Positions 1 through 64,000 of a stretch of DNA of 64,000 bases are shown one piece after another. The notes under the pieces were generated by a model. It saw only the letters and a list, made by a program, of their open reading frames with translations, searched no databases and was not told the origin of the DNA. A program made the position numbers and the translations under genes. Numbering within the stretch: the first letter of the stretch is position 1; every line of letters starts with the position of its first letter. Origin of the DNA: Leucobacter zeae (GTDB lineage Bacteria; Actinomycetota; Actinomycetes; Actinomycetales; Microbacteriaceae); contig NZ_QYAB01000001.1 in assembly GCF_016758175.1 (NCBI RefSeq), positions 887,066-951,065 of the forward strand, given 5' to 3'.

Positions 1-419
1 TCGTTGGACGACTGCGAGGCGTTGACGTGGTCGTTCGGGTGCACGGGGGCGCCGAGGTGCTTTGTCGCGAGGGTCGAGAGGACCTCGTTCATGTTCATGT
101 TCGACGAGGTGCCCGAGCCGGTCTGGTAGGTATCGACCGGGAACATGTCGTGGTGATCGCCCGCGATGATCTCGTCGGCGGCGGCCACGATCGCGTCGGC
201 GATCGCGGCGTCCAGGATCCCGAGATCCTTGTTCGCGATCGCCGCGGCGCGCTTGATGCGCGCGAGCGCGACGATCTGAGCCGGTTCGAGGCCCTTGCCC
301 GAGATCGGGAAGTTCTCGACGGCGCGCTGCGTCTGGGCGGCGTAGAGGGCGTTCTTCGGAACGCGGACCTCGCCCATGGTGTCGTGCTCGATGCGGTACT
401 CGGTGTCAGTCACTGTCAT
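1..419 (-). CDS. fumC: Fumarate hydratase class II, N-terminal part (runs off the window)
   Basis: Catalyses reversible hydration of fumarate to L-malate in the TCA cycle, in the cytosol as a homotetramer. Only the first 139 codons are present; the gene continues leftwards beyond base 1. Translation from the ATG at 419 gives the typical FumC opening ([20 protein letters not shown], residues 14-33) and the substrate-site loop [14 protein letters not shown] (about 100-113), followed by [13 protein letters not shown]. This distinguishes it from the other fumarase/aspartase branches, although aspartase shares part of the loop. AAGG lies just before the ATG. It follows carbonic anhydrase in the same direction after a 169-bp gap holding a hairpin repeat. 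Confidence 0.93.
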
Positions 420-480
420 CCTTACTGCTACTCGGCGCCCCGCCCGGTGTTGCGGGATCTGGGGCTGGTGGGGGATCGGG

Positions 481-513
481 ATCCTGCGACTCGCTTCGCT
501 CGCGCAGGATGAC
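481..513 (+). repeat. Dispersed hairpin repeat, copy 1
   Basis: The arms ATCCTGCG (481-488) and CGCAGGAT (503-510) pair around a 14-nt loop (ACTCGCTTCGCTCG), and GAC follows. The same unit, in either orientation, recurs near 34.7, 36.4, 39.5-39.6 and 58.9 kb. Here it lies in the gap between carbonic anhydrase and fumC. It has no T-tract, so a terminator role is not obvious. Confidence 0.85.
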
Positions 514-588
514 GGTCGGGTGGCTCGGGCCTCGCAGCGCCTCGTCGGGAAGCGCCCCGGGGTCTGTTCTGGTCGGTCGGAGTCGGGT

Positions 589-1263
589 TCAGGCCGGGTC
601 GGTCAGCTCGATGTCGAGGTGCCCGACGGCGATGTAGGGCACCGCGCGGCCCTCGGTCAGCCGGTACTGGCAGCCGACGATGCCGAGTTCGCCGCGGTCC
701 ACGGCCGCGCTGATCGCGGGGGAGTTGCGGATCAGCTCGTTGACCGTCGAGGCGAGGTGGATCCGGCCGACGAGGTTCGGATCGAGCTGTCCCGGCTCGA
801 CGTAGGGGGAATCCCGCTGCTCGCGGTGCCAGAGCTGCTGGACCGACGGGCGGATCGGCGCGAGCGTGTTGCCGACGGCCTCCGTGACCGTCGCGGGCTC
901 GCGGCCCGACTGATCGATCGCGGCGGCGACGGCGCCGCAGGAGTCGTGGGCCAGCACGACGATCAGGGCCGAACCGAGCGCCGTGACCGCGTACTCCATC
1001 GAGGCCGTGATGGACTCGGCGACGACGTGCCCCATGTTGCGGGCGATGAAGAGGTCGCCGAGGCCGCAGTCGAAGATGATCTCGGCGGCGAGCCGCGAGT
1101 CGGCGCAGCCGAAGAGGGCGACGTCGGGCGTCTGCGAGTTGACCAGCTCGGAGCGGCGCTCGACGTCCTGGTTCGGATGCCGCGACGCGCCGTTCACGAA
1201 GCGTTCGTTGCCGGCGATGAAGGTCTCCCAGGCCTGCTGGGGAGAGACGCGGGGTGCGGTCAT
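589..1263 (-). CDS. Beta-class carbonic anhydrase
   Basis: Interconverts CO2 and bicarbonate in the cytosol. The 224-residue chain is the normal length for the beta class. Zinc ligands are visible as C53 in [10 protein letters not shown] and H106/C109 in AHDSCGA, and the catalytic dyad residues D55/R57 lie in the CADSR motif. The ATG at 1263 directly abuts the TAG of the upstream DUF4245 gene (1264-1266), so the two are almost certainly one transcript (xseB, DUF4245, carbonic anhydrase). Bicarbonate supply for carboxylations is the expected role; nothing specific to this strain can be read. Confidence 0.93.
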
Positions 1264-1995
1264 CTAGGACTCCTTCGAGGGTTCGGGTGAGGACTCGGCG
1301 GGCTCCTCCGCGGTCGGGAGGGGCTGCGCCGTTTCGAGGGACTTCGCGACGGACGCCGCGAGCACGCGCAGGTTCGCCGGGGTATCGGTGCCGTAGACGA
1401 GGATCGTGTCTCCCTGCCACTCGCCCTGCAGGGCGAACAGCACGTTCGACTGCTCGCGATCCCGGTCGCCGTGCTCGTAGACGATCCAGTGGATCCCCTC
1501 GATCTGCTCGTCGCCGGTGGGCACCTGCCCCTCGAGCTGCTGCGCGATCCAGGTCTCGTCCACCGGAGCGCCGTCGGCAGTGAACGCCTGGACGACGGCG
1601 GCGTAGGCCTCGGTCCCGGTCGCGGCGTCGACGGTCGTGTAGTTCACGTGCCACGACGAGACGCCGCCGCTGCCGCGGAGTTCCGCCTGCTTCGCCTTCC
1701 ATTCCGCGGGGACCTGCGGCGCGGCGAGCGGTCGGGCCGCGCTCGGGGCCGCGCTCTCGGCGAGCTCGGCGACGTCGACCGAACGGTCCTTGAAGACGTC
1801 CTCGCCCGGCTGGGTCAGCAGGAAGATCACGAGGACCATGCCCATGCTCACGAGCAGTGAGAAGACCAGGTTGTTGACGGTCTTGCGCTGCTTGTAGAGG
1901 CGGCTGTTCTCTGCCTTGCGGAAGGCGGTCTCCCGGGGCGTCTCGGGGCGGCCGAGCTCGGCGACGATCGCCGGCGGCTTCTGCTGCTTCGCCAT
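1264..1995 (-). CDS. DUF4245 family membrane-anchored protein
   Basis: 243 residues. The N-terminus is basic and cytoplasmic (residues 1-41), followed by one membrane helix (about 42-62, NLVFSLLVSMGMVLVIFLL) and an extracytoplasmic domain. The overall layout, the GVSSWHVNY stretch and the C-terminal ILVYGTDTPANLRVLAASV segment match the DUF4245 family of Actinobacteria, whose function is unknown. Members commonly sit between xseB and fumarase genes, and this one does. It starts 3 nt after the xseB stop and abuts carbonic anhydrase, so it is mid-operon. Confidence 0.85.
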   Translation of the reverse strand: MAKQQKPPAIVAELGRPETPRETAFRKAENSRLYKQRKTVNNLVFSLLVSMGMVLVIFLLTQPGEDVFKDRSVDVAELAESAAPSAARPLAAPQVPAEWKAKQAELRGSGGVSSWHVNYTTVDAATGTEAYAAVVQAFTADGAPVDETWIAQQLEGQVPTGDEQIEGIHWIVYEHGDRDREQSNVLFALQGEWQGDTILVYGTDTPANLRVLAASVAKSLETAQPLPTAEEPAESSPEPSKES

Positions 1996-1998
1996 GGC

Positions 1999-2241
1999 CT
2001 ACGCGTCGTCCCCGTTCTTCGCGGCGGCGGCCGCGTCCGTGCGCGCGGCCTCGAGTCGCTGTTTCGCGCCGATCAGCCACTCCTCGCAGCGCGCGGCGAG
2101 CGCCTCGCCCCGCTCCCAGAGCCGCAGCGACTCCTCGAGGGTGATGCCGCCCTGTTCGAGCTTGCCGACCACCTGCACGAGCTCGTCGCGCGCCTCCTCG
2201 TAGCTGAGGGCGGCGGGATCCGGGGTCTCGGGCGCAGACAT
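1999..2241 (-). CDS. xseB: Exodeoxyribonuclease VII small subunit
   Basis: 80-residue partner of XseA in exonuclease VII, which degrades single-stranded DNA from both ends in repair. The core [20 protein letters not shown] followed by [16 protein letters not shown] (about residues 12-47) is the standard XseB helical hairpin. A -10-like TAGACT (minus strand, 2254-2249) lies 7 nt before the ATG, suggesting a leaderless start for the xseB-DUF4245-carbonic anhydrase transcript. Oddly, xseA is not adjacent: a plus-strand gene and a repeat array separate the two subunits by about 1.9 kb. Confidence 0.93.
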
Positions 2242-2248
2242 GGCTCCC

Positions 2249-2254
2249 AGTCTA
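2249..2254 (-). promoter_or_regulatory. -10 hexamer of xseB (TAGACT)
   Basis: TAGACT read on the minus strand, 7 nt before the xseB ATG. The spacing would place transcription initiation at or near the start codon. Confidence 0.5.
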
Positions 2255-2404
2255 CCGCCGCTCGCATGCGCGTCGGTCGGGCGTCGCGCGGCCGGCGTGC
2301 GCGCACGTATGCGCCGCAGGCGCGTGCGCCCGGACGCGCGGCATAGGAAAATGCGGGCGGCGGCCTCGGAGCGCCACAGTGCCGAGCGTCGTTAGAGTGG
2401 CCGT

Positions 2405-3550
2405 ATGCTGCGACTCGTCTTCTTCTTGAGCGTCGGAATCGTCCTGGGCAGCATCGTGGCGCAGGTCGTCGGGCCGCCCGGCGCCGGCGTGTGGGGGATG
2501 CCGGTCGGCATCACGCTCGCGGCGCTGTCCGGCACGTTCATCATGATCGCGAAGTCGATGCGCGGCGTGCAGCTGCCGTCGTCGCGGCAGGTCGCCGCGG
2601 CCCGCGACGCCGGCCGGCTCGCGGTCTGCAGGATCGACGTGCTGCGGCAGACCGGCACGCGGATCAACGACCAGCCGCTCTGCGAGCTCGAGCTCACGGT
2701 GCAGCCTCGGGCCGGCGAGGCCTTCCGCACCATGACCCGGATCGTGGTTCCGGTCACCGCCGTGCCCGGAGTCCAGCCGGGTGCGCGCCGCGTCGTCGCA
2801 CGGCTCACCGCGGACGGTCCCGAGGTCGCGCTGCTCGACGACGACGCATCGGCTTGGAGCGACGTCGAGATCCCGCCCGTCGCCGCGGCCGGTCAGCTGA
2901 AGACCCCCGAGCCGGGCGTGATCCGGGCCGACGGCACCCGCCGCGGGCCGATCGTTGGCGTGGGCGCCCGGGGACGCGTGCTGCGCTACATCGTCTTCGC
3001 GGTCGTGCTCGTCGCTGGCGCCGGGGTCGTCGTGATGCCCTACCGCGCCGGGCTGATGCAGACTGTCGCGGCGCTGCAGGACGGCCGGCTGCACGCGGAC
3101 CTGCGCCAGCCGGGGCCGCTCGCGGAGGCGGTCTCGGCGCTCGAGCGCGAGATCGGCCACGGCACGGTGTCGAACGTCGTGGTCTTCGACGACATGATCA
3201 CGGTCGAGGCCCCGCTCGTCCCGGGCGAGCGGGCGAGCGATGACTGGATCTACCGCGGCGGCGTCGTCGAGCACCGGGGTCCGTCGACGATCCAGCCAGA
3301 CGACGTCGGCGAGCAGTTCGAGCTCTCGGACGTCGACTGGTCGGCGCTCATGCCCGCGGTGCGCGAGGCGAGCGGACTCACGGATGTCGCGAGCAACGAC
3401 GAGACGGCGTTCTCGATCAGCCGGGGGTTCGATGGGCCGGAGGGGCCGACAGGAGTCGAGGTGCGCTTCTCGTTCGACGACCCGTACCACTCGGCGTGGT
3501 TCCGGATGCACGCCGACGGCAGCGGCCTGGAACTCACGAGCGAGGACTGA
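2405..3550 (+). CDS. Hypothetical membrane protein between xseA and xseB
   Basis: 381 residues, not assigned to a known family. Two membrane helices lie at the N-terminus (about 3-22 and 27-47) and a third near 192-214. Between them is a cytoplasmic domain of about 140 residues, and after the third comes an extracytoplasmic domain of about 165 residues rich in D/E (RASDDWIYRGGVVEHRGPS). The middle section (CRIDVLRQTGTRINDQPLCE through FRTMTRIVVPVTAVPGVQPG) resembles the short beta-rich domain often found in actinobacterial membrane proteins that handle averaged V(M/V)P-type motifs, but no function follows. TAGAGT at 2393-2398 ends 6 nt before the ATG. It runs against the flanking xse genes. 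Confidence 0.75.
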   Translation: MLRLVFFLSVGIVLGSIVAQVVGPPGAGVWGMPVGITLAALSGTFIMIAKSMRGVQLPSSRQVAAARDAGRLAVCRIDVLRQTGTRINDQPLCELELTVQPRAGEAFRTMTRIVVPVTAVPGVQPGARRVVARLTADGPEVALLDDDASAWSDVEIPPVAAAGQLKTPEPGVIRADGTRRGPIVGVGARGRVLRYIVFAVVLVAGAGVVVMPYRAGLMQTVAALQDGRLHADLRQPGPLAEAVSALEREIGHGTVSNVVVFDDMITVEAPLVPGERASDDWIYRGGVVEHRGPSTIQPDDVGEQFELSDVDWSALMPAVREASGLTDVASNDETAFSISRGFDGPEGPTGVEVRFSFDDPYHSAWFRMHADGSGLELTSED

Positions 3551-3783
3551 GCAGCGGTCGGGGCACCGCACCTTCCGGCGGTGCCAGCGGGTGCAGGGAT
3601 CCGCGGGCGGGTGCGTGAGTGCGCGAGCTCCGCGGGTTTCGGGGTGTGCGGGTCTTCGGGGTGCGCGATGCTCGGGGTGTGCGGACTCTCGGTGTTCGCA
3701 GATGCGCGGGGTGCGCGGGTGCTCGGAGGTTCGCAGATGCTCGGGGGTTCGTCGGTTCGTGGGATCCCGGATCGCCCACCTCC
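3551..3783. other. Non-coding G-rich stretch
   Basis: No convincing gene. The plus strand is rich in loosely repeated GGTGTGCGG, GGTGCGCGG and GGTTCGCAGATGC blocks, so the overlapping open frames here are products of composition. It leads directly into the 28-bp tandem array. Confidence 0.6.
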
Positions 3784-3891
3784 CGCGACTGGAGTGCGCC
3801 GGCCCACCGCCCGCAACCGGAGTTCGCCGGCTCGCCTCCCGCAACCGGAGTTCGCCGGCTCGCCTCCCGCAACCGCAGTTCGCCGACCCAC
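3784..3891 (+). repeat. 28-bp tandem array, four units
   Basis: Units begin at 3784, 3812, 3840 and 3868, exactly 28 bp apart. Units 2 and 3 are identical (starting CGCAACCGGAGTTCGCC and ending GGCTCGCCTCC). Unit 1 is diverged and unit 4 runs into the left arm of the palindrome. No spacers separate the units, so this is not a CRISPR array. Confidence 0.9.
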
Positions 3892-3946
3892 TACGTATCC
3901 GTCGAGATGGCATCGGCGCCGATGCCATCTCGACGGGCCGGTAGTG
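3889..3946. repeat. Nested palindrome, copy A
   Basis: Perfect inner arms of 18 bp (CCGTCGAGATGGCATCGG at 3899-3916 and its complement at 3919-3936) flank a 2-nt centre. Outer arms CACTAC (3889-3894) and GTAGTG (3941-3946) are set 4 nt out on each side. A second copy with the same architecture lies at 60995-61052. The stem has no T-tract. Confidence 0.92.
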
Positions 3947-4070
3947 GCTCGTCGGGTCGAGAGGTCGGGTCGGTAGTGGGTCGTCGGCAAAGGACGGGCC
4001 GGTAGTGGGTCGGCGGGGTCGGGTGGCGGGCCGGTAGTGGGTCGTCGGGTCCAAGGGACGGGCCAGTGGG
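3941..4070 (+). repeat. ~30-bp array of GTAGTGG units
   Basis: GTAGTGG recurs at 3941, 3973, 4002 and 4034, with a decayed copy near 4064, each inside a GGGCCGGTAGTGGGTCGTCGG-like context (20 bases or fewer conserved). The spacing is 29-32 bp. The first unit is also the right outer arm of palindrome copy A, so array and palindrome appear to be one element. It ends about 100 bp before the xseA stop codon. Confidence 0.85.
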
Positions 4071-4173
4071 GCCGCAGACCGGAGGCCTGAGATATGGGGT
4101 CTGAGATCGGTGGCTGGGGCCGGGTTTGGCGCAGGGTGGCGGGCCGGCGTCGGTGCTGCGATCCGTCTCCGGT

Positions 4174-5415
4174 CTACGCGGCGGGGCCGCCCGAGGTCGC
4201 CGAGATGCGCCCGCCGGCGAGGGCGATGCTGATCCCCGCCCCGGCGGGGGCGTCGGAGGGATCGCGCAGCACCGCGCCAGCCGATCCGCCGCCGTCGACC
4301 AGTTGCGCGATCGCGTACCCGCGCTCGAGCGTCGCCTGGGGCGAGAGCGCCGACAGGCGGGCACGCACCTCCGCGAGGGACCGGGCCCGATCCTCGACCG
4401 CCCGGTCCGCCAGCTCCGCGCCGCGCGCCGCCCAGCGCACGAGCTCGTCGGCGCGCTCGTCGACGATACGCATCGGCTGTGCGAGCACAGGGCGTCCGCG
4501 CAGCTGCGCGATGCGGTCGGATTCGTGCGCGAGCAGGTGGCCGAGCCTGCCGCTCAGGCGGGCGCGGGCCTGATCCAGCCCCGCGAGCTCCTCGCCGACG
4601 TCGGGCACGACCCGCTTCGCGGCGTCGGTCGGGGTCGAGGCGCGCAGATCCGCCACCTCGTCGAGCAGCGGGCGATCCGCCTCGTGCCCGATCGCGCTCA
4701 CGAGCGGCGTCGTCGCCGCGGCCGCGGCGCGCACCACGCGCTCGTCGCTGAAGGGCAGCAGGTTCTGGAAGTCGCCGCCGCCGCGGGCGACGATGATCAC
4801 GTCGACATCGGGGTTCCGATCCAGAGCCTCGATCCCCGCGACGACCTCGGCCGCCGCCCGGTCGCCCTGCACGGCGGCGTAGTGGATCTCGAAGCGCACG
4901 CCCGGCCAGCGCAGCGTCGCGTTGCGCACGACGTCCTTCTCGGCGTCGGAGTCACGGCCGGTCACGAGTCCGATGCGGTGCGGCAGGAACGGCAGCCGGC
5001 GCTTGCGCTCGACCGCGAAGAGCCCCTCGGACTGCAGCTGGCGGCGCAGTCGTTCGAGCCGCTCGAGCAGTTCTCCGATGCCCACGTGCGAGAGCTCGAA
5101 GACCTGCACGGTCAGCGATCCGCCCTTGACCCAGAAGTTCGGCTTGACGAGGGCCACGACGCGGTCGCCCTGCGCGAACTCGCTCGTCAGCCTGCCCGCG
5201 ACCGAGCGCCAGACGGTGAAGCTGACGGTGGCGTCCTGCGCCAGATCGCGGAGCTTGCCGTAGACGTGGCCGCCGCGCACCTGCCACTGCGTGATCTCGC
5301 CCTCGATCCAGACCTGTCCGAGCCGGTCGATCCACGCGGCGATCTTCTCGCTCATCAGGGCGACGGGCCACGGGGCCTCGCGGGTCGCCGGGGATCCGGA
5401 TCCTGCCTCTGCCAT
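4174..5415 (-). CDS. xseA: Exodeoxyribonuclease VII large subunit
   Basis: Catalytic and ssDNA-binding subunit of exonuclease VII. From the ATG at 5415 the protein has 413 residues, the usual length. The N-terminal OB fold is seen in [40 protein letters not shown] and LRD. The catalytic domain follows ([59 protein letters not shown]). The coiled coil and the C-terminal [13 protein letters not shown] motif complete it. The open frame continues far upstream but without XseA similarity. TAGGGT (minus strand, 5428-5423) lies 7 nt before this ATG and supports the start. Its partner xseB lies beyond a repeat-bearing insertion. Confidence 0.93.
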
Positions 5416-5573
5416 GCGCACCACCCTACCCGCGGGGTCGCCGTGTGCGGGTCGCCTTCCGCGGGTCCGGGGCAGGGCGCCCCGCGGATCCGTAGCGGGC
5501 TCGCTGCCCAGCCTCGACGGTCCGCCGCCTCGTCGCGCGGCCGTACCTCCGCCTCGCCCATTCCCTGTCACAC

Positions 5574-5645
5574 CGTAGGGGATCTGCCGGTCATGTGCCT
5601 TTCGGCGTCCGATGGCGGCATACGGATCGCCGATCCCAGACGGAT
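5574..5645. repeat. Imperfect palindrome of ~70 bp, copy 1
   Basis: Starts CGTAGGGGATCTGCCGGTCA and ends with CATACGGATCGCCGATCCCA (5619-5638) then GACGG. The two ends are near reverse complements. Copy 2 at 5756-5826 shares both ends but differs in the centre. Confidence 0.8.
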
Positions 5646-5755
5646 TGAGCGCGGCCGCGTGCTCTGGACGCGGTCTGGCGCCCTCCGGCGCGCCCTGGCA
5701 CCCTCTGGTGCCCTCTGGCGCCCTCCCGCGGGTGACGGCCCGCTGCGCCGCGAAT

Positions 5756-5826
5756 CGTATGGGATCTGCCGGTCGTATGGTGCGAGGGGGCGCAGACGAC
5801 ATACGGATTGCCGATCCCAGACGAAT
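5756..5826. repeat. Imperfect palindrome of ~70 bp, copy 2
   Basis: Starts CGTATGGGATCTGCCGGTCG and ends with CATACGGATTGCCGATCCCA (5800-5819) then GACG. The complement of the right end (starting CGTCTGGGATCGGCAATCCG) aligns with the left end with a few mismatches. Same orientation as copy 1, about 182 bp downstream. Confidence 0.8.
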
Positions 5827-5949
5827 TGCCGCGGCCTTCGGCCCTCCGCCCCAGGACCCGGCCCTCCGCCCGCCGCCCCCCTGCCCGCGCCCGACCGTGC
5901 CGGGTCGCCGGTCCGGATCCGCGCAGGAACGAACGGTAGAATCGGGCGC

Positions 5950-7044
5950 ATGAGTGACACCGCCAGCCTGCCCGATCAGCGCACTATCGGGGCCCCCGTC
6001 GTGAGCCTCGCCATGCCGCGGCTGCGTCGCCAGGCGGGCCGACTGAAGGATCTGCCGGTCGACGGCGAGAAGCAGGTGCTGCTCGCCGCTCCGCGCGGCT
6101 ACTGCGCCGGCGTGGATCGCGCGGTCGTCGCGGTGGAGAAGGCGCTCGACCGGTTCGGCGCCCCCGTCTACGTGCGCAAGCAGATCGTGCACAACGTGCA
6201 TGTCGTGAACACGCTCGAGAAGATGGGCGCCATCTTCGTGGACGAGGTGGACGAGGTGCCCGAGGGGGCGAACGTGGTCTTCTCGGCGCACGGCGTTTCG
6301 CCCGCGGTCGTGCAGGGCGCCGCCGATCGCGGGTTGCACGCGATCGACGCCACGTGCCCGCTGGTCACGAAGGTGCACCGCGAGGCCGTGCGCTTCGCGA
6401 AGCAGGACCTCGAGATCCTGCTCATCGGCCACACCGGGCACGAGGAGGTCGAGGGGACGGCGGGGGAGGCTCCCGACCACATCACGATCGTGAACTCCCC
6501 TGAGGACGTCGACACCCTCGAGGTGAAGAACCCCGACAAGCTCGTCTGGCTCTCGCAGACCACGCTGTCGGTCGACGAGACCATGGAGACGGTGCGCCGG
6601 CTGCGCGAGAAGTTCCCGAACCTGCAGGATCCTCCGAGCGACGACATCTGCTACGCGACGCAGAACCGCCAGGTGGCCATCAAGCAGATCGCCCCGCAGG
6701 CCGATGTCGTGATCGTCGTCGGGTCCTCGAACTCGTCGAACTCCGTGCGCCTCAAGGAGGTCGCGCTCGAGTACGGGGCGAAGTCGGCCTACCGCGTCGA
6801 CTTCGCGAGCGAGGTACGGCAGGAGTGGCTGGACGGTGCACGCACGATCGGCGTCACGAGCGGCGCCTCGGTGCCCGAGGTGCTCGTGCAGGAGCTGCTC
6901 GACGACCTCGCCGATGCCGGCTACTCCGATGTGCGGGCGACCGTCACCGCGGAGGAGGACCTCGTCTTCTCGCTGCCCAAGGAGCTGCGCCAGGACGCCG
7001 AGGGCAAGCGCGACGCCCGCGCGCTGGGCGGCCGCGTCCGGTGA
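5950..7044 (+). CDS. ispH: 4-hydroxy-3-methylbut-2-enyl diphosphate reductase
   Basis: Last step of the MEP pathway: reduces HMBPP to IPP and DMAPP with a [4Fe-4S] cluster. 364 residues. Cluster cysteines are C52 (GYCAGVDRA), C136 ([10 protein letters not shown]) and C234 (DICYATQNR). Substrate-site motifs are AHGVSP (113-118), GHTGHEE (160-166) and SSNSSNS (259-265), and the GVTSGAS motif is near the C-terminus. The chain has about 40 residues before the conserved fold, a little longer than average. TAGAAT (5937-5942) ends 7 nt before the ATG, supporting this start over the much longer open frame upstream. Divergent from xseA, as is common in Actinobacteria. Confidence 0.96.
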
Positions 7045-7136
7045 CGACGGATCGGTCCTGATCCCGCCTTCGCGTATCGCGAGCGTATGATCCGGCGCGT
7101 ACGCCCCGGCAACACGGGCGCTGGTGGACTGGGATC

Positions 7137-7784
7137 ATGTTCGCAACGCATCCCACCTGGAAGACCCCGCTCGTCATCGCCATCGCCGGAACCGCGCTCG
7201 CCGGAGGGCTCGTCCTCCTGGCATGCTCCGGTCTCTCCGCCGCGGCGTCGACCGACCCGAGCGGGCCGACCGGCGGCGTCGATGGGCTCGCGGGGGTCCT
7301 CGCCGGCGCGGCGGGGACCGACGCGCCCCTCGAGGCGCCGGGCCCGGGCGGCGACGGATCCATCGACGACGAGAACGGGATCGCGGTCGACGCCGACCAC
7401 GCGGCGATCGCCGGCCTCGCCCCCGAGCTCCGCGCGGCCGTGCAGGCGGCCGCGGCCCGGGCCGCGGAAGAGGGGATCGAGCTCAGGGTCACCTCGGGCT
7501 GGCGCTCAGCCGAACTCCAGGAGACGCTGCTGAGCGACGCGATCGGCCAGTACGGCAGCGAGTCCGAGGCGCGCCGGTGGGTCGACACCCCCGAGCGCTC
7601 CCAGCACGTCGTCGGCGACGCGGTCGATATCGGCGGACTGGAGGCCGCCCTGTGGGTCGGCCAGCACGGATCCGAGTTCGGGCTCTGCCAGACGTACGCG
7701 AACGAGAACTGGCACTTCGAGCTGGCCGCAGACGCCGACGGCGTGTGCCCGATGCCCTACGCCGATGCCACGGACCGGCCGTAG
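7137..7784 (+). CDS. VanY-family D-alanyl-D-alanine carboxypeptidase, secreted
   Basis: Predicted zinc metallopeptidase trimming D-Ala from peptidoglycan stems outside the membrane. 215 residues. A hydrophobic leader (11-29) ends in LLAC at C30, a possible but imperfect lipobox. A low-complexity G/A/D linker runs to about residue 90. The VanY core has TSGWRS (119-124), the zinc motif SQHVVGDAVD (155-164, with H157 and D164) and ENWHFE (190-195, with H193). All three metal ligands are present. The ATG is chosen as the first start before the leader; no clear ribosome-binding site is seen. Confidence 0.85.
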   Translation: MFATHPTWKTPLVIAIAGTALAGGLVLLACSGLSAAASTDPSGPTGGVDGLAGVLAGAAGTDAPLEAPGPGGDGSIDDENGIAVDADHAAIAGLAPELRAAVQAAAARAAEEGIELRVTSGWRSAELQETLLSDAIGQYGSESEARRWVDTPERSQHVVGDAVDIGGLEAALWVGQHGSEFGLCQTYANENWHFELAADADGVCPMPYADATDRP

Positions 7785-7820
7785 GCCCGCCCGTGGCATC
7801 GGAATGGGCGGAGGCGCGGA

Positions 7821-8674
7821 CTACTGCGGCGTCTGCGCGAACTCGAGCATCTTCTGCAGCGAGCCGTTGGGGTCGGACTGCAGCTGCTGCATGATCTCTG
7901 GCGCTCCGCTGAGCGCGACCGACTGCACGACGATGACCAGGAGCAGCGCGATCGCCCCGGCGGCGAGCGGGGCCCAGAACGCGAGTTTGCCCGCGCGCAT
8001 GCGACGGATCGAGAAGATCAGCGTGAGCGCGAAGAGCAGCAGCACCGCGAGGCCCGACACGACACCGAGCACGCCCACCCAATCGGGAAGCGTGAGGGAA
8101 TCGATCCCGAGCATCGTCGCGGTGAGCCGGAGCTGGCTGTCGATCGCGAACATCGAGCTCGCGAAGTTGAGCGCCCCGAACGCGCCGAACGCGAGCAGCG
8201 CGATGGTGATGATGCGGTCGGCGAGCCGCGGGCGGGGCTGCGCCTGCGGGGACTGCGGCTGGGCGACGGGCGCCTGCGCGGGCTGCGGAGCGGTCGCGCG
8301 ATAGGGCGCCGGGCCGTCGCCGGTGCCGGATCCGGGCTGCTGCTGGGCCGGTGCGCCGGTGCTCGGGGGAGCGGAAGGCGCGGCAGGGGCTGCGGGTGGG
8401 GCGGCCGGGCGTCCGGCACCTCCGACGCCGAGATTGTGCGGGACGCCGGGGATGCGCCCCGACCCCGAGGAGGGGGCGGAACCGGCGGACGTCGCCGACC
8501 CGCCGTTCCCCGCCCCTGGAGCCGAGGAGGTCGGTGCGGCGTCGGCGGGCTTCCACTCCCAGCCCTCGGGCGCGTACTCGCCGTAGGCGGGCCGGGCGGG
8601 CCGTGATGGGCGATCCTGCCCGTCGTCCGGCCGCCCCGACCCCTCGCCCGGCTGCTCGCTGCGCGGATCCGTCA

Positions 8675-8675
<1 letters not shown>
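7821..8675 (-). CDS. DUF6264-like proline-rich membrane protein
   Basis: 284 residues from the GTG at 8675. The first 135 residues are disordered and rich in P, A, G and S, with a short AYGEYAPEGWEWKP motif near the start that is typical of Microbacteriaceae DUF6264 proteins. Three membrane helices follow (about 146-165, 188-208 and 221-243), and the C-terminus has a short amphipathic tail (GSLQKMLEFAQTPQ). Function unknown. The GTG overlaps the stop codon of the aldolase gene (TAGTG), so it is translationally coupled and co-transcribed with fba. The DUF assignment is from the motif pattern, not from a search. Confidence 0.7.
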
Positions 8676-9703
<1,028 letters not shown>

Positions 9704-9811
9704 GTGTGCTCCTTGGCGTCATCGGAATCCGCCGCGCGCCTGATGCGCATCGCCGCGGACTCGCTCGGTACTGGTGCGGAGGGGCGATCGGACCGCACCG
9801 CATGGTCCTCC

Positions 9812-9828
9812 AGTCTACGCGGTAGGCT
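9812..9828. promoter_or_regulatory. Divergent -10 boxes of fbaA and glpX
   Basis: Minus strand TAGACT (9817-9812) faces fbaA and implies a leader of about 100 nt. Plus strand TAGGCT (9823-9828) ends 6 nt before the glpX ATG and implies a leaderless or nearly leaderless mRNA. Confidence 0.5.
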
Positions 9829-9834
9829 GGAGGC

Positions 9835-10818
9835 ATGACTGAACCTGTTTCGCTCGGCGAATGGCAGCCCGACCGCAACCTCGCGATGGAGCTCGTCCGC
9901 GCGACCGAGGCGGCGGCGATGCGCGCCACCCCCTGGATCGGACGCGGCGACAAGAACGGAGCCGACGGCGCGGCGGTCGACGCCATGCGCAGGTTCCTCG
10001 CGACCGTGAACATGAACGGCACCGTCGTGATCGGCGAGGGCGAGAAGGACGACGCGCCCTGGCTGTACAACGGCGAGGTCGTGGGCAACGGCCAGGGCGC
10101 CGATTGCGATGTCGCGGTCGACCCGATCGACGGCACCCGCCTCACCGCGGAGGGCCGCCCCGGCGCGCTCTCGGTGATCGCCGTCGCCGACCGCGGCAGC
10201 ATGTACGACCCCTCGGCCGTCTTCTACATGGACAAGCTGGTCTGCGGTCCCGACGGCGTCGGCGTCGTCGACATCCGCAAGCCCATCGGCGCGAACATCC
10301 GCGACCTCGCCAAGGCGAAGAAGTGCGACGTCTCGGACATCCGCGTCGCCGTGCTCGACCGCCCGCGGCACGAGCAGCTCATCGCCGAGATCCGCGAGGC
10401 GGGCGCCGGCACGCGCCTCCTCATGGACGGCGACGTGGCGGGCGGCGTCAACGCGGCACGCTGGGACTCGCGGATCGACATGTGCGTCGGCATCGGCGGC
10501 ACCCCCGAGGGCATCATCACCGCCTGCGCGGTGAAGGCGCTGGGCGGCGTCATCCAGGGCCGCCTGTGGCCGAAGGACGACGACGAGCGCCAGAAGGCGA
10601 TCGACGCTGGTCACGACCTGAGCCGGGTGCTCGAGGCGAACGACCTCGTCGCGAGCGACAACGCCTACTTCGTCGCCACCGGCATCACGTCGGCCGACTT
10701 CGTCGAGGGCGTGCAGCGCCGCGGCCCGTTCGTGCGCGCCGAGAGCATCGTGATGCGCTCGCACTCGGGCACGATCCGCCACGTCATCAGCGACATGGAT
10801 CCCAAGCGCTGGAGCTGA
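9835..10818 (+). CDS. glpX: Class II fructose-1,6-bisphosphatase
   Basis: Hydrolyses fructose 1,6-bisphosphate to fructose 6-phosphate, the committed gluconeogenic step; in Actinobacteria the GlpX type is often the only FBPase. 327 residues. The metal and phosphate-binding motifs are IGEGEKDDAP (66-75) and DPIDGTRLTAEGRPGALSV (96-114), with GGTPEGIITACAVKALGG further on. The start is fixed by TAGGCT 6 nt upstream. A strong hairpin follows at 10840-10869. Its divergent neighbour is the aldolase that makes its substrate. Confidence 0.97.
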   Translation: MTEPVSLGEWQPDRNLAMELVRATEAAAMRATPWIGRGDKNGADGAAVDAMRRFLATVNMNGTVVIGEGEKDDAPWLYNGEVVGNGQGADCDVAVDPIDGTRLTAEGRPGALSVIAVADRGSMYDPSAVFYMDKLVCGPDGVGVVDIRKPIGANIRDLAKAKKCDVSDIRVAVLDRPRHEQLIAEIREAGAGTRLLMDGDVAGGVNAARWDSRIDMCVGIGGTPEGIITACAVKALGGVIQGRLWPKDDDERQKAIDAGHDLSRVLEANDLVASDNAYFVATGITSADFVEGVQRRGPFVRAESIVMRSHSGTIRHVISDMDPKRWS

Positions 10819-10839
10819 CCGCGCACCAGCGGCGGATGC

Positions 10840-10871
10840 GCGGCACCCGGGCCTCGGCCCGGGTGCCGCTT
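10840..10871 (+). terminator. Hairpin terminator after glpX
   Basis: Arms GCGGCACCCGGGC (10840-10852) and GCCCGGGTGCCGC (10857-10869) pair perfectly around CTCG, followed by TT. Confidence 0.8.
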
Positions 10872-10940
10872 CCCGTTTCGGCGCGCGGAGGCGGATCGCG
10901 CCTGCGCCGGTGATCGCGACGGGCAGGTTACGCTCGGCAC

Positions 10941-11747
10941 ATGGATCTCGCACAGTTCTTCGCCGGTCGCACGGGGGCCGCCCGACTTCCCGACGGCCAG
11001 GCAGCGGTGCTCGAGTCGGTCGACCTGGGGATGCTGCGCGTCCGCTCGGGGCGGCTCGCGCTCTGCGACGCGATCTGGCTCGAGGCACCGCTCGTCGTGC
11101 CGGTGCCGCCGGGGGAGTATCGCGTCGGGCTGACACGCGCGGCGGTGCCGGAGACGTACGCGATCACCGGGCATCGCGACGCCTATCTGAGCATCGTGCT
11201 CTCGGACTCGCCGACGGTCCGGATCGAGCCCGCGCGGGTCGAGCCCGACTCCACGGATTGGCGCGACACTCCTGCCGGCGGGCTCGCGGGGGTGCCGGGG
11301 CTCGTCGGCGTGCCGACGACGATGTACAACATCGCGGTGGTGGATGCCGACGCGATCGCCCCGGGTATGCCCGAGGACCCGGACACCTGGTACGAGTCGG
11401 TCGTCTCGGGCTGGTTCGCGACGATGGACACCGACGCCCTGGGGCCGCACGGCACCGTGAACGCCGTGCTGCCGAGGTCGGCGACGGGGGACAACATCGT
11501 CGTGGCGCTCACGGGGGGCGGAGCCCTGCCCTTCCCGGTGATCGCGAGCTGCGACGCATCCGGCCGGATGACGGGCGTGCACGTCGACCTGCTCGCGATG
11601 GGCGACCTCGCGACGGCGCTGGGGGCGGAGATCGGGCCGGACCGCTTCCTCGTGGAGGAGCAGGAGGCCGAGCGCCAGGCCGAACAGCGTGCGGAACGCC
11701 GGGGCGGGATCCGCGGGTTCTGGGACCGCCTCACCGGCCGCGACTGA
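10941..11747 (+). CDS. DUF4241 domain protein
   Basis: 268 residues, soluble. The middle part carries features of DUF4241: GEYRVGLTRA, AYLSIVLSDSPTVRIEPA (about 75-92) and YNIAVVDADAIAP, ending in the phosphate-loop-like PFPVIASCDASGRMTGVHVDL (split: PFPVIASCDASG then RMTGVHVDL, about 194-214). The family is uncharacterised; some members occur near toxin-immunity loci, but no toxin gene is beside this one. The C-terminal 30 residues are charged (QEAERQAEQRAERR). TACGCT (10929-10934) ends 6 nt before the ATG. It converges on rmuC with a 21-bp gap. Confidence 0.8.
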   Translation: MDLAQFFAGRTGAARLPDGQAAVLESVDLGMLRVRSGRLALCDAIWLEAPLVVPVPPGEYRVGLTRAAVPETYAITGHRDAYLSIVLSDSPTVRIEPARVEPDSTDWRDTPAGGLAGVPGLVGVPTTMYNIAVVDADAIAPGMPEDPDTWYESVVSGWFATMDTDALGPHGTVNAVLPRSATGDNIVVALTGGGALPFPVIASCDASGRMTGVHVDLLAMGDLATALGAEIGPDRFLVEEQEAERQAEQRAERRGGIRGFWDRLTGRD

Positions 11748-11768
11748 GGCGCGGTCGCTGGCCGGAGC

Positions 11769-13136
11769 TCAGTCGGTCTCCGATTCCCGGTCGGTCTCCG
11801 CTTCCCGGTCGTCCCAGAGCGCGGCGAGCCGTGCCGGCTCCGGTTCGGGCGTCGGGCGCAGCTCGGGCGCGACGAGCGGGCGCACGGCGGCCTCGAGCTG
11901 CTCGGGTTCGAAGCCGATCTTCTCGCCGTTCAGCGCCCCGATCTTGCGGGTGGTGGGGAGCACCTGGCGTTCGAGCGAGCCGACGAAGGCGTTGTAGTCC
12001 TGCACTCCGCGGGAGAGCGTGCGACCGAGCTTGTCGAGATGCGTGGCCGTACGGCCGATCCGCGTGTGGAACTCGCGGCTCAGGTCGAACAGGGTGCGGG
12101 CCTCGGCCGTGAGGGATTCCTGGCGCCAGCTGTGCGCGATCGACTTGAGGATGGCCCACAGGCTGACGGGCGACGCGAGCGCGACCTTCCGCTCGAACGC
12201 GTACTCGAGCAGCAGTGGGTCGGTGTCGAGCGCGCTCGACAGCAGCGACTCGCTCGGCACGAATGCGACGACGAGCTCGGGGGAGTCCGGCAGCGCGGAC
12301 CAGTAGTCGCGATTGCCGAGGGCGACGATGTGCTCGCGCAGAGCCTTGGCGTGCTGCGCGAGCAGCGCGCTGCGTCGCGCTTCGACGGCCGCGTGCCGTG
12401 ATCCCGCGTCGCCGTGCGTCTCCGCGCCGGGTTCGCCGAGGTGCTGCGCCTGCAGATAGGCGTCGAACGGGACCTTGGCGTCGATCGCGATGGACTTGCC
12501 GCCGGGGAGGCGCACGACGAGGTCGGGCCTGAGCGTGCCGCGCTCCGTCGTCAGGTTCGCCTGCACCTCGAAGTCGACGTGCTCGATCATTCCCGCGGCC
12601 TCGATGATGCGCCGCAGCTGCGTCTCGCCCCAGATGCCCCTGGTGTTGTTCGAGCGCAGCGCCGACGCGAGCGTCTCAGCGGTGCCCCTCAGCCGTTCCT
12701 CGGCCCGGGTGGCCTGCCGCAGCTGCTCGGCCAGCTCGCCGTGCTGCTCGGCGCGCTGCTGCTCCAGCGTCGTCACGGTGCTCTCGAGCTTCCCGAGGCT
12801 CTCCCGCAGCGGGGCGAGCTGCTGCAGCACCCGCTGCTCCTCGCGATCGAGGTCGGCGCGCTGCTGCGCTGCGCGGTGCGCGTCGCGCAGCCGGTCCTCG
12901 AGTCCCTGGGCGCGCGTCTCCGCCGCCGCGAGCTCCTCGCGCAAGAGGCGCGATCCGGCCTCCGCGTCGAGCCTGACGCGCTGCGCGAGCACGGCGCGCT
13001 CCTGCTCCGCGCGCGACTCGGACTCCGCGGCGCGCCGAGCGGCGCCGGTCGCGGCGAGGCGATGCCCGGCGAAGGCGCCGGCAGCCCCGAACACGAGGGC
13101 CGTGGCGAGGAGGAGCAATGCGGTGAGTGCGGTCAT
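11769..13136 (-). CDS. rmuC: DNA recombination protein RmuC
   Basis: RmuC-family protein, implicated in limiting inversions and rearrangements; it has a predicted restriction-like nuclease fold. 455 residues from the ATG at 13136. An N-terminal membrane helix (about 2-20) is followed by a long coiled coil (about 30-165) rich in R, E, A, L and Q. The RmuC core then shows NNTRGIWGETQLRRIIEAAG, LPGGKSIAIDAKVPFDAYL, VAFVPSESLLSSALDTDPLL and ALASPVSLWAILKSIAHSW. An acidic tail (DDREAETDRESETD) ends the chain. The open frame extends upstream of 13136, but only this ATG places the anchor helix at the N-terminus. Confidence 0.93.
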   Translation of the reverse strand: MTALTALLLLATALVFGAAGAFAGHRLAATGAARRAAESESRAEQERAVLAQRVRLDAEAGSRLLREELAAAETRAQGLEDRLRDAHRAAQQRADLDREEQRVLQQLAPLRESLGKLESTVTTLEQQRAEQHGELAEQLRQATRAEERLRGTAETLASALRSNNTRGIWGETQLRRIIEAAGMIEHVDFEVQANLTTERGTLRPDLVVRLPGGKSIAIDAKVPFDAYLQAQHLGEPGAETHGDAGSRHAAVEARRSALLAQHAKALREHIVALGNRDYWSALPDSPELVVAFVPSESLLSSALDTDPLLLEYAFERKVALASPVSLWAILKSIAHSWRQESLTAEARTLFDLSREFHTRIGRTATHLDKLGRTLSRGVQDYNAFVGSLERQVLPTTRKIGALNGEKIGFEPEQLEAAVRPLVAPELRPTPEPEPARLAALWDDREAETDRESETD

Positions 13137-13204
13137 GCGTCCATGGTGCCAGCGACCACCGACATCGCGGCGGTGCCCGGCACCGGGGGCGTCACCGGTA
13201 TCGC

Positions 13205-14602
13205 CTACTCGACGACTTCCTGGTCGAAGTCGGTCCACGGCGTGCGCAGCCGCACCTCGTCGAAGTCCCCGCTGCGCGCCACCTCCCGGAGCAGGCGCCC
13301 GGCATCGGCCGCGGCGTCGCGACTCACGGTGTCCTCCAGCACGACCGTCAGGTCCGTCGTGCCGCGCGTGACGTCCAGGATCACCCGATCCACCTCGGCG
13401 AGTTCGCGTTCGGCGGTCATCGCCGTCGTCAGCGCGTCCGAGAACGACTCCGGCGGTTCGGCCATCGGCCGCACGGCGACCCAGAACCGCTTCGGGTCGG
13501 GCCCGAGCACGCGGAAGGAGGCGCGGATCTCGCCGGCGCCGACGAGCACGTTCGCAGCGGCGGCGGTTCCCGCGAGGTCGCGCGTGCGGACCTCGAGCTC
13601 GCCGCCCGGCCGGTCTCCCGGGAAGACGAGCTCGGCCCCGCCGGGAACCGAGACCAGGTCCGAGATGAGCCCGGATTCGCGATCCGGGTCCGCGTTCGCA
13701 TCGATCCGGGGGAGCGGAGTGTCGAGATCGATCTCCGCATCGGCTGCGGCCTCCCGCAGCGCAGCGACGGCATCGCTCCTATCCGCCGAGGTCGAGAGCA
13801 GCTCGACGGTGACCCCGTCCCGCGAGGCTCGAACCGCGCCGTGCGGCAGGTCGAGCGCGGCCCGCAGCACCGGGAGCATCGGTTCGAGCTCGTCGCCGGG
13901 CGACAGATGCGCCGTGACCCCCGGGCTCGTGGAGAGCGTGGAGCCCACGCTCGAGTCGAACGCCAGGGCGCGGTCTCCCAGATGCGCGTGCAGTTCGCGG
14001 AGCGCATCGAGCAGCATCGAGCTCTCGGGCGCTGTCGCCCGGATCCGGACCGAGCCGGCGGGCGGCTGCGGAACGGGCGGCGTCGCTCCCGAGGACGCGT
14101 CGCCGCCCGGGTCGTCACGGCCGGCCTCACCCTCGTCGGTGCTCGGGACGATCCCGAACAGAGTGAAGTCACCCGTGAACCCGGTGCCGAGCGCCCGTGC
14201 CGCGGCGGTGGTGCGGGCGAAGGCGTTCAACAGGTCAGGATCGATGCACGACTCGTCCTCGATCGTCATCTCGACGCGCACGGGCTCTGCGCCGTACGCG
14301 CCCGTGGCGACCCGCACGCTGTTCATCGTCGTCTCGGCGGAGCAGCTCGCCTCCGAGATGCTCGCGGCCTGGGCCTCGGTGAGCTCATCGGAGAGGAGGA
14401 TCTCGCCGGTGTAGCGCGGCCCCGTCGTGAGGAAGCCGCTGTCGTAGCTCCAGTCCACGGCGTCGACCCCGTCGTTCCGCTCGATGGCGCCGGCCCAGCC
14501 GCGCTGGCTGAGGCCCCAGCTCGCGCAGCCCGTGAGCGCGACGGCGCTCGCCGCGACGAGGGCGACGGCTCCGACGGCGGTGCGGCTGCGGGTGCTGCGC
14601 AT
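13205..14602 (-). CDS. Hypothetical lipoprotein
   Basis: 465 residues, no family recognised. It has a clear lipoprotein signal, with basic residues 2-7, a hydrophobic core and LTGC ending at C26. The rest is extracytoplasmic with no further membrane helix: alternating alpha/beta segments, with a low-complexity acidic/proline linker near 150-175 (DEGEAGRDDPGGDASSGATP). The body appears to hold two related halves, each with a V(T/E)L-type strand followed by an ALREAAADA- or LDALRELHAH-type helix. TACGAT (minus strand, 14614-14609) ends 6 nt before the ATG. It lies between an exonuclease gene and rmuC, all on the minus strand. Confidence 0.75.
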   Translation of the reverse strand: MRSTRSRTAVGAVALVAASAVALTGCASWGLSQRGWAGAIERNDGVDAVDWSYDSGFLTTGPRYTGEILLSDELTEAQAASISEASCSAETTMNSVRVATGAYGAEPVRVEMTIEDESCIDPDLLNAFARTTAAARALGTGFTGDFTLFGIVPSTDEGEAGRDDPGGDASSGATPPVPQPPAGSVRIRATAPESSMLLDALRELHAHLGDRALAFDSSVGSTLSTSPGVTAHLSPGDELEPMLPVLRAALDLPHGAVRASRDGVTVELLSTSADRSDAVAALREAAADAEIDLDTPLPRIDANADPDRESGLISDLVSVPGGAELVFPGDRPGGELEVRTRDLAGTAAAANVLVGAGEIRASFRVLGPDPKRFWVAVRPMAEPPESFSDALTTAMTAERELAEVDRVILDVTRGTTDLTVVLEDTVSRDAAADAGRLLREVARSGDFDEVRLRTPWTDFDQEVVE

Positions 14603-14627
14603 ACCCCCATCGTAGGGGCGGCCGCGG

Positions 14628-15212
14628 TCAGAGCTTCAGGGGGATGGCCTTGAGCGGGTGGAGCCTGAGCCCAGTGGCCTTCGCGAGCGCCGTGACGTCC
14701 GCGGCGCCGTGGCGGGCCGCGGCGTCCACGATGATCGCCGCGCAGGCCTCGGCATCGGCGAGGGCGTCGTGGTGCGCGAACTCGCCGTAGCCCGCGGCGG
14801 CGGCGGCCAGCGGCAGCCGGTGCGACGGGATCTCGTAGGTCTTGCGCGAGACCTGCACGCTGCAGAGGTAGCGCAGCCGCGGGGTCGGGGTGATCGTCTC
14901 GGCGCAGGCCGCGCGGATGACGCCCATATCGAAGCTCGCGTTGTGCGCGACGACCACGTCGTCGCCGATGAAGTCGCGGAGGTCGGTGAGCTGGTCCGCC
15001 CAGTCGGAGGCATCGGCCACCATCGCGGCGGTGATCCCGTGGATCCTGATGTTGAACGGGAGGAACTCCGCGTGGCCCGCGGGCGGGCGGATCAACCAGG
15101 AGACCCGCTCGGCCACACGGCCATCGCGCACGCGCACCATGCCGACGGCGCAGGCCGATGACGGATGGCTGTTCGCGGTCTCGAAGTCGATGGCGGTGAA
15201 GTCGATGGGCAC
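14628..15212 (-). CDS. DEDDh 3'-5' exonuclease (DNA polymerase III epsilon-like)
   Basis: Single-domain exonuclease of the DnaQ fold, 194 residues from the GTG at 15212. The Exo I motif is DFET (D9, E11), Exo II is HNASFD (D95), and Exo III is HHDALAD (H148, D153). All four acidic metal ligands and the catalytic histidine are present. The length is that of stand-alone proofreading-like nucleases rather than full epsilon. An in-frame GTG at 15230 would add six residues. I prefer 15212 because the fold begins at once (PIDFTAIDFETA), but neither start has a strong ribosome-binding site. Confidence 0.88.
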   Translation of the reverse strand: MPIDFTAIDFETANSHPSSACAVGMVRVRDGRVAERVSWLIRPPAGHAEFLPFNIRIHGITAAMVADASDWADQLTDLRDFIGDDVVVAHNASFDMGVIRAACAETITPTPRLRYLCSVQVSRKTYEIPSHRLPLAAAAAGYGEFAHHDALADAEACAAIIVDAAARHGAADVTALAKATGLRLHPLKAIPLKL

Positions 15213-15348
15213 GCATCTAGGGTGGCACACGCCACTGACAGCGGTGCTGGGCGGACACCGGTCCCGCGCTCACGCGGCCGGCTTCGCTGGTGCGACAATG
15301 GGCGTATCGGTGCCGCGTTCATCGCGGCGAACGAGAAGGAGCGTCGGA

Positions 15349-15816
15349 ATGATCCCCGCCATCAACTACTGGGCCGTGCTCGCGGCCACCGTCTCGACCA
15401 TGGTCGTCGGCGCGATCTGGTACTCGAAGGGCGTGATGGGCGCTCGCTGGATGCGGTTGACCGGCGTGCAACCCGAGGGCAAGCCCGCCATCGCGATCGT
15501 CGTGCCGCTGCTGCTGACGCTGGTCGTCAGCTTCGTCACCTCCTGGGCGCTGGCCTGGGTCGTCGGGAAGATCGTGCTCGTGCCCGTCGGGCCCCTCGAG
15601 GATCGCGCCGAGCTCATCGACCGCTTCGCGTTCTTCGGTGTCTCGATCATCGCCGCGCTCATCCTGTGGGCCGGTTTCACCGCGGCGCGATTCGCGACCC
15701 ACGACGCGTTCGAGGGGAGGCCCGCCGCGCTCACGCTGCTGAACATCGCGCACGAGCTCGTCACGATCCTCCTCGTCGCCGTCGTGATCGGGGTCTGGCC
15801 GCCCGCCATCGCCTGA
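15349..15816 (+). CDS. DUF1761 integral membrane protein
   Basis: 155 residues with four predicted membrane helices (about 8-27, 51-75, 98-118 and 130-150). The opening NYWAVLAATVSTMVVGAIWY and the following GARWMRLTGV are the DUF1761 signature. Family function is unknown. AGAAGGAG (15334-15341) is a good ribosome-binding site 7 nt before the ATG, which sets the start inside a longer open frame. It is followed after 55 bp by ychF in the same direction, but ychF has its own -10 box. Confidence 0.85.
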   Translation: MIPAINYWAVLAATVSTMVVGAIWYSKGVMGARWMRLTGVQPEGKPAIAIVVPLLLTLVVSFVTSWALAWVVGKIVLVPVGPLEDRAELIDRFAFFGVSIIAALILWAGFTAARFATHDAFEGRPAALTLLNIAHELVTILLVAVVIGVWPPAIA

Positions 15817-15857
15817 GCATCGGTGGTCCCGCGCGCCGGATCGGCGGATCCCTCGCG

Positions 15858-15863
15858 TAGACT
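15858..15863 (+). promoter_or_regulatory. -10 hexamer of ychF (TAGACT)
   Basis: TAGACT ends 8 nt before the GTG start of ychF. The distance fits a transcript starting at or next to the initiation codon. Confidence 0.55.
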
Positions 15864-15871
15864 AGACCCTC

Positions 15872-16945
15872 GTGGCTTTGACTATCGGAATCGTGGGGCT
15901 GCCGAATGTCGGCAAGTCGACCCTCTTCAACGCGCTCACCCAGAACGACGCGCTCGCCGCGAACTACCCGTTCGCGACCATCGAGCCGAACATCGGAGTC
16001 GTGAACCTGCCCGACCCGCGTCTCGACAAGCTCGCGGAGATATTCGGCAGCGAGAAGATCCTGCCGGCCCCCGTCAGCTTCGTCGACATCGCGGGCATCG
16101 TGCGCGGCGCGAGCGAGGGCGAGGGCCTCGGCAACCAGTTCCTCGCGAACATCCGCGAGGCCGACGCGATCGCGCAGGTCGTGCGCGGCTTCTCCGACCC
16201 CGACGTGGTGCACGTCGACGGCGCGGTCAACCCGGCGGGCGACATGGAGACGATCAACACCGAGCTGATCATCGCCGACATGCAGACCATCGAGAAGGCG
16301 CTCGTGCGCTTCGAGAAGGAGCTGAAGAACAAGAAGATCGACCCCGCGGTCGTCGAGACGGCGAAGGCCGCGCAGGCGGCGCTGAACGACGGAACGGTGC
16401 TCTCGCAGTCCGGGATCGACCTCGAGCCGATCAGGGAACTCGGCCTGCTCACCGCGAAGCCGTTCCTCTACGTCTTCAACGTCGACGAGACGGTGCTGCA
16501 GGATCGCGCGAAGCTCGACGAGCTCTCGGCGCTCGTGGCGCCCGCGAAGGCCATCTTCCTCGACGCGAAGATCGAGAGCGAGCTCATCGAGCTCGACGCC
16601 GAGGACGCCGCCGAGCTGCTCGCCTCGATCGGCCAGGAGGAGAGCGGCCTCGACCAGCTCGCCCGCGTCGGCTTCGACACCCTCGGCCTGCAGACCTACC
16701 TCACCGCCGGCCCCAAGGAGGCGCGCGCCTGGACCATTCGCAAGGGATCGACGGCCCCTCAGGCGGCCGGCGCGATCCACACCGACTTCGAGAAGGGCTT
16801 CATCAAGGGCGAGATCATCTCGTTCGAGGACCTCGTCGAGGCCGGATCGGTCGCCGAGGCACGTGCCAAGGGCAAGGCCCGCATGGAGGGCAAGGACTAC
16901 GTGATGCAGGACGGCGACGTCTGCGAGTGGCGGTTCAACGTCTGA
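15872..16945 (+). CDS. ychF: Redox-regulated ATPase YchF (Obg family)
   Basis: P-loop NTPase of the Obg family that prefers ATP, binds ribosomes and tunes stress responses. 357 residues from a GTG. Walker A is GLPNVGKST (9-17) and G3 is DIAG in FVDIAGIVRGAS. The G4 position reads NVDE instead of NKxD, as expected for the ATP-preferring YchF branch. A coiled-coil insertion (about 130-165) and the C-terminal TGS domain (GPKEARAWTIRKGSTAPQAA onward) are intact. A strong shared terminator follows. Confidence 0.96.
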   Translation: MALTIGIVGLPNVGKSTLFNALTQNDALAANYPFATIEPNIGVVNLPDPRLDKLAEIFGSEKILPAPVSFVDIAGIVRGASEGEGLGNQFLANIREADAIAQVVRGFSDPDVVHVDGAVNPAGDMETINTELIIADMQTIEKALVRFEKELKNKKIDPAVVETAKAAQAALNDGTVLSQSGIDLEPIRELGLLTAKPFLYVFNVDETVLQDRAKLDELSALVAPAKAIFLDAKIESELIELDAEDAAELLASIGQEESGLDQLARVGFDTLGLQTYLTAGPKEARAWTIRKGSTAPQAAGAIHTDFEKGFIKGEIISFEDLVEAGSVAEARAKGKARMEGKDYVMQDGDVCEWRFNV

Positions 16946-16987
16946 CCCCTGACGCCGCCGCGTTCGGCCGGAAGCCGAGCGGCGCGA

Positions 16988-17033
16988 GAACGCACTGCAG
17001 CCGGCGGGATCTCCCGCCGGCTGCAGTGCGTTC
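16988..17033. terminator. Bidirectional terminator between ychF and the CNNM pair
   Basis: A perfect inverted repeat with 22-bp arms: 16988-17009 (GAACGCACTGCAGCCGGCGG, then GA) and 17012-17033, around TC. It sits exactly between two converging genes, 4 bp from the CNNM stop codon. Confidence 0.9.
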
Positions 17034-17037
17034 CGCG

Positions 17038-18051
17038 TCAGGCCTCCGGCGGTGTCGACGCGGGGAGGATCTCCCGGAGCAGGTCGGCCAGCGTCACGAC
17101 CCCCAGCAGCCGACCATCGCTCACGACCGTCGCGAGCTGGACGCGACTCCTCCGCATGCGCGCGAGCGCGTCATGGGCCGGGGTGCTCGGGGAGACCGAC
17201 AGCGCCTCACGGGAGAGCCCGAGCGCAGGGGTGCCCGGTGCGACCAGCAGGGTGTCGCGTACATGCGCGACGCGCGCCGAGGCGCCGGTTCCGACCAGAA
17301 TGCGCAGATGGCCGGATGCCGATGCGGCAGCCTGGAGATCGGCAGCGGTCGCCTCGACGGCGACCGAGGTGGGGGCCCGATCCGCGCGGACGATGTCGCC
17401 GACGGTGATGCTGCTGAGCGCGATCGCCTGCGCGATCGGCTCCGAGTACTGCTCCTCGAGCGTTCCGGCCGAGCGCGAATGCGCGACGAGCTCTCGGATG
17501 GTGTCGGCGTCCTGCCCGCCTGCGGCGGCCTTCTCGACGGGCTCGACGCCCGATGCGCGCACGAGCCGGTTCGCGATGCGGTTGATCCACAGCAGGAAGG
17601 GCCGCAGGGGCCAGGTCATGGCGCGGGCGAGCACGCCGGTCGCCTTCGCAGCGGTCTCGGGGTGGGCGATCGCCCACGACTTCGGCGCCATCTCGCCGAT
17701 GACCAGGTGCAGGAAGGTGACCACGACGAGCGCCAGCACGAACGCGACGACGTCGGCCGCGACCGCCGGCAGACCCCACTGCTCGAGCACGGGTGCGAGG
17801 GCGTAGTCGATCGCCGGTTTCGTCACGGCGCCGAGGAGGAACGTGCACGCCGTGATGCCCAGCTGGGCGAACGCGAGCATGACGGTGAGTTCGTTCATGC
17901 CGCGCAGCGCCGCTCGGGCCGAGGCGCTGCGGGAGGCCTCCTCCTCCAAGCGGTGCCGTCGTGCGGCGAGCAGCGCGAACTCGACGATCACGAAGAACGC
18001 GCTCGCGACGATCAGCGCGATCGTGATGACGGTGACCATCCACCAGCTCAT
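17038..18051 (-). CDS. CNNM-domain membrane protein with CBS pair
   Basis: 337 residues. The CNNM transmembrane domain (DUF21) opens with WMVTVITIALIVASAFFVIV, then ALLAARRHRLEEEA, and has about four helices in residues 1-170. A CBS domain pair follows (about 190-330, ending LATVVSDGRLLGVVTLADLL). Relatives are Mg2+/Co2+ export proteins of the CorC/TlyC group; direct ion transport by this protein is inferred. It lacks the C-terminal CorC_HlyC domain that its upstream partner has. Its ATG overlaps the partner's stop (ATGA), so the two are coupled and probably form a heteromer. Confidence 0.88.
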   Translation of the reverse strand: MSWWMVTVITIALIVASAFFVIVEFALLAARRHRLEEEASRSASARAALRGMNELTVMLAFAQLGITACTFLLGAVTKPAIDYALAPVLEQWGLPAVAADVVAFVLALVVVTFLHLVIGEMAPKSWAIAHPETAAKATGVLARAMTWPLRPFLLWINRIANRLVRASGVEPVEKAAAGGQDADTIRELVAHSRSAGTLEEQYSEPIAQAIALSSITVGDIVRADRAPTSVAVEATAADLQAAASASGHLRILVGTGASARVAHVRDTLLVAPGTPALGLSREALSVSPSTPAHDALARMRRSRVQLATVVSDGRLLGVVTLADLLREILPASTPPEA

Positions 18052-19475
18052 CGGTGCGTCCCCTCGTCATCGGGATCCGCTCCGGTCGGCGGCTCGCCGC
18101 CGTCCGGCGGGCCGGGCTCGGAATCGGGATCGATCTCGTGCAGCCGGATCGAGACCCGCGACGGCACGAGGCGCGCCACCTCGTCGACCTCGACGTCCAG
18201 CGCACGCTGGATGCGCACCCCCAGCACAGCCTCCGATGCGCGCTCGGGAAGCGCGATGCGCACGCGCGCGCCAACGGGCATCAGGTCACCGTACTCGCTC
18301 ACGACGAGCCCGGCGATCGTCTCGGAGTCGTCGTGGCCCAGCTCGTGCCCGATGAGGCGCTCGAGCTCGTCGAGATGCACGTCGCCCGGGAGCGACCAGT
18401 GCGCGGGCCCCCGGGTCACGACCTCGTGCACGACGAGGTCGTGCTCGTCCGAGATCTCGCCGACGACCTCCTCGGTGAGGTCCTCGATGGTGAGCACGCC
18501 GTCGAAGTTCCCGTACTCGTCCACGACGCACGCGAGCTCGTTGCGGGTCCGGCGCATCCGGTCCAGGGCGACGGGGAGCCGCATGGAGGTCGGGAGCACC
18601 ACCGCCGCGCGCATCACGGTCGACACCGGAGCGTCGTCGCGCGGCCGCAGGCGGAGCAGGTCGATGAGCTCCACCACGCCGACGGGCGTGTCCTCGTCCC
18701 CGACCACCGGGTACCGCGTGTGCCCGGACGCCATCAGCGCGCGCGCCTCGCCGACCGTGGTCCCGGGGGAGACCGAGTCGGCGCGGGATCGCGGCACCAT
18801 GGCGTGCTCGACGTCGCGCTGCGGGAAGTCGAGGATCCGGTCGATGACGCGCGACAGATCCTCGGGCAGGTCCCCGCTCGCCCGGGACTCCTCGACGATG
18901 GCCTCCAGGTCGCGGGCGGTGGCGCTCGCGTCGACGTCCTCGAGAGGTTCGATCCGCAGCAGTCGCAGCAGCGCGTTCGCGGCCACGTCGAAGACGGTGA
19001 TCAGCCAGCCGAAGAGCAGCAGGTAGATGCGCGTCGGCACCGCCAGCGCCCGCGCCAGCGGCTCGGGGCTCGCGATGGCGAGGTTCTTCGGATACAGCTC
19101 GCCGATGATCATGGTGACGACGGTGGCGAGCAGCAGGGCGCCGACGGTGCCGATCAGCACGGAGACCGCGGGATCGAGCCCCGCCCCGCCCAGCAGGGTG
19201 CCGATCGATGCACCGATCAGCGGTTCGGCCACGTATCCGATCATCAGTCCGGTGACGGTGATGCCGAGCTGGGCGCCCGACAGCATGAACGAGGTGCGCT
19301 TCGTGATCGCGAGCACGCGCTTCGCCTGCGGGTCCCCCTGCTCGGCCTTCGCCGCCAACCGCGATCGGTCGACCGACATGTACGCGAACTCCTGGGCGAC
19401 GAAGAATCCGCAGGCGACGATGATGGCGAGGGTCAGCTGCACCCCGAGGAGGAGGGTCAGGATCGCTTCCGCCAC
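18048..19475 (-). CDS. CNNM/CBS/CorC_HlyC membrane protein (hemolysin-related)
   Basis: 475 residues from a GTG. Membrane domain DUF21 spans about 1-190 (VACGFFVAQEFAYMSVDRSR, then LAAKAEQG). A CBS pair spans about 205-340 (VPRSRADSVSPGTTVGEAR; VVDEYGNFDGVLTIEDLTEE), and the C-terminal CorC_HlyC FAD-like fold about 355-445. The DEYG motif between CBS and CorC is a family hallmark. Known relatives mediate Mg2+ efflux or resistance; the old hemolysin label is historical. It is the first gene of a two-gene operon with the shorter CNNM protein. Confidence 0.9.
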   Translation of the reverse strand: MAEAILTLLLGVQLTLAIIVACGFFVAQEFAYMSVDRSRLAAKAEQGDPQAKRVLAITKRTSFMLSGAQLGITVTGLMIGYVAEPLIGASIGTLLGGAGLDPAVSVLIGTVGALLLATVVTMIIGELYPKNLAIASPEPLARALAVPTRIYLLLFGWLITVFDVAANALLRLLRIEPLEDVDASATARDLEAIVEESRASGDLPEDLSRVIDRILDFPQRDVEHAMVPRSRADSVSPGTTVGEARALMASGHTRYPVVGDEDTPVGVVELIDLLRLRPRDDAPVSTVMRAAVVLPTSMRLPVALDRMRRTRNELACVVDEYGNFDGVLTIEDLTEEVVGEISDEHDLVVHEVVTRGPAHWSLPGDVHLDELERLIGHELGHDDSETIAGLVVSEYGDLMPVGARVRIALPERASEAVLGVRIQRALDVEVDEVARLVPSRVSIRLHEIDPDSEPGPPDGGEPPTGADPDDEGTHR

Positions 19476-19708
19476 GCGATGTCACCCCCGCTCAATGTGC
19501 AGGGGCCGGGATATCGGCCCTCCTGGTCGTCGGAGGAACGGGGCTGGCTCACGGGTGGTCTTTCTCTCAGGGCACGGGTGGGCGGTTCCAGTCTAGGGAT
19601 CCGGCCGAGCTTCAGGCTCGGAGTGCGCCGAGTGTTCGCCTCGCGTGCGAAAGCATATGATCGGTGCGGACGCGGTCCGCACGGGGCCGCAGACGGAGGG
19701 ACGTCGTC

Positions 19709-20416
19709 ATGAGCGAGCGGCAGCTGGTGTTTCGGGATGCGCAGGGGCATCAGCGCTCGTTCGCGATGGGGGATCGCGACCACCTCAAGTTCTCGAAGGC
19801 GTTCGGCGACTTCATCAAGAAGCACGTGAGCGAGGACAACACCACCTTCCGCCTCGAACGCACGCTGACCGACGAGACGCTGATCATCGAGACCGCGGTC
19901 GGCATCGTCGGGAGGGTGCGGGGCGGTGCGGAGCCCGAGGCCGACTACCGTCGCTACGAGCGCCGTACCGACGGCGCGGATCTGCAGCTGCGCTTCGCCT
20001 ACCGCGGTTGCGAGGCGCTCGACGCGCACGGGCCGTGGACACGGGATCGCGAGAGCCTCCTGCCCGATGACACCTTCGAGAACGCGGAGCTCGCCTGGGT
20101 GGAGGACCTGCGGAGGCAGGAGGCGCGACGTCGGGAGAGCGCCGCGATGCCGAAGCTCGACCGGAAAGCGCTGCAGCGGTTCTGCAGGGCATGGGCCGAT
20201 ACCGGGTACACGGAGTACGTGAGCGAGCAGGAGGCATACTACGTGCTCTGCGACAGCCGCACGCTCGAGGAGGCCGGTGCGGCGCGCGACGAGCTGCTGC
20301 ACGAGATCCGGACGCTGGGCCTGCAGGTGGTGGATACCCCGGCGGGCGCCGCCGGGGGAGAGGTCTGGGTGCGCACCGATCCGCGCGTCGACGTCGAGCT
20401 CGAGAAGTGGGGATAG
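19709..20416 (+). CDS. Hypothetical soluble protein
   Basis: 235 residues, no family recognised. No signal peptide or membrane helix. The N-terminal half is beta-rich and polar (RQLVFRDAQGHQRSFAMGDR; FRLERTLTDETLIIETAVG). The C-terminal half looks helical, with KALQRFCRAWADTGYTEYVS followed by a motif pairing two cysteines about 28 residues apart (FC..VLC). An AGACGGAGG ribosome-binding site at 19691-19699 sets the ATG. It stands alone between the divergent CNNM operon and an AraC-type regulator; nothing in the neighbourhood indicates a role. Confidence 0.65.
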   Translation: MSERQLVFRDAQGHQRSFAMGDRDHLKFSKAFGDFIKKHVSEDNTTFRLERTLTDETLIIETAVGIVGRVRGGAEPEADYRRYERRTDGADLQLRFAYRGCEALDAHGPWTRDRESLLPDDTFENAELAWVEDLRRQEARRRESAAMPKLDRKALQRFCRAWADTGYTEYVSEQEAYYVLCDSRTLEEAGAARDELLHEIRTLGLQVVDTPAGAAGGEVWVRTDPRVDVELEKWG

Positions 20417-20527
20417 GGAGGCGTTCGACGTGCGGCCGCCTGCGCCGGGATCCGACAGTATCGGACCGGGATGATCGGGCGCGCCCCGCAGGGGAGGCAC
20501 GAGAGTAGTGCGTGAAGGGAGGCCGCC

Positions 20528-21394
20528 GTGATCGAGATCCTCAACCGCATCGTCGACGAGATCGAACGCCGCCTCGGCGATGAGATCGATATCGATGCGC
20601 TCGCCGCATCGATGGGGACGACCGGCTATCACGCCCGCCGGATGTTCTCCTCGCTCGCGGGCATGCCGGTGTCCGAGTACGTGCGCCGGCGCCGGATGAC
20701 CCTTGCGGCGTCCGCGCTCGTCGGCGGAGAGGAGCTGCTGACGATCGCAGTGCGCTTCGGGTACGGCTCGATCGAGGCGTTCGGGCGCGCGTTCCGATCG
20801 GTGCACGGTGCGAGCCACGGCGACGTCCGACGCGACGGAGGTCCCCTTCGCACGCAACCAGCCATCAGGTTCCGCCTGACCGTCGAAGGGAGCTCCGCCA
20901 TGGACGCCCGAATCATCGAACGACCCGCCTTCCGCCTCGTCGGCCGCGCCGCACGCGTGCCGCTGATCCATGCGGGCGTCAACCCGCACATCCAGCGGCA
21001 CATCGCGTCGCTGCCGGTGGAGGAGCACGCGCGGTTGAAAGCGCTCAGCCAGGCCGAGCCGCGAGGCCTGCTGCAGGTCAGCGCGGATGTCGCACCCGAT
21101 GCCCCTGAAGGGAGCGAGCTCACCTACTTGCACGGCGTCGCACGCGAGGCCGACGCGGACGTTCCCGGAGATCTCGACGCGATCGACGTCGATGCCGGCA
21201 CCTGGGTCGTCTTCCGCACCTCAGGCGCGCACCCGGCCGCGCTCCAATCGGCGTACGCGGCATCCGCGGCGGAGTGGTTCCCGTCGAACCCGTGGCGCCT
21301 GCGCCCCGGCCCGTCCATCGTCGCCATCATCGAGCGCTCGGCCGACTTCAGCACGGCGAGCTGCGAGCTCTGGTTCCCGGTCGAGCGCGGATGA
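20528..21394 (+). CDS. AraC-family regulator with GyrI-like effector domain
   Basis: 288 residues from a GTG preceded by AAGGGAGG. The DNA-binding domain comes first (residues 1-105). It contains two helix-turn-helix units, the first at IDIDALAASMGTTGYHARRM and the second at LLTIAVRFGYGSIEAFGRAF followed by RSVHG. The C-terminal half (about 120-288) is a GyrI/Rob-type ligand-binding domain that ends with the typical CELWFPV strand. Relatives sense amphipathic or drug-like molecules and control efflux or stress genes. No obvious target operon adjoins, except possibly the unknown cluster just downstream. Confidence 0.9.
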   Translation: MIEILNRIVDEIERRLGDEIDIDALAASMGTTGYHARRMFSSLAGMPVSEYVRRRRMTLAASALVGGEELLTIAVRFGYGSIEAFGRAFRSVHGASHGDVRRDGGPLRTQPAIRFRLTVEGSSAMDARIIERPAFRLVGRAARVPLIHAGVNPHIQRHIASLPVEEHARLKALSQAEPRGLLQVSADVAPDAPEGSELTYLHGVAREADADVPGDLDAIDVDAGTWVVFRTSGAHPAALQSAYAASAAEWFPSNPWRLRPGPSIVAIIERSADFSTASCELWFPVERG

Positions 21395-21463
21395 CCGGGG
21401 ATCGCCGACCGGGCGGATCACTGAGCTCCCCGCGATGGATAGAGTGAGGTCGGAGGGCAGGAC

Positions 21464-21820
21464 ATGGGCAGACGGAAGACTCCGGAGGAACGGGCCGACG
21501 AGGATCGCCGGTACACGCTTGCCTGCGCGGCGGCGTCCGACGCGGAGTTCGAGCGGTTCTTCACCGATCCGAACCAGTCGATCCGGAACGCCGCCGCGCT
21601 GAATCCCGACGCGAGCGCCGCCGTGCTCGATCGCTTCGCGGACGACCGCTTCTGGAGCGTGCGCGTCGCCGTCGCGGAGCACCCGAGCGCCTCGCGGGAG
21701 ACGCTGCTCCGCATGGTCGCGGGAGAACCGCGCAAGCGCGGCGTCGTCTACCACGCTGCGCGGAATCGCCTCGAGACGGACGGCGTGCGATTCGACGAGG
21801 ACGGACACCCGGTCGTATGA
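21464..21820 (+). CDS. LRV/HEAT-like repeat protein
   Basis: 118 residues. The body is two to three helical repeats of the variant-leucine (LRV) type: IRNAAALNPDASAAVLDRFA and the next unit WSVRVAVAEHPSASRETLLR, each with the AxNP or AxHP turn. Such solenoids bind protein partners. TAGAGT occurs at 21438-21443 and GGAGG-like sequence precedes the ATG. Its stop overlaps the next gene's ATG (ATGA), making it the first of a coupled three-gene unit with two unknown, mutually related proteins. Confidence 0.75.
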   Translation: MGRRKTPEERADEDRRYTLACAAASDAEFERFFTDPNQSIRNAAALNPDASAAVLDRFADDRFWSVRVAVAEHPSASRETLLRMVAGEPRKRGVVYHAARNRLETDGVRFDEDGHPVV

Positions 21821-22545
21821 GCGCGGCGCGCGGCGGGGAGCCCCGGGGCGCATCCGGCGCCGCTGCGCCGCCGCGGCGTTCGGGCGGGTTCGACCTCGAC
21901 CTGCACCGGGACGCGGCGCTCGCCTTCGGGCCAGCATCGCTCCGGGAGGGCGCGATCCTGCCGTACGAAGGGCGTTCGCTGATGACGCGGGCAGACGGGC
22001 TGCAAGCCGCCGTGTTCACGGCGGAGGCGGACGGGTGGTGGGCACCCTGCAATCCCGTTCTCGTGCGGGGGCGGGCGCGGATCCTCCCGCTCGCCTGGGG
22101 CGGCGATCCTCGGAGCGGGTACCACCCGTCGACGGGCCAGGGCGAGATGGCCGTGTTCGCGTCGCGAATGCAGTCCGCCGGAATGTACTGGGCGGGGAAC
22201 TGGCGCGTGGTCGACGACTTCGGCGCGGCCGATGCCGGTGTCGGCGCCGACAGCGTCGCCTCCTACCGCGCCGCGCTCCGGGCGGCGGGGGCGACGCAGG
22301 CGGACGTCTGGCGATACTCCGGCACGATCGGGATCGCGCTGGTCTGGGCGGGCGAGGAAGCGGCCGGCACCCGATCGCTGGCGCTGCACGTCGTGCCGGC
22401 GAGCTGGGTGTCGGAGCCTCCGGAGTGGGCGTCCGATCGCCGCAAGCGGGACTGGCGTCCCGTGCGCGGGATCGATGTGCGCTGGTCATGGGCCGACGTG
22501 ATCGAGCTGTACGCGGCGCGTGCGGACGGCGACCTCGCGCCATGA
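21817..22545 (+). CDS. Unknown protein, related to the next gene product
   Basis: 242 residues, soluble and tryptophan-rich, with no family recognised. The first 30 residues are disordered (Gly/Ala/Pro/Arg). Distinct features are the SLALHVVPASWVSEPPEW block (about 187-204) and the C-terminal RWSWADVIELYAAR. The downstream protein has ALALHVVPKEWVWRWPPH and a terminal SWSWPIP, so the two look like diverged paralogues. ATGA overlaps with both neighbours (21817-21820 and 22542-22545) imply tight co-translation. The role is unknown. Confidence 0.7.
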   Translation: MSAARGGEPRGASGAAAPPRRSGGFDLDLHRDAALAFGPASLREGAILPYEGRSLMTRADGLQAAVFTAEADGWWAPCNPVLVRGRARILPLAWGGDPRSGYHPSTGQGEMAVFASRMQSAGMYWAGNWRVVDDFGAADAGVGADSVASYRAALRAAGATQADVWRYSGTIGIALVWAGEEAAGTRSLALHVVPASWVSEPPEWASDRRKRDWRPVRGIDVRWSWADVIELYAARADGDLAP

Positions 22546-23117
22546 TGCCCGGCCCGCTTCCCGATGACCTGCGGATCGCCGACGGCACGGCGATCCTCTC
22601 GGCACTCGAGAGCCTGCCGGAGTGGCGCGAGCCGAGCTGGGCGGACCTGGGGTTCCCGGTGATCGACCGGGGCAGGCATGCGATCTTCCCGCTTGCGGTG
22701 GCGGCTCTGACGGAGGGCGCCACTCCGGACGCGGCGCGGCGATTGCTCGGCGAGTGCGAGCGGCTGACCCTGCATGCCGTCCACTGCTACGGCGGCGACT
22801 TCTTCCATGCCGAATCGGCCCTCGACGTCGAGGCGGGGTACGGGCGGCGAGTGGTCGAGACGTGCACCGTGCTCCCGGACCCGGGCCGACTGATCTGGTG
22901 GGGGATCGGGAGGCTCGCGGCCATCCTCGTGCGCTCGGCCGACCCGTCGCGCTCGGTCGAGGCGCTCGCTCTGCACGTGGTGCCGAAGGAGTGGGTCTGG
23001 CGCTGGCCCCCGCACCCGACCACGAAGCGCGATGCGTCGCGCGCTCGGCGCATGGCTCGGGAGCAGGCCGCCGCCGACGCATCATGGTCCTGGCCGATTC
23101 CGGACACCGGAGCGTGA
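22542..23117 (+). CDS. Unknown protein, paralogue of the preceding gene product
   Basis: 191 residues, soluble, no family recognised. After an N-terminal helical part (LRIADGTAILSALESLPEWR) comes a cysteine/histidine-bearing stretch (CERLTLHAVHCYGGDFFHAE, about 78-97) with possible metal ligands. The block shared with the upstream protein, ALALHVVPKEWVWRWPPH, follows, and the chain ends RMAREQAAADASWSWPIPDT. It is the last gene of the three-gene coupled unit. The next gene (23169-24329) faces it from the opposite strand. Confidence 0.7.
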   Translation: MMPGPLPDDLRIADGTAILSALESLPEWREPSWADLGFPVIDRGRHAIFPLAVAALTEGATPDAARRLLGECERLTLHAVHCYGGDFFHAESALDVEAGYGRRVVETCTVLPDPGRLIWWGIGRLAAILVRSADPSRSVEALALHVVPKEWVWRWPPHPTTKRDASRARRMAREQAAADASWSWPIPDTGA

Positions 23118-23168
23118 GCCCTTCCCGGTGGAGCCGGGATCCCCGCCGCCGTGCAGCGCTGCGGGCGC

Positions 23169-24329
23169 TCACCGGGGTCGGCGCTGCTCCGCGATCCAGG
23201 TGTGATTGCGGATCGCGGCGGAGACGGCGTCGCGGTACGCCTTCCCGTCGGCGCCGCGATACAGGTCCCGGGCACGGTACGGCGACTCGTCGGTCCAGGG
23301 AGAGGCGCCCGCGATGCGCTCGGCGAGCGCTGTCAGGGCGTCGTGCCCGTCGCGGCGGTACGCGGAGAGCTCCGCCTCGTCGAGACGCACGAGGACGGAG
23401 TCGTCGACGTACGGACCCGCGGAGTACCGCGCATCGAGATGCGGCTCGCCTCGCCGTTCGACCAGGAACCAGCGCCCCGGCTCGTGATCGACGTAGCGCA
23501 TCCCGTCGCGCTCGGCAGCGATCCGCTCCGCGTCTCCCCAGAGTGCGACGGGCGGGATCGGCTCGAGCGGGCGCCGCATGGCGGCGTCGTAAGGGAGGTA
23601 CTCGAGCGACGGCTGCGCATCGCGCGGCAGATGCAGGCAGAGCGCTCTGCCGCACGATCGGCAGACGGCCTGGCTCTCCGTCCACGCCATCAGGCCGGAG
23701 TCGTGCAGCCGGCGCAGGTCCGCGAGCGGCACCCAGGAGGTCTCCTCGCGCAGCAGCCCCGCAGAGACGGCCGATCTGAGCGCTTCGATCGAGGCGTCGA
23801 CGTCGGGGCCGCCGTCGGGCGCGCGGACCGGAATCCCGCTGCATGCCTCGCAGTCCTCGTCCTCGGGAGCGCAGCCGAGCTTCGGGTCTTCGGCGGAGAC
23901 GACCACGCTGACGAGACGCGACCGCCGCACCGTGAGGCGCACGTAGCCGCCGGGGACCGGGAAGCAGCGCATCCCGCCTCCGGCGAAATGCCATCGGGGG
24001 CCGAGCGCACGCTTGAACGCATCGAGGTCGGACTCGTCGTCGACTCCGGGGATCCACTCCGACAGGTCGATCGCGCCCGTGCAGAACGGCGTCGGCACGA
24101 GGTTGAGGATCACAGCGGAGACCCGTCCGTCGTGCACGAAGACCTCACCTCCTGAGGCGAAGCGCAACCGCTTCGACCGCACCGGCGGGGCGCCGATCAG
24201 GCGCTCCGAGACCGAGACCGGAGGCCCGCCGAGAACATCGATCAGCTCGCGGACGGCGCGGTCCTGCTCGGAACCGGCGAGCGCGTCGAGCACCGTCCGC
24301 AAGCGCGGGTGCCGGTGGGAGGAAGCCAT
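23169..24329 (-). CDS. Unknown protein with cysteine clusters
   Basis: 386 residues from the ATG at 24329, soluble, no family recognised. Two Cys-rich spots may bind metal: CAPEDEDCEAC (about 153-163) and CRSCGRALCLHLP (about 222-234), the latter a CxxC-x4-C-x-H arrangement. The C-terminal third is acidic/aromatic (DESPYRARDLYRGADGKAYR). GATAAT (minus strand, 24341-24336) ends 6 nt before the ATG, which selects this start over in-frame upstream codons. It is divergent from an alpha/beta hydrolase gene, with overlapping promoter space. Confidence 0.65.
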   Translation of the reverse strand: MASSHRHPRLRTVLDALAGSEQDRAVRELIDVLGGPPVSVSERLIGAPPVRSKRLRFASGGEVFVHDGRVSAVILNLVPTPFCTGAIDLSEWIPGVDDESDLDAFKRALGPRWHFAGGGMRCFPVPGGYVRLTVRRSRLVSVVVSAEDPKLGCAPEDEDCEACSGIPVRAPDGGPDVDASIEALRSAVSAGLLREETSWVPLADLRRLHDSGLMAWTESQAVCRSCGRALCLHLPRDAQPSLEYLPYDAAMRRPLEPIPPVALWGDAERIAAERDGMRYVDHEPGRWFLVERRGEPHLDARYSAGPYVDDSVLVRLDEAELSAYRRDGHDALTALAERIAGASPWTDESPYRARDLYRGADGKAYRDAVSAAIRNHTWIAEQRRPR

Positions 24330-24397
24330 CCTCTCATTATCGTCGCGCAGGCAGACCGGCAGCATTCGGAACCGGTCGACGCGTGCTACCGTGACGT

Positions 24398-25141
24398 ATG
24401 GCAACGCCACCGGCTGAACGCGGCGGATCCGGGAAGCCGCGGTCGCGGCGGTTCGGGACGGCGCGGCCGTCCGGGGTCCGGCTGGACGTCTCCGCCGCCG
24501 ACTACGCCTGGGCGCTCGCGCGGATCCGGGAGGGCGTCCTCCGCCCGGCGGTTCCGGCCGCCTACGAGACGGGGCCGCTCGCGCCGGTGCTGCTCGTGCC
24601 AGGAGTGCTCGAGCACTGGACGATGATGCGCGAGATCGCCGACCGCCTGAACCGCGTCGGCCATCCGATCCGCACGCTCCCCGAACTGCGGCGGAACACG
24701 ATCCCGATCCCCGCTGCGGCCGGGCTCATCGCCCGATTCCTCCGCGAACGGGATCTACGGGGGGTCGTCGTCGTCGCGCACAGCAAGGGCGGCCTCATCG
24801 CGAAATCGTTGCTGCTCGGCGAGGAGTCAGACTGCATCGCGCGAGTCATCGCGATCGCGACCCCCTTCGCCGGATCCTCGCTCGCGACCTGGATGCCGTC
24901 CCGCACGCTGCGCGCCCTGCGTCCCGCCGACCCGACGATCGCCGCCCTCGTCGCGGAGCTCGCGGTGAACGCGCGGATCGTGTCGGTGTACCCGGCCTTC
25001 GACCCGCACATCCCCGGCGGATCGCGGCTCGAGGGCGCACGCAACGTGCCGGTCTCGGCTACCGGGCACTTCCGGGTGCTCGGATCGCCCGAGGTGATCG
25101 ATGCGGTCGAGCGCCACGCCTCGCCTACAGTTGAGGGGTGA
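24398..25141 (+). CDS. Alpha/beta hydrolase, lipase-like
   Basis: 247 residues. The fold is evident from PVLLVPGVLEHWTMMREIAD (oxyanion strand and helix), the nucleophile elbow VVAHSKGGLIAK (Ser in AHSKGG, about residue 131) and a late ATGHFRVL histidine. The aspartate may be in PAFDPHIPGG. The arrangement resembles esterases/lipases that open with a GV-type oxyanion loop. No signal peptide. TACCGT (24387-24392) ends 5 nt before the ATG. The stop overlaps the start of the ABC-F gene (GTGA), so the two are coupled. Confidence 0.82.
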   Translation: MATPPAERGGSGKPRSRRFGTARPSGVRLDVSAADYAWALARIREGVLRPAVPAAYETGPLAPVLLVPGVLEHWTMMREIADRLNRVGHPIRTLPELRRNTIPIPAAAGLIARFLRERDLRGVVVVAHSKGGLIAKSLLLGEESDCIARVIAIATPFAGSSLATWMPSRTLRALRPADPTIAALVAELAVNARIVSVYPAFDPHIPGGSRLEGARNVPVSATGHFRVLGSPEVIDAVERHASPTVEG

Positions 25142-26835
25142 CTGCAACGCTCGTGACCCACGACCTCGCCGGAGGGCACGCCCACCGCACGCTCTTCGAC
25201 GGGCTCGACCTCACGGTCGCCCCCGGCGACGTGATCGGCGTCGTCGGCGTGAACGGAGCGGGCAAGTCGACCCTGCTGCGGATCCTGGCGGGGCGTCTCG
25301 ACCCGCAACGGGGGACCGTTGCCCTCGCGCCGGCCGACGCCTTCGTCGGCTGGCTGCCCCAGGAGCACACGCCGGTCGAGGGGGAGACCATCGGCGGGTA
25401 CGTCGCACGGCGCACCGGCGTCGCCGCGGTCTCCGAGCGGCTCGACGCTGCGACCGCGGCTTTCGCCGAGGCCGCGGAGGGGGCCGGCCGCGCCCCGGGC
25501 GCCCCCGATCCCGCGGACGAGTACTCCGCGGCCCTCGACCGCTGGCTCGCCGCGGGGGCCGCGGACCTCGACGAGCGGCTGCCCGGCGTGCTCGCCGACC
25601 TCGGCCTCGCGATCGAGGACGCTGGCAGCGGCCTCGCGCTGTCGGCTGAGACCCCGATGGCGGCGCTCTCGGGCGGCCAGCGGGCCCGTGTCGCCCTTGC
25701 CGCACTGCTCTGCTCCCGCTTCGACATCGTGCTGCTGGACGAGCCGACGAACGACCTCGACCTCGACGGCCTCGCGCGGCTCGAGGAGTTCGTGCGCGGG
25801 CTCCGCGGCGGTGTCGTGCTGGTGAGCCACGACCGGGAATTCCTGGCGAGGTCGGTGACGCGCGTGCTCGAACTCGACCTCGCCCAGCGCACGAACCGCG
25901 TCTACGGCGGCGGCTACGAGGCGTACCTCGAGGAACGCGCCACACTGCGTCGCCAGGCGCGCGAGGACTACGAGGAGTTCGCCGCGAAGAAGGCCGATCT
26001 CGTCGGCCGCGCCCGCACGCAGCGCGAGTGGTCGAGCAAGGGCGTGCGCAACGCCATGCGCAAGTCGCCCGATAACGACAAGATCAAGCGCAAGGCCTCT
26101 GCGGAGTCGAGCGAGAAGCAGGCCCAGAAGGTGCGCCAGATGGAGAGCCGCATCGCGCGGCTCGAGGAGGTCGAGGAGCCGCGCAAGGAGTGGCGGCTCG
26201 AGTTCACGATCGGCAGCGCACCCCGCTCGAGCTCCGTCGTGGCGACGCTCAACGCAGCCGAGGTGCGTCAGGGCGAGTTCGCGCTCGGACCGGTCTCGCT
26301 CCAGGTCGACGCGGGCGAGCGGATCGGGATCACGGGCCCCAACGGGGCGGGGAAGTCGACGCTGCTCCGGCTGCTGCTCGGCGAGCTCGCACCGGATTGC
26401 GGATCCGCGAGCCTCGGCAGCAGCGTGGCGATCGGCCGCATCGATCAGGCGCGCAGGGTCATCGCCGGTTCCGCCCCGCTCGCGGACGCCTTCGAAGCGC
26501 TCGCGCCCGAGTACTCCTCCGCCGAGGTGCGCACGCTGCTCGCGAAGTTCGGGCTCAGGGCGGATCACGTCGTCCGGCCCGTCGACGAGTTGTCGCCGGG
26601 GGAGCGCACGCGCGCGGGGCTCGCGCTGCTGCAGGCGCGGGGCGTCAATGTGCTCGTGCTCGACGAACCCACGAACCACCTCGACCTCGAGGCGATCGAG
26701 CAGTTGGAGCAGGCGCTCGAATCCTACGACGGCACCCTGCTGCTCGTCACGCACGATCGCAGGATGCTCGAGAACGTGCGCCTCGACCGGCGCTGGGCGG
26801 TCGCGGACGGACAGGTGTCGGACCTGCTCGTGTGA
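25138..26835 (+). CDS. ABC-F family ATPase
   Basis: Soluble twin-ATPase that acts on ribosomes (translation factor or antibiotic protection) rather than a membrane transporter. 565 residues from a GTG. Walker A motifs are GVNGAGKST (about 38-46) and GPNGAGKST (about 399-407). Signatures are LSGGQRARVALAALL and the ABC-F type LSPGERTRAGLALL. Walker B/switch regions are LLDEPTNDLD...SHDREF and LVLDEPTNHLD...VTHDRRM. The linker between domains (about 255-350) is the usual charged helix pair, of moderate length. No membrane gene adjoins. TACAGT at 25126-25131 may give an extra leaderless transcript. Confidence 0.92.
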   Translation: MTATLVTHDLAGGHAHRTLFDGLDLTVAPGDVIGVVGVNGAGKSTLLRILAGRLDPQRGTVALAPADAFVGWLPQEHTPVEGETIGGYVARRTGVAAVSERLDAATAAFAEAAEGAGRAPGAPDPADEYSAALDRWLAAGAADLDERLPGVLADLGLAIEDAGSGLALSAETPMAALSGGQRARVALAALLCSRFDIVLLDEPTNDLDLDGLARLEEFVRGLRGGVVLVSHDREFLARSVTRVLELDLAQRTNRVYGGGYEAYLEERATLRRQAREDYEEFAAKKADLVGRARTQREWSSKGVRNAMRKSPDNDKIKRKASAESSEKQAQKVRQMESRIARLEEVEEPRKEWRLEFTIGSAPRSSSVVATLNAAEVRQGEFALGPVSLQVDAGERIGITGPNGAGKSTLLRLLLGELAPDCGSASLGSSVAIGRIDQARRVIAGSAPLADAFEALAPEYSSAEVRTLLAKFGLRADHVVRPVDELSPGERTRAGLALLQARGVNVLVLDEPTNHLDLEAIEQLEQALESYDGTLLLVTHDRRMLENVRLDRRWAVADGQVSDLLV

Positions 26836-26854
26836 GCGGGGCCCTGGCGGACGC

Positions 26855-27604
26855 ATGACCCTTCACACCTTCCATCTGGCAAGGCTGCCGCGGTTCGCCG
26901 CCGTCCGCTGGCTCCTGCGCGCGCCTCGGGCCCGCGGTCTGCGCCGTGTCGAGGTGCTCGCCGGGATGCGCCTCGGAGCGCCGGCGCTGTCGCTGCAGCG
27001 CATGCAGGTGCATCGGCTCGCCGTCTTCGCGGAGTGGGAGGACGAGGCTGCGCTCGAAAGGTTCCTGCGCGAGCACCCGTTCGGCAGGCGCCTCGCGGCC
27101 GGGTGGCACGTGCGACTGGAGTTTCTGCGCCGCTGGGGGTCGGTCGCAGAGTACTCCCACCTGCCCGAGCACGCCGGGCGTGCGGATCCCGACGCTCCGG
27201 TCGTCGCGGTCACACTCGCGCGGATGCGCCTGCCCGAACTCCCGCGGTTCATCCGCTGGGGGCGCCCGGTCGAACGCCAGGTGCGCGACCATCCGCAGAC
27301 GACGCTCGCGCTCGCGGGCATGCGGCCGCCGCGCTCGGTTTCGACGTTCTCGGTCTGGACGAGCGCCCGTGCCATGACCGGCATGGTCTTCGGACACGGG
27401 GCCGGGAGCGGTGATGGGGCTGGGAGCGGAGACGCCCCCGAGCCGCGCGATGCCGCTGACCCGGAGGCGCGCCGCCACGTCGCGGCGATGGGCGAGCGGG
27501 ACCGCCGGGACTTCCATCACGAGTTCACGACCCTGCGCTTCCGTCCGCTCTCGGAGCACGGGAGCTGGGACGGGCGGTCCGACTACGTGCGCGGCGGTGC
27601 GTGA
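26855..27604 (+). CDS. CrtA-like (spheroidene monooxygenase-like) protein
   Basis: 249 residues. Tandem alpha/beta halves follow the CrtA layout: a first half with RVEVLAGMRLGAPALSLQRM, then VHRLAVFAEWEDEAALERFL and the RRWGSVAEYSHLP bend; and a second half with PVVAVTLARMRLPELPRFIR, ALAGMRPPRSVSTFSVWTSA, and the final HEFTTLRFRPLSEHGSW. In phototrophs CrtA oxidises carotenoids, but no carotenoid gene is near, so the substrate here is unknown. A Gly/Asp-rich insert (GAGSGDGAGSGD) interrupts the second half. It lies 19 nt after the ABC-F stop and is probably co-transcribed. Confidence 0.55.
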   Translation: MTLHTFHLARLPRFAAVRWLLRAPRARGLRRVEVLAGMRLGAPALSLQRMQVHRLAVFAEWEDEAALERFLREHPFGRRLAAGWHVRLEFLRRWGSVAEYSHLPEHAGRADPDAPVVAVTLARMRLPELPRFIRWGRPVERQVRDHPQTTLALAGMRPPRSVSTFSVWTSARAMTGMVFGHGAGSGDGAGSGDAPEPRDAADPEARRHVAAMGERDRRDFHHEFTTLRFRPLSEHGSWDGRSDYVRGGA

Positions 27605-27655
27605 CGCCGGTGCGGGGCACCGTGCGGCGTCGGCGGTGGCCGCTACGCTGGCCGC

Positions 27656-28288
27656 ATGCATCCCGAAGACGAGATCGAACTCCTGCTGACGTACCTGCAG
27701 CACGCGCGCGACGCGCTGCTCTGGAAGCTCGACGGACTGGGCGAGTACGACATCCGGCGCCCGCTCACTCCCACGGGAACGAACCTGCTGGGGCTGCTGA
27801 AGCACACGGCGAGCGTCGAGTACGGCTACCTGACCGAGTGCTTCGGTCGGAACGCGGGCATCGACACGCCCTGGCTCGACGAAGACGCACCCGAGAACGC
27901 CGACCTCTGGGCTGAGGCGCACGAGACGCGCGAGAGCATCGTGGAGCTCGCGCGCGCCGCCTGGGCCGCCGACGATGCGTCGGCCAGAGCGCTCGGCCCC
28001 GACGCGATCGGCGCGGTGCCCTGGTGGGGCGAACGCGGGAAGGCGGTGACGATGCGGCGGCTCCTCGTGCACGCGATCGCCGAGACGCATCGTCACGCCG
28101 GCCACGCCGACATCCTGCGCGAGACGATCGACGGAGCGGCAGGCATGCGCGCGACCGCTGCGAACCTCCCCGACCACGACGCGGAATGGTGGGCGCGGTA
28201 CGTCGAGACGCTCGAGGACGCGGCGCGGGAGGCCGCGCGATCCGAAGACGCCCTGCAGGACGGCGCGGGCGGGGCCTCGCGTGCGTGA
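27656..28288 (+). CDS. DinB/DUF664 family protein
   Basis: 210 residues, four-helix-bundle DinB-like fold. Candidate metal-binding histidines are in LLKHTASVEYGY (about residues 53-64) and HAIAETHRHAGHADILRE (about 137-154), the characteristic pair of the DUF664 branch. This branch includes thiol-dependent (mycothiol/bacillithiol) transferases, though many members are uncharacterised. TACGCT (27644-27649) ends 6 nt before the ATG. The stop is overlapped by the next gene's GTG at 28281. Confidence 0.87.
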   Translation: MHPEDEIELLLTYLQHARDALLWKLDGLGEYDIRRPLTPTGTNLLGLLKHTASVEYGYLTECFGRNAGIDTPWLDEDAPENADLWAEAHETRESIVELARAAWAADDASARALGPDAIGAVPWWGERGKAVTMRRLLVHAIAETHRHAGHADILRETIDGAAGMRATAANLPDHDAEWWARYVETLEDAAREAARSEDALQDGAGGASRA

Positions 28289-29108
28289 GGGGGTCGAGCT
28301 GATCCGCGGCGGCCTCGAGCTGGCTCCGCGGATCGAACCGCTGTGGACGGCGCTGTTCGACCATCACCTCGCGGTCGGCGCCGCTGGCCTGGCCACGATC
28401 CAGCGTTCAGAGACGTGGCCGCGCCGCCTCGCGCACTACCGCGGGCTGTTCGCAGCGCACCCGGAGGCCGAGTTCCTGCTGGCCGTGCGGGACGGGCGCG
28501 ACGTCGGGTATGCGATGCGCTACGTCGAGCGCGAAGCCGGTGGCGAGCACGGCGACGGGACGATGCTGCTCGAGACGCTCAGCGTCCTCCCCGAGGCGCG
28601 CGGCAACGGGATCGGCTCTGGCCTCATGGACGCCGTCGATCGCGCTGCGCGGCGCTCGGGAATCACGCGATCGGCGGTCGAGGTGCTCGGGGGCAACTCG
28701 CGGGCGCGCGACGTGTACCTGGAGCGGGGCTACGCACCGAGCACCGAGCACTGGCTGCGCTCCGAGCCGCCGGGCACGGGGGCTCCTCCCGGGTCGGGGC
28801 CGCGCGCGCCTGAGGCGGTGCGCGCCGGGCTGCGGCGGGCGGCCGAGGAGCGCGGCATGGCATGGACGGTGCTCGAGGGCCCGGACGACACGTGGGTCAC
28901 CGCGTCCGAGATGGTGGATCTCGGATGCGCGGTGCCCGGGAGCATCGAGGCCGCGGATCTCGAGCGGTCGGTCTCCGACATCATCGCGGCAGGGTTCTGG
29001 ACGCTCTTCGTCGAGATCCCGGCGGCGCCCGCGGCGCCCGAACTGCGGGACGCGCTCCGTGGGCTCCGGTTCCGCATGTGCACCGAGCGTCTGGAGCGCG
29101 ACGACTGA
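28281..29108 (+). CDS. GNAT acetyltransferase with extra C-terminal domain
   Basis: 275 residues. A GNAT domain covers about 1-155: the acetyl-CoA loop is RGNGIGSGLMD within LSVLPEARGNGIGSGLMDAV, and the typical C-terminal GNSRARDVYLERGY strand follows. The remaining 115 residues form a second unit of unknown type (about 175-275), with a proline/glycine linker between. The acceptor substrate is unknown. It starts within the last codons of the DinB-like gene and is translationally coupled to it. Confidence 0.82.
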   Translation: MREGVELIRGGLELAPRIEPLWTALFDHHLAVGAAGLATIQRSETWPRRLAHYRGLFAAHPEAEFLLAVRDGRDVGYAMRYVEREAGGEHGDGTMLLETLSVLPEARGNGIGSGLMDAVDRAARRSGITRSAVEVLGGNSRARDVYLERGYAPSTEHWLRSEPPGTGAPPGSGPRAPEAVRAGLRRAAEERGMAWTVLEGPDDTWVTASEMVDLGCAVPGSIEAADLERSVSDIIAAGFWTLFVEIPAAPAAPELRDALRGLRFRMCTERLERDD

Positions 29109-29133
29109 TGCGGACCCCGCAGCTCGAGGCCGC

Positions 29134-29661
29134 TCAGCGCGCGGGCCGGGGGTCGCGATCCACCGCGAAGGCGAGGTGGGGCATGTCGACGCCGCGGTAG
29201 TGCTTCACGAACCGCGACCGCACCGTCATCCCCAGCCGGATCGCCACGTTCATCGAGGCGAGGTTCGTGTCGCGCACCTGCGCGTAGACCCGCTCGGCGC
29301 CGAACTCGGCGAACGCGAGGTCGCGGCACGCCGCCGCGGCCTCGGTCGCGTACCCGCGGTGCCAGTGCTCGCGGTCGAACAGGTAGCCGACCTCGAGCAC
29401 ACGCTCGCCGTCGATCTCCTGGGTCGTGATGCCGCACTGCCCGACGAATTCCCCGGTCCCGCGGAGCTCGACCGCCCAGAGCCCGAAACCGTCCGTCCGA
29501 TATCGGTCCTGCATGCGTCGCAACCAGGCGACGACCCCGGCGTCGTCGAACGGTCCCTCGTACGCGGTCATGGTCTCCGGATCCTGCAGGATCGCGCGCA
29601 GCGCGGGGAGGTCGTCGTCGGTGAGCGGTCTGATCGCGAGGCGTTCGGTGGTGAGGAGCAC
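29134..29661 (-). CDS. GNAT acetyltransferase, RimJ/RimL-like
   Basis: 175 residues from the GTG at 29661. It opens with LLTTERLAIRPLTDDDLPAL, the standard RimL-type start, has the acetyl-CoA signature HWHRGYATEAAAACRDLAFA, and continues with RDTNLASMNVAIRLGM. Members acetylate N-terminal or small amines; the substrate here is unknown. CAGAAT on the minus strand lies 7 nt upstream. The open frame extends far beyond but only this part is GNAT-like. Confidence 0.87.
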   Translation of the reverse strand: MLLTTERLAIRPLTDDDLPALRAILQDPETMTAYEGPFDDAGVVAWLRRMQDRYRTDGFGLWAVELRGTGEFVGQCGITTQEIDGERVLEVGYLFDREHWHRGYATEAAAACRDLAFAEFGAERVYAQVRDTNLASMNVAIRLGMTVRSRFVKHYRGVDMPHLAFAVDRDPRPAR

Positions 29662-29731
29662 GCGCCCTATTCTGGCCCAGCGGCCGCCGAGCCGCACGCC
29701 CGGGCGGCTCCGGCGGCGTCGAGCGGCCCGC

Positions 29732-30115
29732 TCACTCGGCGCAGAGGCAGAAGAGGTGCCCGGCCGGGTCGGCGTAGACGACGAACGACCCGGTCTCGCT
29801 CGGCTGCACCGGATGACGCTTCGCACCGGACGCCTCGGCGAGCCTCCCGGCCTCCTCGAGCGAGGGGACGTCGAAGTCGAGGTGCGCCTGCTGCGGGACG
29901 TCCCCCTCGGGCCACGTCGGCGCGACGTAGCCGTCGATCCGCTGGAAGGAGAGCGTGAACGCCGAGCCCTCAGGCGGCACGAGGTCGACCCAGCGATCGT
30001 CGGACTCGGGATCGATGCTCCAGCCGAGGAGCCCGGCGTAGAACCCCGCCAGCGCGGCGGGATCGGCGCAGTCGTAGACAAAGGTGTGTTTGCTGACGCG
30101 GATGTGCGAACTCAT
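29732..30115 (-). CDS. VOC superfamily protein (glyoxalase-like)
   Basis: 127 residues from the ATG at 30115. The fold is seen in THTFVYDCADPAALAGFYAG-type opening (residues 9-27: KHTFVYDCADPAALAGFYAG) and in the second half HLDFDVPSLEEAGRLAEASG, ending VYADPAGHLFCLCAE with the metal-position E. The VOC scaffold covers glyoxalase, dioxygenase and antibiotic-binding proteins; the exact activity is unknown. TACACT (minus strand, 30127-30122) ends 6 nt before the ATG. Divergent from another VOC-type gene at 30291. Confidence 0.85.
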   Translation of the reverse strand: MSSHIRVSKHTFVYDCADPAALAGFYAGLLGWSIDPESDDRWVDLVPPEGSAFTLSFQRIDGYVAPTWPEGDVPQQAHLDFDVPSLEEAGRLAEASGAKRHPVQPSETGSFVVYADPAGHLFCLCAE

Positions 30116-30290
30116 GCCCGCAGTGTATGCCGATGCGCCCCGCGAATCCATGCCCGTGACAGGGTCGTGCGGCGGCGCCTGGGAATGGAACGGGAACGGT
30201 GGTGCGTGTCGGTGGTCGCGTGCATACTGAGGGCGTGCGCACCCGCGGCCGACCCGGCCCGGGGCGAAACCGACGAAGGAGTCCGACATT

Positions 30291-30710
30291 ATGGCACACA
30301 ATCTGGCAACGTACATCTCGCTTCCCGGCACCACCGGCGAGGCGATGGAGCACTGGCACGAGGTCTTCGGCGGCGAGCTGCAGATCATGCGCTACGGCGA
30401 TATGCCGGCGATGGAGGGCATGCCGTTCACGCCCGATCCGCAGGCGGTCGCGCACGCGACCCTCGATCTTCCGGGCGGCAGCATCGCCGGGGGAGATGCG
30501 ATGGAGGACGGCAACGATTACAACGTCCGCGGCAGCGCCTACTCGTTGCTGTACACGACCGACACCCCCGACGAGGCCCGCGAGCTCATCGCGAAGCTGC
30601 TGGAGGGCGGCGGCGAGAGCGGCATGCCGTTCGAGCAGGCGCCGTGGGGCGGCTGGTACGGCCAGGCGTTCGATCGCTACGGCGTGATGTGGTCCTTCTC
30701 GTGCGAGTGA
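30291..30710 (+). CDS. PhnB-like VOC protein
   Basis: 139 residues. The PhnB/demethylmenaquinone-methyltransferase-like branch of VOC is indicated by HNLATYISLPGTTGEAMEHW, the paired glycine-rich turn and the C-terminal PWGGWYGQAFDRYGVMWSFS. PhnB itself has no settled function. The GAAGGAG ribosome-binding site is 9 nt before the ATG. It is followed after 23 bp by an alpha/beta hydrolase with its own TAGCGT hexamer. Confidence 0.87.
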   Translation: MAHNLATYISLPGTTGEAMEHWHEVFGGELQIMRYGDMPAMEGMPFTPDPQAVAHATLDLPGGSIAGGDAMEDGNDYNVRGSAYSLLYTTDTPDEARELIAKLLEGGGESGMPFEQAPWGGWYGQAFDRYGVMWSFSCE

Positions 30711-30733
30711 ACCGCTGGGGGTAGCGTGGAGGG

Positions 30734-31549
30734 GTGACTGCAGCACACGACTCCTTCCCGATCCACTCCCAGGTCGTCGGCGACGCGGCCTCCGCCGAGC
30801 GGCGGGTGGTGTTCCTCCACGGTCTGTTCGGGCGCGGGAAGAACCTGCTGCGGATCGCCTCCGGGCTGCAACCCGAGGCGGCGAGCCTGCTTGTGGACCT
30901 GCCGAATCACGGCGCCTCCGGGTGGACCGAGAGCTTCGACTACGCGCAGCTCGCCGACCTCGTCGCCGCGCACGTGCGCGACGGCTTTGCCGCGCACGGC
31001 GCGGTCGACGTGGTCGGGCACTCGATGGGCGGCAAGGTCGCAATGCTGCTCGCGCTGCGGCACCCCGAGCTGGTGCGCCGGCTCGTGGTGATCGACATCT
31101 CGCCGGTCGGATCGTCGCGCGGCACGTTCCCCCACCTGCTCGACGCGCTCGCGAGCCTCGATCTCCGAGCGCTCGAGCGCCGGGCCGACGCCGGGGCGCT
31201 GCTGCGGGAGCGGATTCCCGACGACGCCGTACGGGGGTTCCTGCTGCAGAACCTGCGCCGCGAGGGAGACGGCTTCGCCTGGGAGCCGAATCTGGGCCTG
31301 CTGCATGCGGAACTCGATGCGGTCATGGGGTTCCCCGAGGTGCGGGGCGCGACCTTCGACGGGCCGGTGCTCTGGATGCGCGGCGAGCTCTCGGACTACA
31401 TCACCGACGACGATGCGCCGGCCATGCGCGCGCTGTTCCCGCGCACGGTGCGCATGACGGTGCGCGGTGCCGGGCACTGGGTGCACGCCGAGAAGCCCGA
31501 CGAGGTGGTCACCGCGCTGCGCCGGTTCCTCGTCGAGTCCGGCGACTGA
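30734..31549 (+). CDS. Alpha/beta hydrolase (YbfF-like esterase)
   Basis: 271 residues from a GTG. Visible features are the oxyanion motif VVFLHGLFGRGKN (about 34-46), DLPNHGAS, the nucleophile elbow VVGHSMGGKVAM (Ser in GHSMGG, about residue 97), IDISPVGSS, and the late GAGHWVHAEKP histidine. This pattern fits the YbfF-type short-chain acyl esterases. No signal peptide. TAGCGT at 30722-30727 ends 6 nt before the GTG. Confidence 0.87.
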   Translation: MTAAHDSFPIHSQVVGDAASAERRVVFLHGLFGRGKNLLRIASGLQPEAASLLVDLPNHGASGWTESFDYAQLADLVAAHVRDGFAAHGAVDVVGHSMGGKVAMLLALRHPELVRRLVVIDISPVGSSRGTFPHLLDALASLDLRALERRADAGALLRERIPDDAVRGFLLQNLRREGDGFAWEPNLGLLHAELDAVMGFPEVRGATFDGPVLWMRGELSDYITDDDAPAMRALFPRTVRMTVRGAGHWVHAEKPDEVVTALRRFLVESGD

Positions 31550-31576
31550 GCGCCGCGCCGGTCCCGCAGAGGCGGA

Positions 31577-32281
31577 TCAGCCGCGCCGGTCGAGCGTGTT
31601 CCCCGATCCGGCATCGACGGCAGCAGACTCCGCTCCGCCGACCCACGAGACCGAGTTCCCGTTGCCGTGGATCTCGAGCGAGCCGAGCGATCCGCTCAGC
31701 AGCACGGTCGCGCCGTCGCCGTTCAGCACCGCGCTCGTGGCCTCGACGCCGTTCAGCACGGCTCCCTGCCCGTCGATCCGCACGGATCCGACGCGCTGGT
31801 TGGTGAGCGTCGTGCCCGGGGCCGAGGTCGTGAACTCCTCGACCTCTGTGACGTTGAGCGAGACGCCCGGAGCCGTGACGGTCGCGGTTCCCCACGCGTC
31901 GCCGAGGATCGTCGCTCCCTCGCCGCCGACCTCGACGGTCTCGGCCGACTCGATGTTCGCCTGCACGCGCGCGCCGTCGACCCGCACCGTGCCGCACGGG
32001 CCGGTCAGCACGGCCGACGCCTCGTCCGCCGCGATCGAAACGGACTCCTCGTCCGCGCAGAGGTGGTCGCCCGCGACCTCGAGCCACCCGCTGCCGGCAT
32101 CCGATCCGGCCCCCTCGGCGGCCGCGTTCGCGGCATCCGCCCCGCCGCCCGCCTGCGGCTCCGCGCCTGGCTCCGCCGCGCACCCCGCGAGGCCGGACAG
32201 GAGGAGTGCCGCGGACAGCGCCAGCGGGCCGAGAACTCGGGCGGGGCGACGAACGAACACGGAATCCGACGGGCGCTGCAT
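31577..32281 (-). CDS. DUF3060 lipoprotein
   Basis: 234 residues. A clear lipoprotein signal ends LSGLAGC at about C34, followed by a disordered A/G/E linker. The rest is a series of short beta strands (VEVGGEGATILGDAWGTATV, VLNGDGATVLLSGSLGSLEI, HGNGNSVSWVG) typical of DUF3060, which forms a beta-solenoid-like fold of unknown function on the cell surface. TAGACT (minus strand, 32294-32289) ends 7 nt before the ATG. Confidence 0.82.
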   Translation of the reverse strand: MQRPSDSVFVRRPARVLGPLALSAALLLSGLAGCAAEPGAEPQAGGGADAANAAAEGAGSDAGSGWLEVAGDHLCADEESVSIAADEASAVLTGPCGTVRVDGARVQANIESAETVEVGGEGATILGDAWGTATVTAPGVSLNVTEVEEFTTSAPGTTLTNQRVGSVRIDGQGAVLNGVEATSAVLNGDGATVLLSGSLGSLEIHGNGNSVSWVGGAESAAVDAGSGNTLDRRG

Positions 32282-32385
32282 ACGCGGCAGTCTAGAGCGG
32301 TCGTCGGCATGTCGACAATACGAACGGCGGGTGTCGGGCGGGTACGGCGCGGCGCGGGCCGCGGCGGGCGGGGTGATAATGAGTC

Positions 32386-32898
32386 ATGGACGCCAATCCG
32401 GCCGTGACCTATCGTCCGCTCAGGGGCGGCGAGAACTGGTTGCTGCTCGAGGCCTCGCTCGGCAATTTCAACTGGAAGGTGCCCTGGTTCTCGCGGGAGC
32501 AGGTGCTCGCCCGACCCGACCTCGCCCGGTACACGCTCCTCGAGCCCGACCGCGGCGACTTCGGGATCGTGGTGGAGCAGGACACCGAGCCGATCGGGGT
32601 CGCCTGGGCCCTCTACCTCCCGGCGTCGGCGCCGGGCTACGGCTGGGTCGATGAGTCCACTCCCGAGTTCTGCATCTGGGTGGACGAGCCGTACCGCGGG
32701 CTCGGGATCGGCCGGGCGCTGACGCAGCGGCTGCTCGCGGAGGCCAGGGACCGCGCGGTGCGACGGGTGAGCCTCTCGGTCGATCGCGCCAATCTGCGCG
32801 CCAAGTTGCTCTACATGGACCTCGGCTTCGCGCCGATCCCCGGAGGCGAGCTGTACGGGGTGCTGCTCTGGCAGGATCCCGCGGTCCGCGGTGCCTGA
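32386..32898 (+). CDS. GNAT acetyltransferase
   Basis: 170 residues. The acetyl-CoA site is EPYRGLGIGRALTQRLLAEA (about 105-124), followed by SVDRANLRAKLLYMDLGFAP, the standard GNAT end. The N-terminal part is family-specific (YRPLRGGENWLLLEASLGNF). The substrate is unknown. GATAAT at 32375-32380 ends 5 nt before the ATG, so a leaderless transcript is likely. Confidence 0.85.
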   Translation: MDANPAVTYRPLRGGENWLLLEASLGNFNWKVPWFSREQVLARPDLARYTLLEPDRGDFGIVVEQDTEPIGVAWALYLPASAPGYGWVDESTPEFCIWVDEPYRGLGIGRALTQRLLAEARDRAVRRVSLSVDRANLRAKLLYMDLGFAPIPGGELYGVLLWQDPAVRGA

Positions 32899-33001
32899 GG
32901 GGGCGCGACCTCGGCCGCTTCCGGCGGGGCGCGCGGCGCACGGCACCGGGACGCGCGACGATGAAGATCCACGACGAAGATTCACGACGAAGGAGACGAG
33001 C

Positions 33002-33211
33002 ATGTCGGATCAGGTGCAGGGGCCGAAGTCGTACTTCCCCTCGATCGAGGCGAAGTACGGCAAGAGCATCGACGAGTGGATCGCGGAGCTGCGCCCCCAC
33101 GCCGGCGAGAAGCACATGGAGCAGGTCGCCTTCCTCAAGGGGCAGGGGATGGGACACGGACACGCCAACGCGCTCGTGCACGTCTTCCGCGCCGAGCACG
33201 ACGGGGCGTAG
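33002..33211 (+). CDS. DUF4287 small protein
   Basis: 69 residues. The motif pattern SYFPSIEAKYGKSIDEWIAE, then HMEQVAFLKGQGMGHGHANA, matches DUF4287, a helical domain of unknown function. The ribosome-binding site GAAGGAG at 32990-32996 selects this ATG within a longer frame. Probably the first gene of a short run with the SRPBCC gene. Confidence 0.87.
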   Translation: MSDQVQGPKSYFPSIEAKYGKSIDEWIAELRPHAGEKHMEQVAFLKGQGMGHGHANALVHVFRAEHDGA

Positions 33212-33238
33212 CGTGGCTCGCCGACGCGGAGCCGGGCC

Positions 33239-33733
33239 GTGGTGACGTTCCGCCTCGAGACCGTGATCGCGGCGCCGCCTGAGGAGTGCTTCGCCTTGAG
33301 TCTGTCGGTGGACGCGCACACCGCGTCCATGAGCGGCTCCGCCGAGCGCATCGTCGGCGGAGTGACCGCCGGAGAGATGCGCGCGGGGGAGACGGTCACC
33401 TGGCGCGCCACGCACTTCGGCATCCCCTGGCGGTTGACATCGCGCATCTCGGAGTACGCGGCGCCGCACCGGTTCGTGGACGAGCAGGTGTCCGGACCCT
33501 TCGCCGCATGGCGGCACGAGCACCGATTCGAAGCGATCGAGGGGACCGCCGCCGCTCGCCGACCCGAGGCAGGCCCGGCTCGCCTCGCCACCCGGATGAT
33601 CGACCTCGTCGAGTTCGCCGCGCCCCTCGGACTGCTCGGCCGGCTCGCCGAGCGCCTCGTGCTCCGGCGCTATCTGGAGCGGTTGCTCGAGCGCCGCAAC
33701 CGCTGGCTCGCCGAGCAGCTGGAGCGCGCGTGA
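33239..33733 (+). CDS. SRPBCC superfamily protein
   Basis: 164 residues from a GTG. The START/Bet v1-like ligand cavity fold is shown by FRLETVIAAPPEECFALSLS at the start, GETVTWRATHFGIPWRLTSR and RFVDEQVSGPFAAWRHEHRF in the middle, and a C-terminal helix. Members bind hydrophobic ligands or act as cyclases. It follows DUF4287 by 27 bp and overlaps the next small gene by GTGA. Confidence 0.82.
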   Translation: MVTFRLETVIAAPPEECFALSLSVDAHTASMSGSAERIVGGVTAGEMRAGETVTWRATHFGIPWRLTSRISEYAAPHRFVDEQVSGPFAAWRHEHRFEAIEGTAAARRPEAGPARLATRMIDLVEFAAPLGLLGRLAERLVLRRYLERLLERRNRWLAEQLERA

Positions 33734-33951
33734 GCGGGCTGCCGGGGGGCCTGGCCGACGACCCGTTCACGTTCCGGATCGCGAAGTCCGGGGAGATCCG
33801 AATCGACCGAGGGGGCCGGACGGTGACGGTGGTCCGGGGTCGGGCGGCCGATCGGCTCGCCGCCCGGCTCGGGCACGATCCGGTGCAGGATCAGCATCTG
33901 CTCGCGCGGGCGACGGGCAACTACCGGCGGGGCACCGAGCGGCGGGCGTAG
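33730..33951 (+). CDS. Small conserved actinobacterial protein
   Basis: 73 residues from a GTG overlapping the SRPBCC stop (GTGA). The pattern FTFRIAKSGEIRIDRGGRTV, then VRGRAADRLAARL and ATGNYRRG, is a recurrent short protein in Actinobacteria, without known function. The end contains the TAGCAT hexamer (33949-33954) used by the DUF1345 gene. Confidence 0.65.
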   Translation: MSGLPGGLADDPFTFRIAKSGEIRIDRGGRTVTVVRGRAADRLAARLGHDPVQDQHLLARATGNYRRGTERRA

Positions 33952-33960
33952 CATCTCGGT

Positions 33961-34617
33961 ATGAGCGGACTTCCGGTACGGGCGCAGGTGCGAGTGCGAT
34001 GGGCCGTCGCGGCGGTATGCGGCACCGGCGTCGGAGCGCTCGCGGCTCCATGGCTCGGGGTCGCCGCCGGGCTGCTCGCGGGCTGGGCCGCGCTGGCGCT
34101 CGTCAGCCTCGCGTGGATGCTGCTGCAGGTCTGGCCGATGGACGCCGCCGCGACGCGCGCCCACGCGACGGCCGAGGATCCCGGCCGTCGGACGGCGCGC
34201 ATCATCGCCATCGCGGGCAGCGTGGTGAGCCTCGCCGCGGTGGGGGTTGTCGTGGTGCAGGCGAAGCACGCTCCGCCGCTCGAGAGCGCCCTGCTCGCCG
34301 GCGTCGCGGTGCTCAGCGTCGTGGCGTCGTGGGCGCTCATCCAGGCCAACTACCTGCTGCACTACGCTCGGGTCTACTACGAGGACGACGGCACGGGCGG
34401 TGCCGTCGGAGGCATCGACTTCAACCAGAGCGAGGCGCCCTGCTACACCGACTTCGCGTACTTCTCAGTGGGGCTCGGCATGACCTATCAGGTCTCGGAC
34501 ACCGACATCACGAGCAACGCGGTCCGCCGCATCGTCATCGCTCAGACCCTGCTCGCGTACCTGTTCGGCGCGGGAATCATCGCGACGGTGATCAACCTGA
34601 TCGCCGGACTGGGCTGA
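33961..34617 (+). CDS. DUF1345 integral membrane protein
   Basis: 218 residues with about five membrane helices (10-27, 32-55, 78-98, 104-126, 190-212). The DUF1345 signature HYARVYYEDD-type segment is present (LLHYARVYYEDDGTGGAVGG), followed by the DFAYFSVGLGMTYQVSDTDI stretch. Function unknown. TAGCAT ends 6 nt before the ATG. A hairpin-repeat cluster follows the gene. Confidence 0.87.
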   Translation: MSGLPVRAQVRVRWAVAAVCGTGVGALAAPWLGVAAGLLAGWAALALVSLAWMLLQVWPMDAAATRAHATAEDPGRRTARIIAIAGSVVSLAAVGVVVVQAKHAPPLESALLAGVAVLSVVASWALIQANYLLHYARVYYEDDGTGGAVGGIDFNQSEAPCYTDFAYFSVGLGMTYQVSDTDITSNAVRRIVIAQTLLAYLFGAGIIATVINLIAGLG

Positions 34618-34698
34618 ACCGGAGTCCGTCCGGCTCTCCGTCGGTCCGAGCGGTGCGCTTCCTCAGCGGTCGTCCCGCGCGACGAGGGAGTCGCGGGT

Positions 34699-34800
34699 GG
34701 ATCCTGCGACTCGCTTCGCTCCCGCAGGATGACGGGACGGGTGAGGGGCTACTCCCGCAGGATGACGGGACGGGTGAGGGGGTGCTCACGCAGGATGACC
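34699..34800. repeat. Dispersed hairpin repeat, copy 2, plus 33-bp tandem repeats
   Basis: A full copy (GGATCCTGCG at 34699-34708, CGCAGGAT at 34723-34730). From 34720 the sequence TCCCGCAGGATGACGGGACG and the next 13 bases repeat with a 33-bp period (34720, 34753, partial at 34786). The tandem part copies only the right half of the hairpin. It fills the gap between convergent genes. Confidence 0.85.
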
Positions 34801-34840
34801 GGACGAGAACGAGGCCGCTCCCGCGGAGGTCCGGGAACGG

Positions 34841-36310
34841 CTAGCGCACGCCCGTCATGAGGCGCAGGATCGGCTTCCGCGCGAGGAAGAGCGCGGCTCC
34901 CACCGCGATCGACGCGAGCCCGATCGTGAGGAAGTACGGCACCTCGGTCCGTGCGGAGTAGAAGCCCGACAGCGCACCCGCGGCCGACGAGCCGAGCGCG
35001 ATCGAGAGGAAGAAGAGCGCCACCATCTGCGAGTGGAATGCGCGCGGAGCGAGCTTGGTCGCGAGGGACTGCCCGACCGGTGAGAGGCAGAGCTCCGCGA
35101 TCGTGAAGAGGAAGAGGATCAGCACGATCGCGAGGAACGGCACCGATCCGGTCGCGCCTCCCGAGAACGGCAGGAAGCAGAGGAATGCGACGCCCATGAT
35201 CGCCGTCCCGAGCGCGAACTTCACGGGAGCCGGGGGCTGGCGCTCGCCGAGCTTCGTCCACAGCGCCGCGAAGACGCCGGCGAAGACGATGATGAAGACC
35301 GGGTTGATCGCCGTGACGACGCTCGGCGGCATCTCCCACCCGAAGACGGTGCGGTTCAGCCGTTCGTCCGCGTAGATCGCGAGCACGGTGAACTGCTGCT
35401 GGAACAGGGTCCAGAACACGGCGGAGGCGATGAACAGCGGGATGAACGAGAAGACCCGCTTCCGCTCGTCGGTCGAGACGCTCCGGCTCGTGAGGATCAC
35501 GGTGAAGAGCGACACGACCGCGATCACGGTGAGCACGACGACGACCGTGGCGAGGTTCTCGGCGGTGACCCATCCCATCGTCACCGCGAGCGCCACCAGC
35601 GCGAGCGCGCCGATGCCGATGCCGATCCACCGCGCGCGCTCGGCGCTCGCGAGCGGGTGGAGTGGTGCGGAACTGGCCTCCGAGACGGTGTGGCGACGCA
35701 GTGCGAGGTACTGGATCAGGCCGAGCGCCATGCCCACCGCGGCGAGCCCGAAGCCCCAGTGGAAGCCCTTCCAGCCCCAGAGCGCGCTCGTGGCGAGCGG
35801 GCCGACCAGCCCGCCGATGTTGACCCCCATGTAGTAGATGGAGAAGGCGGCGTCGCGCCGCGTGTCACCCGCCTCGTAGAGGTCGCCGAGCACCGTCGAC
35901 GTGGTGGTCTTCAGCGAGCCGGATCCGGTCGCGACGCAGACGAGGCCGATCGCGAGGCCGATCCCGCCGGGAAGCACGGCGAGCGCGATGTGCCCCACCA
36001 TGATGACCACCGCGGCGGAGAGCAGCGTCTTCTCGGCGCCGAGCACGCGGTCCGCGACCCAGCCGCCGAGCACGGCCGACAAGTAGACGAGCCCGCCGTA
36101 GGCGCCCACGATCGAGGTCGCGGCGGCCTGGGACATGCCGAGCCCGCCGTCCGTCGCCGAGTAGTAGATGTAGAAGGCGAGCAGACCCTGCATGCCGTAG
36201 AAGCTGAAGCGCTCCCACATCTCGACGCCCGCGAGGTTCGCGAGGCCCCATGGGTGGCCGAAGAACCCCCGCTCGCTCCGGGCGGACTGTGCGGGGGAGT
36301 TGGCGGACAC
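34841..36310 (-). CDS. POT/PTR2 proton-coupled oligopeptide transporter
   Basis: 489 residues from the GTG at 36310, 12-14 membrane helices. Motifs are FSFYGMQGLLAFYIYYSATD (helix 1-2), GAYGGLVYLSAVLGGWVADR (PTR signature 1) and FSIYYMGVNIGG (PTR signature 2). The ExxER-like GVEMWERFSFYG precedes helix 1. It takes up di- and tripeptides with protons. The start codon follows a GGAG at the right distance; the longer open frame upstream lacks similarity. It lies on the same strand as the acetate genes but after a repeat-bearing gap, with no sign of an operon. Confidence 0.92.
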   Translation of the reverse strand: MSANSPAQSARSERGFFGHPWGLANLAGVEMWERFSFYGMQGLLAFYIYYSATDGGLGMSQAAATSIVGAYGGLVYLSAVLGGWVADRVLGAEKTLLSAAVVIMVGHIALAVLPGGIGLAIGLVCVATGSGSLKTTTSTVLGDLYEAGDTRRDAAFSIYYMGVNIGGLVGPLATSALWGWKGFHWGFGLAAVGMALGLIQYLALRRHTVSEASSAPLHPLASAERARWIGIGIGALALVALAVTMGWVTAENLATVVVVLTVIAVVSLFTVILTSRSVSTDERKRVFSFIPLFIASAVFWTLFQQQFTVLAIYADERLNRTVFGWEMPPSVVTAINPVFIIVFAGVFAALWTKLGERQPPAPVKFALGTAIMGVAFLCFLPFSGGATGSVPFLAIVLILFLFTIAELCLSPVGQSLATKLAPRAFHSQMVALFFLSIALGSSAAGALSGFYSARTEVPYFLTIGLASIAVGAALFLARKPILRLMTGVR

Positions 36311-36390
36311 CGGGTCTCCTGAGTGGATCGTTCGCCCGCACGCGGCTCGCGCGGGCCTGCCGTCCGAAACTATCACGGCGCCCGAGGGGT

Positions 36391-36423
36391 GGATCCTGCG
36401 ACTCCTCCGTCGCGCAGGATGAC
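36391..36423. repeat. Dispersed hairpin repeat, copy 3
   Basis: GGATCCTGCG (36391-36400) and CGCAGGAT (36413-36420) then GAC. The loop is changed (ACTCCTCCGTCG) relative to copies 1 and 2. Lies between the POT transporter and actP. Confidence 0.85.
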
Positions 36424-36474
36424 GCTGGGCGGACCGTCATCCCGCGCGACGGTATGCATCGCGGGACCCCCCGA

Positions 36475-38052
36475 TCAGTGCTCGACGGGCGGCTCCGCGC
36501 CGAACCCGGTGAACTGGCGCACCTCCATCTCGGCGGCGAGCCGCTTCGACTCGGTGCCGGGGTCGGTGATCGAGCCGATCCAGCCCAGGAGGAACCCGAG
36601 CGGGATCGAGACGATGCCGGGGTTGGTGAGCGGGAACCACGCGAAGTCGGCCCCGGGGATCATCGACGTCTCGGTGCCCGAGACCACGGGCGAGAAGACG
36701 ATCAGCAGGATCGCCGAGGCGAGTCCGCCGATCATCGACCACACCGCGCCGCGGGTCGTGAACCGGCTCCAGAAGAGCGAGTAGAGGATCGTCGGGAGGT
36801 TCGCGCTCGCGGCGACCGCGAAGGCCAGGGCCACGAGGAAGGCGACGTTCTGATCCTTGGCGCCGATCCCGCCGAGGATCGCCGCGGCGCCGATCACGAG
36901 GGTCGTGATCTTCGCGACCTTCATCTCCTGCTGCTGCGAGGCCTTCCCCTTCTTGATCACGCTCGCGTACACGTCGTGGGCGAACGACGCCGAAGCCGTG
37001 ATCGTGAGCCCGGCGACGACCGCGAGGATCGTGGCGAACGCGACGGCCGAGATGAGGCCGAGCAGGATCGGGCCGCCCAGGTGGAACGCCAGCAGCGGGG
37101 CCGCGGAATTGACGCCGCCCGGAGCGTTCGCGATCTCCTCGGGGCCGACCAGCGCGCCCGCGCCGAAGCCGAGCACGAGCGTGAAGAGGTAGAAGACCCC
37201 GATGAGCCAGATGGCCCACACGACGGATCGGCGCGCCTCCTTCGCCGTCGGCACCGTGTAGAAGCGCATGAGCACGTGGGGCAGGCCCGCGGTGCCGAGC
37301 ACGAGGGCGAGGGCGAGGGAGATGAAGTCGAGCGGGTTCGCACCGTACTTGAGGCCGGGGGCGAGGATCGCCGCGCCCTCCGCCGCGTTGTCGACGGCCT
37401 GCTGCAGCAGCTGCGAGAAGTTGAAGCCCGTGAGGGCGAGCACCCACACGGTCATCACGGCGACACCCGTGATCAGCAGCACCGCCTTGATGATCTGCAC
37501 CCACGTGGTGCCCTTCATGCCGCCGATGAGCACGTAGATGATCATCACCACGCCCACGACGACGATGACGAGGGACTGCCCGAGCGAGCTGTCGAGCCCG
37601 AGCAGCAGCGACACGAGCGCGCCCGCGCCGGCCATCTGGGCGAGCAGGTAGAAGAAGCTGACCGCGAGCGTCGTGGTCGCGGCCGCCATGCGCACCGGCT
37701 TCTGCTTGAGGCGGAAGGAGAGCACGTCGGCCATGGTGAACTTCGCCGTGTTGCGCATCAGCTCGGCGACGAGCAGCAGCGCCACGAGCCACGCGACGAG
37801 GAACCCGATCGAGTACAGGAACCCGTCGTACCCCGTGAGCGCGATCGCGCCGCAGATGCCGAGGAAGGACGCGGCCGAGAGGTAGTCGCCGGCGATGGCG
37901 AGTCCGTTCTGCCTGCCGGAGAACGAGCGGCCGCCGGCGTAGAAGTCGGCGGCGCTCTTGTTGTTGCGGCTCGCGCGGATCACGATGACCATCGTGACGG
38001 CGACGAACGCGAGGAAGATCGAGATGTTCAGGATCGGGTTGTTGCCCTGCAT
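36475..38052 (-). CDS. actP: Cation/acetate symporter
   Basis: Sodium:solute symporter family (SSS), acetate branch. 525 residues, 13 helices. Features are an early basic loop (ASRNNKSAADFYAGGRSFSG), NGLAIAGDYLSAASFLGICG (SSS sodium-site region), the long QKPVRMAAATTTLAVSFFYL region and the C-terminal GTETSMIPG. Drives acetate (and perhaps other short-chain acid) uptake for gluconeogenesis. Its ATG begins 1 nt after the DUF485 stop, a classic coupled pair. Confidence 0.93.
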   Translation of the reverse strand: MQGNNPILNISIFLAFVAVTMVIVIRASRNNKSAADFYAGGRSFSGRQNGLAIAGDYLSAASFLGICGAIALTGYDGFLYSIGFLVAWLVALLLVAELMRNTAKFTMADVLSFRLKQKPVRMAAATTTLAVSFFYLLAQMAGAGALVSLLLGLDSSLGQSLVIVVVGVVMIIYVLIGGMKGTTWVQIIKAVLLITGVAVMTVWVLALTGFNFSQLLQQAVDNAAEGAAILAPGLKYGANPLDFISLALALVLGTAGLPHVLMRFYTVPTAKEARRSVVWAIWLIGVFYLFTLVLGFGAGALVGPEEIANAPGGVNSAAPLLAFHLGGPILLGLISAVAFATILAVVAGLTITASASFAHDVYASVIKKGKASQQQEMKVAKITTLVIGAAAILGGIGAKDQNVAFLVALAFAVAASANLPTILYSLFWSRFTTRGAVWSMIGGLASAILLIVFSPVVSGTETSMIPGADFAWFPLTNPGIVSIPLGFLLGWIGSITDPGTESKRLAAEMEVRQFTGFGAEPPVEH

Positions 38053-38053
38053 G

Positions 38054-38446
38054 TCAGACCTCTCCGTGCGCGGCTGCGGACCCCGGCCGGCCGGCGGCCT
38101 GCGCCTCCAGGTCGGCGCGGATCGAGACGCTCACCGGGTCGAGCCGCTTGTTGGCGAACCGCACGTACAGCATCGTGATGACGAAGGTCGAGACGAACTG
38201 CCCGAGTCCGAGCAGGATGCCGACGTTGACGTTGCCGAGCACGGGCGTCGCCATGAAGTCGTGGGCGTACGCCGAGAGCAGCACGTACGCGAGGAACCAC
38301 ACCATGAAGAGCGCGGATACCGGGAACACGAAGGTGCGGAAGCGTCGCTTGAGCTCTTGGAACTCGGGGGAGCGCTGGACCGCCTCGTAGTCGATGTCGG
38401 GCGGGGGCTCGCCCGGGAGCCCTGCGGATTCGGGTGTGCTGTTCAT
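38054..38446 (-). CDS. DUF485 membrane protein
   Basis: 130 residues from the ATG at 38446, preceded by GAGGAGG. Two helices (about 38-60 and 75-97) flanked by acidic and charged ends match DUF485, which is almost always found directly upstream of actP. It is thought to assist the symporter. The key pattern SPEFQELKRRFRTFVFPVSA opens helix 1. A longer open frame upstream has no support. Confidence 0.92.
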   Translation of the reverse strand: MNSTPESAGLPGEPPPDIDYEAVQRSPEFQELKRRFRTFVFPVSALFMVWFLAYVLLSAYAHDFMATPVLGNVNVGILLGLGQFVSTFVITMLYVRFANKRLDPVSVSIRADLEAQAAGRPGSAAAHGEV

Positions 38447-38693
38447 ACGACCTCCTCGTCGATGATGCAGCGGCGCGCACGAGGTCCGTCCAGCGGAGAT
38501 CGGAATCGGTTCCCCAGCGGTACCGCCCTTTCCTCGGTCAGTATTCCGACTGAATCCATCAATTGTCAACCGGTCGGCGCGCTGGTCAGCACCCCTGGCG
38601 GTCTCCGCGCGGCGGCCATGCGCGACGGCGGAGGCGTGCGGCGCGCCGCGAAAGTCACAGCCCGTTCTGAAATCCGCGGGCTAGCCTGGCGCC

Positions 38694-39467
38694 ATGAGCA
38701 ATCCGGTGACCGACGTGTTCGAACGGGATGTCGACGAGGAGCCCGCCGACGACGAGATCACGATCTCCGCAAGCGCGCTGCGATCCCTCGGCGATCGCAT
38801 GCAGCGCTTCCTGCTCGAGTACCGCTTCGGGATGCAGGAGATCGAGACGAAGCTGTCGATCCTGCAGGAGGAGTTCCTCCATACGCACGAGTACAACCCG
38901 ATCGAGCACGTGTCGAGCCGCGTGAAGACCGTCGACAGCCTCGTCGAGAAGATGGAGCGTCGCGGGATCGGCACCGACTTCGACGAGATCCGCGCGGGGA
39001 TCCAGGACATCGCCGGAGTGCGCGTCACCTGCACCTTCATCCGCGACGTCTACCGGCTCTTCGACCTGCTGACCCAGCAGGACGACATCACCGTGCTCGA
39101 GGTCGAGGACTACATCGAGCACCCCAAGTCGAACGGCTACAAGAGCCTGCACACGATCATCGCCGTGCCGGTGTACCTCTCCACGGGACGCGTCGACGTG
39201 CCCGTAGAGGTGCAGTTCCGCACGATCGCGATGGACTTCTGGGCGAGCCTCGAGCACAAGATCTACTACAAGTACGCGCGGCAGGTGCCCGACACCCTGC
39301 TGCGCGAGCTGAAGAACGCCGCGGACACGGCGGCCGAGCTCGATACGCGCATGGAGCGCCTGCACGTGCAGGTGCACGGCGAGCCCGAGCCGGGGCGCGG
39401 CTCGCTCACGGGTACCGACCCGGCCCCGGGGCTGCGCCCGGTGACGGATCGGATCCACCTCGCCTGA
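38694..39467 (+). CDS. Small alarmone synthetase, (p)ppGpp synthetase domain protein
   Basis: 257 residues with a RelA/SpoT synthetase domain only: SRVKTVDSLVEKM (75-87), DIAGVRVTCTF (105-115), EHPKSNGYKSLHTII (142-156) and EVQFRTIAMDFWASLEHK (172-189). No hydrolase, TGS or ACT domain, so this is a stand-alone synthetase of RelP/RelQ type. The N-terminal 25 residues are acidic and unlike the classical RelQ. It makes pppGpp/ppGpp from ATP and GDP/GTP. TAGCCT (38682-38687) ends 6 nt before the ATG. Confidence 0.9.
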   Translation: MSNPVTDVFERDVDEEPADDEITISASALRSLGDRMQRFLLEYRFGMQEIETKLSILQEEFLHTHEYNPIEHVSSRVKTVDSLVEKMERRGIGTDFDEIRAGIQDIAGVRVTCTFIRDVYRLFDLLTQQDDITVLEVEDYIEHPKSNGYKSLHTIIAVPVYLSTGRVDVPVEVQFRTIAMDFWASLEHKIYYKYARQVPDTLLRELKNAADTAAELDTRMERLHVQVHGEPEPGRGSLTGTDPAPGLRPVTDRIHLA

Positions 39468-39501
39468 TCGGGCCTGCGGGACGGCGGGCGCCGTGCCCGA
39501 T

Positions 39502-39626
39502 GGATTCTGCGACCCCTGCGTCGCGCGGAATGACGGAGCGGTCATCCTGCGGAGCCCTCATCCCGTCATCCTGCGGGAGCCTTCCCATCCCGTCATCCTG
39601 CGGGAGCGGAGCGACTCGCAGGATCC
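39502..39626. repeat. Cluster of dispersed hairpin repeats, copy 4 and degenerate copies
   Basis: A plus-oriented copy (39502-39534, ATTCTGCG paired with CGCGGAAT, one mismatch), then two half-copies beginning GTCATCCTGCGG (39541 and 39565), and a complete reverse copy (39592-39626, from GTCATCCTGCGGGAGCGGAG to GGATCC). Lies between the alarmone synthetase and the phosphotransferase, both on the plus strand. Confidence 0.85.
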
Positions 39627-39675
39627 ACCGCCCGCGGACCGGGCGCCCTGCGGTCCCCTGCGGTACGGTCGAGAC

Positions 39676-40464
39676 GTGGAGAGCGAGCACCTGCCCGGAG
39701 GCTCAGGCGGAGTCTGGCGCATCCCCGTGCCCGGGGGCGGCTTCCGGGTGCACCGCCCGACCGGCGCGTGGACGCCGGCCGTGCACGGGCTGCTCGGCTT
39801 CCTGCGCGACTCGGGGCTTCCCGGTGTCCCGGAGGTGCACGGCTTCGACGACGAGGGCCGCGAGGTGCTCGACTATCTGCCTGGCGAGACGCTCGACCCC
39901 GAGACCGAGCAGCCCGAAGACCGTGCGCTGGAGGCGGCGGCGGCCTGGCTGCGTCGCTTCCACGACGCGGTGCGCGCCTACGATCCGGGCGCGGTCGAGT
40001 GGCGGCAGGGGCGGCGCGCGCTCGGGCCGGGCGAGGTGATCTGCCACAACGATCCCGGGCTGTACAACTGGGTCGTGATCGACGGCGACTTCGCCGGGAT
40101 GATCGACTGGGATCGGGCCGGCCCGGGGCGCCCGGTCGACGACCTCGCGTTCCTCTGCTGGTCGGGAGTGCCGCTGCTCCGGGAGATCCCGGCAGCGGAG
40201 GCGGCCCGCAGGATCGCCATCGCGGCGCGCGCGTACGGCGGCGTCGATGCGACGGGCCTCCTCGACGCGGTCGACGCCCGCATGGCGCTCATCGCCGAGC
40301 GGTGGCGCGCGGGGATCGAGCGCGGGGACCCCGGCACGATCGCGCTGCGCGACGCCGGGATCATGGAGCGCCATGAGCGGAGGGTGCTGGCCTTCGGCGC
40401 GCGGCGCGCGATGATCGCCGCCGCCCTGCACACGGCCGAACCGGACGAACGGAGAGCATCATGA
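39676..40464 (+). CDS. Phosphotransferase (APH/choline-kinase-like)
   Basis: 262 residues from the GTG at 39676. The catalytic loop is HNDPGLYN (124-131, D126), followed by the metal-binding DWD (144-146), as in aminoglycoside and choline kinases, but the normally basic N-lobe is short (about 90 residues). The substrate cannot be told; a resistance function is not implied. TACGGT (39664-39669) ends 6 nt before the GTG. The stop overlaps the ATG of the next gene (ATGA), coupling it to a homocysteine methyltransferase. Confidence 0.83.
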   Translation: MESEHLPGGSGGVWRIPVPGGGFRVHRPTGAWTPAVHGLLGFLRDSGLPGVPEVHGFDDEGREVLDYLPGETLDPETEQPEDRALEAAAAWLRRFHDAVRAYDPGAVEWRQGRRALGPGEVICHNDPGLYNWVVIDGDFAGMIDWDRAGPGRPVDDLAFLCWSGVPLLREIPAAEAARRIAIAARAYGGVDATGLLDAVDARMALIAERWRAGIERGDPGTIALRDAGIMERHERRVLAFGARRAMIAAALHTAEPDERRAS

Positions 40465-41414
40465 ACCGCACGGAGACGAACGGCACGCCGACGAACAGCG
40501 CTTCGCAGCCGGGAGCGGCGGCGCACGGCTTCGCGCTCGCGGACGGGGGGATCGAGACCGCGCTGACCGATCGGCTCGGTCAGGAGCTTCCGGAGTTCGC
40601 CGCGTTCGTGCTGCTCGACACAGCCGACGGGAGGGAGGCGCTCCGCGAGTACTATCGGCCGTTCCTCGCGCTCGCCGCCCGGCTCGGCATGCCGCTCGTG
40701 CTCGATACCCCGACCTGGCGGGCGAACCCCGACTGGGGGTCCGTGCTCGGCCGGGACGCCGCCGCGCTCGAGCGCGCGAACGCCGACGCCGTCGCCCTGC
40801 TGCGCACGCTCGTCGAGCAGATCGCCCCTGATTCCGACGTCACGGTCAACGGCTGCGTCGGTCCGCGATTCGACGACTTCGTCGCTGCGGACCGGATGTC
40901 GGTGGAGAGCGCTCGCGACTACCACGCTCCCCAGATCGCGGCCCTCGCCGAGGCCGGAGCGGACCGGGTGACCTCCGTGACGACCCTCGATGTCGCCGAG
41001 GGCTCCGGCATCGTGCTCGCGGCGCGGGAGGCGCGGATCCCCGCAGCGGTGTCGTTCACGGTCGGTGCGGACGGCCGTCTCGCGGACGGCAGCACGCTCG
41101 CTTCGGCGATCGCCGCGGTCGACGCGGCCACCGGCGGCGCGGCCGTCGGGTTCCTGGTGAACTGCGCCCACCCGTCCGAGGTGCGGAGGGGTCTCGAAGC
41201 GGTCGGCGGGGGATCCGACCGGATCATCGGGTTCCGCCTGAACGCCGCCCGCCACGGCGAGGAGGGGCCGGGCGATGCTCCCGGGGAGTTCGCGGCCGGG
41301 ATCGCCGGTCTGCTCGCGCTCGCGCCGAACGCCCGCGTGCTCGGCGGTTGCTGCGGCACGGATGCGCCCCATATCGCCGCGGTGGCGGATGCGGTGGCGG
41401 TCAGAGCGGCGTGA
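40461..41414 (+). CDS. Homocysteine S-methyltransferase family protein
   Basis: 317 residues. The zinc ligands are Cys-235 (VNCAHP) and the C297/C298 pair in GGCCGTD, as in MHT/YitJ-type methyltransferases that use S-methylmethionine or another methyl donor to make methionine. ADGGIETALTDRLGQELPEF at the start is the N-terminal signature. The substrate methyl donor is not evident. The chain begins with about 25 unstructured residues. Coupled to the upstream kinase-like gene by ATGA. Confidence 0.88.
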   Translation: MNRTETNGTPTNSASQPGAAAHGFALADGGIETALTDRLGQELPEFAAFVLLDTADGREALREYYRPFLALAARLGMPLVLDTPTWRANPDWGSVLGRDAAALERANADAVALLRTLVEQIAPDSDVTVNGCVGPRFDDFVAADRMSVESARDYHAPQIAALAEAGADRVTSVTTLDVAEGSGIVLAAREARIPAAVSFTVGADGRLADGSTLASAIAAVDAATGGAAVGFLVNCAHPSEVRRGLEAVGGGSDRIIGFRLNAARHGEEGPGDAPGEFAAGIAGLLALAPNARVLGGCCGTDAPHIAAVADAVAVRAA

Positions 41415-41483
41415 CGGCCGGCCGCGGAGGTCGGGGCGGTGCCCGCGCGGGATCATCGCAGCCGATGCGGTTAGGCTGATCGG

Positions 41484-42158
41484 GTGAGCAAAGATCCATT
41501 CGAGGAGCTGTTCGGCCCCGCGGCCGACGAGCCGATGCCTCAGACCCGACCGATGCCCGCACGCCAGCGACTCGCCCAGGAGCAGGAGGTGCGCGTGCGC
41601 GCCTCCCAGCCCGCTGCGGCCGGTCCGGCGCGGGCGGAGCGTTCGGGCTCGGCGAAGCCGTGGATCGTGGTCGGCATCATCGCGGTCCTCGCGATCGTCG
41701 CGTCCATCGCGGTGGTCTCCATCGCGCGCGGCGGCGGGCAGGATCCCGACTCCTCGGCCACCGCGCCCGCGACGAGCGAGCCGACGCCGGAGACGACGCA
41801 GCCCGACACGACCCCCGACCCGGAGGAGACCCCGTCCGAGGAGCCGGAGGAGGATCAGGTTCCGAAGGTCGACGTGGGGCCGGATCTGCAGTCCCTCCCC
41901 ATTCCGCAGTGGGGCGTCACGTCGCAGTTGAGCGGCAAGTTCGGAGTCACGCAGTACCGCATCGAGAACAACAACACCGAGCTGTGGCTCGACAGCGCGC
42001 TCATCCGGCAGCTCCCGTGCGAGGGCACGTGGGGGGCCGTGCGCACCGAGACGGGCGAGTTCGAGGTGCTGAAGCCCGCCGAGCGCTGCGCCGCGGCGCC
42101 CGAGCTCTACGACGAGCTGTGGGGCCTCACCGACGCCTGGGTGAAGACCTTCAAGTAG
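41484..42158 (+). CDS. Hypothetical single-pass membrane protein
   Basis: 224 residues from a GTG. An R/A/Q-rich cytoplasmic segment (about 1-58), one membrane helix (about 59-81), an extracytoplasmic linker of T/P/E/D (about 85-130) and a globular tail that contains one Cys pair (LPCEGTWG and AERCAAA), probably disulfide-bonded. The tail has a DUF4352-like or lipoprotein-like beta pattern, but no family is secure. TAGGCT (41472-41477) ends 6 nt before the GTG. Confidence 0.7.
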   Translation: MSKDPFEELFGPAADEPMPQTRPMPARQRLAQEQEVRVRASQPAAAGPARAERSGSAKPWIVVGIIAVLAIVASIAVVSIARGGGQDPDSSATAPATSEPTPETTQPDTTPDPEETPSEEPEEDQVPKVDVGPDLQSLPIPQWGVTSQLSGKFGVTQYRIENNNTELWLDSALIRQLPCEGTWGAVRTETGEFEVLKPAERCAAAPELYDELWGLTDAWVKTFK

Positions 42159-42165
42159 CCGGCGA

Positions 42166-42966
42166 TCACGGGGCCGGCGCGCCGAAGAGCGCCGGCCAGA
42201 GCGCGACCGCGAGCGCGTAGCCGACGAAGCTCGCGATGTCGAGGATCCAGTGCGCCACGACGAGGGGGAGCGAGCGACCCCACCGGTGGTAGGCCCAGCC
42301 GAAGACGAGTCCCATGACGACATTGCCGATGAACCCGCCGAAGCCCTGGTACAGATGGTACGAGCCGCGCAGGAGCGCGCTCGAGACGACGGTCGCGACC
42401 GGTCCGACGCCGAGCCGCTTCAGGCGGTCGAACAGGTACGCGACCACGATGAGCTCCTCGGTGAGCGCCGCGCGCAGCGCCTGCAGCACGAGCACGGGTA
42501 CGGTCCACCAGTACGTGTCGAGCGCGGTGGGCACGACGGTCGTGTTGATCCCGATCGCCTTCGCCGCGAGGTAGAAGGCGATGCCGGGGATCCCGATGAG
42601 CGCCGCGAGGCCGAGCCCGCCGGCCGCTTCGCGCCCCCACCTCCAGCGGGGGCGGGGAGCGCGGAGCAGCGGCGCGCCGAGCCCCAGTCGCGACAGATGC
42701 GGGCGACCGCCGCGCCACAGGAGGAAGACCACGAGCGCTACGGGGGCGAGCCCGAACGCGACGGCCAGCAGCTGGTAGACGAGGTCGAACGCGGGGCGCT
42801 CCGCGAGCGGTCGGTTGATCGTCGCCGTCTGCGAGGCGAGGGCGGTCTCGCGGGTCACCCGCTCGACGATGGAGACGATCGCATAGACCGCCGACGCCCC
42901 GAACGAGAGGGCGAGCACGATCCCGATCTCCCAGCGGAGGCGACTGCGGTAAGCGGCGTGTGTCAC
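42166..42966 (-). CDS. CPBP family intramembrane metalloprotease
   Basis: 266 residues from the GTG at 42966, about seven membrane helices. The CPBP/Abi signature is the diad E170/E171 in TEELIVVAYLF, with SYHLYQG (second motif histidine) and VVAHWILDIA (third) following. Members process prenylated or peptide substrates in the membrane; targets here are unknown. TACTCT (minus strand, 42978-42973) ends 6 nt before the GTG, selecting this start. Confidence 0.87.
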   Translation of the reverse strand: MTHAAYRSRLRWEIGIVLALSFGASAVYAIVSIVERVTRETALASQTATINRPLAERPAFDLVYQLLAVAFGLAPVALVVFLLWRGGRPHLSRLGLGAPLLRAPRPRWRWGREAAGGLGLAALIGIPGIAFYLAAKAIGINTTVVPTALDTYWWTVPVLVLQALRAALTEELIVVAYLFDRLKRLGVGPVATVVSSALLRGSYHLYQGFGGFIGNVVMGLVFGWAYHRWGRSLPLVVAHWILDIASFVGYALAVALWPALFGAPAP

Positions 42967-43063
42967 GGCCCCAGAGTATCGCTGCACTCCCCGAGAAATA
43001 GTGAATCCGCACAGTTCGTTCGCCGTGTTCTCGGTGAGAATTTGCGGGGTTCTACAGAGACGG

Positions 43064-43080
43064 GTCACGAAGGCGTCACG
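43064..43080 (+). promoter_or_regulatory. GTCACG-N5-GTCACG direct repeat upstream of peptide operon 1
   Basis: GTCACG at 43064-43069 and 43075-43080 are 11 bp apart, one helical turn, on the same face of DNA. An identical arrangement precedes operon 2 at 48810-48826. Candidate binding site for a regulator dimer; about 130 bp before the receptor start codon. Role inferred. Confidence 0.45.
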
Positions 43081-43212
43081 AGGCCCCGAATTGGTCATGC
43101 TCGCTGACTCGAAAAGCTAAGGTGGTGCCCGTATGTATTCAGCATCCGCCGGTGCCATCGCGGGACGAGGACCGTCCCCGGTACCGGGCGGAGATTTCAA
43201 GGAGGAAACCAA

Positions 43213-44877
43213 GTGAAGCGAACACGGAAGGGCCTGACGTTCATCGCTCTGGCCGCCGCGAGCGCGCTGGCGTTCACCGGCTGCGCGGGCGGATCGAACG
43301 GCGGCGGTGGCGAGTCGAGCGGCGGCGGTGGCGGGATCATCACCACCAACGGCTCGGAGCCCCAGAACCCGCTGATCGCGACCAACACCAACGAGGTGGG
43401 CGGCGGCAAGATCCTCGACGCGATCTTCGCCGGCCTGGTCTACTACGCGGCCGACGGCTCGGCGCATAACGACCTCGCGACCTCGATCGAGACCGAGGAC
43501 GCGATCAACTACACCATCAAGATCCGCGACGACGCGAAGTTCTCCGATGGCACCCCGGTCAAGGCCGAGAACTTCGTCAAGGCCTGGAACTACGGCGCGC
43601 TCAGCGAGAACGCACAGCTCAGCGGCTACTTCTTCGAGGACATCGAGGGCTTCGAGAGCAACGAGGGCCCCGACGGCGAGGCCGGCACCGAGGACGACGT
43701 GTACGGCTCGACCAAGGACCTCTCGGGCCTCAAGGTCGTCGACGACACCACCTTCACCGTCAAGCTCAACAAGGCCGCTTCGGACTTCCCGCTGCGCCTG
43801 GGCTACTCGGCCTTCTACCCGCTCCCCGACGTCGCGTTCGAGGACATGGAGGCCCAGGGCGAGAACCCGGTCGGCAACGGCCCCTACAAGCTCGCGAGCG
43901 AGGGGGCCTGGCAGCACGACGAGCAGATCGAGCTCGTCACCAACGAGGAGTACAACGGGCCCCGCAAGCCGAAGAACGATGGCCTGACCATCAAGTTCTA
44001 CGCGACGCAGGACGCCTCCTACTCCGACCTGCTCGGCGGCAATCTCGACGTCGTCGACCAGATCCCCGAGACGCAGCTCGCGAACTTCGAGAGCGATCTC
44101 GGCGACCGCGCGGTCAACCAGCCCTCGGCCGTCTTCCAGTCGTTCACGATCCCCGAGCGCCTCGAGCACTGGTCGGGCGAAGAGGGCGACCTGCGCCGCA
44201 AGGCCGTCTCGATGTCGATCAACCGCGAGCAGATCACGGACAAGATCTTCGAGGGCACCCGCACCGTGGCCAGCGACTTCACCTCGCCGGTCATCGACGG
44301 CTGGAGCGACAAGCTCAAGGGCGCCGAGGTGCTCGAGTACAACCCCGAAGAGGCGAAGAAGCTGTGGGCCGAGGCCGACAAGATCAAGCCCTGGTCGGGA
44401 TCCCTCGAGATCGCCTACAACGCCGATGGCGGCCACCAGGCCTGGGCGGATGCCGTGACCAACAGCATCCACAACACGCTCGGCATCGACGCGGCCGGCA
44501 AGGCGTACCCGAAGTTCGACCTCATCCGCGAAGAGGTCACGAACCGCACCATCCAGACGGCCTTCCGCACCGGCTGGCAGGCCGACTACCCGGGTCTGTA
44601 CAACTTCCTCGGACCGTTGTACGCGACCAACGCCTCCTCCAATGACGGCGACTACTCGAACCCCGAGTTCGACAAGCTGCTGAAGGAGGGCTCGGTCGAG
44701 ACCGACCCCGCGAAGGCCAACGAGAAGTTCCAGCAGGCTCAGGAGATCCTGCTCGAGGACCTCCCCGCCTTCCCGCTCTGGTACTCGAACGTGACCGGCG
44801 GCTACGGCGAGAGCGTGGAGAACGTCGAGTTCGGCTGGAACTCGGTGCCGCTCTACCACGAGATCACCAAGAAGTAA
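43213..44877 (+). CDS. Peptide ABC transporter substrate-binding lipoprotein (operon 1)
   Basis: Extracytoplasmic receptor of the family 5 (DppA/OppA) type. 554 residues from a GTG preceded by AAGGAGG. The lipobox is FTGC at C24. The lobes are typical, e.g. NPLIATNTNEVGGGKILDAI and VSMSINREQITDKIFEGTRT. The C-terminal half has DLIREEVTNRTIQTAFRTGW then QADYPGLYNFLGPL, a peptide-binding pattern. It delivers di/oligopeptides to the permeases downstream. A hairpin follows directly, which would allow the receptor to be made in excess over the membrane parts. Confidence 0.93.
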   Translation: MKRTRKGLTFIALAAASALAFTGCAGGSNGGGGESSGGGGGIITTNGSEPQNPLIATNTNEVGGGKILDAIFAGLVYYAADGSAHNDLATSIETEDAINYTIKIRDDAKFSDGTPVKAENFVKAWNYGALSENAQLSGYFFEDIEGFESNEGPDGEAGTEDDVYGSTKDLSGLKVVDDTTFTVKLNKAASDFPLRLGYSAFYPLPDVAFEDMEAQGENPVGNGPYKLASEGAWQHDEQIELVTNEEYNGPRKPKNDGLTIKFYATQDASYSDLLGGNLDVVDQIPETQLANFESDLGDRAVNQPSAVFQSFTIPERLEHWSGEEGDLRRKAVSMSINREQITDKIFEGTRTVASDFTSPVIDGWSDKLKGAEVLEYNPEEAKKLWAEADKIKPWSGSLEIAYNADGGHQAWADAVTNSIHNTLGIDAAGKAYPKFDLIREEVTNRTIQTAFRTGWQADYPGLYNFLGPLYATNASSNDGDYSNPEFDKLLKEGSVETDPAKANEKFQQAQEILLEDLPAFPLWYSNVTGGYGESVENVEFGWNSVPLYHEITKK

Positions 44878-44885
44878 GCACTCCA

Positions 44886-44919
44886 CACGGGGCCCCGGGC
44901 GACCGCCCGGGGCCCCGTG
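44886..44919 (+). terminator. Intra-operon hairpin after receptor gene 1
   Basis: Arms CACGGGGCCCCGGGC (44886-44900) and GCCCGGGGCCCCGTG (44905-44919) pair perfectly around GACC. A T-tract is lacking. It lies 8 bp past the receptor stop and about 140 bp before the first permease, so it probably attenuates read-through and protects the receptor mRNA. Confidence 0.75.
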
Positions 44920-45061
44920 CTGGGTTCGGCTCCATCCCCGCCGCTCCCGGCCCACGACCCGCGGCCCGGCGCACGACGACGTTCGCCGAGTTTGCATCGC
45001 ACATCGACTGCGAGAGAATACGCCACATGAAAATCCATTCCAGTCGGAGAGGCAGCGAAAC

Positions 45062-45988
45062 ATGCTGAGATACCTCCTCTTCCGCATCCTCCAGGTGATC
45101 CCGGTTCTGCTGGGCACCACCTTCCTCATCTACTTCCTGGTGTTCGCCATGCCCGGCGACCCGATCCTCGCCATGTTCGGCGACCGCACGCCCGACCCGG
45201 CGATCGTGGCACGACTGAAGGCCGAGTACCACCTCGATCAGCCGTTCATCGTGCAGTACCTGCTGTATCTGAAGGGCGTGCTCGTCGGCGACTTCGGCAC
45301 GAGCTTCTCGGGCGTCCCCGTCGCCGACACGCTCGCGCGCACCTTCCCCGTCACGATCACCCTCGCCGCCATGGCGATCGTGATCGAGCTGACGCTCGCC
45401 ATCTCGATCGGCCTCGTCTCGGGCCTGCGCAAGGGCAAGCTGTTCGACAACGTGAACCTCATCATCGGCCTGCTCTTCATGAGCATCCCGATCTTCGTGA
45501 TCGCGTTCATCGCCCAGTTCGGGCTCGGTTTCAAGCTCGGCTGGTTCCGCACAACGGTCGGCACCGGCGCGCCGATCCAGGACATGCTGCTGCCCGCGAT
45601 CGTGCTCGGCTTCTCGCTCTACGCCACCAGCATGCGGCTGACGCGCGCCTCGGTGATCGACACGCTGAACCAGGACTTCGTGCGCACGGCGTACGCGAAG
45701 GGCCTGAGCCGTGGGCGGGTCATCCCCGTGCACGTGCTCCGCAACTCGCTCATCCCCACGATCACCAACTCGGCGACGAACTTCGGCGTCCTGATGGTCG
45801 GCGCGACCGTGACCGAGGGCATCTTCAACGTGCCGGGCGTCGGCAACGCGCTGTTCCAGGCGATCCTCAAGGGCGACAACTCGCTCGTCGTCTCGTTCGT
45901 CACCGTCATGGTGCTCGTCTACCTCGGCGTGAACCTCGTCGTCGACCTCCTCTACGCCGTACTCGATCCGAGGATCCGCTATGCCTGA
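45062..45988 (+). CDS. Peptide ABC transporter permease, DppB-like (operon 1)
   Basis: 308 residues with six membrane helices; first in MLRYLLFRILQVIPVLLGTT, ending near FLIYFLV. The permease EAA-like loop is ASVIDTLNQDFVRTAYAKGL (about 194-213). Supplies one half of the transmembrane channel. GGAGAGG precedes the ATG at 45062. The stop overlaps the next permease by 8 nt. Confidence 0.95.
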   Translation: MLRYLLFRILQVIPVLLGTTFLIYFLVFAMPGDPILAMFGDRTPDPAIVARLKAEYHLDQPFIVQYLLYLKGVLVGDFGTSFSGVPVADTLARTFPVTITLAAMAIVIELTLAISIGLVSGLRKGKLFDNVNLIIGLLFMSIPIFVIAFIAQFGLGFKLGWFRTTVGTGAPIQDMLLPAIVLGFSLYATSMRLTRASVIDTLNQDFVRTAYAKGLSRGRVIPVHVLRNSLIPTITNSATNFGVLMVGATVTEGIFNVPGVGNALFQAILKGDNSLVVSFVTVMVLVYLGVNLVVDLLYAVLDPRIRYA

Positions 45989-46934
45989 GCCGAAGCACCC
46001 CATCCCCGAGCACTTCGTCGCACCGTTCGACGAGACGCCGGTCGCCGCCGTCGACGCGGTCAAGATCGACGACAAGAAGTCGAACCTCTGGCTCGACGCG
46101 TGGCGCGACATGCGCCGCCGCCCGATGTTCTGGATCTCGGCGCTGATCATCCTGGTCGTGCTGCTGGTCTCGCTGTTCCCGACGCTGTTCACGCAGGTGG
46201 ACCCGCGCGCATCGAACCTGGACTTCGCGAAGGCCGGGCCCTCCGAGGGGCACCCCTTCGGGTTCAACAACCAGGGGCAGGACATCTACGCGCGCATCAT
46301 CTACGGCACCTCGACCTCGGTGTCGGTGGGCCTCATCGTGATCCTGCTGACATTCGTCATCGGCCTCGTGATGGGCGCGCTCTCCGGCTTCTTCGGCGGG
46401 TTCGTCGACACCGTGATCTCGCGCATCGGCGACATCTTCTTCTCGATCCCCTACATCCTCGCCGCGGTCATCGTGATGACGGTGTTCTCGGAGCACCGCA
46501 ACGTCTTCGTGATCTCGCTCGCGATCGGCGGGTTCTCGTGGCCGGTCTCGGCGCGCATCCTGCGCAGCGAGATCCTGCAGGTGCGCAACGCCGACTTCGT
46601 CATGGCGTCGCAGGCGCTCGGGCTCTCCCGGGTGAAGACGCTCGCCAAGCACGTGCTGCCGAACTCGCTGGCGCCGCTCATCGTTGCCACGACGCTGTCG
46701 CTCGCGGCGGCGATCGTCGCCGAGTCCGTGCTGTCGTTCCTGGGCGTCGGCCTCCCGCCGGCTGAATACATCAGCTGGGGCAACGACATCAGCTCGGCGC
46801 AGCGCGACCTGCGCAACGCCCCGATGACGCTCATCTACCCCTCACTCGCGCTCGCCATCACGGTGCTCGGCTTCGTCATGCTGGGCGAAGTGGTGCGCGA
46901 CGCGCTCGACCCGAAGGCGAGGGCGCAGCGATGA
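45981..46934 (+). CDS. Peptide ABC transporter permease, DppC-like (operon 1)
   Basis: 317 residues. A long acidic N-terminal tail (about 40 residues) precedes the first helix (MFWISALIILVVLLVSLFPT), as is usual for DppC. The EAA loop is RSEILQVRNADFVMASQALG (about 195-214) and the C-terminal VLGFVMLGEVVRDALDPKAR is conserved. Pairs with the preceding permease. The stop is overlapped by the ATPase ATG (ATGA). Confidence 0.95.
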   Translation: MPEPKHPIPEHFVAPFDETPVAAVDAVKIDDKKSNLWLDAWRDMRRRPMFWISALIILVVLLVSLFPTLFTQVDPRASNLDFAKAGPSEGHPFGFNNQGQDIYARIIYGTSTSVSVGLIVILLTFVIGLVMGALSGFFGGFVDTVISRIGDIFFSIPYILAAVIVMTVFSEHRNVFVISLAIGGFSWPVSARILRSEILQVRNADFVMASQALGLSRVKTLAKHVLPNSLAPLIVATTLSLAAAIVAESVLSFLGVGLPPAEYISWGNDISSAQRDLRNAPMTLIYPSLALAITVLGFVMLGEVVRDALDPKARAQR

Positions 46935-48673
46935 GCGAGACGACCCAGCAGAACGAAGAGAACACCGTGCGATCAGACAGCGCCGTGCAACCCCTGCTCA
47001 GCGTCCGCGACCTGCGCGTCGCGTTCGGCAAGAAGAAGGCGCCGAACGAGGTGCTCCACGGCGTCGGCTTCGACGTCTACCCGGGCGAGACCGTCGCGAT
47101 CGTCGGCGAGTCGGGATCGGGCAAGTCGACGACCATGCACGCCGTCATCAACCTCCTGCCCGGCACGGGCCGCATCACCGACGGCTCGGTGCTCTGGAAG
47201 GGGCGCGAGATCGCGAACCTGCCGCGGCGCGAGATGGAGCGGCTGCGCGGGCGCGACATCGGCCTCGTGCCGCAGGATCCGATGTCGAACCTCAACCCGG
47301 TGTGGTCCATCGGATTCCAGGTCGAGGAGGCGATCCGTGCGAACGGCGTCGCCAGCGGACGCAAGGAGGTGAAGCAGCGCGCCGTCGAGGTGCTCGAGCA
47401 GGCCGGCCTGCAGAACGCCGCCCAGCGGATGAAGCAGTACCCGCACCAGTTCTCCGGCGGCATGAAGCAGCGCGCCCTCATCGGCATCGGCCTCGCGGCG
47501 AACCCCGAGCTGCTCATCGCGGACGAGCCGACCTCGGCGCTCGATGTCACGGTGCAGCGCGTGGTGCTCGACCACCTCGAGAAGCTGACCAGCGAGACCG
47601 GCACGGCCGTCGTCTTCATCACGCACGACCTGGGCCTCGCCGCGGAGCGCGCCGAGAAGCTCATCGTCATGTACAAGGGCAACATCGTCGAGTCCGGCCC
47701 GAGCCGCGAGATCCTGCAGCACCCGCAGCATCCGTACACGAAGCGCCTGGTCTCGGCGGCGCCGAGCCTCGCGTCGCGGCGGATCGGGGAGGACCCGACC
47801 GTGCCGACGGCCCCCACGTCGACGTTCGATCTCGCCGCGCTCGCGGAGGAGGAGAAGCCGAAGGTCGGCAAGGGCGAGCCGATGATCGAGGTGACCGACC
47901 TCGGCAAGATCTACAAGCTGCGCAAGGGCAACTTCGGGTCCGAGGATTTCCACGCCGTCGCCGGCGCGACCTTCACGGTGAACCGCGGCGAGACGATGGC
48001 GCTCGTGGGCGAGTCGGGATCGGGCAAGTCGACCATCGCGAAGATGGTGCTGCAGCTCGAGAAGCCGTCCTCGGGGTCGATCAAGATCGCCGGCCAGGAG
48101 GTCGCCGGCCTGTCCGGCCGCAAGCTGTTCGACCTGCGGCGCACGCTCCAGCCCGTGTTCCAGGATCCGTACGGCTCGCTCGATCCGCTCCACAACATCG
48201 GCAACACCATCATGGAGCCGCTGCGGATCCACAACGTGGGCGATGCTGCCAGCCGCAAGGAGCGCGTGCTCGAGCTGCTCGATCAGGTGGCCCTGCCGCG
48301 CGAGCTCGCGAACCGCTACCCGAACGAGCTCTCCGGGGGCCAGCGCCAGCGCGTCGCCGTTGCGCGCGGGCTCGCGCTGAAGCCCGACATCCTCGTGCTC
48401 GACGAGGCCGTGTCGGCGCTCGACGTGCTCGTGCAGGCGCAGGTTCTCGACCTGCTCGCCGAGCTGCAGCGCGACCTCGGGCTGACCTACCTGTTCATCA
48501 CGCACGACCTCGCGGTCGTGCGCCTGATCGCCGACCGGGTCTGCGTCATGCAGCAGGGTCGCATCGTCGAGCAGGCGACGACGGACGAGGTCTTCGAGAA
48601 CCCGCAGCAGGAGTACACGAGGAATCTGCTCGCGGCGATCCCTGGCGGATCGATCGAGCTCGGCGTGAGCTGA
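46931..48673 (+). CDS. Fused double-ATPase of peptide ABC transporter (DppD-DppF type, operon 1)
   Basis: 580 residues carrying two nucleotide-binding domains in one chain. NBD1: Walker A GESGSGKSTTMHAV (about 57-70), signature FSGGMKQRALIG, Walker B LLIADEPTSALD. NBD2: Walker A GESGSGKSTIAKMV (about 360), signature LSGGQRQRVAVAR, Walker B ILVLDEAVSALD. A linker of about 60 residues joins the domains (VPTAPTSTFDLAALAEEEKP). In most bacteria these are separate DppD and DppF proteins. A small difference is DEAVSALD instead of DEPTSALD in NBD2. Confidence 0.95.
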   Translation: MSETTQQNEENTVRSDSAVQPLLSVRDLRVAFGKKKAPNEVLHGVGFDVYPGETVAIVGESGSGKSTTMHAVINLLPGTGRITDGSVLWKGREIANLPRREMERLRGRDIGLVPQDPMSNLNPVWSIGFQVEEAIRANGVASGRKEVKQRAVEVLEQAGLQNAAQRMKQYPHQFSGGMKQRALIGIGLAANPELLIADEPTSALDVTVQRVVLDHLEKLTSETGTAVVFITHDLGLAAERAEKLIVMYKGNIVESGPSREILQHPQHPYTKRLVSAAPSLASRRIGEDPTVPTAPTSTFDLAALAEEEKPKVGKGEPMIEVTDLGKIYKLRKGNFGSEDFHAVAGATFTVNRGETMALVGESGSGKSTIAKMVLQLEKPSSGSIKIAGQEVAGLSGRKLFDLRRTLQPVFQDPYGSLDPLHNIGNTIMEPLRIHNVGDAASRKERVLELLDQVALPRELANRYPNELSGGQRQRVAVARGLALKPDILVLDEAVSALDVLVQAQVLDLLAELQRDLGLTYLFITHDLAVVRLIADRVCVMQQGRIVEQATTDEVFENPQQEYTRNLLAAIPGGSIELGVS

Positions 48674-48705
48674 CCGGATCGAACCCGCGGTGCCCGGCAC
48701 CGCAG

Positions 48706-48748
48706 CACTTCAGGGCTCCAGCCACCGGCTGGAGCCCTGAAGTGTTTT
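48706..48748 (+). terminator. Intrinsic terminator after peptide operon 1
   Basis: Arms of 18 bp (CACTTCAGGGCTCCAGCC, 48706-48723, and its complement 48727-48744) around ACC, followed by TTTT (48745-48748). A textbook rho-independent terminator. Confidence 0.93.
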
Positions 48749-48809
48749 CGGGAACGCACAATTCTCGGCGGGCTGCGCGGCGGCGGTGAGCGCCGGCGCA
48801 CAGTCTTCG

Positions 48810-48826
48810 GTCACGAAAAAGTCACG
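48810..48826 (+). promoter_or_regulatory. GTCACG-N5-GTCACG direct repeat upstream of peptide operon 2
   Basis: GTCACG at 48810-48815 and 48821-48826, again 11 bp apart, 116 bp before the receptor gene. The N5 spacer here is AAAAA, unlike AAGGC in operon 1, so only the hexamers are conserved. Confidence 0.45.
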
Positions 48827-48941
48827 GCAGCGCTCATGCCCCGATCGCCCAGGCGCCGGTCACTATGCTCGATGTGTTCTGCGATATCTCTTGCGCGAAC
48901 GGCGCCGACGCCGCTCGCCTTGCAACGAAGGAAGATAGAGA

Positions 48942-50567
48942 GTGAAGAAGACGAAGACGCTGATGACGGCCGCGGCTCTCGCGAGCGCCGCACTGCTGTT
49001 CACGGGCTGCGCGACGAGCAGCACCGGCGGATCCGGTGGCGATTCCGGGAAGAGCGGCGGCAGCGAGATCACGGTGGGCACGACCGACAAGGTCACCTCG
49101 ATCGATCCCGCTGGTTCCTACGACAACGGCTCGTTCGCCGTGATGAACCAGGTCTACCCGTTCCTGCTGAACAGCGAGTACGGCACCGCCGAGGTCACGC
49201 CCGACATCGCCGAGTCGGCGGAGTTCACCTCGCCCACCGAGTACACGGTGAAGCTCAAGGAGGGGCTGAAGTTCGCCAACGGCAACGACCTCACCTCGAG
49301 CGATGTGAAGTTCTCGTTCGATCGCATGGTCAAGATCAACGACCCCGAGGGGCCGGCCTCGCTGCTCGGCAACCTCGACAAGGTCGACGCCCCCGACGAC
49401 ACGACCGTCGTCTTCACCCTGAAGAACGGCGACGATCAGATCTGGCCGCTCATCCTCTCGAGCCCGGCGGCTCCGATCGTCGACGAGGACGTGTTCTCGC
49501 CCGACGAGGTCACGAGCGACGATGACATCGTGCAGGGCAAGGCGTTCGCCGGCCAGTACGAGATCACCTCGTACAAGCTCAACGAGCTGGTCTCGTACAA
49601 GCCCTTCGACGGCTACCAGGGCAACCTCGGAGCTGCCGAGAACACGGGCGTCAACGTCAAGTACTACGCCGACGCGTCGAACCTGAAGCTCGACATCGCT
49701 GGCGGGACGATCGACGTCGCCTTCCGCTCGCTCTCGGCGACCGACAACGAGGAGCTCGCGAAGAACGACAAGGTCAAGATCGTCGAGGGCCCCGGCGGCG
49801 AGACCCGCTACATCGTCTTCAACTTCAACACGATGCCGTTCGGCGCCACGACCGATGACGCCGACGCGAAGAAGTCGCTCGCGGTGCGTCAGGCCGCGGC
49901 CTCGCTCGTCGACCGCGCCGCGATCGCCAAGGACGTCTACAAGGACACCTACGCGCCGCTCTACTCGCCCGTGGCCGACGGCATGGCCGGCGCGACGACG
50001 CCGCTCAAGGACATGTACGGCGACGGCGAGGGCGGCCCTGACGCCGCGGCCGCGGCGAAGCTGCTGAAGGACGCCGGCGTCTCGACGCCCGTCAAGCTCA
50101 GCCTGCAGTACAACGGCGACCACTACGGCCCCTCGTCGGGCGACGAGTACGCGATGATCAAGTCGCAGCTCGAGACCGACGGCCTGTTCGAGGTCGACCT
50201 GCAGCAGACCGAGTGGGTGCAGTACAGCGAGGACCGCACGAACGACGTCTACCCGGCCTACCAGCTCGGCTGGTTCCCCGACTACTCGGATGCGGACAAC
50301 TACCTGTCGCCGTTCTTCCTCAAGGAGAACTTCCTGGGCAACCACTACGACAACCCCGAGGTCAACGACCTGATCGTGAAGTCGCAGACCGAGGTCGACG
50401 CCGACAAGCGCGAGGCCATGATCGGCGAGATCCAGGAGAAGGTGGCGCACGACCTGTCGACGCTGCCGCTGCTCCAGGGCAAGCAGGTCGCCTACACCGG
50501 CGCCTCCGTCGAGGGCACGACGCTCGACGCCTCGTTCAAGTTCCGGTACGCGCCGATCACGAAGTAG
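48942..50567 (+). CDS. Peptide ABC transporter substrate-binding lipoprotein (operon 2)
   Basis: 541 residues from a GTG, AAGGAAG upstream. Lipobox TGC at C23 after a Lys-rich start. Family 5 receptor with the same overall design as operon 1, but the sequence is distinct (e.g. EITVGTTDKVTSIDPAGSYD, TLKNGDDQIWPLILSSPAAP, YPAYQLGWFPDYSDADNYLS). The different binding lobes imply a different peptide preference. A long hairpin follows the stop. Confidence 0.93.
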   Translation: MKKTKTLMTAAALASAALLFTGCATSSTGGSGGDSGKSGGSEITVGTTDKVTSIDPAGSYDNGSFAVMNQVYPFLLNSEYGTAEVTPDIAESAEFTSPTEYTVKLKEGLKFANGNDLTSSDVKFSFDRMVKINDPEGPASLLGNLDKVDAPDDTTVVFTLKNGDDQIWPLILSSPAAPIVDEDVFSPDEVTSDDDIVQGKAFAGQYEITSYKLNELVSYKPFDGYQGNLGAAENTGVNVKYYADASNLKLDIAGGTIDVAFRSLSATDNEELAKNDKVKIVEGPGGETRYIVFNFNTMPFGATTDDADAKKSLAVRQAAASLVDRAAIAKDVYKDTYAPLYSPVADGMAGATTPLKDMYGDGEGGPDAAAAAKLLKDAGVSTPVKLSLQYNGDHYGPSSGDEYAMIKSQLETDGLFEVDLQQTEWVQYSEDRTNDVYPAYQLGWFPDYSDADNYLSPFFLKENFLGNHYDNPEVNDLIVKSQTEVDADKREAMIGEIQEKVAHDLSTLPLLQGKQVAYTGASVEGTTLDASFKFRYAPITK

Positions 50568-50575
50568 CGCGGACG

Positions 50576-50636
50576 ACCGCCGGCGCTTCGGTCGCCCCGC
50601 GCATCGCGTGCGCGGGGCGACCGAAGCGCCGGCGGT
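50576..50636 (+). terminator. Intra-operon hairpin after receptor gene 2
   Basis: Perfect 28-bp arms (50576-50603 starting ACCGCCGGCGCTTCGGTCGC, and 50609-50636) around a 5-nt loop (TCGCG). It occupies the same place as the hairpin in operon 1: just after the receptor gene, before the permease. No T-tract; an mRNA processing or attenuation role is likely. Confidence 0.8.
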
Positions 50637-50663
50637 ATTCGCATGCACGAAAAGGTTTCCCAC

Positions 50664-51731
50664 ATGACCGTTCCCGCACCCGCCGCCACCGTGCGGCGCG
50701 CCCCCGCTGGGGGAGGGCTCTGGCGCTACATCCTGCTCCGGCTCCTGCTCATCATCCCCACGGTGCTCATCCTCGTCACCGTCGTCTTCTTCCTCATGCG
50801 GCTGACGGGCGATCCCATCACCGCCGCGCTCGGAGGCAGGCTCCCCGCCGACCAGCTCGCCGAGCGCATCCACGAGGCGGGGTACGACCGCCCGCTCATC
50901 ATCCAGTACTTCGACTACATCGGCGCCGTCTTCCGCGGCGACTTCGGCACGACGCTCACCGACAACCGGCCGGTCACCGAGGTGATCCTGCGCTACGGTT
51001 CGGCGACGCTCGAGCTCGCGTTCTTCGCCCTCCTCGTCGCATTCGTCGTCAGCATCCCGCTCGGCCTCATCGCGGCGTACCGCCGCGACCGCTGGCAGGA
51101 CGCGGTGCTGCGCATCTCCGCGATCCTCGCCTACGCGACCCCGATCTTCTTCGTCGGGCTGCTGCTGAAGCTCGTGTTCTCGGTCTGGCTCGGCTGGCTT
51201 CCGGTCGCCGGCCGCGCCGGCACGCAGACGGAGCTCGTGATGGGCGGGGTCGACTCGCCGACGGGGCTGTACCTGCTCGACGCGATCCGCCTCGGCGATC
51301 CCGCGCTCATCGGCGACGTGCTGCTCCACGCGATCCTCCCCGCCGTCGCGCTCGGCCTGCTCACGGCGGGCGTCTTCCTGCGCCTGATCCGCACGAACGT
51401 CATCGGTACGCTCGGGCAGCAGTACGTCACGAGCGGGCGCTCCCGCGGGGTCAGCGAGTACCGGCTCATCACCCAGCACGCCTTCCGGCCCGCCCTGATC
51501 CCGATCATCACCGTGATGGGCATGCAGATCGCGATGCTGCTCGCCGGCGCCGTGCTCACCGAGACGACGTTCGAGTGGAAAGGACTCGGCTTCATGCTCG
51601 CCGAGTACCTCAAGGCGCGCGACTTCGTCGCCGTGCAGGGCATCGTCGTGATGATCGCGGTGATCGTGGCCCTGACGAACTTCATCGTCGACCTCGTCGC
51701 CGCAGCCATCGACCCGAGAGTGAGGTACTAG
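50664..51731 (+). CDS. Peptide ABC transporter permease, DppB-like (operon 2)
   Basis: 355 residues, six membrane helices from LWRYILLRLLLIIPTVLILV. The EAA loop is RTNVIGTLGQQYVTSGRSRG (about 248-267), which is less classic than in operon 1. The start at 50664 is chosen because AAAAGG lies about 10 nt upstream (50650-50655); an in-frame ATG at 50643 would add seven residues. A loop of about 30 residues not seen in operon 1 (RAGTQTELVMGGVDSPTGLY, about 190-210) lies outside the membrane. Confidence 0.93.
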   Translation: MTVPAPAATVRRAPAGGGLWRYILLRLLLIIPTVLILVTVVFFLMRLTGDPITAALGGRLPADQLAERIHEAGYDRPLIIQYFDYIGAVFRGDFGTTLTDNRPVTEVILRYGSATLELAFFALLVAFVVSIPLGLIAAYRRDRWQDAVLRISAILAYATPIFFVGLLLKLVFSVWLGWLPVAGRAGTQTELVMGGVDSPTGLYLLDAIRLGDPALIGDVLLHAILPAVALGLLTAGVFLRLIRTNVIGTLGQQYVTSGRSRGVSEYRLITQHAFRPALIPIITVMGMQIAMLLAGAVLTETTFEWKGLGFMLAEYLKARDFVAVQGIVVMIAVIVALTNFIVDLVAAAIDPRVRY

Positions 51732-51733
51732 CC

Positions 51734-52720
51734 ATGAGCGGCATCGACCTCCCCGCGCCCTCGACCGCGACCATGGCGGTCGTGGTCCCGCGCAAACCGA
51801 GGTGGTACGACCACCTGCCCGTCCTGCCGCAGCTGCGGCAGAGCGTCGGGCTCCAGCGCGGCATGCTCGTCGCGGGTCTCGCGATCACGGCGCTCTTCGT
51901 GCTGCTCGCGATCCTCGCCCCCGTGATCGCGCCATACAGCTGGGCGCAGCAGGCGGCCGACGGGGTGTCGTTCGGTACCCAGCAGGCGCCCAACGCGACC
52001 AACCTGCTCGGCACGACCGTCTCGGGGTTCGACGTGCTCTCGCGGGTGATCTGGGGCGCGCAGACGGCGCTCTTCGTCATCGTCGCGGCGATCGTCTGCT
52101 CGATCTTCCTCGGCATCGCGCTCGGCCTGGTCTCCGGATACTTCGGCGGCTGGCTCGATCGCATCCTCGTCGTCGTGTGCGATGCGATCTACGCGTTCCC
52201 GTCGCTGCTGCTGGCGATCGTGATGTCGATCGTCATCAGCCGCGGCCAGTCGACGCTGTTCGGCGGCATCCTCGCGACGGCGCTGTCGATCACGGTGGTG
52301 TTCGTGCCGCAGTACTTCCGCGTGATCCGCGCCGAGGTCGTGCGGGTGCGCTCCGAACCGTTCGTCGAGGCCGCCCGCGTCATCGGCGTGCCGACCCGCC
52401 GGATCCTGCTCAAGCACGTGCTGCGCAACTCGATCCGCTCGCTGCCCGTCGTCGTGACCCTCAACGCCTCCGAGGCGCTGCTCACGCTCGCGGGCCTCGG
52501 CTTCCTGGGCTTCGGCATCGAGGCCACGGCCGCAGCGGAATGGGGCTACGACCTCAACCGCTCCGTCGCCGACGTGACGAGCGGCATCTGGTGGACCAGC
52601 GTGTTCCCCGGCGTCGCCATCGTGCTCGTGGTGCTCGGCATCACGCTCGTCGGCGAGAGCCTCAACGACCTCGCGGATCCGCGCCTGCGTCAGCGCAAGC
52701 GCTTGAAGGGGACGAAATGA
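51734..52720 (+). CDS. Peptide ABC transporter permease, DppC-like (operon 2)
   Basis: 328 residues, starting 2 bp after the previous stop codon. N-terminal tail, then a helix at GMLVAGLAITALFVLLAILA. The EAA loop is RAEVVRVRSEPFVEAARVIG (about 200-219). C-terminal VLGITLVGESLNDLADPRLR is conserved. The ATG of the ATPase gene overlaps the stop (ATGA). Confidence 0.94.
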   Translation: MSGIDLPAPSTATMAVVVPRKPRWYDHLPVLPQLRQSVGLQRGMLVAGLAITALFVLLAILAPVIAPYSWAQQAADGVSFGTQQAPNATNLLGTTVSGFDVLSRVIWGAQTALFVIVAAIVCSIFLGIALGLVSGYFGGWLDRILVVVCDAIYAFPSLLLAIVMSIVISRGQSTLFGGILATALSITVVFVPQYFRVIRAEVVRVRSEPFVEAARVIGVPTRRILLKHVLRNSIRSLPVVVTLNASEALLTLAGLGFLGFGIEATAAAEWGYDLNRSVADVTSGIWWTSVFPGVAIVLVVLGITLVGESLNDLADPRLRQRKRLKGTK

Positions 52721-54510
52721 CACTCCACAATGCTGCACCGGCAGCCGCACCAGCCGAGATCACCGACCTCCGGGTGACGTTCGCCACCGACGGTGCCCCG
52801 GTCGAGGCCGTGAAGGGCATCTCGCTCACCGCGCACGCGGGCGAGGTGCTCGCGATCGTGGGCGAGTCGGGATCGGGCAAGACCGTCACCGCGAACGCCC
52901 TGCTCGGCCTGCTGCCCGAGACCGCGCTGATGTCCGGCGCGGTGGTCGTGCGGTCGCGATCCGGCGACGAGACCGACGTCGTGCACGCCGATCCGAGCGC
53001 CCTGCGCGGCATGCGGGGATCGGACGCCGCGATGGTGTTCCAGGAGCCGTCGACCGCCCTCAACCCGGTCTACACCGTGGGCTGGCAGATCATCGAGGGC
53101 CTGCGGGCCCACGGCAGGATCGGCAAGAAGGAGGCGCGCGAGCGCGCCGTCGATATGCTCCGACGCGTCGGGATCCCCGATCCCGAGCATCGCATCGACG
53201 ACTACCCGCACCAGTTCTCCGGGGGGCAGAAGCAGCGCATCGTCATCGCGATGGCGCTCGTACTCAACGCCGGGCTGATCATCGCCGACGAGCCCACCAC
53301 GGCGCTCGACGTGACCGTGCAGGCCGAGATCCTCGACCTGCTGCGCGTCTGCCGCGACGAGTTCGGCGCGACGATCGTGCTCATCACCCACAACATGGGC
53401 GTGGTCGCCGATCTCGCCGATCGCGTGATCGTGATGTACCGGGGCGACATCGTCGAGCAGGCGCCGGTGCGCGAGCTCTTCGCGTCGCCCCGCGAGCAGT
53501 ACACGCGCGACCTCCTGGCCGCCGTGCCCCACGTCGGGCACGGCAAGTCGGGTCTCGTCGCCCCGGCGCTGCCCGCGGCGCCGGGGGAGGAACCCGCCGC
53601 CGAGCCCGTCGTCGCCGTCTCGTCATCCGGTGGAGCGGTCGTCGACGACCGCGCCGACCCGGCGGTCTCGATGCGGGACACGACGGGCCATCTCATCGTC
53701 GCCGAGCAGGCGCAGATCGGGTACCCCGGGCGCTTCGGGCGCGGGGCCGTCGTCGCCGTGCACGGCGTCGACTTCTCGGTCGCCCCCGGCGAGGTCGTGG
53801 GCCTGGTCGGCGAGTCGGGGTCGGGCAAGACCACGATCGGGCGAGCCGTCGTGGGCCTCACGAAGGTCGTCGAGGGGTCGCTACGCGTGCTCGGGCACGA
53901 GATGCGCGACGTGAAGCAGCGCTCGCTCGGGCCGCTGCGGCCCGAGATCGGGTTCGTGTTCCAGGATCCGGCGACGAGCTTCAACCCGCTGCTCACGATC
54001 GCGGAGTGCCTCGCCGAGCCGCTCATCGTGCACGGGCGGGCGGCATCCGCCTCCGCCGCCCGCACGCGCGTCGACGAGCTGCTCGACGCGGTCCAGCTGC
54101 CCGCATCGTTCGGCGACCGCTACCCGCACGAGCTGTCGGGCGGGCAGCGGCAGCGGGCCTCGCTCGCCCGTGCGCTCGCGCTCGACCCGAAGCTGCTGAT
54201 CGCCGATGAGCCGACGAGCGCGCTCGACGTCTCGGTCCAGGCGACCGTGCTCGAGCTGTTCGTCGAGCTGCAGCGCGAGCTCGGCTTCGCGTCGCTCTTC
54301 ATCAGTCACGACCTCGCGGTCATCGACGCGGTCTCCGACCGCATCATCGTGCTGCAGCAGGGGCGCATCAAGGAGCAGGGCACGACGGCCCAGGTGCTCG
54401 GCAACCCGACCAACCAGTACACCCAGGAGCTGCTCGCCGCGCTGCCGGTGCCCGACCCCGTCGAGCAGGCGGCGCGCCGGGAGCGGGCCAGGGAGCTGCG
54501 CGGCGCCTGA
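52717..54510 (+). CDS. Fused double-ATPase of peptide ABC transporter (operon 2)
   Basis: 597 residues, again with both ATPase domains in one chain. NBD1: Walker A GESGSGKTVTANALLG (about 48-63), signature FSGGQKQRIVIA, Walker B IADEPTTALD. NBD2: Walker A GESGSGKTTIGRAVVG (about 367), signature LSGGQRQRASLARAL, Walker B LIADEPTSALD. The inter-domain linker (about 270-335) is long and A/P/E-rich. The C-terminal DppF tail (PTNQYTQELLAALPVPDPVE) is present. It completes operon 2. Confidence 0.95.
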   Translation: MTLHNAAPAAAPAEITDLRVTFATDGAPVEAVKGISLTAHAGEVLAIVGESGSGKTVTANALLGLLPETALMSGAVVVRSRSGDETDVVHADPSALRGMRGSDAAMVFQEPSTALNPVYTVGWQIIEGLRAHGRIGKKEARERAVDMLRRVGIPDPEHRIDDYPHQFSGGQKQRIVIAMALVLNAGLIIADEPTTALDVTVQAEILDLLRVCRDEFGATIVLITHNMGVVADLADRVIVMYRGDIVEQAPVRELFASPREQYTRDLLAAVPHVGHGKSGLVAPALPAAPGEEPAAEPVVAVSSSGGAVVDDRADPAVSMRDTTGHLIVAEQAQIGYPGRFGRGAVVAVHGVDFSVAPGEVVGLVGESGSGKTTIGRAVVGLTKVVEGSLRVLGHEMRDVKQRSLGPLRPEIGFVFQDPATSFNPLLTIAECLAEPLIVHGRAASASAARTRVDELLDAVQLPASFGDRYPHELSGGQRQRASLARALALDPKLLIADEPTSALDVSVQATVLELFVELQRELGFASLFISHDLAVIDAVSDRIIVLQQGRIKEQGTTAQVLGNPTNQYTQELLAALPVPDPVEQAARRERARELRGA

Positions 54511-54540
54511 GGCCGGGCGGGGGCGGTCGGGCGGCCTCGC

Positions 54541-54600
54541 GGTCTGCCCGGTCTGCCGGTCTGCCGGGTCTGCCGGTCTGCCCGGTCTGCCGGTCGGGCT
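54541..54600 (+). repeat. GTCTGCCGG tandem repeats
   Basis: Short direct repeats GGTCTGCCCGGTCTGCCGGT and variants at ~8-14-bp spacing, non-coding, in the gap after operon 2. Origin unknown. Between here and 54656 lie a few GGGCTCCGTCGAGCTCCGTC-like blocks. Confidence 0.6.
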
Positions 54601-54656
54601 TCGACTGGCTCGGGCTCCGTCGAGCTCCGTCGGGCCGGCTGTGCTCCGTCGCTCGG

Positions 54657-54720
54657 TCAGGGATCCGGCTTCGGTGAGACGATGTTGCGGCATTCGTTCT
54701 CACCGAAGCCGGATCCTTGA
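54657..54720 (+). terminator. Long inverted repeat after operon 2
   Basis: Arms of 23 bp (54657-54679, containing GGATCCGGCTTCGGTGAGA; and 54698-54720) with one mismatch and an 18-nt loop. It lies between peptide operon 2 and the converging MFS gene. Position suggests a shared terminator, but the loop is unusually long and no T-tract follows. Confidence 0.6.
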
Positions 54721-54805
54721 CGTTTCGGCGGTGCACCGGCGAGGCCGACTGCGCGCTGGCGCCGACTGCGCGCCGACGCCGGTGCAGGCTGCGCGCCGAC
54801 GCCGG

Positions 54806-55996
54806 CTACACCCCGCGGCGCGCGAACCGCAGGGAGCCCGCGCAGGCGAGCACCGCCGCCGCGAGCACGAAGATCGCCATGGGCAGCGCGGTGTGCTCGC
54901 CCCAGGCCCCCACGATGGGCGAGGCGGCGCCGCCGACCGCGAACTGCGCTGCGCCGAGCAGCGCCGATGCCGATCCGCGGGACGCCGGAGCGAGCGCGAG
55001 CGCGAGCGCGCTGGCGTTCGACATCGAGAATCCGGTGCCCGCGGTGAGCGTGAAGGCGCAGACCACGAACGACCACGGCGCGAGCGCCCCGGAGACCACG
55101 AGAACGACGAGGGCGATGCCCGCCGTGAGCGAGAGCGCGCCTCCGAGCAGGAGCATGCGCGCTGCGGGCACCTTCCCGGCGACCCGCGCGTTGAGGGAGT
55201 TGGCGAGGATCAGCGCGGCGGCTCCCGCGGCGAACGCCGACGCGTAGGCGAACGGACTCATGCCGAGCACGGTCTGCCCGACGAAGGGCGACGCGGAGAT
55301 GTACGACATCATCCCGCCGAAGGCCAGGCCGAAGACCGCCATGAGCAGCACGAAGCGACCATCGCCGAGCAGCGTTCCCATGCTGCGGATCGCCGACCGC
55401 GGCCCGGCGGAACTGCGGGCGGCGGGCGGCAGCGACTCGGGGACGCACAGGATCGCGAGCACCAGCATCGCCACCGCGAGCAGCGCCACGACCGCGAGTA
55501 CCACCCGCCAGTCCGCGACGAGGAGGACCGCGCCGCCGATCGGGGGCGCGAGCAGCGGCCCGAGGCCGACGAACATCGCGATGAGGCTGATGGCCCGGAT
55601 CGCGGCGGCACCCTCCGACAGGTCCACGGCGACCGCGCGCGACACCACGACGCCGGCCGATCCCGCGAAGCCCTGCACGAGCCTGAGGGCGATGAAGACG
55701 CCGATGCTCGGCGAGAAGACCATCGCGATCCCGGCGGCGGCGAACACCGCGAGCGCTGCGATGAGCACGGGGCGTCTGCCGAGCTGATCGGAGAGCGGGC
55801 CGAGCACGAGCTGGCCGGCACCCATGCCGACGAGGAACGCCGTGAGCGTCAGCTGCACGGCCGAGGGCTGCGTGCCGAGGTCGTCTGAGATCGACGTGAA
55901 CGACGCCAGATACATGTCGGTCGCGAACGGTCCGACCGCCGCGAGGAACGAGAGCACGCCCAGCAGGCCGGGGGAGAGACGGGCTGGTCGCGGCAT
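54806..55996 (-). CDS. Bcr/CflA-family MFS exporter
   Basis: 396 residues, 12 helices. The Bcr/CflA opening VGPFATDMYLASFTSISDDL (after LSFLAA) and motif A GPLSDQLGRRPVLIAALAVF are clear, with motif C-like GLGPLLAPPIGG in helix 5. Members export drugs such as bicyclomycin or endogenous compounds such as cysteine/sulfonamide relatives; the substrate is not evident. TATGAT (minus strand, 56009-56004) ends 7 nt before the ATG. Divergent from typA. Confidence 0.9.
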   Translation of the reverse strand: MPRPARLSPGLLGVLSFLAAVGPFATDMYLASFTSISDDLGTQPSAVQLTLTAFLVGMGAGQLVLGPLSDQLGRRPVLIAALAVFAAAGIAMVFSPSIGVFIALRLVQGFAGSAGVVVSRAVAVDLSEGAAAIRAISLIAMFVGLGPLLAPPIGGAVLLVADWRVVLAVVALLAVAMLVLAILCVPESLPPAARSSAGPRSAIRSMGTLLGDGRFVLLMAVFGLAFGGMMSYISASPFVGQTVLGMSPFAYASAFAAGAAALILANSLNARVAGKVPAARMLLLGGALSLTAGIALVVLVVSGALAPWSFVVCAFTLTAGTGFSMSNASALALALAPASRGSASALLGAAQFAVGGAASPIVGAWGEHTALPMAIFVLAAAVLACAGSLRFARRGV

Positions 55997-56045
55997 CCTT
56001 CAAATCATATACGATCTCCTGGGAAGCGAATCGCCCGCGATCCGT

Positions 56046-56051
56046 TAGAAT
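56046..56051 (+). promoter_or_regulatory. Candidate -10 hexamer of typA (TAGAAT)
   Basis: TAGAAT on the plus strand about 100 nt before the typA ATG, in the 156-bp gap shared with the divergent MFS gene. Implies a leader of about 95 nt. No convincing -35. Confidence 0.4.
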
Positions 56052-56152
56052 TGTACGTCGGCTTCTTCTCGTGGCATGCGGGATCCGTTCCCCATCGTGC
56101 CCGGCATCCCGCCGTGCCGACGCTCCGCTCGTCTCGTTAGGACTCCACCTCT

Positions 56153-58057
<1,905 letters not shown>

Positions 58058-58069
58058 GCGCTGCGCTCG

Positions 58070-58110
58070 AAGCCCGCCCCGTCCCGGTCGTCCCGGGGCG
58101 GGGCGGGCTT
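58070..58110 (+). terminator. Hairpin terminator after typA
   Basis: Arms AAGCCCGCCCCG (58070-58081) and CGGGGCGGGCTT (58099-58110), with internal GC pairing, 12 nt past the stop codon. The run after it (CGTCGT) is not T-rich. Confidence 0.75.
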
Positions 58111-58217
58111 CGTCGTACGTGCCGGATCCGACCGCGGATCGGGGCGCGGGCGTTCCGGATCGGAGCAGGGGGAGCGATCCGGATCGGGATCCCGGGACAC
58201 GGGCGTAGGATCGGCCC

Positions 58218-58862
58218 ATGGCACTCATGCATCGCACCACCATGTCGCCCTCCAAGCTCGAGCTCCTCGCCGGCTGGCTGCCGTCGCAGCCGTGGTTCGG
58301 CGGGGACGCCTCCGCGCTCGCGTCGCTGGGGGCCTACCGCTTCGACGATCCCGAGGGCGAGGTCGGACTGGAGGGCCACCTGCTCGAGGCGGGCGACGGG
58401 AAGGTCTACCACGTTCCGCTCAGCTACCGCGGGGCACCCCTCGACGAGGGCGAGGAGTTCCTCGTCGGCACCTCCGAGCACGGCGTGCTCGGCACGCGCT
58501 GGATCAGCGACGGTGCGGGCGACCCCGTCTTCCGCGCCGTGCTGGCGTCGGCGATCGCGCTCGGCGGGCACGAGGCCGAGGAGCAGGTGCAGGATGCCGA
58601 GGGCGCCGTCGTGCCGCGCGAGATCGTGACCCGCGTGACCGGGTCGGGGGAGCCCGGTGCGCCCGTCCCCGAGCTCTGGGCCGCTTCCGTCGCCTCCGAT
58701 GCGTCGCGCACCGACGTCACGACCGGGTTCGCGACGCTCGGGATCCTGCGCGCGCTCGACGTCTCCGCCGAGACCGCTGCCGCGCCCGTCGGCGCGCAGG
58801 TGCTCCGTGCGACCTGGCGCGGGCAGGATCGGCCCGTCGTGATCGCGACCCTGACGGTGTAA
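58218..58862 (+). CDS. Maltokinase N-terminal cap-like protein
   Basis: 214 residues. The opening SPSKLELLAGWLPSQPWFGG, LGAYRFDDPEGEVGLEGHLL, VPLSYRGAPLDEGEEFLVGT, EHGVLGTRWISDGAGDPVF is the cap domain that precedes the kinase in trehalose-pathway maltokinases. Here it stands alone without a kinase lobe. Similar stand-alone proteins are sometimes loosely labelled glucan-branching proteins. Function is therefore unclear. TAGGAT (58206-58211) ends 6 nt before the ATG. Confidence 0.8.
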   Translation: MALMHRTTMSPSKLELLAGWLPSQPWFGGDASALASLGAYRFDDPEGEVGLEGHLLEAGDGKVYHVPLSYRGAPLDEGEEFLVGTSEHGVLGTRWISDGAGDPVFRAVLASAIALGGHEAEEQVQDAEGAVVPREIVTRVTGSGEPGAPVPELWAASVASDASRTDVTTGFATLGILRALDVSAETAAAPVGAQVLRATWRGQDRPVVIATLTV

Positions 58863-58898
58863 CGGGGAGCGCTGCGCGAGCGCGGTGCGTGTGCTGCC

Positions 58899-58933
58899 GT
58901 CATTCTGCGCGAGCGCAGCGAGTCGCAGAATCC
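58899..58933. repeat. Dispersed hairpin repeat, copy 5 (reverse, compensated)
   Basis: GTCATTCTGCGCGAGCGCAG at 58899 onward and GTCGCAGAATCC ending at 58933. Arms ATTCTGCG/CGCAGAAT remain fully paired although both differ from ATCCTGCG/CGCAGGAT, a compensatory change. Lies between two converging genes. Confidence 0.85.
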
Positions 58934-58987
58934 GTGCATGCGTCCCCGGCAGTCGGGCGACTCTCCCGCTGTCCGACGCGGGACACC

Positions 58988-60640
58988 CTACCCGCGCTCG
59001 ACGCCGCCCACGACGACCAGCGAGGGCGCAGCGCCGCGCAGCACCTCGGGTCCGTCGCGGAACGGATCGACGTCGAGTACCACGAAGTCGGCCGCGAGGC
59101 CCGCACGCAGCTCGCCCCGTTCCCCGCCCCAGCCGCAGGCCGCCGCGGCGTCCCGGGTCGCGGCGACGATCGCGCGTTCGAGGGGGAGCCGCAGCTCCGG
59201 GTGGTTCGCGGGAAGCTCGGGATGCGCGGGAGAGCGCCTGGTCGTCGCGAGATAGAGGTTCTGCAGCGGCGCGTACGGCGCGGTCGGCGCGTCGGTGCCG
59301 AGCGCGATCGTGGCGCCCGCGGCAGCGAACTCGGCCCAGGGGTAGCCGCGATCCACCCGGTCGTCGCCGAGCTGCGCGCGCCAGGCGCCCTGCACCTCGG
59401 GGTCGGCGTGCACCGGCTGCACCGAGGCGATCACGTCGAGGGACGCGAGCCGCTCCGCGGTGCCGTGCGAGACGACCTCGAGATGCTCGATCCGGTGGCG
59501 GATCCCGCTGTCGCCGTTCGTGCGCCGCGCCTCGGCGACGGCATCGAGCGCGAGGGAGACCCCGGCGTCGCCGATCGCGTGCATCGCGACCTGCAGGCCC
59601 GCGCGGTCGGCTGCCGCAACGGCGGAGCAGAGCAGGTCCCGCCGCCAGAGGGCCGCGGGGTGCGCGCCGCCGGCGAACGGCGAGACCATCGCCGCGGTGC
59701 CGCTGTCGATGACCCCGTCGATCCAGAGCTTGATGCCGCGGACCACGAGCGCGGGTTCCGGCCCGGGCCGAGAGTCGGCGCGCTCGCGGAGCCGGTCCCG
59801 GGTCGCGATGGCGCGCTCGATCTGCTCGGCGATCGCGGCGGGGTCATCGGAGGTCTCCACGCGGAGGTACCCGGCCACCGGGAGCACGAGGTCGTCGGCC
59901 GCGCGCGCCCGTTCGAGCGCGGAGAGTTCCGCGGCGCGCAGGCCGAGGTCCGCGACGGCGGTGACGCCGGCGGCCAGGTAGGCCGCGAGCGCGGTGCGCA
60001 CGGCGCGATCCCTCACCGCGTCCTCCTCGAGAGCCTCGATGCCGCCGCGCATGAGCACGAGCGCGGCGGTCTCGAGCAGCAGGCCGGTCGCGTCGCCGTT
60101 CGCGTCGCGCACGATCGTCCCGCCCTCGGGGTCGGGTGTGCCGCGGTCGATGCCGAGTTCGCGGAGCGCCGCCGTGTTCACCCAGCCGGAGTGCAGGTCG
60201 TTCGAGACGAGGTAGACGGGGCGGTCGGGCACCACGGCGTCGAGCATGTCGCGGTGCGGCTGCTCCCCGGCGAGCGGGGCCAGCAGCCAGGAGCGGCCGA
60301 GTACGCGCGCCGCATCGGGCCGGGCCGCAGCGGCTGCGGCGACGCGGCGCTGCATCTCGGCCAGATCCGGTGCGCTCAGCAGGTCCACCTGGTCGAGCGA
60401 GCGGCCCAGATTGACGAGGTGGCTGTGCGACTCGATCATGCCGGGCAGCACGACGCGTCCGTCGAGGTCGACCGTGCGGCAGACCTCCGCGGCGGCCGCG
60501 ACCCGGGCCTCGGCGTCAGCCGTGGATCCCGCGAAGACGATCCGACCGTGCGCGACGAGCAGCGACTCGGCCCAGGGGGAGGCGGGAACCGCGGTGAACA
60601 CCCTTCCGGCTCGGAAATGGGTGAGGGGGTGCTGCGGCAT
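58988..60640 (-). CDS. YtcJ-like amidohydrolase
   Basis: 550 residues, TIM-barrel metal-dependent hydrolase. Metal and active-site marks are H72/H74 (MIESHSHL), VAMHAIGDAG (barrel His), RHRIEHLEVV and LGTDAPTAPY (late Asp). The layout fits YtcJ/N-substituted formamide deformylase-like amidohydrolases; the substrate is unknown. A GGAG lies about 9 nt before the ATG. It converges on the maltokinase-cap gene across a hairpin repeat. Confidence 0.88.
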   Translation of the reverse strand: MPQHPLTHFRAGRVFTAVPASPWAESLLVAHGRIVFAGSTADAEARVAAAAEVCRTVDLDGRVVLPGMIESHSHLVNLGRSLDQVDLLSAPDLAEMQRRVAAAAAARPDAARVLGRSWLLAPLAGEQPHRDMLDAVVPDRPVYLVSNDLHSGWVNTAALRELGIDRGTPDPEGGTIVRDANGDATGLLLETAALVLMRGGIEALEEDAVRDRAVRTALAAYLAAGVTAVADLGLRAAELSALERARAADDLVLPVAGYLRVETSDDPAAIAEQIERAIATRDRLRERADSRPGPEPALVVRGIKLWIDGVIDSGTAAMVSPFAGGAHPAALWRRDLLCSAVAAADRAGLQVAMHAIGDAGVSLALDAVAEARRTNGDSGIRHRIEHLEVVSHGTAERLASLDVIASVQPVHADPEVQGAWRAQLGDDRVDRGYPWAEFAAAGATIALGTDAPTAPYAPLQNLYLATTRRSPAHPELPANHPELRLPLERAIVAATRDAAAACGWGGERGELRAGLAADFVVLDVDPFRDGPEVLRGAAPSLVVVGGVERG

Positions 60641-60750
60641 GTGGCGATCTCCGGGTCCGCGGTCGGCGCTGTGGACGTCCGTCCATCCTATGGTCGGGGT
60701 GCGGGACAGGCCGATGCGCGCCCCGTTTTCGTTTTTCGCGCCGGAACCGG

Positions 60751-60756
60751 TAAAGT
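60751..60756 (+). promoter_or_regulatory. Candidate -10 hexamer of tRNA-Pro (TAAAGT)
   Basis: TAAAGT, 24 nt before the tRNA 5' end, giving a short leader. A T-rich segment (GTTTTCGTTTTTC) lies at a possible -35 distance, but no clear consensus. Confidence 0.4.
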
Positions 60757-60780
60757 ATTCCTCGGCGCGAAAGCGTCAAT

Positions 60781-60854
60781 CGGGATGTGGCGCAGCTTGG
60801 TAGCGCACGTCGTTCGGGACGACGGGGTCGCAGGTTCAAATCCTGTCATCCCGA
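60781..60854 (+). tRNA. tRNA-Pro (anticodon CGG)
   Basis: 74 nt. The acceptor stem CGGGATG pairs with CATCCCG (60847-60853), with discriminator A. The D arm is GCGC...GCGC. The anticodon stem-loop is CGTCG-TTCGGGA-CGACG, reading anticodon CGG for Pro codon CCG, and the T loop is TTCAAAT. No CCA is encoded. It decodes one of the most used proline codons in such GC-rich genomes. Confidence 0.95.
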
Positions 60855-60860
60855 CTGCAA

Positions 60861-60903
60861 GGCCCGGAACTCCGTTGAGAAATCAACGGAGTTCCGGGCC
60901 TTT
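60861..60903 (+). terminator. Intrinsic terminator after tRNA-Pro
   Basis: Perfect 18-bp arms (GGCCCGGAACTCCGTTGA, 60861-60878; complement 60883-60900), GAAA tetraloop and TTT. Seven bases after the tRNA 3' end. Confidence 0.93.
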
Positions 60904-60953
60904 GTCGTTGCTCGAAGCCGGGGCGCGGACGGCGGGATGCGTCTCGGCGCCTC

Positions 60954-61056
60954 GCGCCGAGCCACTACCGGCCCGTCGGTGTCTTGCGCCGAGCCACTAC
61001 CGGCCCGTCGAAATGGCATCGGCACCGATGCCATTTCGACGGACGCGTAGTGACTC
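60954..61056. repeat. Nested palindrome, copy B, with tandem left arm
   Basis: Inner arms CCGTCGAAATGGCATCGG (61005-61022) and complement (61025-61042) are perfect, with centre CA. Outer arms are CACTAC (60995-61000) and GTAGTG (61047-61052), 4 nt out on each side. A 25-bp unit (GCGCCGAGCCACTACCGGCC then CGTCG) occurs at 60954 and 60986, giving CACTAC at 60963 and 60995, 32 bp apart. The same layout as copy A, in opposite orientation of the tandem side. Confidence 0.9.
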
Positions 61057-61060
61057 GACG

Positions 61061-61270
61061 CCGGTGCAGCTGCCGATCCGGGGCCGGGTGCAGGATCCGG
61101 GTGCCGGTCCGGTTGCGGGTGCAGCCGCCTGTCCGGCATCCGGACCCGGCCCCAGCGGGGCACGCCCGGCCCCGCGCCCGCGGGTGCACGGACCTCCACC
61201 GAAGTGATGAATCGGGAGATCCGCCTCCCGGTGGATCCGCGCAACCGATCGGGCGGGTTGGATTGCAGGT
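61061..61270. other. Gap after palindrome copy B with no gene seen
   Basis: 210 bp between the palindrome and the small glycine-zipper gene. Rich in GGTGCAG/CGGGTGC blocks; no supportable gene, terminator or promoter found. Confidence 0.5.
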
Positions 61271-61483
61271 ATGAGCGAAGAATCGGAGGGCGCCGATCGG
61301 AAGCGACGGCCCAATGGTGCGGGTCTCGGCGCAGGCATGGCGCTGGGGATGGGCATCGGGGCCGCGATCGGTGCGGCGACGGACCAGCTCGCGGTCGGGC
61401 TCTGCGCCGGAATGGCGGTCGGCATCGCACTCGGTTTCGCCTGGGACCGGGCGTCGGGGCGCTCCGGCCGCTCGGAGGAGTAG
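61271..61483 (+). CDS. Small glycine-zipper protein
   Basis: 70 residues. A charged start (MSEESEGADRKRR) leads into a Gly/Ala-rich segment (about 16-57) where glycines recur every 3-4 residues (GAGLGAGMALGMGIGAAIGA), a glycine zipper typical of small membrane-associated helical hairpins. No known family or partner. It lacks a clear ribosome-binding site, so the gene is probable rather than certain. Confidence 0.6.
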   Translation: MSEESEGADRKRRPNGAGLGAGMALGMGIGAAIGAATDQLAVGLCAGMAVGIALGFAWDRASGRSGRSEE

Positions 61484-61553
61484 GCGCGCCGAATCGGCAT
61501 GTCCCGTCCGCTCCTCGCAGTCCCGGGGCACGTCTTGAGCGCGCTCGGCGCAC

Positions 61554-61573
61554 TGACCCCGGTTCAGGGGTCA
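61554..61573. other. Short inverted repeat in the gap before the surface-protein gene
   Basis: TGACCCC (61554-61560) and GGGGTCA (61567-61573) around GGTTCA. It may end the small gene or mark an operator for the following gene. The rest of the gap (61484-61692) holds nothing else recognisable. Confidence 0.4.
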
Positions 61574-61692
61574 AATGCGACGTGCACCTAGAGAGTCGCC
61601 TGTGCGCTCCCCGAGAATCTCCATGGATATCCGTGGTTTTCTGCGCCTGCAACGTGCCGGCGGCCGCGGAACCGGATGGAGTGTGTTGCTCG

Positions 61693-64000
61693 ATGCATCG
61701 CAAACAAATCAGTAAGGTCGGGGGCTGGCTGATCGCCGCTTCCGTCGTCGGGGGGTCGCTGGTGTTCGGTGCGTCTGCGGCGCAAGCCGCGGTCGATCAG
61801 ATCACGGTCACGAACCTGAACCTCTCGGGGCCGGGGTCGCTCAAGCAGGCCGTGATCGACGCGAACGCGTCGTCGAACTCCGAGGGGGTGCGGATCACCT
61901 TCGCCGAGAGCCTCGCAGGGACGGGCGAGCTCGAACTCAGCAACATCGCCGAGCGCATGGGCACGACGACGCTCAACCCGGGGTCGGAGAACACCGCAAC
62001 CGGCGCATGGTTCGTCGTCGACAACGCCGCGAACGCGCCCGTCTCGATCGACTTCACGAACCTCGACGGGATCAACGGCTACGACCACTGGTACGCCGGC
62101 TTCGACATCGAGTCGGACGGCGTCTCGCTGAGCAACCTCGCCAACCTGGAGGTCGGGGAGTCCGGCATCGCGGTCCGCGGCACGGGAACCTCGATCACGA
62201 ACGTCGAGCTGAAGGATCCCGACAGCTGGAACCAGGAAGTCGGCGTGCTCCTCATGGACGGCGCGACGGACACCACGCTCACCGACGTCACGGTGTACAG
62301 CCCCTACTGGGGCAGCGTCGTCGTGGACAACGAGGCGACGGTCACCAATACCGTGATCACCGGTCTCACGAGCCGCGGCGTCGAGAACTACGGCCACGTG
62401 ATGTTCGAGGACCGCGCCGTCGTCAATGGATTCTCCGTCAGCGACAGCGTACTCGGCGCTCCCGAGGAGATCGCGCCCGGCGAGGGCTTCTACGTCAATC
62501 CGGGCGTCGAGCTGACCGGTCTGAGCGTCACGGGCACCACGTTCCAGTCGCCGAACGAGGACGGGGTCTTCTTCCTCGGCGGCGCGCAGAAGCTCACGGA
62601 CACCGTGTTCGACGGCAACACCTTCGGCGGCAACGCCGAGCACCGCATCGCCGACGTCGTGGCCGGCAACACCGCCGAGTGGAACAACCTGACGTTCACC
62701 GGCAACACCGTCTCCCACGCCGGAGGCACCCTCTTCGGGGGCGCGGTGAACACCGCCGAGTTCTCGGGCAACACCTTCCTCGACGTTGATCGTCCCTTCG
62801 CGGCGGCGCTGCAGTTCTCGGGCGCGATCGCCGACGTCGCGGTGTCGGAGAACTCCTTCACCGACACCTGGTCCGACAACGGCATCTTCGTCACGGGCGC
62901 CTCGGCCGACAACGTCGCGATCACGGGCAACACCCTGACCAACACCTACGCCGACGTCTCGCGCGCCGCGATCAACATCGCGTCCAAGGGTGCGGGCAAC
63001 ACGGTCTCGGACAACACCCTGACGCAGGATCTGAGCGACACGACCCTGCCCGGGAACATCGACAACCACTGGGCGATCCACGTCAGCGCGAGCGCCCCTG
63101 CGGACGACCAGCAGGTCGGCTGGACGGTCACGAACAACACGATCGACGGGTTCGGCGGCAAGGATCGCTCCGAGGCTCCGATCACGTTCGCCGGCACCGG
63201 CAAGCTCCCCGTGACCGGCAACACGTTCGGCACGAACACCCGCGGAGGCACCGAGGCCGCCGATCTCGAGCACAGCGGCTACTGGTTCCTCTGGAACGTG
63301 TGGGACAGTCGCAGCAACCACACGGTGCAGACCTACCGCGCAGAGCAGGTGGCCTACACCGGGGCGAACGCCCGCTTCACGGCGGTCGATCCGGCCCCGC
63401 TCATCGGCAACAACGCCGCCACGGGACCCGTGACGCTCCACGTCTACTGGACCGCTGCCGACAACGCCGAGGAGTACCTCGGCGCGATCGAGGACGTCAC
63501 CGCGGGCGAGCGGGTGTCGATCCCGACCACGCACACCGATGGCTTCATCCGCGTGCAGACGGTCGACGCGAACGGCTACACCTCGCAGTACTCGGGCATC
63601 GACCCGAAGGCTCCCGTGACCGTGACCGCTCCCGTCGTGACGGAGACCACCGATGACGGCGCGACCGGCACCGGTACTCCGGAGGCCACGGTCGTGGTGC
63701 GCGATGCGGACGGCACGGATGTCACCGACGCCGTCGTCGACGCCGAGGGCAACTGGTCGGTCTCGGACCTCGAGTGCGGGAAGACCTACACCGTCGTGCA
63801 GGTCGTCGACGGCGCCGAGAGCCAGCCGACCGAGTTCACGACGGCGGACTGCCCGGTCGTCGTCCCCGAGGCCCCCGTCGTGACGAAGACCACCGATGAC
63901 GGCGCGACTGGCACCGGTACGCCGGAGGCCACGGTCGTGGTGCGCGATGCGGACGGCACGGACGTCACCGACGCCGTCGTCGACGCCGAGGGCAACTGGA
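61693..64000 (+). CDS. Secreted parallel beta-helix protein with tandem Ig-like repeats (runs off the window)
   Basis: At least 769 residues, incomplete at the 3' edge. A signal peptide (about 1-32, ending AAQA) is followed by a right-handed parallel beta-helix (about 45-560), with coil turns such as ITGNTLTNT, FDGNTFGGN, FSGNTF and VTNNTIDGF recurring. A linker domain (about 560-640) precedes Ig-like repeats of 81 residues from about 647. Such proteins often bind or cleave polysaccharides, or act as adhesins; no catalytic residues can be assigned. A cell-wall anchor, if any, lies beyond the window. ATG at 61693 is preferred; an in-frame GTG at 61681 is an alternative. Confidence 0.87.
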   Translation, partial: MHRKQISKVGGWLIAASVVGGSLVFGASAAQAAVDQITVTNLNLSGPGSLKQAVIDANASSNSEGVRITFAESLAGTGELELSNIAERMGTTTLNPGSENTATGAWFVVDNAANAPVSIDFTNLDGINGYDHWYAGFDIESDGVSLSNLANLEVGESGIAVRGTGTSITNVELKDPDSWNQEVGVLLMDGATDTTLTDVTVYSPYWGSVVVDNEATVTNTVITGLTSRGVENYGHVMFEDRAVVNGFSVSDSVLGAPEEIAPGEGFYVNPGVELTGLSVTGTTFQSPNEDGVFFLGGAQKLTDTVFDGNTFGGNAEHRIADVVAGNTAEWNNLTFTGNTVSHAGGTLFGGAVNTAEFSGNTFLDVDRPFAAALQFSGAIADVAVSENSFTDTWSDNGIFVTGASADNVAITGNTLTNTYADVSRAAINIASKGAGNTVSDNTLTQDLSDTTLPGNIDNHWAIHVSASAPADDQQVGWTVTNNTIDGFGGKDRSEAPITFAGTGKLPVTGNTFGTNTRGGTEAADLEHSGYWFLWNVWDSRSNHTVQTYRAEQVAYTGANARFTAVDPAPLIGNNAATGPVTLHVYWTAADNAEEYLGAIEDVTAGERVSIPTTHTDGFIRVQTVDANGYTSQYSGIDPKAPVTVTAPVVTETTDDGATGTGTPEATVVVRDADGTDVTDAVVDAEGNWSVSDLECGKTYTVVQVVDGAESQPTEFTTADCPVVVPEAPVVTKTTDDGATGTGTPEATVVVRDADGTDVTDAVVDAEGNW
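63634..64000 (+). repeat. 243-bp tandem repeat within the beta-helix protein gene
   Basis: Period 243 bp (81 codons): GTCGTGACG at 63634 and again at 63877. Over the shared ~125 bases only four substitutions are seen, three synonymous (ACC/ACT, ACT/ACG, GAT/GAC) and one Glu to Lys. More units probably follow beyond 64000. Confidence 0.9.

What the first reader, a model, noticed from the sequence alone, without database searches (positions are those of the whole stretch)
3889..3946. Nested palindrome copy A with 18-bp perfect inner arms and CACTAC/GTAGTG outer arms
Two copies lie 57 kb apart in the window (3889-3946 and 60995-61052). The inner arms differ at one position on each side, and the change is paired (GAGATGG versus GAAATGG), which keeps the stem intact. 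The 4-nt offset of the outer arms is conserved while its sequence is not. Such structure conservation with sequence drift suggests a functional DNA or RNA hairpin or a protein-bound repeat, like REP/BIME elements, but this family is not one I can name.
Basis: seen in the sequence. Interest (0 to 1): 0.72.

Follow-up and report, generated by a model that had tools for sequence, protein, structure and literature searches.

The report
Hairpin repeats tied to nuclease gene
The two palindromes belong to a family of 43 hairpin repeats in this Leucobacter genome that share their sequence with the hairpins on both sides of a gene for a predicted DNA-binding nuclease, which likely recognises and spreads them; the same gene-between-hairpins arrangement, with different hairpin sequences, recurs in other sampled Actinobacteria.

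Summary
The window palindromes are two of 43 sites in a 3.47-Mb Leucobacter genome. The full unit is 74 bp with strong paired changes. None of 40 sites tested lies inside a predicted gene; most sit at gene 3' ends. No RAYT was found. Instead two copies flank a gene 9.7 kb outside the window, for a 336-aa protein with an AbiEi-like winged helix and a Vsr/homing-endonuclease-like C-terminus. Palindromes lie beside 50 of 70 homologs examined in Leucobacter and 36 of 39 outside it, against 71 of 383 control genes; on both sides 17/70, 23/39 and 2/383. Sequences differ between loci, yet the two flanks of one gene match (39 of 40), dispersed copies match flanks in their own genome (34 of 43), and a 19-bp internal period recurs (48/69 and 47/59; controls 6/67). 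It works like REPIN/RAYT but with an unrelated enzyme. Binding, cleavage and copying are inferred, not shown.

The parts
3881..3954 (.). Copy A, full 74-bp nested palindrome (outer CGCCGA..TCGTCG, CCACTAC/GTAGTGG arms, variable 4-nt linker, 38-bp inner core)
3899..3936 (.). Copy A inner core, perfect 19+19 palindrome CCGTCGAGATGGCATCGGC|GCCGATGCCATCTCGACGG
3973..3978 (-). Extra outward copy of the outer unit (GTAGTG), ends 61 bp from the centre of copy A
4002..4007 (-). Extra outward copy of the outer unit (GTAGTG), ends 90 bp from the centre of copy A
4034..4039 (-). Extra outward copy of the outer unit (GTAGTG), ends 122 bp from the centre of copy A
60987..61060 (.). Copy B, full 74-bp nested palindrome, downstream of tRNA-Pro (60781-60855) and of a terminator-like hairpin (60859-60902)
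61005..61042 (.). Copy B inner core, 18-bp arms with the paired G-to-A change
60963..60968 (+). Extra outward copy of the outer unit (CACTAC), starts 61 bp from the centre of copy B

Best explanation
The window palindromes are two of 43 dispersed members of a nested-hairpin family whose sequence matches the hairpins on both sides of a gene (contig C1:876381-877391, 9.7 kb before the window) for a predicted winged-helix/Vsr-like nuclease that likely binds them, likely cuts near them and would thereby copy them in trans. The gene and its paired hairpins act like a REPIN/RAYT system with a different enzyme. SHOWN: the repeat family, its paired changes, its intergenic 3'-end placement, the gene between two copies, the same arrangement with unrelated hairpin sequences in other lineages, the common 19-bp unit, and the match of most tested dispersed copies to gene flanks of their own genome. 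PREDICTED: the fold (AbiEi-like N-domain; Vsr/I-Bth0305I-like C-domain) and a catalytic role of the conserved acidic and lysine residues. INFERRED: the winged helix reads the 19-bp unit as a dyad in the hairpin or cruciform, the nuclease cuts there, and repair of the break from another copy spreads and homogenises the repeats, giving each lineage its own sequence 'dialect'. Copies would survive mainly between convergent genes, where an extra hairpin does least harm.
Confidence: 0.6

Rival explanations
1. The hairpins are operators, not mobile DNA: the AbiEi-like protein represses its own gene by binding the flanking palindromes, and the dispersed copies form a regulon or serve as decoys; the nuclease domain acts elsewhere.
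For: AbiEi of Streptococcus agalactiae binds inverted repeats in its own promoter (PMC3985639, passages read); a palindrome lies upstream of 34 of 70 Leucobacter genes.
Against: Palindromes are as common downstream (33 of 70); 34 of 40 dispersed copies are not between divergent genes, so most are not in promoters; the full hairpin with paired changes exceeds what a plain operator needs.
Confidence: 0.17
2. They are bidirectional transcription terminators or mRNA 3'-end hairpins, homogenised by recombination; the neighbouring nuclease gene is incidental.
For: Convergent placement; strong RNA folds; of 49 element loci read in other genomes 22 lie between convergent genes, 21 in tandem, 2 between divergent genes, 4 unresolved.
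Against: Sequence conservation far beyond a terminator; copy B lies behind a separate terminator-like hairpin; flank enrichment at one gene family (both sides 17/70 and 23/39 against 2/383) and the shared 19-bp period are unexplained.
Confidence: 0.12
3. They are passive MITE-like remnants of a classical insertion sequence that once carried the gene; the 19-bp units are old transposase sites and nothing is active now.
For: A gene bracketed by like repeats resembles an insertion sequence; 1-6 match rows of the gene per positive genome.
Against: Each side is a whole hairpin, not one arm of an inverted pair; in five species the gene keeps the same neighbour (HrpA-type helicase, label recalled) while the hairpin sequence differs between lineages, and dispersed copies tested in G052, G025, G006 and G023 mostly share the local sequence, which suggests continuing turnover.
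Confidence: 0.08

Closest known systems
REPIN-RAYT systems (REP doublets with Y1/HUH tyrosine transposase)
   Same: Dispersed extragenic inverted doublets forming hairpins, compensatory changes common, cognate copies beside a low-copy gene, one repeat 'flavour' per gene, gene vertically kept (PMC3116915 and PMC8049555, passages read)
   Different: No Y1 transposase found in the genome; enzyme is winged helix plus Vsr-like nuclease; arms built of 19-bp units whose sequence differs between lineages; often hairpins on both sides of the gene
AbiEi antitoxin (type IV toxin-antitoxin)
   Different: Extra Vsr-like nuclease domain; no other gene was called between the two hairpins in G000, G006, G023 and G034; an AbiEii partner was not searched for
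Vsr and EDxHD-type homing endonucleases (I-Bth0305I); Pfam REase_MTES_1575
   Same: C-terminal fold and conserved acidic residues (PF18741 below cut-off in 4 of 8 proteins scanned; 'Novel Vsr-REase' in PMC3710099, passages read; 'EDxHD' is recalled)
   Different: Fused to an AbiEi-like domain and linked to dispersed hairpins, not to an intron, intein or mismatch repair

Membership tests
REP/REPIN-RAYT | Extragenic inverted repeats forming hairpins, many copies | tested here: met
   43 sites; none of 40 tested inside a predicted gene; covariation
REP/REPIN-RAYT | Cognate repeats beside a low-copy gene, one repeat type per gene | tested here: met
REP/REPIN-RAYT | Y1 (HUH) tyrosine transposase, PF01797 | tested here: not met
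   0 matches in own genome; control genomes ring in 5 of 14
REP/REPIN-RAYT | Movement of the repeat caused by the gene product | not testable with these tools
   needs experiment
AbiEi antitoxin | AbiEi winged-helix domain | tested here: met
AbiEi antitoxin | Operon with an AbiEii nucleotidyltransferase toxin | not tested
   no profile search for AbiEii was run
Vsr-like / PD-(D/E)XK nuclease | Vsr-like fold with conserved acidic and lysine residues | tested here: met
Vsr-like / PD-(D/E)XK nuclease | DNA cleavage | not testable with these tools
   needs purified protein
Intrinsic terminator | Hairpin followed by a T run at gene 3' ends | tested here: inconclusive
   3' placement holds; no T run seen beside either window copy, read by eye
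Rfam families | Match above gathering score | tested here: not met
   window scan found only the tRNA

The most novel reading that the evidence does not exclude
A second, independent kind of REPIN-like genome parasite or partner: hairpin populations in Actinobacteria written and rewritten by a homing-endonuclease-like protein with an AbiEi winged helix, whose DNA specificity changes so fast that each lineage carries its own 19-bp dialect in all its hairpins at once.
Probability: 0.5. Interest if true: 0.92.

Novelty: new variant of a known kind. Interest (0 to 1): 0.8.

Why it matters
REPIN/RAYT is the standard case of short hairpins kept by a single-copy gene. Here the same logic appears with an unrelated enzyme, on proteins that sources mostly name hypothetical, and now and then AbiEi-family antitoxin or very-short-patch-repair endonuclease (names seen). 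It gives those proteins a candidate DNA substrate, offers a natural series of enzyme-site pairs whose sequences differ between lineages, and makes the question of how dispersed repeats evolve in concert directly testable.

Tried and rejected
RAYT/Y1 transposase: none. Rfam: only a tRNA. Spread on viruses or plasmids: no match to a pattern in viral contigs or to one element by blastn in plasmids and phages. The inner core with its G/A-free form in GTDB r220 contigs: 7 stretches, one of them Leucobacter (the genome behind G046), the other six single stretches in unrelated bacteria, taken as chance-like and not followed. Vertical fixation of copy A: the region downstream of the same flanking gene (xseA-like, label recalled) holds no palindrome of this family in 29 of 29 other Leucobacter loci read (5 of the 29 have some other palindrome); 23 more matching genomes were not read. 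Strand bias of G-T versus A-C cells (seen) was not pursued, because most elements lie between convergent genes, so a sense strand is undefined. Empty-site search: element present in both sister species. PDB sequence search with A3: nothing meaningful. NCBIfam: no family for 3 proteins. Literature: listings only, showed no paper tying AbiEi, DUF559 or Vsr-like genes to REP-like repeats; PMC3733652 was searched for six terms and one passage seen. Subscription papers and most preprints are not held, so absence from print is not shown. Foldseek/VIA rows other than AbiEi and Vsr-like nucleases (mitoribosome proteins, Can2, TnsA, R2 and others) were set aside as shared nuclease fold or weak. Gene calls come from a home-made codon-usage caller, not a standard annotator; gene starts are approximate. 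First-model hits in relatives include false ones: L107 and L116 look like coding sequence and L105 like a terminator.

Dropped rows: alignment A1 holds 37 of 43 sites (hybrids L074, L086, L097 and three further sites left out). 70 of 105 match rows were examined (some rows are fragments of one gene), and 30 of 36 rows. The 43 dispersed elements were chosen by hand, with 6 of the 43 own-genome sites among them. Its nine misses are G052 L247, G025 L265 (a wrong palindrome was picked), G006 L212 and G023 L214 (sister species with one dialect), G024 L201, G017 L213, G004 L205, G043 L207 and G028 L208 (that genome's gene copies were not fetched). Control palindromes include samples of G025, so a few may be true elements.

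Full report
OBSERVATION. The aligned family shows the unit is 74 bp: CGCCGAS-CCACTAC-nnnn-CCGYCGAGAYGGCATCGGC and its mirror image. On 37 aligned copies the 35-pair structure is formed in 87.5% of cells, with 89 double-change cells against 38.6 in shuffles; sliding the partner by 1-3 columns drops pairing to 28.5-47.0%. Copies A and B fold far better than shuffles as DNA or RNA.

HOW MANY AND WHERE. A covariance model finds 43 sites (85 strand hits) in the 3.47-Mb genome. The genus is Leucobacter: contig G046:C308 returned by the model has the same length as a named uncultured Leucobacter contig carrying the same core. With a home-made gene caller none of 40 sites tested lies inside a predicted gene: 23 convergent, 11 tandem, 6 divergent. 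Three of the divergent or tandem sites (copy B, L085, L097) lie within about 160 bp downstream of a tRNA gene. Among intergenic regions of 100 bp or more in the fetched own-genome DNA, 21 of 38 with an element are convergent against 10 of 123 without; that DNA was fetched around the elements, plus the window. Extra copies of the outer unit follow at 19-bp or about 30-bp steps, pointing away from the centre apart from those that belong to a neighbouring element.

DIALECTS. Model R1, from the own genome, has matches in 7 of 54 Leucobacter genomes, at least two of which rest on false hits. Model R2, from several species, has matches in 17 of 54 and in 16 of 299 sampled genomes of the family, two of them Leucobacter. 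In the multi-species alignment the structure is kept in 89.3% of cells with 159 double-change cells against 56.5 in shuffles; part of this follows from how the sequences were found. The closest relatives by XseA-like protein identity include G050, G001, G051 and G005, without an R2 match, and G006, with one.

TEST OF THE LINK. Homologs occur in 45 of 54 Leucobacter genomes, in all 17 with an R2 match but also in 28 of the 37 without, so presence alone is a weak link. I examined 70 copies there and 39 elsewhere. A palindrome (score 14 or more, loop up to 30, within 350 bp) lies beside 50 of 70 and 36 of 39; both sides 17 and 23. For 383 control genes from the window and from 20-kb samples of G025, G001, G003 and G050 the counts are 71 and 2. 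A palindrome whose best period is 19 lies beside 37 of 70, 31 of 39 and 8 of 383. Seven of the 70 were the seeds; without them 43 of 63 and 11 of 63. Of the 39, nine loci came from a phylum-wide sample not chosen for repeats (9 of 9, 7 of 9 both) and 30 from 14 genomes chosen because they have repeats (27 of 30, 16 of 30). The phylum sample found the gene, at a strict threshold and with few candidates scored, in only 8 of 246 genomes including G000, so its true spread is not measured; no repeat-negative genomes of other genera were tested as such.

THE 19-BP UNIT. In 40-nt half-palindromes, identity of the sequence with itself peaks at lag 19: mean 0.523 in 69 Leucobacter flanking palindromes and 0.51 in 59 others, against 0.24-0.31 at the other lags tested (10-26) and 0.305 at lag 19 in 67 control palindromes; the best lag is 19 in 48 of 69, 47 of 59 and 6 of 67. 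The sequences differ from locus to locus (listings). Two loci (L342, L344) have best lag 18, and the two decayed hairpins beside the own-genome gene score weakly, although the YCGAS motifs of outer and inner unit are 19 columns apart in the family alignment.

MATCH OF DIALECTS. The two hairpins of one gene are alike: 39 of 40 pairs exceed the 95th percentile of 150 pairs from different loci. Of 43 dispersed elements from 15 genomes, 34 have their best match among gene flanks of 39 genomes in their own genome; all six tested from G000 do. The nine misses are listed under Tried and rejected.

MECHANISM. Shown: a hairpin family, its gene, and their shared sequence within a genome. Inferred: the winged helix recognises the 19-bp unit, the nuclease cuts at or near the hairpin, and repair spreads and homogenises copies, as homing endonucleases do for their own sites (recalled). 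Known AbiEi binds inverted repeats at its own promoter (PMC3985639, passages), which supports recognition but also the regulatory rival. REPIN papers list the same outward signs (inverted doublets, hairpins, compensatory changes, one repeat type per gene, low-copy vertically kept gene; PMC3116915 and PMC8049555, passages), but those systems use a Y1 transposase, not found here. So it works like REPIN/RAYT and is not a member of it.

LIMITS. No mobility event was caught. 20 of 70 Leucobacter homologs lack a nearby palindrome by my criterion, high-scoring ones among them. Paired changes could partly come from template switching. Literature access is limited to open papers.

Noticed in passing
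window 54656-54721; L151 15381-15438: Hairpins in G000 and G001 share the inner arm GGCTTCGGTGAG with an 18-nt loop but have different, paired outer arms: possibly a second hairpin family shared between species.
   Followed up: no
L130 12265-12324, L133 1888-1955 and 15727-15788, L135 3985-4034: G052 carries another palindrome family, GGGTCAGTTTCTGGTA..TACCAGAAACTGACCC, four copies in 200 kb sampled, again with varying paired outer arms.
   Followed up: no
window 3796-3880: Imperfect tandem copies of about 30 bp around CTCGCCTCCCGCAACCGGAGTTCGCCGG directly left of copy A (by eye).
   Followed up: no
L214 about 1600-1710: Several tandem 19-bp units beside the G023 element, mostly absent from the orthologous G006 site: units seem to expand in tandem.
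   Followed up: partly
window 16988-17033 and 50576-50636: Long near-perfect hairpins (scores 22 and 28) unrelated in sequence to this family.
   Followed up: no
L074, L086, L097: Hybrid copies in which outer and inner units are exchanged or repeated in tandem at 19-bp steps.
   Followed up: partly
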